Shown here one piece after another: positions 1-32,781 of a DNA stretch of 32,781 nucleotides. Source of the stretch: Deltaproteobacteria bacterium. GTDB lineage: Bacteria > Desulfobacterota > Dissulfuribacteria > Dissulfuribacterales > QOAL01. A program made the position numbers and the translations under genes. The stretch covers positions 1-32,781 of the forward strand of contig JALSNW010000034.1 of NCBI GenBank assembly GCA_026986785.1, read 5' to 3'. The notes beneath the pieces were generated by a model. The model was not told the DNA's origin, made no database searches, and saw only the letters and a program-made list of their open reading frames with translations. Position 1 is the first letter of the stretch. The number at the start of each line of letters is the position of its first letter.

Positions 1-207
1 TTCCGGTCTCATGGCAGGCTCCAGGAGATAGTCGAACAAGACATCCCTTATGCCTGTACCAACATCCTGGATGAATACGTCTTCGGGTATCTCAAGCCTC
101 TCAAGGGCATCTATGACAGCTGGTCCCGCCCCATCATCTCCAAAAAGGATATTGCCACATCCAAAGACAGCAATTTTGTGTTCGTTTTTGTTGTGCAAAT
201 TGTGCAT
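1..207 (-). CDS. Hydrogenase maturation protease, N-terminal part (cut by window edge)
   Basis: The minus-strand frame is open from an ATG at 207 to the left edge (69 codons) and encodes the start of a HycI/HoxM/FrhD-type endopeptidase. These enzymes trim the C-terminus of the [NiFe]-hydrogenase large subunit after nickel insertion. The diagnostic signature is at residues 13-31: a beta strand, then GCGNILFGDDGAGPAV, matching the family G-x-GN-x-L-x-x-DDG-x-G pattern. The Asp in this region is a nickel-sensing ligand in characterised members. The C-terminal metal ligands lie outside the window. The start is uncertain: GGAAGAG sits only 2-4 nt before the ATG, and the in-frame TTG three codons later has better spacing. 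The gene diverges from the SatD-like gene. Confidence 0.85.
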   Translation of the reverse strand, partial: MHNLHNKNEHKIAVFGCGNILFGDDGAGPAVIDALERLEIPEDVFIQDVGTGIRDVLFDYLLEPAMRPE

Positions 208-321
208 CTCTTCCAGTTTTTTTATCAATATTGATATTATAGACGGAAACCAATGATAAATCAATGGGAAATTATATCCTAAAAAATAATTTACCTTCAA
301 AGTAATGCACAGTTTGCACAA
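191..321. promoter_or_regulatory. Pair of inverted 17-bp sites built from tandem TTGTGCA heptamers
   Basis: At 191-207 the plus strand reads TTGTGCAAATTGTGCAT. At 305-321 the minus strand reads TTGTGCAAACTGTGCAT (16 of 17 identical). Each site is itself a tandem repeat of TTGTGCA at 9-bp period (191-197 and 200-206 in the first). One copy covers the start codon of the hydrogenase maturation protease; the other lies in the divergent intergenic region about 125 bp before the SatD-like gene. The arrangement looks like paired binding sites for a regulator of the divergent genes. No regulator is identifiable from this window. The first site is partly coding (residues 1-6 of the protease), so chance cannot be excluded. 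Confidence 0.4.
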
Positions 322-360
322 TAAAGAGTATGCGGTTGGGATGTTTATTTTTTTGCGTTG

Positions 361-389
361 TTTACAAGTTGAATAGCTTGTAATAGTAT
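361..389 (+). promoter_or_regulatory. Sigma-70-type promoter with operator-like inverted repeat in the spacer
   Basis: A -35 box TTTACA (361-366) and a -10 box TAGTAT (384-389) are separated by exactly 17 bp. A perfect 7-bp inverted repeat, TTACAAG (362-368) and CTTGTAA (377-383) with an 8-nt centre, fills the spacer and overlaps the -35 box, the usual position of a repressor operator. Transcription would start near 396 and run into the SatD-like gene at 447. It is read from sequence only. Confidence 0.5.
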
Positions 390-446
390 ATTTAAAGTGT
401 TTTAGCTTGTTTTTATGGGAGTTTTGGCTCTGTCATTGGGGATATT

Positions 447-1139
447 ATGTTAACCAAAAGAGATGAGTCCCTGTTTGTCGTTGTGACAGGGGATATTATT
501 GGCTCAACAAGGCTTTCTGGCAAGGCCAGGAGGCGTCTTCTCCAGGTGATGAAGGCAGGTTCAAAGGATGTTAGAATTGCCTTTGGCCGTTCTGTACCTT
601 TTGAAGTAGATGTCTTCAGGGGGGACAGTTGGCAGCTTCTGATCACTCAACCCAGAGATTGCCTGGATGTAGCCCTTTATTACAGGTGTCTAATCAGGGC
701 GGGTATGAGCCCTTTGAGGATAGATACCAGGCTTTCCATAGCCATAGGTGATGTTGATCTCATGCCTGGAGACCGGGTCTCTCAAGGTGATGGTGAGGCA
801 TACAGGCTTTCAGGTAGAGGGCTCGAAGGTTTGAAAGGCCATCAAAGGATGATATTTTCCTTTCCATCAAGGCTTGAAGATGAAGGGTTAAGGGCAATAA
901 GGGCCTTGGTGCTCTTGATTGACGCCCTTTTTGTAAGGTGGACGCCAAAGCAAGCAGAGGCAGTTAAATGGGTTCTCAAAGGGGTTAGGCAGGAAGAGAT
1001 TGCAGCCAACTGGCCCACAGGACCTATTTCCCAACAGGCAGTTGCCCAGCATTTGACAAAGGCTGGGTGGTATAACCTGTCAAAGGGCCTAGAATACGCA
1101 AGAAATGTACTCTCGCGATTACAACCTCTACCGCTTTAA
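447..1139 (+). CDS. SatD-family protein (cyclase-like N-terminal domain plus C-terminal HTH)
   Basis: This 230-residue cytosolic protein has no signal peptide or membrane segment. Residues 8-21 (LFVVVTGDIIGSTR) and the later FRGDSWQ (57-63) match the SatD family pattern of a beta strand ending in GDI-x-x-S followed by a GDEFQ-like turn. Both elements also resemble the two metal-binding acidic sites of class III nucleotide cyclase/GGDEF palm domains (D16 and D60 here). Residues about 170-225 look like a helix-turn-helix: a long helix with AEAVKWVLKG, then QEEIAANW and SQQAVAQHLTKAGW. GGGGA-like sequence lies 5-6 nt before the ATG. It is followed 49 bp downstream by a DUF3307 membrane protein, the usual SatD neighbour (satD/satE of streptococci). 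The biochemical function of the family is not established; the cyclase resemblance is my inference from motifs. Confidence 0.7.
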   Translation: MLTKRDESLFVVVTGDIIGSTRLSGKARRRLLQVMKAGSKDVRIAFGRSVPFEVDVFRGDSWQLLITQPRDCLDVALYYRCLIRAGMSPLRIDTRLSIAIGDVDLMPGDRVSQGDGEAYRLSGRGLEGLKGHQRMIFSFPSRLEDEGLRAIRALVLLIDALFVRWTPKQAEAVKWVLKGVRQEEIAANWPTGPISQQAVAQHLTKAGWYNLSKGLEYARNVLSRLQPLPL

Positions 1140-1188
1140 ATGACAATATTATAAAGCCAATATGCCAGGAACATAGGACTGATTCGTT

Positions 1189-1950
1189 GTGAAAAACCCT
1201 TATATAGAACTCTTTATATGCCTGTTATTTGCCCATATTGTGGGGGATTTTCTCCTTCAGACATCAGATGACGTAAAAAACAAATATAGGCCTTCTGTGC
1301 TATCCAAACATTCTGCAATCACAGGGGCCATGTCCTATATATTCTGTGGTATCTGGAAGATGTGGCCCTTGGCTCTTGCCGTGTTTGTGAGCCATTTTTT
1401 CATAGACTATATGAAGGTGAAGTTGAACAGGAATATTGAAGAGAGACAGATCCATATCTTCCTTGTAGATCAAGTGGCCCATATCTTTATCCTGGCTCTG
1501 ATCGTCAATGTCCTTATTGCCCTCTATTCACCTCTTGTCCAGGACATATGGTGGGTCAAGATCTTTGGTATGTGGTATTTGAGGATCGTGATATTCATAG
1601 GTGGATTCATCCTAACGGTAAGGGCGGGGGCCATGGCCATGGAAATGGCAGTAAGGCCATTTCTCATCCAGTTGAAAGATGCCCCTTCAAATCACCCAAA
1701 GGGGCTCAAAAATGGTGGTAGATTCATTGGTCAATTAGAGAGGGCCTTGATATTTCTCTTTGTCATGGCAGGGCAGCCCAGTGCCATAGGTTTTCTCATT
1801 GCTGCAAAATCCATCCTTCGTTTTGGCGATATTAAGGACGGTGCACACCGAATGGAGGCAGAATATATCATCATTGGTACACTGATGAGTTTTCTTTTGG
1901 GACTCTTGATCGCCTATGGGGCAAGGCTCTTGATGCTTTTTTGTAAATAG
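1189..1950 (+). CDS. DUF3307 family polytopic membrane protein
   Basis: This 253-residue protein has about six hydrophobic segments (roughly 6-24, 44-70, 89-112, 125-147, 180-205 and 222-250). It carries the DUF3307 signatures: AHIVGDFLLQ (15-24), SHFFIDYMK (68-76) and FLVDQVAHI (91-99). The longer form also has a conserved C-terminal part with GQLERALIFLFVMAGQPSA and AAKSILRFGDI. The His/Asp residues H16, D20, H41, H69, D73, D94 and H98 lie in or next to membrane segments and could bind a metal; that is inference. The start is GTG at 1189, with AGGA-type sequence upstream. It follows the SatD-like gene in the same orientation and is probably cotranscribed. DUF3307 has no established biochemical activity. 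Confidence 0.75.
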   Translation: MKNPYIELFICLLFAHIVGDFLLQTSDDVKNKYRPSVLSKHSAITGAMSYIFCGIWKMWPLALAVFVSHFFIDYMKVKLNRNIEERQIHIFLVDQVAHIFILALIVNVLIALYSPLVQDIWWVKIFGMWYLRIVIFIGGFILTVRAGAMAMEMAVRPFLIQLKDAPSNHPKGLKNGGRFIGQLERALIFLFVMAGQPSAIGFLIAAKSILRFGDIKDGAHRMEAEYIIIGTLMSFLLGLLIAYGARLLMLFCK

Positions 1951-1980
1951 ACCCAGATTATGCAATTCGTAAGGCTGCTG

Positions 1981-2025
1981 AAGCTGTGAGGCTTAACCTA
2001 TCTCACAGTGCCTGACCCACAGCTT
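1981..2025. terminator. Possible hairpin terminator between convergent genes
   Basis: AAGCTGTG (1981-1988) is perfectly complementary to CACAGCTT (2018-2025), and nested CTGTGAG (1984-1990) pairs with CTCACAG (2002-2008), giving two alternative stems. The site lies between the DUF3307 stop codon and the stop codon of the convergent secreted-protein gene. There is no T-tract on either strand, so intrinsic termination is uncertain. Confidence 0.3.
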
Positions 2026-3485
2026 TAAGGAATAGTGAATCTTTCTATATTTAGAATAGTGCCATTTATGTTCATAGTTGCGTGGGATGAATCAATGAAG
2101 TCTATTGTAATATCTCCTGCCTCGCCGGGTATCATCTTGGGTTTTTTGTAGCGGTAGCAAAAATAACACTGGCCGTTTCGCCACCCATCCAAGACCCCTG
2201 TATAGGTTGGGGCTCCATCTGGAAAATTGCCGATAGATGTCCACCACCGGGGCTCACCGTTTTCTCCATAGTTATACCAAACGAGAGCCATCTTTTCGCC
2301 CCTTGCCTCTATGAAAAGTCCCATACCATTGTAGGCAGGATCGTACCACCATCCAGTAAGATTACGTGAATCTGGGGCGCCATGCGCAAAGTTTTCCATG
2401 AAAGACACAAGATTCTTGGTTGTAAACGGCAAGGCAAGGGAAAACTTATTATATACGTAAAAATCCATAGAGTCATCGTGGACAAGATTACCGTAATGAA
2501 ATTTTACATCGATTCTACAAACCGACTCCGATATAGTGGGTTCTTCGTATGCTTGGCCCCATTGCCATCCCCTCCATTTTTGTGCTCTGCAAGACAACCA
2601 ATTATCTTCTGTCACATTGCCGCTGCACGTTACCCAGATCGTGGCATTGGTTTCATCGCCGTAGCCATCGTCTTTATTAAAACTGAACCACACGAGAAAT
2701 GCCTTCCGTCCCTGGATCTCTAAAGCAACACCGTTTCCTGGTTTGCTTTTCTCGAACCACAGGCCTGTAAAGTGCTCCTGAAAGTCTGGAGGCAGCCTTT
2801 TAGTAATGGGCCCAGGTCTGGCAGCGTAGACAACAAAATTGTCTATAGCAAGGGTTGTATTTCCTGGATCATTTGAATATAGACGAACTTCTATTGTGTA
2901 GACATCCGACATGGTCTCACTAAAGGACGGACAGGAAGGTTCTTGTTCCCAGCCTGCTGCCTTTGCCTCGGCATCGCTCCATCGAGGATTGAACGGTACG
3001 TCAAAATGTACCCAACTACTTATGGGAAGCAGAGAAACGCGTAAGGGTTGCCCTGTATATGTCAAGCGATAATACCAACCATTATAGTGGGCATCATGAT
3101 ACCTGGCACGGAATACCACTCGGTTGGCCTGTCCAGAAACCAACATGAGATCGAAAGAGACCTGATTGACGCCTGCTGCCGTATAATTACCTGTATATCT
3201 ATCTTCATCTGTTAGGGCACCTATGATATTGGCTGGATTACCAGTAGGCTTACTGGTCGATGAAAGATAGCCTCCAGGATTCCCACCAGAAGTCACCACT
3301 GATACTTGTGTCCAAGCCGTATTGCCTTTCCAACCGTGGAGCCTCATGTCGTCCCAGTTGTCACTCGTGGCAATTGCAGCGAACAACTCGCTATTACTAC
3401 CTATCAATAAGATAAAAACAAAGAACAGATACTTGTATATTGCTTTCATCATCATCCCATCTGGAGAAAACAAGTTTATTTTCAT
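2025..3485 (-). CDS. Secreted protein of unknown function with laminin-B/CBM-like region and two W/G-rich beta repeats
   Basis: This 486-residue protein is exported: a signal peptide spans about residues 11-37 (MMMKAIYKYLF, hydrophobic core, cleavage near LFAA). The true start may therefore be the ATG at 3455, ten codons inside. Residues about 38-225 resemble a secreted beta-sandwich binding domain, with DNWDDMRLHGW near the front and LAIDNFVVYAAR at the end. Two repeats follow: the first opens GLWFEKSKPGNGVALEIQG (about 241) and the second GWWYDPAYNGMGLFIEARG (about 375). Each continues into a VWF/VWY strand and a tryptophan-rich hairpin. This repeat type occurs in extracellular proteins of proteobacteria; I know no function for it. 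No sorting signal or membrane anchor is seen. The gene stands alone between candidate mobile-element ends and has no functional partner nearby. Confidence 0.65.
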   Translation of the reverse strand: MKINLFSPDGMMMKAIYKYLFFVFILLIGSNSELFAAIATSDNWDDMRLHGWKGNTAWTQVSVVTSGGNPGGYLSSTSKPTGNPANIIGALTDEDRYTGNYTAAGVNQVSFDLMLVSGQANRVVFRARYHDAHYNGWYYRLTYTGQPLRVSLLPISSWVHFDVPFNPRWSDAEAKAAGWEQEPSCPSFSETMSDVYTIEVRLYSNDPGNTTLAIDNFVVYAARPGPITKRLPPDFQEHFTGLWFEKSKPGNGVALEIQGRKAFLVWFSFNKDDGYGDETNATIWVTCSGNVTEDNWLSCRAQKWRGWQWGQAYEEPTISESVCRIDVKFHYGNLVHDDSMDFYVYNKFSLALPFTTKNLVSFMENFAHGAPDSRNLTGWWYDPAYNGMGLFIEARGEKMALVWYNYGENGEPRWWTSIGNFPDGAPTYTGVLDGWRNGQCYFCYRYKKPKMIPGEAGDITIDFIDSSHATMNINGTILNIERFTIP

Positions 3486-4182
3486 TTCAGTTCTCTACAT
3501 ATTCCAATCCGCATACATCCATGTCAAACAATAGAGATATCTTGTTTTGACCATAAAAACCAGGCCTCTAAGGGCAGTCCTTGGAGGTATCCCGGATTAT
3601 GCAGCTCATAGTCTGCCGAAGATATGAGAAGAAGGGTACTTTAGTCATATCTTGGCATTTCAAGTGACCGACAACAAAGCAGATTCGGCTGACTTGATAG
3701 CCCCTTGTTAGCCTCAAATGTCCAAAGACCCATCATTAGAGTTGGACTGTACTTCCTTGGACCAGAGGTGTGTTAATCATGTGATTATTCAAATGAATTA
3801 TCTTTTTCATGCCTCTTCACTGCATAATCTGGGATCACTTGGTTATTACAGAAATCTCTATATGGGCATCTGGACCATTGACCACTGGGCATTATAGCGC
3901 TCTTTGGTAAGATCACAAACAATGGCCCAGTTTACCCAATAAATATATTGTCAATAATAAAGCAAAAAAAAATTCAAGTCAAAAATGTATTCCAAAACAC
4001 CTTGTCCCTGTCTGTCGTGAAGCGGGGAGCAAGTTCTAAATATACCGGTCAAGGTAGTTGACTCAGGCCCCAGTCAAGATAGATAAGAAGGTACTTTTTT
4101 CAGTTCTCACAGTGAAAGAAAAAAATAGAGTCGCCCCTGCTACAGACATCCGCAATTAAACTTGCCCCTTGAAATGTATATC
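3486..4182. other. Gene-free stretch of about 700 bp with repeat remnants
   Basis: No credible coding frame is present on either strand. The stretch is AT-rich in its second half (near 3945-3990) and contains the inverted-repeat pair described separately. A weak direct similarity is visible between AGAAGGGTACTTTAGTC near 3630 and AGAAGGTACTTTTTTC near 4088, suggesting fragments of related repeats. It looks like decayed or non-coding mobile-element DNA. Confidence 0.5.
3589..3835. repeat. 247-bp MITE-like segment with 16-bp terminal inverted repeats
   Basis: The left end ATCCCGGATTATGCAG (3589-3604) and the right end CTGCATAATCTGGGAT (3820-3835) are inverted repeats matching at 15 of 16 positions. 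The interior is non-coding. The first 35 bp of the segment also align, with about ten differences, to 1957-1990, downstream of the DUF3307 gene, so the similarity extends beyond the terminal motif. No flanking duplication is evident. Confidence 0.4.
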
Positions 4183-5793
4183 TCAACTCGATATCTTCCT
4201 TGGTTTTTGTTTAAGGATCTTGTCCTTTTCTTCAATGTTGACAAAAGAGACCTTTAGCGGATGGTATGGCTTGAGACCCGCTTTATCCCTTATGTCTTGC
4301 TCTTTTTGCTCTTTTTCCTCTGCCGACATGCTTCTTTGGGTTGTAATACCGATATGGAGCTTGTTGGCCGCCTTTCTTTCACCCCTTGCAAGCTCATCGA
4401 GAATATAGACTTCAGCCCCTTTGAAGTGGACTTCAACTGCCTTTAGGATGGGTTCGATATATTTTTCGAAATTGTCCAGAAAATCCTCCTTCTCTTTTAG
4501 ACGCCAGTCGATAAAGGCAGACAGCCTCCTCTTGGTTACAATGCGGTAAATGATCTCGAAGACCAAGGTAGACAAGACCACCACCAAGGAGGATATCAAG
4601 GAATCCGGTGCTGTTTTCATATTGTGCCCGATCAAGACCAGTGCAGAAACGAGGCAGGCCACAGCACCACTACCGGCCAAGAACCGGTTTGCCTTCGTAT
4701 GTTCTGCCAGTTTGAAGTTGGCCAGATTGACCGCTCCAAACACCAGCAGGAAACCAAGGCTTCCTGCCACAGAGATGTTTTCCAGGTTAAAGATCAAGGC
4801 AGCGATTACTGTGAGTACGGCCAGTATCACAAGGCCTTCATAGGCCCCTTTCCAAATCCTTTTGGCAAAGATCTTGGGAAGCTCTCCAAATTTGGCCACC
4901 ATGTAACTTATCCTTGCCGTTCCGTAAAGGGTTGCGTTGATTGCCGAGGCAGTTGATACAAGTGCGGCTATGGAGATCAGGATGAAACCGGCCTTCCCCA
5001 AGAAGGGACGGGCGGCTTCCGCAAGCACATAGTCTTGGGCCTTTGCTACCTCCTTGTAGTCCAGGTTGCCAACAGCTACCAAGGCCACGAGCATATAGAT
5101 AAAGATCACTGCCAAAACCGCTGTGTAAAAGGCCCTTGGAAGTGTCTTGTCAGGGTCTTTCACATCTGCTGCCGTATTGGCAATTAACTCAAAACCTTCA
5201 TAGGCCAGAAAGATGATAAGACCGCCAGCAAAGACATGGAGAATGTGAGGGTAGTGGTTTGGAGAAAGTCTGGAAGGATCTATGGTCAAAAAACCAAGAA
5301 CAGAAAAAAACAGCAATATCAAAACTTTGAAGGCTACCATGTAGTCTTCGGCCTTGCCCACTATATATGCACCCAAGAGGTTCAGCAGGGTAAAAAGGCA
5401 GATTACGAAGACGATGAATACCTTTTTCATTAGGAGATTTTCCGATCCAGATATCAATACTGCTCCATAGCTGCCAAAGGCATAGGAATAAAGGGAAAGC
5501 ATTATGATGTAGCTTGCCAAAAGCAGGGTATTGAGCCATGCAGGTATTACTCCAGGTCCAAACGCCCTTACGATAAACTCTATGGTACCTCCCTCACTTG
5601 GGAAACGAACGGAAAGCTTTGCATATGAATAGGCCGTCAACAGTGCGATCAGCCCGGCCACCAAAAATGCAAAAGGGGCTGCCCCTTTTGCAAGGAGAAC
5701 TGTCAGGCCCAGGACTGCAAATATGCCACCCCCTATCATGCCACCTATGCCAATAGAAACTGCCTCCCACAAACCGATCCTTTTTTCTGCCAT
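4183..5793 (-). CDS. APC superfamily amino acid/cation permease with C-terminal soluble domain
   Basis: This 536-residue inner-membrane transporter has about twelve membrane segments in residues 10-420. The first helix carries the APC substrate-binding break GIGGMIGGGIFAVLG (16-30), and EGGTIEFIVRAFG and LAYEGFELIANTA are further family motifs. A soluble tail follows from about residue 425. Within it, residues about 445-485 (FKGAEVYILDELARGERK, then NKLHIGI) look like the core of a small nucleotidyltransferase-fold domain without its catalytic Asp residues. The start is well supported: GGAGGGG lies 3 nt before the ATG. It is monocistronic, with a promoter candidate close upstream. The substrate cannot be told from the sequence. 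Confidence 0.85.
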   Translation of the reverse strand: MAEKRIGLWEAVSIGIGGMIGGGIFAVLGLTVLLAKGAAPFAFLVAGLIALLTAYSYAKLSVRFPSEGGTIEFIVRAFGPGVIPAWLNTLLLASYIIMLSLYSYAFGSYGAVLISGSENLLMKKVFIVFVICLFTLLNLLGAYIVGKAEDYMVAFKVLILLFFSVLGFLTIDPSRLSPNHYPHILHVFAGGLIIFLAYEGFELIANTAADVKDPDKTLPRAFYTAVLAVIFIYMLVALVAVGNLDYKEVAKAQDYVLAEAARPFLGKAGFILISIAALVSTASAINATLYGTARISYMVAKFGELPKIFAKRIWKGAYEGLVILAVLTVIAALIFNLENISVAGSLGFLLVFGAVNLANFKLAEHTKANRFLAGSGAVACLVSALVLIGHNMKTAPDSLISSLVVVLSTLVFEIIYRIVTKRRLSAFIDWRLKEKEDFLDNFEKYIEPILKAVEVHFKGAEVYILDELARGERKAANKLHIGITTQRSMSAEEKEQKEQDIRDKAGLKPYHPLKVSFVNIEEKDKILKQKPRKISS

Positions 5794-5825
5794 CTACCCC
5801 TCCAGAATCTTCGGTATAGGAAGAA

Positions 5826-5854
5826 AGAATAAGACTCTCATGGATGTTTAGCAA
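5826..5854 (-). promoter_or_regulatory. Promoter candidate for the APC permease
   Basis: On the minus strand TTGCTA (5854-5849) and TATTCT (5831-5826) are separated by 17 bp. The predicted start near 5819 leaves a short leader containing the GGAGGGG ribosome binding site. Both boxes match consensus at four of six positions. Confidence 0.35.
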
Positions 5855-6008
5855 CGATATGGGGCTGGAAAATCTCTGAAAAAAGCCATCACTCCAGCGT
5901 ACATATCAGATCACACAGCTCGTAGATCGCTTTTGAAGCACAGTATCTTGGTCTGTAAGACTATTATTGAAGATAGCTTGTAGAGAGGGCTTGTGGCCAT
6001 GCCACAAA

Positions 6009-6042
6009 ACAAAAAAAGGAAATCAGGCATGGCAACCTGATT
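6009..6042 (-). terminator. Rho-independent terminator of the tRNA-Lys/tRNA-Glu unit
   Basis: On the minus strand AATCAGG and CCTGATT (a 7-bp perfect stem, 6042-6021, with an 8-nt loop) are followed by TCCTTTTTTTG. It lies about 20 bp after the 3' end of tRNA-Glu. A second perfect stem, TTGTGGC/GCCACAA (5991-6007), follows directly. Confidence 0.85.
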
Positions 6043-6061
6043 CCCCATATTATACTCTAAA

Positions 6062-6139
6062 TGGCGTCCCCGACCGGATTTGAACCGGTGTTGCCGGCGT
6101 GAAAGGCCGGTGTCCTGGACCGGGCTAGACGACGGGGAC
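6062..6139 (-). tRNA. tRNA-Glu (anticodon TTC)
   Basis: The minus strand folds into a complete cloverleaf. The acceptor stem is GTCCCCG/CGGGGAC, the anticodon stem is CCGGC/GCCGG with loop CTTTCAC, and the T-arm is CCGG-TTCAAAT-CCGG. The discriminator is G and the CCA end is encoded (6062-6064). The TTC anticodon reads Glu codons. It lies 2 nt after tRNA-Lys in the same transcript. Confidence 0.95.
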
Positions 6140-6141
6140 GC

Positions 6142-6217
6142 TGGTGGGCCGTGCTGGACTCGAACCAGCGACTCTCTGCTTAAAAGGCAGATACTCTACC
6201 GACTGAGTTAACGGCCC
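6142..6217 (-). tRNA. tRNA-Lys (anticodon TTT)
   Basis: This is a complete minus-strand cloverleaf with acceptor stem GGGCCGT/ACGGCCC, anticodon loop CTTTTAA, T-arm GCTGG-TTCGAGT-CCAGC, discriminator A and encoded CCA (6142-6144). It is the first gene of a two-tRNA unit with tRNA-Glu. Confidence 0.95.
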
Positions 6218-6254
6218 TTTTCAACCGGGCCCGTTTTGTTGCAGCAGGTGGCAA

Positions 6255-6283
6255 TGGTTATCATAATGGAAAAACTTTGTCAA
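6255..6283 (-). promoter_or_regulatory. Promoter candidate for the tRNA-Lys/tRNA-Glu unit
   Basis: A perfect -35 box TTGACA reads 6283-6278 on the minus strand. With a 17-bp spacer, the -10 position (6260-6255) reads TAACCA, which is weak; TATGAT (6265-6260) is closer to consensus but only 12 bp away. The tRNA begins about 30 nt downstream. Confidence 0.35.
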
Positions 6284-6312
6284 GAATGATGAAATGACAT
6301 TTATAATATTTT

Positions 6313-7494
6313 TTAGATTATTGTTAGTTCCTGTTTGTCCAGTGTCAAGCGGATACAACCATCATTCTCTATGAGATACGTGTCCTCCAGACCAATCACG
6401 CCATATCTTTCCAGGATTATCTTTGGCTCGAGGGCCAATACCATCCCTGATTCGAGGCGCATCTTGTTTTTTTTAGAGATGAAAGGAAATTCATCCAGCT
6501 CAATGCCCAGGCCATGTCCGACAAATGGCACACGGCTGTTGCCAATGCCCATGAAGACATCGCTAATGCCCTCTTGGTCTGCCAAGGCCATTGCCCGTTC
6601 GTATATATCTCCTGCAATATTTCCTGGTCTCAATAGAGATTCCAATTCAGACAATATTCTTTTTATCTTTTCAAAGTGTTCCAATACAACAACCGGAGGG
6701 CTGCCCCAGAAGAACGGCCTGGTGATGTCGCAACAATATCCCTCGTACCATCCTCCAATATCTACACTTATGATCTCGTTTTTTCTCAACTTCTTGAAAG
6801 AGGCACCCTGCCCAAAGGCTGGATGGGGGCCTTCTCCGCCAACTGGGGTAAGCGTCCAGGCCGGGATCGTGGCACTTGTCCCTGATATCACTTGGTCCAT
6901 TCCCATCTCCTGGTTCCACAGCCGCATACGTATCAGCCCACAATGTCCCCTCTTCCTAAGCTCTGCTTCTACCAGGGCGGCAAGCTCTAACTCTGTCTCA
7001 GCCTTGTTTATCATCTCAGGTACCCTTTTTAATACCTCGTGGGCCTGGTTTGCCGCCACTTTAATACATTCTATCTCGTAGATATCCTTTATACTTTTTA
7101 TCTGTCTTATCGTCGTCGAGATGTCCTTGAATTGTGAATTGGGCCAGACGTTCTGGCTGTAAAAGAGAAATAGGTTGGCTGGTAATACATCCATCTCGAG
7201 GCCTATGGTTTTTGCCTCATGGAAGCCAAGTTCTCTGACTATCTCCTTGAAATGGCTGAGGCCTTTGAGTGGCTCTATTTGCTCCAGAGGGCTTTCTCTG
7301 AGCGCCCTTTCGTAGACACGCCATACCAGAAGGTGAGGAGGGGCCTTGGCTGGTATCAAAAGGTGTGCGTCCTGTACCGTATGCGTGAAATAAAAGAGAT
7401 CTGCATTTTGGCGCAACAGGACTATATCGATGTCCTCTTCAATCATCTTTGTCTGGAGTGCCTTTATCCTGTTAGGGATGAGTTGTTTCATCAC
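6313..7494 (-). CDS. M24 family metallopeptidase (Xaa-Pro aminopeptidase-like)
   Basis: This is a 393-residue cytosolic pita-bread-fold peptidase with a creatinase-type N-terminal domain (about 5-130) and an M24 catalytic domain (about 140-385). All five dinuclear metal ligands are present: D245 (SVDIGG), D256 (CCDITRP), H327 (VGHGLGIELDE), E356 (ALEPK) and E370 (GLEDT). The likely role is removal of N-terminal residues from X-Pro peptides. The reading frame opens with GTG directly after the TAA stop of the transglycosylase gene, and the next codon is ATG; either could be used, and no strong ribosome binding site is visible. It is the last gene of the M23-transglycosylase-M24 run, followed 95 bp later by the tRNA unit. 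Confidence 0.88.
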   Translation of the reverse strand: MMKQLIPNRIKALQTKMIEEDIDIVLLRQNADLFYFTHTVQDAHLLIPAKAPPHLLVWRVYERALRESPLEQIEPLKGLSHFKEIVRELGFHEAKTIGLEMDVLPANLFLFYSQNVWPNSQFKDISTTIRQIKSIKDIYEIECIKVAANQAHEVLKRVPEMINKAETELELAALVEAELRKRGHCGLIRMRLWNQEMGMDQVISGTSATIPAWTLTPVGGEGPHPAFGQGASFKKLRKNEIISVDIGGWYEGYCCDITRPFFWGSPPVVVLEHFEKIKRILSELESLLRPGNIAGDIYERAMALADQEGISDVFMGIGNSRVPFVGHGLGIELDEFPFISKKNKMRLESGMVLALEPKIILERYGVIGLEDTYLIENDGCIRLTLDKQELTII

Positions 7495-8397
7495 TTATAT
7501 CTGTTTTACTTTGCGTGCGACTTCGAGGACTGTTTTGGCATAGGGGGTGCTATGGTTATAATGCTTGATGACCTTTATCTGGTTCTTTTTGCGAAGATTT
7601 GGCTTCCAGCCATAAAACTGGAGATAATTGGCCATACTGGCAAGGGCATCTCCTGGTGAAAAGAGATCGACCTTGCCATCTTTGTCGTAATCTACGCCGA
7701 ATCTCAATGCATTTGATGGCATGAATTGACACAGGCCAATGGCGCCAAAAATAGAGCCCCTGATGGAAAATATATCTATGTTGTTAAGGGATGAATATAT
7801 GATAAGGCTTTTCAGCTCAGAGTATGCCCAGGTGGCCTTGTTTTTCATCCTCTTTTCTATCCTCTTTCGTTCCTTTTTCGACATGTTTTGATAACTTGAT
7901 GGAAGATAGGCCTTTATGCGTTCAAAGTCATCTGCCACTGCCATGCTGGCAAGGGTATTGAAGGCCAAGCCTGAGCCGAGATATCTACCAAGATCGGTTT
8001 CAACTAATAGGATGGCAACCTTTACCTCTTTTGGTATACCATATTGTTTTTCTATGGCATTCAGCAGTTGTCTATTATTCTGGATATATTGCTTTGCCCT
8101 TTTGATCCTCCTTTTTTGTAAAAAAATGTCATAATGTAATTTGGTTTCGTCGTGGGTAATCTTTCTGGGCATTATCCTGTTATCAAATTTCAACTCATCG
8201 TTTGTGAACAGGGCAATGATCTTTGACTCCTCAAATCCATCTGCTACCAACTGCCTTGCCAATCCTTGAAATACGGTAGGTATCTTTTGAAAGGCTGTCC
8301 CATCCTGGGCTGCGACTTGATGGCCAAAGAAGAAAAGAGATAGAAAGATTGCGGAAATAGCCGGGAAAACCATCTTGGCTGGGATTGATCTTGTCAT
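7495..8397 (-). CDS. Lytic murein transglycosylase, MltB/SLT type
   Basis: This 300-residue exported protein starts with a signal peptide (TM-like segment about 9-26, then HQVAAQ). It cleaves the MurNAc-GlcNAc bond of peptidoglycan in the periplasm. The catalytic Glu is E133 in AILLVETDLGRYLG. The downstream block GAIGLCQFMPSNALRFGVDYD, then DLFSPGDALASMANYL and YGWKP, is typical of the MltB family. I chose the ATG at 8397 because GGACAGG precedes it at good spacing and it follows the previous stop by one base (TAAGATG). A longer form from 8415 would add MDGQVK and lacks a ribosome binding site. It has no lipobox, unlike E. coli MltB. It is cotranscribed with the M23 peptidase upstream. Confidence 0.85.
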   Translation of the reverse strand: MTRSIPAKMVFPAISAIFLSLFFFGHQVAAQDGTAFQKIPTVFQGLARQLVADGFEESKIIALFTNDELKFDNRIMPRKITHDETKLHYDIFLQKRRIKRAKQYIQNNRQLLNAIEKQYGIPKEVKVAILLVETDLGRYLGSGLAFNTLASMAVADDFERIKAYLPSSYQNMSKKERKRIEKRMKNKATWAYSELKSLIIYSSLNNIDIFSIRGSIFGAIGLCQFMPSNALRFGVDYDKDGKVDLFSPGDALASMANYLQFYGWKPNLRKKNQIKVIKHYNHSTPYAKTVLEVARKVKQI

Positions 8398-8398
8398 C

Positions 8399-9880
8399 TT
8401 AACCTGTCCATCCATCCGGTGCAGTTGTTATCTTTTCTGTCTCAACAGAGATTATTTTAGGGGTATCAGGTTCTGTCAACAAGGGATGAAATCTTTTGAC
8501 AATGGCTAAGTAGGAGCCAAGAGCACCCTTTGGCAGATCCTGCGCTGAAGGGAAATGAATCTTGAGAGGATTTACAAAGTGGCCGTTTTTTTTGACCCGG
8601 TAGTCAAGATGTGGGCCAGTAGCATAGCCGCTTCTTCCTACATATCCTATTACCTGTTTTCTTGTAACCCTTACCCCTTTCCTGATGCCTTTGGCAAAGC
8701 GTGATAGATGCCCGTAATATGTCTTGTATCCACCCTTGTGGGAAATGATCACGATCCTTCCATATCCGCGTTGCCAGCCAGTGAAATTTACGATCCCGTC
8801 TGCCACAGCCATTATCGGGGTGCCTATGGGAGCGGCAAGATCCACTCCATAATGAGGTCTGTTCACCTTGAGAATGGGGTGAAATCTGCGTGAAGTGAAT
8901 CTCGAGGTAATGCGATAAACCTTTAGTGGAGATCTGAGAAAAGAGGTTCCCAGGGCCTTGCCCTCCGGGGAGAAATATCCCCCTGAAGAGGTCCCTTTAC
9001 CATTGAAATAATAGGCCTCGAGGCAACGTCCACTTTGGGAGCAGTACCTGGCCGCCAAGATCCTGCCATAGCCCACTGCCACGTCGTGCTTGTAATATTT
9101 TTCGAAAATGAGACTGAAGCTGTCTCCAAGATGTGCTTCTGTATTGAAGTCTATCCTCGATGCAAATAGTTCTGAAAACTTCCTGGCCAATTTGGGATCG
9201 AGACCAAAATCTGAAAACGAGTCAATGAGGCCACCAGAGATTACCCCTGTGGCCTTTATTATTTTCTTCTCAAGGACAACCGGTTTCTTGGCAAGGACAA
9301 AGACATCTGGTTTCAAGTAATCAGAACGGACTTCATAGACCTCGAAGGCACCCCGATGCCAGACAAGGGATCTGAAACTACCTGCAGAGTCAAAATACAA
9401 TTCGAATTGCTCCCCTTCTCTGCACCTCCTCAGGTCCACGGCCTTTTTCAGCTCTTCGAGGACCTTGTGCCGGGTCATGCGGTCAATATGATGACGTTTT
9501 AAAGCAGCATCAGGGTTTTCTCCCTTTCTCAAATGGTCTTTCTCGCTTTTGAGATCCACGAGAAGGTTCAGGTCTGGCTCTGGTTTTTCCAGTCCCAAGG
9601 GGTCTTGGAGGGGTTCTAATAAGGTGTCGGGATCCATGCTAAGAAGCTCGAATGTCTCTGGCAAGTAAGGTTCTTCAAATACGAAGAGCTCTCTGGCAGG
9701 ATCAGCTCCATTATCCTGGGTTATAGGGAAAAAATCCGTTTCTGCCTGTTGCATAAGGGCACAAGCCTGGAAAAAAAGACAGGCTATGGACAAGATACCT
9801 GCAATAGGCAAAAAGATATCGATCAGGGTTAAGGGGTGTTCTTCTTGGTTAGACAATGTCTTCTCCTCTCCCAGGGCCAT
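8399..9880 (-). CDS. M23 family (LytM-type) peptidoglycan metallopeptidase, membrane-anchored
   Basis: This 493-residue protein has an N-terminal membrane segment (about 18-43) and a long periplasmic region. Residues about 140-320 form a MepM-like N-terminal module, including TGVISGGLIDSFSDFGL and FEKYYKHDVAVGYGRILAA. Residues about 325-450 are the LytM catalytic domain. The zinc and catalytic residues are intact: H343 and D347 (HYGVDLAAPIG), H391 (YYGHLSRF) and H424 (GPHLDYR). It therefore should be an active DD-endopeptidase for crosslinked peptidoglycan, not an EnvC-like dead activator. It is first in an operon with the MltB-like transglycosylase, whose start is one base after this stop, so glycan and peptide cleavage are coupled. 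A promoter candidate lies upstream at 9980-10009. Confidence 0.88.
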   Translation of the reverse strand: MALGEEKTLSNQEEHPLTLIDIFLPIAGILSIACLFFQACALMQQAETDFFPITQDNGADPARELFVFEEPYLPETFELLSMDPDTLLEPLQDPLGLEKPEPDLNLLVDLKSEKDHLRKGENPDAALKRHHIDRMTRHKVLEELKKAVDLRRCREGEQFELYFDSAGSFRSLVWHRGAFEVYEVRSDYLKPDVFVLAKKPVVLEKKIIKATGVISGGLIDSFSDFGLDPKLARKFSELFASRIDFNTEAHLGDSFSLIFEKYYKHDVAVGYGRILAARYCSQSGRCLEAYYFNGKGTSSGGYFSPEGKALGTSFLRSPLKVYRITSRFTSRRFHPILKVNRPHYGVDLAAPIGTPIMAVADGIVNFTGWQRGYGRIVIISHKGGYKTYYGHLSRFAKGIRKGVRVTRKQVIGYVGRSGYATGPHLDYRVKKNGHFVNPLKIHFPSAQDLPKGALGSYLAIVKRFHPLLTEPDTPKIISVETEKITTAPDGWTG

Positions 9881-9953
9881 CCAAAATCATAAGATCCAGT
9901 CCCATGTGCTATCCTATGGAAAACTTAGCATATTTTGGGCCAAATCTCCTTTG

Positions 9954-9986
9954 ATAGGGAATAGATTTAAAAAATAGGAAATAGAT
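9954..9986. repeat. Two 13-bp direct repeats at 20-bp period, operator-like
   Basis: ATAGGGAATAGAT (9954-9966) and ATAGGAAATAGAT (9974-9986) match at 12 of 13 positions and are offset by 20 bp, about two helical turns, so both face the same side of DNA. They overlap the -10 box and the predicted start of the promoter for the murein-hydrolase operon, which suits a repressor site. Confidence 0.4.
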
Positions 9987-10009
9987 GTAAACATCCAATG
10001 ATTTGTCAA
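9980..10009 (-). promoter_or_regulatory. Promoter candidate for the M23/transglycosylase/M24 operon
   Basis: On the minus strand a perfect TTGACA (10009-10004) is followed after 18 bp by TCTATT (9985-9980). Transcription would begin near 9973, leaving a leader of about 90 nt before the M23 gene. It sits just past the yjbQ stop codon. Confidence 0.4.
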
Positions 10010-10016
10010 GAAGGTC

Positions 10017-10421
10017 TCATGCCCTGACAGGTTTGAGCCAGAGTTTTCTCCTTCTGGGACCATCAAATTCACAGAAAAAGATGCGTTGCCATGTGCCGAG
10101 GCATAGACGACCATCTTCAACAATGACTATCACACTTTCCCCCACAATGGAGGCCTTTATATGTGCTGGTGAATTCCCTTCCATGTGTTTATAGTCAAAG
10201 TTCCACGGGATGATCGTATTGAGGACCTTTACAATGTCTCTCCTAACTGCAGGATCAGCTCCTTCATTTATGGTCACTGCACCGGTGGTATGAGGGCAGT
10301 ATATACAGAGAAGCCCTGATTTCAGGTCCATTTCATCCAACTTTTGCTGAACTTGAGACGTTATGTCTACAAATTCTGTCCTATTGCCAGTAACGATTTC
10401 TAACAAAGGTGTCTTGCCCAT
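10017..10421 (-). CDS. yjbQ: YjbQ family protein (UPF0047)
   Basis: This 134-residue cytosolic protein is full length for the family. The three family motifs are in order: CPHTTGAVTINEGADP (about 42-57), HMEGNSPAHIKASIVG (about 79-94), and LGTWQRIFFCEFDGPR (about 108-123). The conserved His and Glu residues of the putative metal site are present. E. coli YjbQ has weak thiamine-phosphate synthase activity and the family is often labelled a secondary thiamine-phosphate synthase, but its main role is not settled. No thiamine genes are near. The gene is oriented with the murein-hydrolase operon downstream, but a promoter candidate in the gap suggests separate transcription. The upstream leader carries a small GGGAC/GTCCC hairpin (10449-10462). 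Confidence 0.9.
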   Translation of the reverse strand: MGKTPLLEIVTGNRTEFVDITSQVQQKLDEMDLKSGLLCIYCPHTTGAVTINEGADPAVRRDIVKVLNTIIPWNFDYKHMEGNSPAHIKASIVGESVIVIVEDGRLCLGTWQRIFFCEFDGPRRRKLWLKPVRA

Positions 10422-10740
10422 GAGTCAACACCTGAAGAGTTTATTTGAGGGACTTTTGTCCCGATAAGGATATTGGTCTGAAGGTCAAGGTTGTGGCGAT
10501 TGTTAAAAACCAAAAAGCTGCATTGAGAACATAAAGACATGTAACCAAATATAGCCCATGAACAGCCCTGGGAAAAGATAAAATTTTTGGGATTGAGATT
10601 TTTTTGATGATTTGTCTTCAGGCCCTATTTTGAGCTGTTAAAAAGTTGTTAAAAACTTCAAATTTCTTTGAAATTACTTGAAATTATTTTAAAAAAAAGT
10701 TAGAAAAAAAGATTAACAACTAAAACTTAAACTAAAATTA
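10422..10740. other. AT-rich divergent intergenic region, yjbQ and HDOD-kinase
   Basis: No gene is seen. The yjbQ side contains a 5-bp perfect hairpin, GGGAC-TTTT-GTCCC (10449-10462). The kinase side (10620-10740) is strongly A/T-rich, with repeated GAAATT elements (near 10659-10686) and no convincing ribosome binding site before the ATG at 10741. I could not assign a promoter with confidence. Confidence 0.4.
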
Positions 10741-13299
10741 ATGGTCAAGACCTGTCTAAAAACTTCACGTAGGAGAGTTTTACCATCACTTCCTGTGGTG
10801 GTTTTCAGGTTGATCAAGGTTACAGAAGACGAAACGAGATCTCTGATAAACCTTGCTGAGCTAGCGGGTAAGGATCCAGTCCTTTCTTCTCAGATTCTAA
10901 AACTTGCCAATTCCCCTTTGATGAATACGGGAAGGCCGGTTAGGTCTCTATCCCAGGCTGCTCTCAATCTTGGGACTTCAACAATTCGCAATCTGGCAAT
11001 TACAGTGGCGGTGTGTCAGTCATTTGCCAGGTTGGAGGTGCCTGGTAATTTTTCCATCTCTGCGTTTTGGAATCATAGCCTTTCCTGCGCGATCATCGCC
11101 AAACTACTTGCTGAACACTCTATGGATACTGCCCCCGAGGAGGCCTTTGTCGCAGGCCTTCTCCACGACATCGGACAACTCGCCTTGGTTGTCAGAGATC
11201 CTGACAAGTTTGAAAAAATCGTCCAAAATCCCCACACTGGACAGACCATTCTTGAATCGGAGAGACAGGCCTGGGGGCTGGATCATGCCCAAGAAGGCTA
11301 TAGGTTGTTGAAGGACTGGGGTATTCATCAGAATATCCTGGACTGTGTAAGATATCATCATCGAGACGCCAAGGAGATAGCATTGTCTTCCGAGGTTGTT
11401 CGCATAGTTTTTCTTGCAGATCTCTTTAGCCATTTTGGTAGTGGTGGTTCCAGTCTTGATATACAACAATTCTATCAAATGCTTGATCAATTTGCCCTCA
11501 AGGCTGGCCCTGAAGGTTTGGAAGGGCTTTTAAAGAGGGCGCGTTCTGAGATAAAGACGGCCAGCAATGAATTAGGTCTCAATGTGGCAACCAGCAAGGC
11601 CGAGGCAAAGATTCCCAGAATCGATGCAAGGGCTAAAGAAGATCAGGTACTTTTGGCAGACAAGGCCCTTGACCTGGCTGTCCTGACAGGCACACTTGAT
11701 TCTCTGTTGGCAGTGTCCAGCCAGGATCAATTGAAGAGCCAGATTTTTTCCTCTATAGGTATCCTGACTGATTCTCAAACAGCCATTTTTTTCCTTAAGA
11801 AGAAACAATCTCTTGTAGGTCTTTATGCAAAGGGTACGAGGGATGACAGCCTGGTAAATCAGATTCACATCTTGGGCCTGGACGATTCCATCTGGGAGGA
11901 GGCCTTTCGTACCGCCTTGCCCATTCATTCCCATCTCTTTTTCAAGAGACATAAGATGAGGATCATCGATGAACAGATCAGGGATTATGTAGGTGGGGAC
12001 TTCCTCGTGGTGCCTGTATTTGCCTGGGGCAGGGCAGAGGGGGCCTTGGTGCTGTCCATGTCTTGGGATTCCTGGGTTGAACTCGAGCCAGGAAAGGAAC
12101 TGTTGATGCTGCTGGCACGGCAGATTGGGCATGTCTACGAGGGATTGAGATATCGTAGGCTGTGGGAAAAAGAACACCTGATAAATGATATAATTGTAAA
12201 AAAGAGTTCTGTCGGTATTGTCTTGACCACTTATTCTGGTGAGACAATATCGTGTAATCCTTCTGCACGTGCCTTTTTGGGTATAAATGGGACTGGCTTC
12301 AGGGACTTGAATATTTTTGATTTCCTGGGGCTCGATGACAAGAACACCAATTCCTTGCTGGGAGAGGTGACTCCAGGAAAGAGTCAGAATCTTGGCAGAT
12401 TCAGGATAGATGTTCAAGATAATAGGCCTGTATGGCTTGAAGTAGAGGTGGCACCTGTCTCGATCTCTGGGCTCGATCGATTGCTATTTTTGATAAGGGA
12501 TGTAACAGCCGAGGTTGCCTTGGATTTGGAGAGGAAGAATAGGGCAATCTGGTTGGAGAAAGAGCTTACCAAAAAGACAGAGGAGCTACGAAAGGCACAG
12601 GAGAAACTGATTCAGGCCGAGCGGTTGGGTGCCACCAGCCAATTGGCAAGAAAAGTGGTGCATGAAGTCAATAATCCCCTTGGGATAATAAAGAATTTTT
12701 TAAAGATTTTGAAAATACAAAAGGAAACCGGTGAAATAGATGACAAGACCATCGATGCAATAAGCTCAGAGATAGATAGGGTGGCTCGTCTCTTGAGGCA
12801 GCTTGGCAATTTTGCCAGTGCTCAGCATGGACAAGATATGTCTGGCTCTGCATCTATTGATTCTGTCGTGCGAGAATTGGAGCTCCTCATGAAGAAGACA
12901 TTGGCGGAGAAAGGGGTCAGCCTTGAGACAGAGATCGAAAAGGGCCTTCCTTCAGTAAAGATGTCGCCAGATAACCTGAAACAGGTCCTTGTCAACCTGA
13001 TAAAAAATGCCGATGAGGCCTTGGAAGGTCCTGGAAGGATTCTTGTCAGAGCATTTCAACAAGACGGTGATTCCAAATACGTCCTGTTAGAGGTAGCAGA
13101 TACTGGGCCGGGGATCCCCAAGCAGATTCGCGAAAAGGTCTTTGATCCCTTCACCACTACCAAAGGGGCTGACAATGCAGGACTTGGTCTATCGGTGTGC
13201 TATGGGCTTGTCAATGCCTGTGGCGGAGAAATAATCCTTAGTCAGGAGGAGGGGTTTAATACTGTAGTAAGAATCAGGCTTCCAATAGCATTGGGTTAA
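10741..13299 (+). CDS. HDOD-GAF-PAS sensor histidine kinase
   Basis: This is an 852-residue cytosolic fusion. An HDOD domain occupies about 10-210 (ILKLANSPLMN near 53; FVAGLLHDIGQLALV near 137-151; a later YHHR). A GAF-like region spans about 300-465 and a PAS domain about 480-600 (GIVLTTYSGETISCNPSAR). A short coiled coil leads to a HisKA domain with the phospho-acceptor H641 (VVHEVNNPLGIIKNF). The ATPase domain (about 730-850) has the N box NLIKNADEAL, G1 DTGPGIP and G2 GLGLSVCYG. There are no membrane segments, so the input is intracellular. The start is poorly marked: no ribosome binding site is seen and an in-frame stop lies about 25 nt upstream. A hybrid kinase follows after 18 bp, so the two probably form one phosphorelay. 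Confidence 0.9.
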   Translation: MVKTCLKTSRRRVLPSLPVVVFRLIKVTEDETRSLINLAELAGKDPVLSSQILKLANSPLMNTGRPVRSLSQAALNLGTSTIRNLAITVAVCQSFARLEVPGNFSISAFWNHSLSCAIIAKLLAEHSMDTAPEEAFVAGLLHDIGQLALVVRDPDKFEKIVQNPHTGQTILESERQAWGLDHAQEGYRLLKDWGIHQNILDCVRYHHRDAKEIALSSEVVRIVFLADLFSHFGSGGSSLDIQQFYQMLDQFALKAGPEGLEGLLKRARSEIKTASNELGLNVATSKAEAKIPRIDARAKEDQVLLADKALDLAVLTGTLDSLLAVSSQDQLKSQIFSSIGILTDSQTAIFFLKKKQSLVGLYAKGTRDDSLVNQIHILGLDDSIWEEAFRTALPIHSHLFFKRHKMRIIDEQIRDYVGGDFLVVPVFAWGRAEGALVLSMSWDSWVELEPGKELLMLLARQIGHVYEGLRYRRLWEKEHLINDIIVKKSSVGIVLTTYSGETISCNPSARAFLGINGTGFRDLNIFDFLGLDDKNTNSLLGEVTPGKSQNLGRFRIDVQDNRPVWLEVEVAPVSISGLDRLLFLIRDVTAEVALDLERKNRAIWLEKELTKKTEELRKAQEKLIQAERLGATSQLARKVVHEVNNPLGIIKNFLKILKIQKETGEIDDKTIDAISSEIDRVARLLRQLGNFASAQHGQDMSGSASIDSVVRELELLMKKTLAEKGVSLETEIEKGLPSVKMSPDNLKQVLVNLIKNADEALEGPGRILVRAFQQDGDSKYVLLEVADTGPGIPKQIREKVFDPFTTTKGADNAGLGLSVCYGLVNACGGEIILSQEEGFNTVVRIRLPIALG

Positions 13300-13317
13300 A
13301 GGGAAAGGGATAGAGGC

Positions 13318-15192
13318 ATGTCTTTGGCTTCCGCAACGGTATTGGTAATAGATGATGAACAAGAGATGAGAAATAGCCTAAGTGTGCTATTGACCCATGC
13401 TGGCTTTATTGCCACTACCGCAGCAAGTGTGGGAGAGGGACTGAATCTTCTGAGTAACAATTTTTATGATGTGGTGATCACCGATTTCTTCCTGCCTGAC
13501 GGGACGGGTTCTGACATTATGGAATATTGCAGAGACTATTGTCCCAAGACCAGGGTGATCGTAATGACAGGATATGCCTCCCTTGAGACTGCGGTTCAGG
13601 CATTGAGGCTTGGCGCCTTCGATTATGTGATTAAACCCTTTGATTTCGATCTCCTTTACCATTCCCTTCAACGTGCCCTTGAACATATTCGCATGATGGA
13701 TGAGATAGCCCTGGCAAAAGAGAGATATAGGGCCCTTATAGAGGATTTGAATGAAGGCTATATGATAATCAAGGAGGGTTATATCCATTATGCCAATACA
13801 AAAATGGCAGATATCCTCAACTGTAGATTGGATGAACTTCTTCAAAGGCCTGTACTAAGTTTCGTGGATTATGGCCATCAGCAGGTATTGAGAGAGAAGA
13901 TGAAGATTCTCGAAAATTCGCCTGGGGCCTTTTTCTTGGAAGAGGTGGTCTTGAGGGACTGCAAGGGCAATACTGTGCCGGCAGAATTGAGAATGACCAA
14001 TACCATAGGGGAACATCTGGACAGTGGTGTAATTCTCATATGTCGGGAAATCACGGAACGCGACGTATTGTGGAATAGGTTGGTGAGGGCAGAGCGTCTT
14101 GCAACAATGGGGGAGATGATGGCTGCTGTTGCTCATGAACTCAATAACAAGCTCACTCCAATACTTGGATACTCAGAGATACTCAGTGCGGATCTTGCCA
14201 AGGAACAGCTTGAAAAGGGGATCGAGGGGATACGTAGCGCTTCCCTCAGTGCCCAGAAGATAGTAAATTCCCTCCTGCTATTTTCCAGGAGGGAAAAGCC
14301 TGCAAAGATCAGGTGCAACGTTAACGATATCGTCAAAAATGCATGTAACATGGTGAGGACCTGGATAGGAACCTCTAAGATAGAGATAGATCTCGATCTG
14401 AATGATTCTCTCTCAGCCGTCATGGCAGATCCCCATCAGTTGGAGCAGGTGATAACGAACCTTCTGAAGAATTCTGTGGATGCCTTGGAGGCCAAGGGTG
14501 GATTGATCCGCATAAACACTTCCTTCGACAACAGAAACGTGGTCATAACGGTCATGGACAATGGTCCTGGGATTCCGCCAGAGATAATAAAGAATATATT
14601 TGATCCCTTCTTTAGCACCAAACAGGACAAAAACGGTACAGGACTTGGCCTAAGTATCTGTCATGGAATAATCAAGGAACATGGTGGAGATATTAAAGTC
14701 TCTTCTCGAAGTGGCAAGACAACCTTCACCTTGATACTCCCTGCCATCGAGTCCATGAACGAAAGCTTTGTACAGGCAACGGATTCGAGTGCGGTCGATG
14801 TGAAATTTGAGAGTCGGCCCCGGGTGTTGGTAGTGGACGATGAGTACGAGATCTCTGAATTGATCCTGGAGGTATTTTCAGATACATTTCACGCCGTTTC
14901 GGCCTCGAATGGTCTTGAGGCCTTGGATCGAATAAAACAACACCATTTCGACGTGATAGTCTCCGATCTAAAGATGCCAGAGCTCAATGGTATAGAGATG
15001 TACAAGAGACTGTTGAAAGAATACCCGGAGTACGAGGGTAAGATTGTTTTTACTACTGGTATCGTTTCAGATCTTGAGACCCAGGAATTTCTTCAGAGAA
15101 ACAATCTCCCTTATCTCAGAAAACCATTCAAGATGAAAGAACTCTTTGGGGCAGTAAGCCGTATCATCGAGAAGCAGTCCAAGATCAATTGA
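13318..15192 (+). CDS. Hybrid signalling protein: REC-PAS-HisKA-HATPase-REC
   Basis: This 624-residue soluble protein has an N-terminal receiver (about 7-120; acidic pair D12/D13, phospho-site D56 in [14 protein letters not shown], and K in VIKPFD). A PAS domain follows (about 138-245). The HisKA domain has H273 ([17 protein letters not shown]) and the ATPase domain has [17 protein letters not shown] and [11 protein letters not shown]. The C-terminal receiver (about 498-615) has phospho-site D550 ([11 protein letters not shown]) and LRKPFK. All catalytic residues are intact. It has no DNA-binding or other output domain, so it probably relays phosphate between the adjacent HDOD-kinase and an unlinked target. 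Its 3' end overlaps the convergent M48 gene by 8 bp. Confidence 0.9.
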
Positions 15193-16999
15193 TCTGTTTT
15201 GTTCCCCCTGGCTCCTTCAATGCCTTTTTGAATCTTTCCACCTGGCTTTTGTAGTAATCCCGGTTTTCATGCGCCTTACGAAACGCATCTTGTTCTACTT
15301 CGATTGCCCGTGCCACATAACCATTTGCAAAGAAGCATTCGGCTAGGGTATCCAAGATGAAGGGTTCAGGTCTGAGCTTTGCCGCTTTCATGGCAAGGAG
15401 AAGGGCCTTTTGGGGATGTATGAATGCAGGATCGTCGGATTTTACATAGAGCCATGCCAGATTGTTGAGGGCCTCTGCACTATTTGGCTCCATATTCAAG
15501 ACCTTTTTATATGCGAGTTCAGCCGCTTTGTACTTTTTTTGTTCAAAGGCTATTTCTCCAAGCAAGAGGTAGAATCTTGGGTCTCTATCGCCTTTCTGGA
15601 CGAGTTTTTCATAGTAGAGTTGAAGGACGTTGGAGTGGGCCTTTTTCTTCCAGGTCTTCGTGGGGAGGCTGGAGGGCAATATCAACAGTATACACGTCAG
15701 GGTAATAAAGATCCCCCTTGACACATTCAGCTTGTGGCTATGCTCAGCCAAGAGTTTTGGTTCAAGGTAGGCACGTCTTAGAAAGTCTATCCTTTCCGAG
15801 ATACTGTAGTGATGCCAGTTGGGTTTTTGAGGGTCTATACCAGAAAGTAGGGCGACCTTTTTCAGGGCATTTATCAAAAAGAAGGGATGTCCATGGATCT
15901 CAAAGGCGGCCATATCGGCCTGCCTTTCAAAATTCCTCATGAAATAACCCATGAGGAATCTGAAATAGACTATGATCAAGATGCCAACGGGAAGGGCGGT
16001 TAAGAGCGAGACAAGAGAGTCTGGGAATTCATCAGCAACCAGGAGTATCTTCAATATGGCAGGGGTGGACAATAGCCACGTAATGAATGGATCTCCAAGT
16101 CTGTATATTATCGCAGAATAGCTAAGTAGGAATATCACATACCAGAGTATGTGTTTCCTTCTTACATGCTCGATTTCATGGGCGATGACTGCCTCTATCT
16201 CTTCTGGCTGCAGATATCTTATAAGGCAGGGAGTGAGAAGGATATATCGGAAGCCTGGCACTAACCCCATTACAGCAGCAGTGCAGGCCATGGTCTCCCC
16301 GGTATGCCAGACCATGATGCCTGAGAAGGACATTTTCTGTCTTTTCAGTATATGTTCTATCCTCTGGCGCAGATCCGAGTTTGGAAGGGGGGTGCATCTC
16401 CAGAGTTTCATTATCAAGGGTGGCAGAACAAAGAGGAAAAACAACAGAAAAAGCAAGAGAAAGACGGCTGGGGCATAGTCGGAATGAAGCCATTGTCTCA
16501 AAAATGGGAAGGGTAGCTTCTCCAGCAGATCGATGAGAACTATCAGGACGAAATATGGGAATACCACTGGCAACAACAGCCTGAGCCTTGAATACACAGT
16601 ATTGTTTAATAATGGCCTTTCCCCTTGCTCCTTGAGGCCGGTCGACCACACCACGGTCAGATAGAATAGGAAGAGAAGGAGTGCCAGTATCTCTTTCAAG
16701 GATTCTAATCCAAAGAACGAGGATATCTTGAAAAACAGTAGGTTGGCATCCAAGAAATAGATATCGATTATAAAAGGGAAAAGGGCAGCCCATTCCCACA
16801 GCCCTATGCTGCTGAACCTGCCCCTGCCCCCTTTTTCCCCTTTTTTAAAGGCCATAAGGCAAAGTAGATACCAGCCGCCAGCCTTTAATATCCACAACAA
16901 CAATTCAACTGCGGGGACAAGTTGTCCAGTGGGCCTTTCTGGCGCACTGCTCACCAGTATTAGGGCTATCATTATTTCAAGTATCAATCCGTAAGGCAT
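15185..16999 (-). CDS. M48 family membrane metallopeptidase with C-terminal TPR domain
   Basis: This 604-residue inner-membrane protein has several N-terminal membrane segments (about 3-18, 31-50, 68-88, 103-119, 140-160, 178-197) and a catalytic HtpX/Ste24-type domain. The zinc motif is HEIEH (274-278, in AVIAHEIEHVRRKH), and the third ligand is the Glu of NFERQADMAAFEI. Further membrane segments occur near 285-350 and about 428-445. The tail (about 460-590) has TPR-like helices, with AYKKVLNMEPNSAEALNNLAW as the clearest unit. The presumed role is membrane-protein quality control or processing, with the TPRs recruiting partners. It is convergent with the hybrid kinase gene and divergent from the small membrane-protein gene. 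Confidence 0.85.
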   Translation of the reverse strand: MPYGLILEIMIALILVSSAPERPTGQLVPAVELLLWILKAGGWYLLCLMAFKKGEKGGRGRFSSIGLWEWAALFPFIIDIYFLDANLLFFKISSFFGLESLKEILALLLFLFYLTVVWSTGLKEQGERPLLNNTVYSRLRLLLPVVFPYFVLIVLIDLLEKLPFPFLRQWLHSDYAPAVFLLLFLLFFLFVLPPLIMKLWRCTPLPNSDLRQRIEHILKRQKMSFSGIMVWHTGETMACTAAVMGLVPGFRYILLTPCLIRYLQPEEIEAVIAHEIEHVRRKHILWYVIFLLSYSAIIYRLGDPFITWLLSTPAILKILLVADEFPDSLVSLLTALPVGILIIVYFRFLMGYFMRNFERQADMAAFEIHGHPFFLINALKKVALLSGIDPQKPNWHHYSISERIDFLRRAYLEPKLLAEHSHKLNVSRGIFITLTCILLILPSSLPTKTWKKKAHSNVLQLYYEKLVQKGDRDPRFYLLLGEIAFEQKKYKAAELAYKKVLNMEPNSAEALNNLAWLYVKSDDPAFIHPQKALLLAMKAAKLRPEPFILDTLAECFFANGYVARAIEVEQDAFRKAHENRDYYKSQVERFKKALKEPGGTKQIN

Positions 17000-17131
17000 A
17001 GGCCTGATTCTATCACCGGCAATGAGAAGTTTCTATTCAAAAAGTCAATAAAAAAGCTCAATTAGGAAATAGCCCGGCATATACTTCACCAGTCCGTTAT
17101 TTGTGTCGATAAGTTACCAAGGAGGATAGAA

Positions 17132-17458
17132 ATGTTTGTAGATATAGACTGGGATGCCATTGCCGAGGCCCTAAGGACAGAAAATCTCATAAAATATTTC
17201 TCCACGACCGATCCTATGGCCATCTTGGGAGATCCCCGTTTTTGGGTGTCAGCCCTCTTGATTTGTATTGTCCTTTACTTTTTGAAATTTCGAAAGGTCT
17301 TGTCCTTTCTTGTGGGGGCAGTGATCCTTTGGTCAGCCTGTTTCTATATATTGCCCAAGAACGGGAAGCTGGAGTTGAGGGATATAGCAGTCTTTGGCAG
17401 TGTCTTCGTAAGTGTTTTGGGATTTTGGATCTACATGTTCCTTCTACGGTCTGATTAA
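17132..17458 (+). CDS. Small membrane protein of unknown function
   Basis: This 108-residue protein is supported by a strong AGGAGG ribosome binding site 7 nt before the ATG. It has a short soluble N-terminus (about 1-35, with DIDWDAIAEAL) and three hydrophobic segments (about 36-49, 54-72, 85-105). I do not recognise the family. It ends 3 nt before the membrane-anchored HDOD gene and is almost certainly cotranscribed and perhaps translationally coupled with it, so a partnership at the membrane is plausible. Confidence 0.75.
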   Translation: MFVDIDWDAIAEALRTENLIKYFSTTDPMAILGDPRFWVSALLICIVLYFLKFRKVLSFLVGAVILWSACFYILPKNGKLELRDIAVFGSVFVSVLGFWIYMFLLRSD

Positions 17459-17461
17459 CTG

Positions 17462-18622
17462 GTGTCTTCATCGATGGATTTGTCCATGTTCTGGCTTCTG
17501 ATCCTATGTGTGGTAGCTGTTTTGGCTCTTGGGGTCATATTATTTTTTTTCCTGGGCAAAAAGGAGAGTACAGGCTCTTCCAACGGCCAAGCCAGTGCCT
17601 TTTCAGATGAAGAGGGGCCCTTGGAGGAACAGGCCTTTTTGCCAACCACGGTCTCTTCTTCACCCCATGAGCCTGAGGCAGAGGAGGTGGTTTTCATAGA
17701 CGTATCTCACCTGGAAAGGCCGAGTCCAGAAAGACCCATAACAGATGAGGATGCAGCACTAATAGACATAATTCGTCAATCCCCAGAATTGCCAAGTGCA
17801 ATCATGGAGCTATCCCAAATGCTTAGGGATCCTGAAGCTAACATCAGAAGGGTTGTGGAGTTGATAAGTACTGATCCCGTATTGTCGGCAAAGGTGTTGA
17901 GGGTAGTCAATTCTGCCGCCTATGGCCAATTAAGGGTGACTTCTCTTCAACAGGCCGTGGTGCTCCTTGGATTCAATAATGTGTGGCTCTTGGTGACCCA
18001 AATGCTGACCTCTTCCGCAGTCAAGCCCTTTGCGGAACTGGATCAGCAGGAGATCAAGGCACTTTGGCGTCATGCGGCTGCTGCCTCGGTGTGTGCAAGG
18101 CATTTGCTATTTTTCACAGGGATGACCACCAGCCAAATTGGTCCTACAGTCTTTACCTGTTCCTTGCTCCATGACGTTGGAAAGTTTTTGTTGAAAGGGC
18201 TTGGAGGAGGTCAGGAACACATGGACAAGGAACAGCCATGTGAGACCTTTTCAGTGCTTGAAGAGGAACAGGTCTATGGTCTCGATCATTGTAGGATGGG
18301 ATATCTGCTTTCAACCTACTGGAAACTCCCAGAACTCATATGTACAACCATAGGCTATCACCATCATCCCTCCTTTGGCAATTGGCATGAAGTCCCGAGA
18401 CATGCCAGAAAGACAGTGGCCTTTGTGGCCTTGAGTGATTTCCTTGCGAAAAAGACCAACTATTGGGATGAATCCCCCTGTGGATTCAATATATCTCAAG
18501 ATGCCTTGGAGTTTATAGGGCTTGACAAACCAGGTTCCATAAATAAGCTGCTCACCAAGGAATTGAAGCGTGATCTTCGACAGACGGAGGCACTGATTGA
18601 AGCAGCAGCAAAAAGGGTGTGA
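17462..18622 (+). CDS. Membrane-anchored HDOD domain protein
   Basis: This 386-residue protein has an N-terminal membrane segment (about 9-29, ending FFFLGKKE) and then an acidic, Ser/Pro-rich linker (about 30-95). An HDOD domain follows (about 105-310) with ELPSAIMELSQML, VLRVVNSAAYGQLR and the HD motif LLHDVGKFLL. GYHHHPS lies in the C-terminal part. The start is GTG at 17462 or the ATG at 17474; neither has a clear ribosome binding site, so translation may depend on coupling with the preceding gene. A membrane tether on an HDOD protein is uncommon; most are soluble. It overlaps the glycosylase gene by 26 bp. Confidence 0.85.
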   Translation: MSSSMDLSMFWLLILCVVAVLALGVILFFFLGKKESTGSSNGQASAFSDEEGPLEEQAFLPTTVSSSPHEPEAEEVVFIDVSHLERPSPERPITDEDAALIDIIRQSPELPSAIMELSQMLRDPEANIRRVVELISTDPVLSAKVLRVVNSAAYGQLRVTSLQQAVVLLGFNNVWLLVTQMLTSSAVKPFAELDQQEIKALWRHAAAASVCARHLLFFTGMTTSQIGPTVFTCSLLHDVGKFLLKGLGGGQEHMDKEQPCETFSVLEEEQVYGLDHCRMGYLLSTYWKLPELICTTIGYHHHPSFGNWHEVPRHARKTVAFVALSDFLAKKTNYWDESPCGFNISQDALEFIGLDKPGSINKLLTKELKRDLRQTEALIEAAAKRV

Positions 18623-19307
18623 CAGGGCATATCTAAGAAAATTGGAAGGTCTCCACCCAGGAACTCGGCATACAGAGTATCTTTTTTCCCTGTTTTGGCT
18701 TTTGTATGACAGCTTTGGACCTCAGTACTGGTGGCCGGGCCAGACCCCTTTCGAGGTGGCAGTGGGGGCTATCCTCACCCAGAATACCACATGGAAAAAT
18801 GTGGAAAAGGCTATAGCCAACCTCAAGTCTCACAGGTGTCTATCTCCATTTGCCATCTTGGAGATGGCCGATTACGAGCTTGCCGAGCTCTTGAGGCCGG
18901 CGGGTTATTATAACATCAAGACGGGCAGGCTGAAGAATTTTGTAAAGGTCTTGCTTGAGGATTTCGGCGGCGATATGGGGCAAATGGCCCAGGTCGAGGA
19001 TGGCCTGATAAGACGACGCCTGTTGGAGATAAAAGGCATTGGGCCAGAGACCGCAGACAGTATTATGCTCTATGCCCTCGAGAAACCATCATTCGTGGTA
19101 GACGCCTATACCTTCAGAATCCTTCAAAGACACGACATGATAGATTCGTCTTGGGATTATGAAATGTTGAGGGGCTTTTTTATGGACAATCTGCCAATTG
19201 ATGTCTGTCTATTCAATGAATTTCATGCCCTCATAGTCATGGCTGGCAAGAGCTTTTGTAAAGCCAGAAAGCCAAAATGTGACCAATGTCCCATCAGGGC
19301 TACCTGA
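18597..19307 (+). CDS. Endonuclease III-like HhH-GPD DNA glycosylase (MagIII-type)
   Basis: This 236-residue protein starts at TTG 18597. The start is decided by GGAGG at 18586-18590, 6 nt upstream and inside the previous gene. Family motifs are WWPGQTPFEVAVGAILTQNT (about 44-63), the helix-hairpin-helix LLEIKGIGPETADSIMLYAL (about 140-159) and the catalytic Asp in FVVDAYTFRI. The Lys that gives EndoIII its lyase activity is Glu here (GPETA instead of GRKTA), so a monofunctional base-excision glycosylase for alkylated bases is likely. The C-terminal iron-sulfur loop has only three cysteines, C-x6-C-x2-C followed by PIRAT and then a UGA stop, exactly where the fourth Cys of C-x6-C-x2-C-x5-C should be. 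See findings. Confidence 0.85.
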   Translation: MKQQQKGCDRAYLRKLEGLHPGTRHTEYLFSLFWLLYDSFGPQYWWPGQTPFEVAVGAILTQNTTWKNVEKAIANLKSHRCLSPFAILEMADYELAELLRPAGYYNIKTGRLKNFVKVLLEDFGGDMGQMAQVEDGLIRRRLLEIKGIGPETADSIMLYALEKPSFVVDAYTFRILQRHDMIDSSWDYEMLRGFFMDNLPIDVCLFNEFHALIVMAGKSFCKARKPKCDQCPIRAT

Positions 19308-19324
19308 GATATTTATTCATACTC

Positions 19325-20197
19325 TCAGTCCATTATCATATTCAACAGCTTTTCAGCCTCATAGAAGCTTGTTATTGCATGGTCCATGCACCAATAATAG
19401 TCTTCTTGTCCACATCCGGCTGCTTTCAATAGTGCTGGACTTATGTGATACCTGAAGCCATCTGTACCTACTCCAAAGCCGAGCTGTATGCTCATGATGT
19501 TGCTGAGCGCTAAACAGGCTGACAGTCTATCTTGGATGTATAGATCAGGGTCATGATGATTTCTGACAGCCCTACAGATATCTGGTGGGAAATCCCAATT
19601 GGTGAGGATTGCAGCACCAGCTACGGCATGATCGGTCCCGAGCACGCTCCACTCGGCCTCTGAAAAGCTGTTTCCACGTTGTTTGGAGATCATCAGTACC
19701 TCTCCAAGCCTTGGCCCTACGTAAATGTCCAAAACGATCTTTCCAATATCGTGCAGGATCGCAGTGGTGAAGAGTGTAGAACTGTCAGTGAAGCCTATAC
19801 GTTTACTGATTACACCAGAGACCACGGCACAGCTCATCGAATGCAACCACAGGTCTTCTGGGGCCATTTCATAGCCGGACAATGGTCGGCTCAGATATGG
19901 CATGGCAGCACCTGCCACCAGGACCTCCCTGATTTTTTGATTGCCGAGTAGGGCAAGGGCCGTATCAAGATCTGTCACTTGTTGTCTCAAGCCAAAGATG
20001 GCCGAGTTGGTGAGTTTGAGGATATTGGCCACAAGGCCTTGGTCGAATTTTATTATTTCAGACACATCCGAGATCTTTTTCTTGGGATCATCGAGTACCT
20101 GGAGGGCCTTGTGGACCACCTTGGGGAACACTGGCAGGTCTGCCATGGATTCGAAGACAGCATCCAGTGTAAAATTTGGAGTAGAGACCGCAATCAT
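19325..20197 (-). CDS. HDOD domain protein
   Basis: This 290-residue soluble protein is essentially one HDOD domain. It has LPVFPKVVHKALQVLDDP (about 18-35), ILKLTNSAIFGLR (about 59-71), an HD motif TAILHDIGKIVLDI (about 145-158) and NHHDP near 217. The start is supported by AAGGAG about 8 nt upstream. The start overlaps the stop of the CheD-like gene in an ATGA arrangement, so the two are translationally coupled and probably work together. HDOD proteins act in chemotaxis, stress and type IV pilus regulation in other proteobacteria, but the biochemical activity of the domain is not well defined. It is the third HDOD protein within 10 kb. Confidence 0.88.
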   Translation of the reverse strand: MIAVSTPNFTLDAVFESMADLPVFPKVVHKALQVLDDPKKKISDVSEIIKFDQGLVANILKLTNSAIFGLRQQVTDLDTALALLGNQKIREVLVAGAAMPYLSRPLSGYEMAPEDLWLHSMSCAVVSGVISKRIGFTDSSTLFTTAILHDIGKIVLDIYVGPRLGEVLMISKQRGNSFSEAEWSVLGTDHAVAGAAILTNWDFPPDICRAVRNHHDPDLYIQDRLSACLALSNIMSIQLGFGVGTDGFRYHISPALLKAAGCGQEDYYWCMDHAITSFYEAEKLLNMIMD

Positions 20198-20661
20198 AAC
20201 TGGATCTCCTTTTCGTCCAGCATAGTGATGGTCATGTTTTCCCCTCCTACGTGGAGAGAGGCGGTTCTATTCAACGGACCGCCAACATGCTCTCCTTTTG
20301 TCTTCAGCCCATTTTTCTTGAGTGTTACCAAGACGGCCTTATAGAGTTTTTTACCAATGGCCAACTCATCAGGTTCAGACAGGAAACCAGCTGCCCCAGC
20401 AAGAAATATTTTGAGATTTTGGGGCTTGGCGCCCTTGGAGATCATTTCTTTGAAGAGTTCTCTCAGCTGTTCGAGAACACCAGGGACAGCAGATGTCTTG
20501 TCTACCTTCTTGGGTAATACGCATACGGCCATACCTGAAACATGGGCCACTGGGTCTGATGCAGCTATTGCAAGGGCAGAGCCCAGAGACACAGTAAAAA
20601 GCCTTGCTCCTTTTTTGTCTGAGACAACGGTCTTTCCCTTTTTAACCAGAATTTGTTCCAT
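20194..20661 (-). CDS. CheD-like protein lacking the deamidase Cys and His
   Basis: This 155-residue protein aligns along its length with the chemoreceptor glutamine deamidase CheD: TVSLGSALAIAASDPVAHVSG (about 23-43), GMAVCVLP, a central IFLAGAAGF (for the family KIFGGA-M) and the late HVGGPLNRT (for DxGG-x-x-x-R). In active CheD the nucleophile is Cys in LGSC and the base is His in MAH-x-MLP. Here these positions are A29 and V45. The enzyme should be catalytically dead, perhaps kept as a binding or scaffold protein. No chemoreceptor or CheC gene is in the window. A GGAGG lies 14 nt before the ATG, longer than usual. It is coupled to the downstream HDOD gene. The distant match to CheD is by motif reading. 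Confidence 0.7.
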   Translation of the reverse strand: MEQILVKKGKTVVSDKKGARLFTVSLGSALAIAASDPVAHVSGMAVCVLPKKVDKTSAVPGVLEQLRELFKEMISKGAKPQNLKIFLAGAAGFLSEPDELAIGKKLYKAVLVTLKKNGLKTKGEHVGGPLNRTASLHVGGENMTITMLDEKEIQL

Positions 20662-20891
20662 GGAAACAACTGCAACCTCCGTTTATTACGAGTGAAGATA
20701 GATGGACACATATTGGTCCAATTGCTTCAGCTCCTAAGTATTCTATCGGTCATACGGCAAAAAATGTAAAACGCATATCGGGATGTTTATGAAAAAAGAG
20801 GGGATGGAATTTTTCACATGGTTGAAGACAAGCCGGTATTTCATACTTATATTTTTCTGAGAAAACATCTGGTGACAATGGGAGGTCTGGC

Positions 20892-21905
20892 ATGAAAGAG
20901 GCATATCTATACGAGAAATTGGATGACAGTATGGTCAGGTGTAACTTGTGTATGCACCATTGCAAGATAAAACCAGGCAAAAGGGGAGTGTGTGCCGTAA
21001 GGGAGAATCAAGATGGCACCTTGGTCAGTCTGGTATATGGAAGGCTGATTTCGAGGAACAACGATCCGATTGAGAAAAAACCCCTTTTCCACTTCCTGCC
21101 AGGCAGCAAATCCTATTCTATTGCCACGGTCGGGTGTAATTTTCGCTGCCTACATTGTCAAAATTGGCAGATTTCCCAATATCCAAGGCTCAACAATGGG
21201 GAGATCATAGGGGATGAGGTAACACCCCAGGAGGTGGTACAGGATGCCCTACTTCAGGGTGCAAGGAGTATAAGCTATACATATGTCGAGCCCACCATAT
21301 TCTATGAAATGGCCTATGAGACCGGGACAATTGCCAGGTCAAGAGGTCTAAAGAACTGCTTTGTCAGCAATGGCTATATGAGTCCTGATACTGTCAAGCA
21401 CAGCGTCGACTTCCTGGATGCCATCAATATCGATCTAAAGGCCTTTTCAGACAAGTTCTACAAGGAGGTATGCAAGGCAAGGCTACAGCCTGTACTTGAT
21501 TCCATAGAGCTGATGCATGAAATTGGCATCTGGGTTGAGGTGACCACCCTTATAATCCCTGGTTGGAATGATTCTGAAGAGGAATTGACAGAGATCGCAA
21601 GGTTTATAAAAGGGGTTTCGCCTTCAATACCTTGGCATGTAACAGCATTTCATCCCACCTACAAGATGCTCGACAGGGCCCCAACTCCTGTGTCCATCCT
21701 CAGAAAGGCCAGACAGATCGGCCTGGAGCAAGGGCTTCGTTTCGTATATGAAGGTAACATACCTGGAGAAGGGGGAGAAAATACCTACTGTCCTTCATGT
21801 GGTCAGGAAATCATTTCAAGGTATGGATTCAGCATTCTGGAAAACAGGTTAAAGGACGGCAAGTGTCCAAAATGTGGAGAGTTGATAGAAGGTATATGGA
21901 AATGA
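20892..21905 (+). CDS. amrS: AmmeMemoRadiSam system radical SAM enzyme
   Basis: This is a 337-residue radical SAM protein of the AmrS/PflA-like group. The N-terminal cysteine cluster is C17-x2-C20-x3-C24-x9-C34. The [4Fe-4S]-SAM motif is C82-x3-C86-x2-C89 (GCNFRCLHCQNW), followed by SYTYVEPTIFYEMAYET and VEVTTLIIPGWND. A C-terminal zinc ribbon has CPSC and CPKC pairs (about 300-330). GGGAGG lies 6 nt before the ATG. The family is defined by genomic association with AMMECR1 and Memo domain proteins; neither is encoded here, so partners must lie elsewhere. The reaction is unknown. It is divergent from the CheD-like gene. Confidence 0.9.
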   Translation: MKEAYLYEKLDDSMVRCNLCMHHCKIKPGKRGVCAVRENQDGTLVSLVYGRLISRNNDPIEKKPLFHFLPGSKSYSIATVGCNFRCLHCQNWQISQYPRLNNGEIIGDEVTPQEVVQDALLQGARSISYTYVEPTIFYEMAYETGTIARSRGLKNCFVSNGYMSPDTVKHSVDFLDAINIDLKAFSDKFYKEVCKARLQPVLDSIELMHEIGIWVEVTTLIIPGWNDSEEELTEIARFIKGVSPSIPWHVTAFHPTYKMLDRAPTPVSILRKARQIGLEQGLRFVYEGNIPGEGGENTYCPSCGQEIISRYGFSILENRLKDGKCPKCGELIEGIWK

Positions 21906-21956
21906 GGAGAAGGAAAGGGTAGGGCAGCCGTGCTGGTGACATGTGGACTGTAATCT

Positions 21957-22790
21957 CTACCTTCTTCTCTGGCGTCTTGGTTTGAGTTTGGGCCTGATCC
22001 CCCTTCTGAGGTTTACATACTGGTGGACAAAGTCCAGATAGACCTCTCCTACATGCATGGCCAATTCCTCCCTTGTACCACTCGGTGCTATCTGGAACTG
22101 GGTTGCCTTGGATCGGCTCTCAACTACGAGCCATTCCACTTCTGAGAGAGATTGGATCAGGTCCCTGGGGCTATGGATAAAGAGCACAGGTTTTTTGAAA
22201 GAAGCCATTTTCTTCCTGTTGTCGAACAATGGGCCTTTGGGTATGAGTTCTTCATCAATCCCCTTTCTGACCAGATAGTCTCTGCCCCGATTAAAGGCAC
22301 TTTCCAATATGAGACAGAGCAGCTCTTGTTCTTTTTTGGCTGCAAGGTCAAGGGCTATGGCAGAGCCGATGGATCTGCCCATCAGGACCAAGTCACCTGG
22401 CCTTTCAGATCCCTTCATCCAATTCTTGATCCCGTCAAAAAAGGTCTCTGCATCAGGGAAAAGCTTGGGCATAGAAAGGGCCCCTGTACTTAGACCACAT
22501 CCTCGATAATCAAGGCTGCAAAACGTGAATCCGCGGCTCTTGAACCCTTCTCCTAACAAGGCGAGGCTTTCGAGATTTTCGTATTCTGCTGGGAAGTACA
22601 GGATATGGGGGTCTTCCGGCTTTCCTTCAAATATCCTTGCAGTCAGCAAGACATTGTCTCTGGTAGGTATCTCCAGGAGAAGACAGGCCTGCTTCCTGGT
22701 TGGTTCTTTGCCAGAGAGATCAAGGGTGCCAAACAGGGAATCCCGGATCTGTGGTGTGTCAAGTTCTTCAAGCGGAGTCACTGCCACCAT
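21957..22790 (-). CDS. Alpha/beta hydrolase
   Basis: This 277-residue protein has no signal peptide. It has the alpha/beta hydrolase fold landmarks: CSLDYRGCGLSTG (about 91-103) after strand 4, the nucleophile elbow LMGRSIGSAIAL with S140, and LFIHSPRDLIQ (about 198-208) carrying the acid. The C-terminus contains EELAMHVGEVYLD, where the catalytic His probably lies, and ends in a very basic tail (RRQRRR). It resembles ABHD/YqiA-like serine hydrolases; the substrate is unknown. AGGAAAGG precedes the ATG, which lies inside the end of the upstream gene (13-bp overlap), so it is translationally coupled to it. Confidence 0.8.
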   Translation of the reverse strand: MVAVTPLEELDTPQIRDSLFGTLDLSGKEPTRKQACLLLEIPTRDNVLLTARIFEGKPEDPHILYFPAEYENLESLALLGEGFKSRGFTFCSLDYRGCGLSTGALSMPKLFPDAETFFDGIKNWMKGSERPGDLVLMGRSIGSAIALDLAAKKEQELLCLILESAFNRGRDYLVRKGIDEELIPKGPLFDNRKKMASFKKPVLFIHSPRDLIQSLSEVEWLVVESRSKATQFQIAPSGTREELAMHVGEVYLDFVHQYVNLRRGIRPKLKPRRQRRR

Positions 22791-23173
22791 GTCAACCTTT
22801 CCTGGAATTCCTTTATCTTCTTTTTCTTGAATCCTTTTGAAAAATCCCTGTGTCCCATATAAGAAAGGGCATGTTTTTTTAGATTGGATAGGAGTCTTGA
22901 AAAGACCTCATCCTTTTCCCTTTCGTCAATAAAATTCCTTTCCTTCTTTAGTTGAAAACAGACTTCTTGCCCATGTTTTTGCACAAATTTTTCAAAAAGT
23001 TCATCAGGGTCACCAAAACCATCAAAGTCCTTTCTGGTGACCCTCATTGGTATCTTTACCAGCAGGCCTACGAGCCACCTGTCTCCTGCCAGTTTTCTGG
23101 AATAGTCATAGAACTCGACCCTGAGGCCATTTTCCAACTCTACTGTCTCAAACATTACTGGTTCCTTCAGCAT
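22778..23173 (-). CDS. Conserved-looking hypothetical protein
   Basis: This 131-residue soluble, charged protein is one I do not assign to a family. The first third reads as beta strands (TVELENGLRVEFYDYSRKLA, then DRWLVGLLVKIPM), and the rest is helical and Lys/Glu-rich (KKKKIKEFQERL). The annotated ATG (23173) has no ribosome binding site. The ATG six codons inside (23155) has AAGGA at good spacing and is the likelier start. It lies between AICARFT (30 bp upstream) and the alpha/beta hydrolase (13-bp overlap), so it belongs to the same operon. Confidence 0.6.
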   Translation of the reverse strand: MLKEPVMFETVELENGLRVEFYDYSRKLAGDRWLVGLLVKIPMRVTRKDFDGFGDPDELFEKFVQKHGQEVCFQLKKERNFIDEREKDEVFSRLLSNLKKHALSYMGHRDFSKGFKKKKIKEFQERLTWWQ

Positions 23174-23203
23174 GGTTTTTTTGTGTCAAATGAGGATCAG
23201 CCA

Positions 23204-24496
23204 TTAATGTTTGAATGCCCTTTGACCTGTAAATACCATGGTGACAGGGGGATCGGCTTCGTTGCAGGCCTCTATCGCCTCCCAATCGCGTATTGAGCCG
23301 CCGGGATGGACGATGGCAGTAACCCCCTGACGTATGCCAACATCCACGCCATCCCTGAAGGGGAAGAAGGCATCCGAGACCATGGTAGAACCAGGAATAT
23401 TGCCCTTGTCATGTTTGACCTGATTGTCTATTTCCTCTTTTTGGGCAGCATCCCTTTCTCCTTTTTCCACAGCAAGTTCCAGTTCTTTATAAGAGATGCC
23501 GTATCTATCGAAACACAATATGTCGGCATATTTTGTATATGCCTTGTAGACAGCTATTTCAGCGACTCCAACCCGATCTTGCTCGCCTGTGCCTATCCCC
23601 ACGGTTACCCCGTTTTTTACATATATCACAGAGTTCGATGTAACACCTTGCTCAACTGCCCAACCAAATATTATATCCTCATATTCGGCTTCTGTCGGCA
23701 GCCTCTTTATCTTGTATACCTTGCCCTTGTACTCACATTCTGCTGGCTTGAGATCTTCTTTCGTCCTGATCTTGTTCACAGGGGATTGCTGGACGATTAT
23801 ACCTCCGTCTATGAGGCTTTTGAAATCCACGAACCTTTTGTCCCAGTAGGTTTCCAGCTGTTCTATCCTGCGTATCCGGATGATTCGTAGATTTTTTCTG
23901 GCCGCCAGTATATCCACGCTCCCTTCTTCATATTCTGGCGCTGCCACGACCTCCACGTATTGTTTGCTTATGGCCTCTGCCGTAGCCTTGTCTACCGGTC
24001 GGTTAAGGGCAACACAGCCCCCGAATGCTGCAACCCTGTCGGCACGAAGGGCCTTCATGAATGCCTCTTCCATGCTTTCAGCCTTTGCTACGCCACAGGG
24101 ATTATTGTGTTTGACGATCACACAGGCTGGTGTTTTCATGAGGAATTTGAGGATATTGAGGGAGTTGTCCACATCTGTGAGATTGATCTTGCCCGGATGT
24201 TTGCCTGCCTGGATCATGTCCTGCTCAGAAATGGCGCTTACGAGCCCATTTCCTGGTTCTATGAATGCACAGTCTCCCAAGACCAGATTCCCGTTTACGA
24301 GTTGATAGAGGGCAGCCTCTTGGTCTGGATTTTCTCCATATCTCAGGCCCCTTTCCTCCAACTCACCGGTGCTTTCATTCTTTATTGTCCATGTCCTTTT
24401 CTTGTAAACCAGTTCCTGGTCCCCAAAGGAGATCTTGATCTCCGATGGGAAATGGTCTCCTATGATCTTTTTGTACATTTCTTTCATGTCGGCCAT
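23204..24496 (-). CDS. purH: Free-standing AICAR formyltransferase domain (PurH C-terminal part)
   Basis: This 430-residue cytosolic enzyme of late purine synthesis transfers the formyl group of 10-formyl-THF to AICAR. The motifs are LRYGENPDQEAALYQL (about 51-66), the catalytic KH pair in ACVIVKHNNPCGVA (about 123-136), AAFGGCVALNRPVD and, near the end, SDAFFPFRDGVDVG and AIVHPGGSIRD. The usual N-terminal MGS-like IMP cyclohydrolase domain (about 200 residues in bifunctional PurH) is absent. AGGAGT precedes the ATG at 24496, only 10 nt after the DsbC-like stop, so this is a native short form, not a truncation. IMP cyclohydrolase must be encoded elsewhere. Confidence 0.9.
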   Translation of the reverse strand: MADMKEMYKKIIGDHFPSEIKISFGDQELVYKKRTWTIKNESTGELEERGLRYGENPDQEAALYQLVNGNLVLGDCAFIEPGNGLVSAISEQDMIQAGKHPGKINLTDVDNSLNILKFLMKTPACVIVKHNNPCGVAKAESMEEAFMKALRADRVAAFGGCVALNRPVDKATAEAISKQYVEVVAAPEYEEGSVDILAARKNLRIIRIRRIEQLETYWDKRFVDFKSLIDGGIIVQQSPVNKIRTKEDLKPAECEYKGKVYKIKRLPTEAEYEDIIFGWAVEQGVTSNSVIYVKNGVTVGIGTGEQDRVGVAEIAVYKAYTKYADILCFDRYGISYKELELAVEKGERDAAQKEEIDNQVKHDKGNIPGSTMVSDAFFPFRDGVDVGIRQGVTAIVHPGGSIRDWEAIEACNEADPPVTMVFTGQRAFKH

Positions 24497-24506
24497 GGTG
24501 ATACTC

Positions 24507-25268
24507 CTATTTGAATTCAGCTAATTTTTTTTCAAGACCTTTCTGATCCATTACTCCAGAATGGAATCTGCCATCGGGAAAGATATAGGTTGGCGTGCCG
24601 GTTATCCCCTTCCCCATGAGGAAGTTGATGGTCTCTTCGACCTTCTTCTTGCCCTCAGCACATTGATTCTCGGACCTGTATCTGTTTTTCAGGCCTTCAA
24701 GCCCTTTTTTGTCACAGATGATGGATATGCTCTCTTCCTTTGCTCCCTTGTGAAATTTCAACGGGAACAGAAGATACTTTACCCGAACCTTGCCTTGGTT
24801 GGCCAAGGGTTCGATCAGGCTCTCTGCCTTCTTACAATAAGGACACTGGGGATCTGTCACAAAATAGACCACAGGCCCTTTCTTGCCAACGGTGAAAGCA
24901 GCCAGCTTGTCCAGTTTTTTCACCTCTTTCTTGGATAAACGGTTGATCTCCATCATGGTGTCCCTGGTGAGATTCCTGGCATCTTTAGTGCTGAAGAGCT
25001 GGCCCGCTATGAGAAAGTCACCCTTGGAATCCGTATATATGAGGCGATTTTGTTTGTGGAATTGTATCTGTACCTGGCACAGCCCAGGCATTTGGCTTGG
25101 CTTTATATTCACTACGTCGATGGGCCTTCGAAAGGTTTTTTTGATCGCCTCCTGAACCTTGTCCTTTGGAGGACAAGTAGCTGCAAAGGCCTCAGATAGA
25201 GAGAAGATGTACATGAATACCAATGCAAGGAGAAAAAGAAGACAAAAGGTGTTTGAGAGTTTATTCAT
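24507..25268 (-). CDS. DsbC-like periplasmic thiol:disulfide oxidoreductase
   Basis: This 253-residue exported protein has a signal peptide (about 1-29, cleaved near AFAA). An N-terminal DsbC-like dimerisation region (about 33-115) precedes a thioredoxin-fold domain with active site C142-PY-C145 (TDPQCPYCKKAES) and cis-Pro loop GTPTYIFPDGR. A second Cys pair (Cys182 or nearby in SIICDKKG, and ENQCAEGK) could form a structural disulfide. It should isomerise or reduce disulfides in the periplasm. CAGGAG lies 7 nt before the ATG. It is followed after 10 bp by purH, an unusual functional pairing, and is preceded 47 bp upstream by the CoADR-rhodanese gene. Confidence 0.88.
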   Translation of the reverse strand: MNKLSNTFCLLFLLALVFMYIFSLSEAFAATCPPKDKVQEAIKKTFRRPIDVVNIKPSQMPGLCQVQIQFHKQNRLIYTDSKGDFLIAGQLFSTKDARNLTRDTMMEINRLSKKEVKKLDKLAAFTVGKKGPVVYFVTDPQCPYCKKAESLIEPLANQGKVRVKYLLFPLKFHKGAKEESISIICDKKGLEGLKNRYRSENQCAEGKKKVEETINFLMGKGITGTPTYIFPDGRFHSGVMDQKGLEKKLAEFK

Positions 25269-25315
25269 AAATATGCTCCTGAAAATTTTTTGGCTAAACT
25301 ACCACATGGATGAGA

Positions 25316-27037
25316 TTAGTGCCACCAGCTTACACCAAGTCTTCTGATCACGTTTAATCCCCCTGGGAGGACGAAGGTGTTTTCAATACCCTTAGATCGT
25401 AGAAAGACCTGGATCTCATAGGATCTCGTCCCTGCATTGCATATCAGGATAAGGGTCTTATCTTTGGGCAGACTTTCATAGTTTGCCCGTACCTGATCGT
25501 ATACGAGTGCCATCCATCTTTCAGGAAAGGCCTTTGTCCATGGCTCTGCCTCTTTGGGATGTCTTAGATCCACCACCATCCAGTCCGGGTGGTCGGCCCT
25601 ACCATCCATCCAGTCCACGAAGTCCTCGGTAGGTATGATCCTGAGGCGTCCTTCTACAAGGTTGTCTGCTGCATTGGCCGCTGCATTCAAGACATCTACT
25701 GCTGTGGAGAAGGGAGGGGCATAGGCCAGTTCAAGATTGCTGAAATCAGAAATTTTTGCTCCTTGGGCTATCATGCCGGCAGCGGCATTGATGCGTGCCA
25801 GTAGACCGTCACCCATACTGGCAAAACCCTGAAGGCCGAGGACCCTCTTGTCCGAGGAGTCCACTATGATGTTGTTGAACATCAGGGCCTGGGTCGGAAA
25901 GAAGTGTGCCCGATCGGATTGCACCACCAATGCATTTACTACCCTGTAACCCTCGGCCTTGGCAACCTCAGTGCTTATGCCAGTAGAGCCGACACATATA
26001 TCGAAGACCTTCATGATAAAACTGCCGACGACCCCGTCGAATCTGCTTGGGATCCCTGCAAGATTGTCAGCCACGACCCTACCCTGGCGATTGGCAATGG
26101 AGCCCAAGGGGGCATAGGCCTTTTTGCCAGTGACTAAGTTAAATGTCTCCACACAGTCTCCTGCAGCATAGATGGAGGGATCGGAGGTCTGCATCCGTTG
26201 GTTGACGACTATGGCACCCATTGGGGATACCTCGAGCCCAGCCTCCTTGGCGAGTTCTCCCCTGGGTCTAACCCCTGCTGCCACTATTACGAGATCACAT
26301 TCCAGCTCTCTTTTGTTTGTGACCACCCTTGAGACCCAGCCTTCGTCATTCGATTCGAATCTCTGGGCAGCTTCGCTGGTAAAGACATCGACACCATTTT
26401 CTTTGAGATGTTGCTGGACCATTGATGCAATGGTGGGATCAACGATTCTGGGCAAGACCTGGGGCATGAATTCCACAATCGTTGTCTCTACACCCCAGAG
26501 GTCAGCGAGGGATTCTGCCATCTCTATGCCAATGGCCCCACCGCCGATCACCACTGCCTTTCCCACCTTGCCTTGGGCAAGGAGATCTTTTATTGCAATG
26601 GCCTTGTGGAGGCTGCTTATGGTAAACACCCCCTTGAGATCATTGCCAGGGATAGGGAGTATATTGGGCCTACTTCCCGTGGCGAGCACTAACTTGTCGT
26701 AGGCAAGCTGGTCCTTTTGTCCAGTCTTTACATTTTCAACATGCACTACCTTTTCCTTGCGGTCGATAGAGACGGCACGGGTCAGTGTCATGACGTCGAT
26801 ACCCTTGGCCTCCTGGAAGAACCGGGCATCTCGCACCATGTGGAAACTGGTGGATCTCAACTCCTTTTCGTCTGCCACATCCCCCGATACGAAATAAGGG
26901 ATGCCACAACCTCCATATGAGATGAGATCATCCTGGTCGAGTAAGGTGATTTCAGCATCTGGCAGGAGTCGTCTTGCCCGGCATGCAGCTTTTGGTCCTG
27001 CTGCTACTGCACCTACTATTACGATTTTCTGGCTCAT
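25316..27037 (-). CDS. CoA-disulfide reductase-like flavoprotein with C-terminal rhodanese domain
   Basis: This 573-residue fusion starts at ATG 27037, decided by AGGAGG 9 nt upstream; the frame is open 24 codons further but without support. Residues 4-15 (KIVIVGAVAAGP) bind FAD and VVIGGGAIGIEMAE (about 152-165) binds NAD(P)H. The redox Cys is C44 in ISYGGCGIPYF. A dimerisation domain follows (about 325-450), and the rhodanese domain (about 475-570) has active Cys533 in the loop CNAGTRS. Related CoADR-rhodanese enzymes reduce CoA persulfide, polysulfide or elemental sulfur with NAD(P)H. This suits an anaerobe that uses sulfur compounds; direct substrate evidence is lacking. Confidence 0.9.
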   Translation of the reverse strand: MSQKIVIVGAVAAGPKAACRARRLLPDAEITLLDQDDLISYGGCGIPYFVSGDVADEKELRSTSFHMVRDARFFQEAKGIDVMTLTRAVSIDRKEKVVHVENVKTGQKDQLAYDKLVLATGSRPNILPIPGNDLKGVFTISSLHKAIAIKDLLAQGKVGKAVVIGGGAIGIEMAESLADLWGVETTIVEFMPQVLPRIVDPTIASMVQQHLKENGVDVFTSEAAQRFESNDEGWVSRVVTNKRELECDLVIVAAGVRPRGELAKEAGLEVSPMGAIVVNQRMQTSDPSIYAAGDCVETFNLVTGKKAYAPLGSIANRQGRVVADNLAGIPSRFDGVVGSFIMKVFDICVGSTGISTEVAKAEGYRVVNALVVQSDRAHFFPTQALMFNNIIVDSSDKRVLGLQGFASMGDGLLARINAAAGMIAQGAKISDFSNLELAYAPPFSTAVDVLNAAANAADNLVEGRLRIIPTEDFVDWMDGRADHPDWMVVDLRHPKEAEPWTKAFPERWMALVYDQVRANYESLPKDKTLILICNAGTRSYEIQVFLRSKGIENTFVLPGGLNVIRRLGVSWWH

Positions 27038-27126
27038 GATTATGTCCTCCTTTGAAGACAGCGATAAAAAGGACCTTGATGAAGATGGATCAAATGAATT
27101 GTTGTTCAATGTCCAAAATTATCACA

Positions 27127-27159
27127 AACCCACCTTAATGCAACTGCTACTGGTGGATT
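27127..27159 (-). terminator. Weak hairpin after queA
   Basis: On the minus strand AATCCACC (27159-27152) pairs with GGTGGGTT (27134-27127) through 8 bp including one G-U, with a 17-nt loop holding a further small GCA/TGC stem. It lies 63 bp after the queA stop. The run of T after it is poor, so it is only a possible terminator. Confidence 0.3.
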
Positions 27160-27221
27160 TTTCCACTTAGGCCTTTTCTTGTCAGCTTTCCCCATCAGGC
27201 ATGGGCTCCACTGATTCTCTG

Positions 27222-28277
27222 TCATGTAATGAGCATTGCATCTCCATAGCTATAGAAGCGGTAGCCTTTTTCTATAGCCTGTCTGTATGCCGAAAGTATG
27301 CGTTTTCTGCCTGCAAAGGCGCATACAAGGATGAGGAGAGAGGATTTTGGAAGGTGAAAGTTGGTGACAATGGCATCCACCAATCTGAATCTGTAGCCAG
27401 GTAGGATATACAGATCGCATGGTCCAGTATACTGTCTGATACACCCAAAGGTCTTATGGACGAATTCAAGGGTCCTTACCGAGGTGGTGCCTACGGCAAT
27501 TATGCGTCCACCCCTGTTCTTGGTCTTGAGCAGGGTCTTTGCAGCATCCTTTTTTACCTCTACCCATTCGGAATGGATCTTGTGCTGTCTGATGTCGTGG
27601 CAGCGTACTGGTGCAAAGGTTCCATATCCCACATGGAGGGTAATTGTAGCCATATCCACACCAATCTGTTTGATCTTCGACAACAGGGATTCTGTAAAAT
27701 GGAGTCCTGCTGTAGGTGCGGCCACCGAACCTGTAGTGGATGCATAGACGGTCTGATAGCGTTTGGTGTCAGAGGTCTCGCTCTTGCGTCTGATATAAGG
27801 AGGCAAAGGCATCTGCCCTGCCTCCTGTAATACAGTATCCAGGTCTTTGTCATAGAAAAGGTCCAGCAGGAGCTGTCCATCTCCCTGGTTTTCGAGTGGG
27901 CATATCCGTAGGTGGGGCCCAAAGGCCATCATCGCTCCTGTCCGCACAGGCTTGGAACTCCTATACAGGGCAAGGACCCTGCTGTGGCCTTCTTCTTCCA
28001 TCTTTTCAGGGTAGTGCAGCAGGAAGAATTCTACTTTCCCCCCAGTGGGTTTACGTCCATTTATGCGGGCAGGGAATACCTTGCTATTGTTTAGGACAAG
28101 ACAGTCACCCTCCCTGAGAAATCTCCAGATTTCACTAAATCTGGTATGGGTGAGGGAGCCTGTCTCACGATCCAGGACCATGAGCCTTGAGGCATCTCTC
28201 ACCTCTACAGGATATTGTGCAATCTGCTCAGGGGGGAGACGGTAATCGTAGTTGCTCAAGTGGAATTCGTTTGTCAT
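27222..28277 (-). CDS. queA: S-adenosylmethionine:tRNA ribosyltransferase-isomerase
   Basis: This 351-residue cytosolic enzyme transfers and isomerises the ribosyl of SAM to 7-aminomethyl-7-deazaguanine in tRNA, making epoxyqueuosine. Motifs are YDYRLPPEQIAQYP (about 9-22), LVLNNSKVFPARI, GSVAAPTAGLHFTE, VGYGTFAPVR, HSEWVEV, IIAVGTTSVRTLE and VTNFHLPKSSLL. The length is full. I chose ATG 28277 because it overlaps the DUF2065 stop (ATGA) and gives the usual N-terminus; an 11-codon longer form reaches 28310. No other queuosine gene is near. The upstream tRNA-Met and DUF2065 are probably in the same transcript. Confidence 0.95.
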   Translation of the reverse strand: MTNEFHLSNYDYRLPPEQIAQYPVEVRDASRLMVLDRETGSLTHTRFSEIWRFLREGDCLVLNNSKVFPARINGRKPTGGKVEFFLLHYPEKMEEEGHSRVLALYRSSKPVRTGAMMAFGPHLRICPLENQGDGQLLLDLFYDKDLDTVLQEAGQMPLPPYIRRKSETSDTKRYQTVYASTTGSVAAPTAGLHFTESLLSKIKQIGVDMATITLHVGYGTFAPVRCHDIRQHKIHSEWVEVKKDAAKTLLKTKNRGGRIIAVGTTSVRTLEFVHKTFGCIRQYTGPCDLYILPGYRFRLVDAIVTNFHLPKSSLLILVCAFAGRKRILSAYRQAIEKGYRFYSYGDAMLIT

Positions 28278-28474
28278 GAAAAGAGGCTCGTTCTCTGGGC
28301 AAGGTAACATATAAAAAGGCCAAGGATCATGGCGATAAAACCCATGAGCCTGAGGGCTCCTGGCTCCATTTCCTGTATCTGTTTCAGGATGGATTTCATC
28401 CTTTCTGGAAATGCAAAATATGGTATGCCTTCTATGATCATCATGGTGCCTATGACTGTCAGGAAGAGTTTCAT
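28274..28474 (-). CDS. DUF2065 family small membrane protein
   Basis: This 66-residue inner-membrane protein matches the DUF2065 (YjeT) pattern: a first hydrophobic helix containing IEGIPYFAFPERM (about 14-26), then LRLMGFIAMILGLFICYL (about 42-59). The open frame extends upstream to 28627, but that part is the tRNA-Met gene read as protein, so the start is ATG 28474. Its function is unknown. It overlaps queA by 4 bp. Confidence 0.8.
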   Translation of the reverse strand: MKLFLTVIGTMMIIEGIPYFAFPERMKSILKQIQEMEPGALRLMGFIAMILGLFICYLAQRTSLFS

Positions 28475-28541
28475 TGCTTTGTTACTCCAGATTCCATTGT
28501 TTTTTAAGGAAAAGAGGACATGTAGGTGGGAAAAGAAAGAC

Positions 28542-28618
28542 TGGTGGCGGTGCAGGGACTTGAACCCCGGACGCTGCGGATATGAGCCGCATGCTCTGAC
28601 CAGCTGAGCTACACCGCC
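28542..28618 (-). tRNA. tRNA-Met (anticodon CAT, probably elongator)
   Basis: This is a minus-strand cloverleaf with acceptor stem GGCGGTG/CACCGCC, D-arm AGCTCAGCTGGTCAGAGC, anticodon loop CTCATAT, T-arm CGGGG-TTCAAGT-CCCTG, discriminator A and encoded CCA (28542-28544). The first base pair is a normal G-C, so it is not the initiator. CAT could also be a tRNA-Ile with lysidine, but the body looks like elongator Met. Confidence 0.93.
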
Positions 28619-28632
28619 CCGTGGCAAGCTAC

Positions 28633-28673
28633 CTATTAACTATTTTGGCCCGCGTGTCAAGACCAATATTGGT
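28633..28673 (-). promoter_or_regulatory. tRNA-Met promoter region with abutting 12-bp palindrome
   Basis: A perfect -35 TTGACA (28660-28655, minus strand) with a weak -10 TAATAG (28638-28633, spacer 16) lies about 15 nt before the tRNA. One base upstream of the -35 box is a perfect palindrome ACCAATATTGGT (28662-28673), a possible activator or operator site. Confidence 0.4.
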
Positions 28674-29011
28674 AATCTGGGGGTATAAATAATGATTTAG
28701 CCAGTCTTTCCGTCCCCTGGAGACATGGCCTTAGTGTGCCTGCGTATTGGTCCAGGTTATAAGTCCAGATTCATGCACTTCAAGCGTCTGGCAAGGCAAT
28801 ACTTTCTGAAGGCCTGCATGGTCAATATGCATAACGCTATGATATTTCTATTAAATATGGTTGAATTTTTCAGCAATTACCTGGTAGATTCCGATTGATG
28901 AAGGCTAAAAGGCAGTTGGAATATGTGGCGTATCTCTGGCCACGGTTGAATTTAGGTCTGTATCCTGCTAATTATTGATTGAATTTATTTTTTGATGAAA
29001 GGGGTGTCCAG
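28674..29011. other. Non-coding gap before the flavin reductase gene
   Basis: I find no gene, tRNA or strong hairpin here. The last 150 bp become AT-rich towards the flavin reductase start and probably contain its promoter, which I could not place with confidence. Confidence 0.4.
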
Positions 29012-29491
29012 ATGCAGAGTCTTATCACTCGTGCAGTGCCCACAGGGGTGTGTATCGTGACTGTCAGAGCTGGTGAAAGGATAAACGGGATGACTGTTGC
29101 CTGGGCTACCCAGGTGTCTTTCAAACCAAGACTCGTTGCTGTTTCAATCGCGCCTCCGAGATTTACATATGGTCTCATAAAGGAATCTGGTTTTTTCTGT
29201 ATCAATGCCTTGCCAGAGGATGCGATGGATCTGGCAAAGCACTTTGGCTTCAAAAGCGGTAGAAAGACAGATAAGTTCAAGGGGATAAGATATGAAAACG
29301 CCTTGCATGGCTCGCCAGTTCTCAAGGATGCCTTTGCTTATCTCGAGTGTGAACTCAAGGATATCTTCCCTGCAGGCGACCATGAGATATTTGTTGGAGA
29401 GGTTGTGGATTCAGGTGAACTGCTATCTGAGGTCAAACCATTGATTTTCAGGTGGGATGATTTCTTTGGTAAAAAGCAAAAAGGGAAATGA
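29012..29491 (+). CDS. Flavin reductase family protein (FMN-binding split barrel)
   Basis: This 159-residue protein is full length for the flavin reductase-like domain. It has VPTGVCIVTVRAGERINGMT (about 9-28), WATQVSFKPRLVAVSI, the FMN-contacting stretch FTYGLIKESGFFCINAL, and the late GDHEIFVGEVVDSG. I chose ATG 29012 because AGGGG precedes it at good spacing; the open frame reaches a TTG at 28979 without support. It binds FMN and may reduce flavin for a monooxygenase or act as a small flavoprotein oxidoreductase, as in anaerobes. It overlaps the next gene by 4 bp (ATGA). Confidence 0.85.
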   Translation: MQSLITRAVPTGVCIVTVRAGERINGMTVAWATQVSFKPRLVAVSIAPPRFTYGLIKESGFFCINALPEDAMDLAKHFGFKSGRKTDKFKGIRYENALHGSPVLKDAFAYLECELKDIFPAGDHEIFVGEVVDSGELLSEVKPLIFRWDDFFGKKQKGK

Positions 29492-30183
29492 GAAAGATGA
29501 ATGAAGAGAAAAAAAAGGTGGCCGCTGGGCCAGAACAGGGCCAACAGGATGAAACCAGCCAGCCGGACAGGCTCGATGAACTCCTGGCAGATGTCCCCGA
29601 ATGGCTGAGGGGACCGCTCAAGGAGAATTGGAAACAGATCCTTGTCTCCCTGGTATTGGTTATCCTGGCAGTTTCCCTCTGGAGTGGCTATTCCTACTAC
29701 AGGATCAGGCAGGCACAAGCTGCTTCCTATCATCTGGGCATAGCCATGTCCAAGACGGATGTCAACGACAGGATAAAGGAATTGAAGGATCTGATGTCCA
29801 GATTTTCTCATACCGATGCTGCAAGGCTTGCCAAGCTGCTCTTGGCCCAGGCCTACATGGAGAATGGAGACTGGACAAATGCCAGACAGGCCTACCAGGA
29901 CTGTGTATCGGATTTCAAGGGGGTTTTGGCTGATTCAGCAACTATGGGCCATGGATATGCCTCAGAGGAACTAAAAGACCTGGCCCAGGCATTGGCTGAT
30001 TTTGAGAAGGTTGGCAGTGGCAATAGTGGGTTCGAGGCTGTGGCATTGTTGGACAAGGCCAGGATTCTCGTTGAAGAAGGCAAGAAGAAGGATGCGCTCG
30101 ATGCCTACGGGAAATATCTTGATCTCAAGCCCGAATCTCCCTTCCTGGATTTTATAAGATACGAAATACTCAGGCTGTCTTGA
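29488..30183 (+). CDS. YfgM-like single-pass membrane protein with TPR-like domain
   Basis: This 231-residue protein has a charged cytoplasmic N-terminus (about 1-48), one membrane segment (about 49-68, ILVSLVLVILAVSLWSGYSYY) and a periplasmic helical repeat region (about 75-231). TPR-like units include LLLAQAYMENGDWTNARQAY and KDALDAYGKYLDLKPESP. This layout matches YfgM (tetratricopeptide repeat-like, PF09976 type), which in E. coli is an ancillary SecYEG partner. A general periplasmic scaffold role is the safest inference. It is coupled to the flavin reductase gene by ATGA overlap. Confidence 0.78.
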   Translation: MRKMNEEKKKVAAGPEQGQQDETSQPDRLDELLADVPEWLRGPLKENWKQILVSLVLVILAVSLWSGYSYYRIRQAQAASYHLGIAMSKTDVNDRIKELKDLMSRFSHTDAARLAKLLLAQAYMENGDWTNARQAYQDCVSDFKGVLADSATMGHGYASEELKDLAQALADFEKVGSGNSGFEAVALLDKARILVEEGKKKDALDAYGKYLDLKPESPFLDFIRYEILRLS

Positions 30184-30239
30184 ACTGCTCCTTGGCCAAC
30201 TCTGTCGAATGCACCAATACCGCCTTGTCTGCAAGATTG

Positions 30240-31115
30240 ATGAAGGCTATGGACGTATCCGTTGTCATCCCTGCGTACAACGAGGAGCTGGGTATTGGTG
30301 CCACTGTGTCAAAGATACAGGAACTCTATCCAGATTTTGAGGTGATAGTGGTAGATGATGGCAGCACGGACAGGACTGCCGAGGTGGCAGAACAGGCAGG
30401 GGCCAAGGTGATACGTCACCCATACAACATCGGCAATGGGGCTGCAGTCAAAACAGGTATTCGGAAGGCCTCTGGTGAGTTGGTGGTGGTGATGGATGGG
30501 GATGGACAGCATGATCCCGCAGACATAGCAAGACTGCTTTCCAAATCGGGGAAGTACGATCTTGTGGTGGGGGCCAGAAGCAGTGAGAGCCAGGCATCCC
30601 TGGGCAGAAGACTTGCAAATTGGCTCTACAACAGGCTGGCTTCATATGTTGGCAAGTTCCCTATCAAGGATTTGACATCCGGCTTCAGGGTATTCAGGCG
30701 AAAGACTGTGCTCAATTATCTCTATCTTTTCCCCAATACCTTTTCCTATCCCACCACAAGCACCTTGGCATATCTCAGAAGTGGGCTCACTATTCATTAC
30801 GTCCCTGTGGTGGCTCACAAGCGGGTTGGCAAAAGCAAGATCAGGATAATACAGGATGGAAGCCGTTTTCTATTGATCATAATACGCATTGCCACCCTGT
30901 TTTCTCCCTTGAGGATCTTTCTACCCCTGAGTCTTTTCTTTCTTCTGGTGGGTTCCCTATACTACGGCTATACCTTTTATACCTCCCATAGGTTCACCAA
31001 TATGTCTGCCTTATTGATGAGTACCGGGATCATGATCTTTCTCATGGGCCTCATATCCGAGCAGATCACCCAGATGAGGTTCGACAGGGTGGAAGGCTCC
31101 ATACCCGATGAATAA
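30240..31115 (+). CDS. Family 2 glycosyltransferase (polyprenyl-phosphate type) with C-terminal membrane segments
   Basis: This 291-residue GT-A enzyme has the motifs VSVVIPAYNEELGIG (about 5-20), VIVVDDGSTDRT (nucleotide binding) and VMDGDGQHDP (metal-binding DXD region). LTSGFRVFRR follows, and two C-terminal membrane segments are present (about 226-248 and 260-280). The layout is that of dolichyl/undecaprenyl-phosphate sugar transferases such as DPM1/GtrB/ArnC. The open frame begins at TTG 30180, but the family N-terminus starts near the ATG at 30240 (or 30249). It probably feeds envelope polysaccharide or lipid A modification together with the next gene. Confidence 0.85.
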   Translation: MKAMDVSVVIPAYNEELGIGATVSKIQELYPDFEVIVVDDGSTDRTAEVAEQAGAKVIRHPYNIGNGAAVKTGIRKASGELVVVMDGDGQHDPADIARLLSKSGKYDLVVGARSSESQASLGRRLANWLYNRLASYVGKFPIKDLTSGFRVFRRKTVLNYLYLFPNTFSYPTTSTLAYLRSGLTIHYVPVVAHKRVGKSKIRIIQDGSRFLLIIIRIATLFSPLRIFLPLSLFFLLVGSLYYGYTFYTSHRFTNMSALLMSTGIMIFLMGLISEQITQMRFDRVEGSIPDE

Positions 31116-31151
31116 CCCTTACTGTAAGTAGTTAGGAAAAGGCGTGGTCGA

Positions 31152-32201
31152 TTGGAAAAGGTTCTTCTCATCTCTGTTTCTGGCATAGGCAATACCATCT
31201 TGCAACTCCCCCTTATCAAATCTGTGGCTAAGCAACAGGGGGAGTTTCTGGTTGATGTACTGTTTGGAAGCAAGGAGATGGCCGCTTTGCTCACCATGGC
31301 AAAAGACATAAGGCGTCGCTTTGTGCTCCCTGGAGGATTCATGGCAAAGGCTCACTTGGTAAAGGCCTTGAGGAAGGAGAAATACTCATGGACAGTGGCC
31401 TGTTATCCTTCAAACAGGCCAGAGTTTCATTTGCTACCCTTTATTATCGGTGCAAGGAAAAGGGTGATACACAGTTATCCAGATAGTAGGTCTCCATTTG
31501 CAATCCTGTCGAATAGGAAGATAGATGCAAAATCTGGCCTGCACGATGTGGAACAGAACCTAAATCTGTTAAAGTGCATGGGGATAGAGACCAATGTAGA
31601 GCTGCCCTCGCCCCTTGTTTCCCTACCCGATCATCTTGAACACGATGTCTCGGACTATATGAAAAAGGCTGGACTTTCAGGGCATGGCCTCCTTGGCATT
31701 CACCCTGGCTCCGGGCCTATAGCGGGGAAGAGGTGGCCATTGGAGTATTTCGCGGCATCTGCCCGAATATTGCTGAAAAGAGGGCTGTTTTCGCATGTAC
31801 TGGTCTTTGGTGGGCCAGAGGAAGCCTCTTTGAAAGGGGCCTTGGTCGAGATGATTGGCCCTGAAAGGGCTGTGTCAGTGGATGCGCCTTTTCTCCTGAC
31901 AGCGGCCCTCATTTCTGTTTGTGAGTTCATGTTGAGTAATGATTCCGGGCTGATGCATGTTGCAGCAGCAGTGGCTACACCGGTTCTTGGCATCTTCGGT
32001 CCAACAGATTGGCATCGTACCGCACCTCGGGGCAGACACGCCAATTTTCTGGCCCCTGACATGCGATGTGCCCCTTGTCTGGCCTACCCACTAAAATCGA
32101 GTCGAGCCAGGATAAGATGCAAGGGCATACCCGAATGTCTGAGGACAATAGGCCCAGACCAGGTAGCAGACAGGATAGGGCAGCTTCTCAACAGGTCTTG
32201 A
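31152..32201 (+). CDS. Family 9 glycosyltransferase (heptosyltransferase-like)
   Basis: This 349-residue GT-B enzyme has the GT9 N-terminus VLLISVSGIGNTILQLPLIK (4-23), IHPGSGPIAGKRWP at the start of the second domain, and the sugar-nucleotide motif SNDSGLMHVAAAVATPVLGI followed by FGPTD. It is a likely LPS core or related surface-glycan transferase acting on the inner face of the membrane. A Cys-rich end (MRCAPCLAYP, then RCKGIPECL) is common in this branch. The start is TTG at 31152, with AGGAAAAGG upstream. Confidence 0.88.
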   Translation: MEKVLLISVSGIGNTILQLPLIKSVAKQQGEFLVDVLFGSKEMAALLTMAKDIRRRFVLPGGFMAKAHLVKALRKEKYSWTVACYPSNRPEFHLLPFIIGARKRVIHSYPDSRSPFAILSNRKIDAKSGLHDVEQNLNLLKCMGIETNVELPSPLVSLPDHLEHDVSDYMKKAGLSGHGLLGIHPGSGPIAGKRWPLEYFAASARILLKRGLFSHVLVFGGPEEASLKGALVEMIGPERAVSVDAPFLLTAALISVCEFMLSNDSGLMHVAAAVATPVLGIFGPTDWHRTAPRGRHANFLAPDMRCAPCLAYPLKSSRARIRCKGIPECLRTIGPDQVADRIGQLLNRS

Positions 32202-32223
32202 GTGTGCCCTTGGTGGATCCTGT

Positions 32224-32781
32224 TCAATTTATCCTTGGAAGGCCATGTCGTAGAAACAACACGATCTTATAGTAGCAGGGAATAAAGCCCTTGAAGAATG
32301 TCCGAAGGCCTATCCTTTTCTTTTTTTGGAGTCCAAGCCTTTTCTCATAAAGGATGGGGAGGGATGAGATAAAATGCCTGAGCGCCCTTAGATATATCTT
32401 GGTGAAAGGACTTGGATCTACCTTCAATATGGCCAAAAGGGCCCCTTCTACAATGTCGATCATCATCAGACAGGGCAGTGTGAAAAAGAGGGCTGGCAAA
32501 GGGTATGTGAGAAACATGACATAAAGCCTGTTTCTCTCGCTCAAAAATCGTCTCCGATAGGTGGTAGAGAGTCTTCGGTTGCTATCAATGTTGCCTCCTC
32601 CCAGTGATTGGCCTACATGGTGGAAAAATTTAGAGGAAAAGGCCATGTCAACCCGGTAACCAAGCAACCTTGCTGCAAGGCACAGATAGAGATCTTCCCC
32701 AACGGAGCCAAAAAATTCCGGGAAGCCTCCTGTTTCCCCCCAGATGTCTCGCGGTACCCACATGCAGGCCCCAGAGACGTA
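32224..32781 (-). CDS. Family 2 glycosyltransferase, C-terminal part (cut by window edge)
   Basis: The minus-strand frame enters from the right edge and is open for 185 residues. It begins YVSGACMWVPRDIWGETGGF and continues FFGSVGEDLYLCLAARLLGY, the acceptor-side motifs of rhamnosyltransferase-like GT2 enzymes (SGACM, GGF, and the ED catalytic base). A hydrophobic stretch (about 87-118) and a basic helical tail follow, suggesting membrane association. The catalytic N-terminal half is outside the window. It is convergent with the GT9 gene, 22 bp away. Confidence 0.85.
   Translation of the reverse strand, partial: YVSGACMWVPRDIWGETGGFPEFFGSVGEDLYLCLAARLLGYRVDMAFSSKFFHHVGQSLGGGNIDSNRRLSTTYRRRFLSERNRLYVMFLTYPLPALFFTLPCLMMIDIVEGALLAILKVDPSPFTKIYLRALRHFISSLPILYEKRLGLQKKKRIGLRTFFKGFIPCYYKIVLFLRHGLPRIN

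Follow-up and report, generated by a model that had tools for sequence, protein, structure and literature searches.

Near one end of the window, by which we mean the whole 32,781-nucleotide stretch analysed here on contig C34 of a 2.59-Mb genome, a gene for a SatD-like protein is followed, 49 bases downstream of its open reading frame, by the gene of a membrane partner. A sequence-only reading had proposed that the two proteins could form a nucleotide-signalling or sensing unit with a membrane effector, and the locus raises the question of what the SatD-like protein is related to, whether the two genes belong together, and what the pair might do. A check of the sequence confirmed both open reading frames, and found D16 and D60 of the first where that reading had placed them (Table 1). 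Its module start at position 361 proved to be the beginning of a promoter-like and palindromic stretch and not of the gene, which starts at 447. Full-text literature searches yielded no paper giving SatD or DUF3307 a fold or describing the pair; as most subscription journals lie outside the literature searched, the novelty is provisional. With a cyclase-fold assignment, two specific metal residues and a delimited partner module, the function of the pair becomes directly testable.

Table 1. Features of the SatD-like gene pair and its upstream region, in window coordinates
Feature	Position	Strand	Basis
Candidate operator: promoter-like TTTACA-17-TAGTAT (361-389) under palindrome TTACAAG-8-CTTGTAA (362-383)	361..410	+	
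TAGCTTGT direct repeat, part of candidate operator	374-381, 403-410	+	
SatD-like protein, 230 aa, ATG start	447..1139	+	ORF; family alignments; profile link to Pfam SatD members
Class III cyclase-like N-terminal domain (predicted), aa 1-145	447..881	+	AlphaFold2 model, Foldseek, hhalign to cyclases
D16, predicted first metal-binding Asp, VTGDIIGS	492..494	+	24/24 in family; falls on cyclase FADI Asp
D60, predicted second metal-binding Asp, FRGDSWQ (RGD turn)	624..626	+	22/24 in family
C-terminal helix-turn-helix, about aa 165-225	939..1121	+	HTH matches (family members; PDB HTH regulators); Q169 in 23/24
Polytopic membrane partner, 253 aa, GTG start	1189..1950	+	ORF; hydropathy; adjacency to SatD-like genes
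Partner N-half, Pfam DUF3307, residues 8-113	1210..1527	+	Pfam E 1.3e-16; conserved residues
Partner C-half, unnamed module, SatD-linked part	1585..1938	+	Conservation; stand-alone copies beside SatD-like genes

The SatD-like protein and its relation to class III cyclases

Queried on its own against Pfam, NCBIfam, PHROGs, PADLOC and the PDB sequences, the window SatD-like protein gave no match, and the Pfam SatD model (PF16264) leaves it unmatched at E values up to 1. Profile comparison, on the other hand, aligned the window clade with the Pfam-SatD members at an hhalign probability of 99.7% (E 3.6e-26, 199 columns), and two of the relatives match Pfam SatD themselves (L042, 2.7e-32; L022, 6.1e-19). 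Because of this profile link we regard the window protein as a member of the SatD superfamily that lies beyond the reach of the Pfam model, whose entry names no activity. The SatD label of the sequence-only reading thus stands by profile comparison, though not by a direct match. The relatives were drawn from genomes of the window's phylum, one further genome contig, plasmids and one viral contig, and they come from Desulfobacterota-type genomes, Alpha- and Gammaproteobacteria, Bacteroidota and haloarchaea, their identity ranging from about 19 to 67%. The Desulfobacterota-type label rests on one relative, Thermodesulfatator. The distribution of the relatives is patchy: 395 genomes of the window's phylum gave about 13 clear matches. 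A search of 118 phylum genomes with PF16264 gave no match and, having been run without a positive control, has no bearing on absence.

The relation of the N-terminal domain to cyclases was examined with a family alignment of 24 SatD-like members and a comparison set of 22 true class III cyclase domains. Aligned with hhalign, the two profiles gave a probability of 82.5 (P 1e-5) with both metal aspartates in register, while 40 column shuffles gave at most 0.5% and a reversed control 0.4%; with the SatD-like N-domain alone the probability was 90.5, and all controls stayed below 2%. The breadth of the alignment matters for this link, since small sub-clades score weakly by themselves (58% for the window clade, 7% for the Pfam-SatD clade). 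D16 and D60, which had been singled out from the sequence, are indeed conserved, in 24/24 and 22/24 of the SatD-like proteins. They lie 44 residues apart in the window protein, the spacing measured in 22/22 class III cyclases, and 40–44 residues apart across the family. Run against genomes, the SatD-like profile recruited at E 1.9e-4 a protein (L031) that is Guanylate_cyc by Pfam (1.8e-18). The N-terminal PDB matches at E 0.07–0.2 are the class III cyclases Ma1120 and Rv1900c, below significance, and no direct Pfam cyclase match was obtained for the window protein.

Structure prediction points the same way. A first AlphaFold model, at pLDDT 51, was too weak on its own; a second AlphaFold2 model of the N-domain, built from three sequences, has a mean pLDDT of 67 and about 80 over residues 10–100. 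The models predict the order β-α-β-β-α-β over residues 9–102, and Foldseek ranked a class III cyclase first for both of them, at E of about 1e-3. VIA-align placed cyclases at Z 7–8, tied with other ferredoxin-like folds, and so does not separate between them. Taken together, the sequence comparisons and Foldseek make it very probable that the N-terminal domain has a cyclase-family fold, and the palm-like fold anticipated in the sequence-only reading is what the models predict.

That reading had named class III cyclases and GGDEF domains in one breath. The resemblance to class III is borne out by the profile alignment, the Guanylate_cyc match, Foldseek and the 44-residue spacing, and the resemblance to GGDEF is weaker. 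A GGDEF-type domain that makes or senses a dinucleotide would account for an hhalign probability of 44 (P 2e-4), in which RGDEF is placed on GGDEF, and for the GGDEF chains present in the structure match lists. We nevertheless consider it highly improbable, for the score falls short of that of class III with the whole family, the top Foldseek ranks are held by class III cyclases, and the spacing of the aspartates is theirs.

Whether the cyclase-like domain is active is a separate matter. The SatD-like proteins share with class III cyclases (PF00211; Rv1900c, Ma1120, Cya2) the palm order, as predicted by the models, and the pair of metal aspartates, and 19/24 have Arg or Lys at the place of the transition-state Arg. 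They differ from class III cyclases in that they lack both the base-specifying Lys and the transition-state Asn, RGD replaces K-x-x-GD, and an HTH is fused to the domain. The place aligned with the adenine-specifying Lys holds V56 in the window protein, and that aligned with the Asn is variable among the SatD-like proteins. According to the available text of PMC4886424, the Asn is absent from some class III enzymes, and the DUF2652 nucleotide cyclase-like proteins offer a precedent of an unnamed family reassigned to class III, partly without this Asn; they are a separate family of mostly single-domain cytosolic proteins, for which that text notes no HTH. With both residues missing, the SatD-like protein has in our estimate slightly less than an even chance of being catalytically active; in part of the family, activity appears likely. 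As neither residue is conserved, nucleotide signalling with a membrane effector, the central proposal of the sequence-only reading, is kept here as an inference.

The C-terminal HTH that had been recognised in the sequence is supported from two sides: several Pfam HTH families are matched weakly by SatD-like members, and region 156–205 of the family profile finds HTH transcription factors among the PDB sequences, with E of about 0.01.

The membrane partner and its pairing with SatD-like genes

The partner is polytopic by hydropathy, which agrees with the earlier description of a many-pass membrane protein rich in His and Asp. Its N-half is covered by DUF3307 (PF11750; phrog_2470), with a match of 61.2 bits against a curated cut-off of 23. 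Nine His, Asp and Gln residues of this half (H16, D20, Q24, H41, H69, D73, D94, Q95 and H98) are conserved in 13–14 of 14 full-length partners and form the set HxxxDxxxQ / H / HxxxDxxK / DQxxH, a pattern that looks like an intramembrane metal site. The C-half has a signature of its own, G177-x2-I180-G181-x2-E184-R185...K207...R211-F212...E225-Y226...G230-T231, in which G177, I180, G181, E184, K207, R211, Y226 and G230 are found in 18/18. A Pfam search of two stand-alone copies of the C-half gave no match, and nothing in the partner matched a cyclic-nucleotide-binding domain.

The pairing of the two genes is recurrent. An adjacent partner was found for 7 of the 13 clear SatD-like matches in the 395 phylum genomes and in 10/10 plasmid records retrieved by the window SatD-like protein; the pair also occurs in pEC34A, a Klebsiella plasmid, Halorientalis, Haloplanus, a lambdoid prophage contig and Desulfobacterota-type genomes. 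In one genome (G244) the SatD-like and partner matches lie on different contigs, near contig ends. The pair recurs, more than by chance, at loci down to 20–30% protein identity, and in many loci the two genes overlap or almost touch. A mirror-tree comparison over 18 loci gave r 0.84 against a permutation maximum of 0.40; the two proteins co-evolve. We conclude that the SatD-like gene and its partner are very probably a functional two-gene unit.

The linkage resides in the C-half of the partner. At five loci (L005, L012, L022, L024 and L026) the partner lacks the N-half and is the C-half by itself, and no SatD-like neighbour was found within about 1.5 kb of DUF3307 genes that lack the C-half (G059, G337, G208, G252, G036, G077, G135). 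Three C-half matches (G319, G299, G188) are without a SatD-like neighbour; two of these are short fragments. The expectation that SatD and DUF3307 would recur together thus held for the pairing but not for DUF3307, since it is the unnamed C-half that the SatD linkage tracks.

Five SatD-like genes of the window's phylum (L003, L021, L023, L025, L027) lack a partner in the adjoining 1.5 kb or so. Two of these proteins, L023 and L025, carry Ser or His in place of D60 and are possible non-catalytic regulators; L003 and L021 keep both aspartates and yet stand without a partner.

Genomic context and possible modes of action

Many copies of the pair lie on mobile DNA. Two are the main cargo of tiny ColE1-type plasmids, pEC34A of E. 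coli (L040) and a Klebsiella plasmid (L041); pEC34A, at 3770 bp, contains rop, mobA, one small hypothetical gene and the pair. Among 5,426 complete E. coli genomes, none held the pEC34A pair, and a search of complete E. coli genomes for both enterobacterial pairs found neither. On the lambdoid contig (L105), the CII, O and P genes precede the pair. No relative turned up on viral contigs when the query was the window protein or its close alignment, the Sphingomonas protein, or the partner alignment; the one relative on a viral contig was found only by the Enterobacter-clade alignment, and phage records searched with two queries gave no SatD-like match.

Some copies have defence genes as neighbours. 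On the Sphingomonas insulae plasmid NZ_CP048421.1 the pair is located between PycC-E2-PycTM and ThsB/GajB/GajA (Pycsar, Gabija). In Enterobacter kobei, GajA and GajB are found 2.2 kb upstream of the pair with an IS3 transposase between them and the pair, and in Haloplanus AbiEi lies about 5 kb away. These are individual loci taken without a background rate, and the flanks of the window, Salinivibrio and Natronosalvus hold no defence genes by annotation. From this context, a role of the pair in defence or conflict has, in our estimate, about even odds.

Among known systems, the pair invites comparison with Pycsar (PycC cyclase with a PycTM or PycTIR effector), which likewise places a cyclase-fold protein next to a membrane protein on mobile DNA and to which one copy of the SatD pair is adjacent. 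The SatD pair differs from Pycsar in that it has no match to PycC, PycTM or a cyclic-nucleotide receptor, and its cyclase-like protein has an HTH; the PADLOC PycC and Pyc effector models match neither the window pair nor the S. insulae pair.

The same context bears on a more ordinary explanation, namely that the SatD-like protein is a one-component regulator with a dead ligand pocket, whose HTH would control a single downstream gene, for a membrane transporter or enzyme that serves in acid or ion stress. Three observations would fit: streptococcal sat genes have been tied to acid tolerance (PMC11323703), certain loci are set amid housekeeping genes (Salinivibrio), and D60 is lost in L023 and L025. 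The patchy distribution in the phylum, the carriage on plasmids, in prophage and in defence islands, and the strong conservation of both aspartates in paired loci argue against it, and we consider this explanation improbable.

The HTH directs attention to the region upstream of the pair. The window palindrome alone is not significant (p 0.11), and palindromes with p at most 0.02 lie upstream at L007, L011, L012, L013, L042 and L043. The same box recurs upstream in L012, L013 and L042/L043 and looks like an operator; in L011 the palindrome precedes a T-run and could be a terminator. Autoregulation of the cassette is suggested by the HTH together with the upstream palindromes, and on these sequence features we hold it to be fairly likely.

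We favour, with a probability of roughly 40%, the reading of the locus as a mobile, co-inherited cassette in which an autoregulated cyclase-fold/HTH protein controls a membrane effector, probably in defence. The N-half of the SatD-like protein would be a diverged class III cyclase palm that binds a nucleoside triphosphate via metal on D16 and D60 and that, in all probability, produces or senses a nucleotide signal; the HTH of the protein would repress the cassette's own promoter. The C-terminal module of the partner would take the signal from, or touch, the SatD-like protein, and the effector function would lie in the DUF3307 half, an optional intramembrane His/Asp site. Upon infection or stress, the SatD-like domain would change state, the promoter would be relieved and the membrane protein would act, most likely against phages or mobile elements, much as Pycsar does. 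The parts of this scheme that we infer are the catalysis or binding of nucleotide and the repression by the SatD-like protein, the effector activity of the partner, and the role in defence.

We prefer the Pycsar-like cassette to a toxin-antitoxin-like pair, in which a toxic membrane protein would be restrained by the SatD-like protein through HTH repression and perhaps contact, the pocket would sense a nucleotide, and the pair would persist since loss of the first gene alone would be lethal. The regulator-first order with overlapping or touching genes, the HTH with its upstream palindromes, and the presence on tiny plasmids and in a lambdoid prophage would all suit such a pair. It gains weight from satD of Streptococcus pyogenes, which a transposon-sequencing study reports to be essential although only about 71% of genomes carry it (PMC11323703); an essential yet accessory gene is what one would expect of an antitoxin or restrainer, an indirect hint. 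However, the near-invariant metal aspartates are left unexplained by toxin-antitoxin action alone. Also against it, Kremer reportedly found in 2001 that all five sat genes of S. mutans could be disrupted. We hold this explanation, the main rival, to be rather less likely than not. The Pycsar-like and toxin-antitoxin-like readings both predict a harmful membrane protein; what separates them is whether active D16/D60 sets off the harm or holds it back.

In a broader and more tentative form, SatD proteins might be an unrecognised branch of class III cyclases with a DNA-binding domain, which together with the C-half module would form a conflict system, widespread in bacteria, haloarchaea, plasmids and prophage and in mechanism between Pycsar and toxin-antitoxin, a nucleotide signal or its loss releasing an intramembrane effector. 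If the pair is a conflict system, it is one that is absent from PADLOC-DB 2.0 and extends to archaea and to 3.8-kb plasmids.

Other genes near the pair

The S. insulae segment (L044:9192-20464) is a compact defence island that contains PycC-E2-PycTM, the pair with an 80-aa ORF, an HTH gene with ImmA/IrrE, a ThsB-like TIR gene and GajB/GajA. Downstream of the pair in E. kobei is a 1286-aa DUF4365 protein without a PADLOC match (L130:18383-22240). An ABC-F-type ATPase gene lies near the pair at three loci (L007, L008, L014), in Pseudoalteromonas as judged by eye and in Salinivibrio by annotation. In the window itself, the reverse strand encodes at 2025-3485 a secreted-looking protein of 486 aa with a repeated GxWxxP/GLWYD-type motif, which Pfam assigns to no family at E values of up to 0.1. 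Farther on, the ORF list shows by eye look-alikes of HDOD-domain, histidine-kinase and response-regulator proteins within 10 kb (10741-20197), in the ORFs at 10741-13299, 13318-15192, 17462-18622 and 19325-20197.
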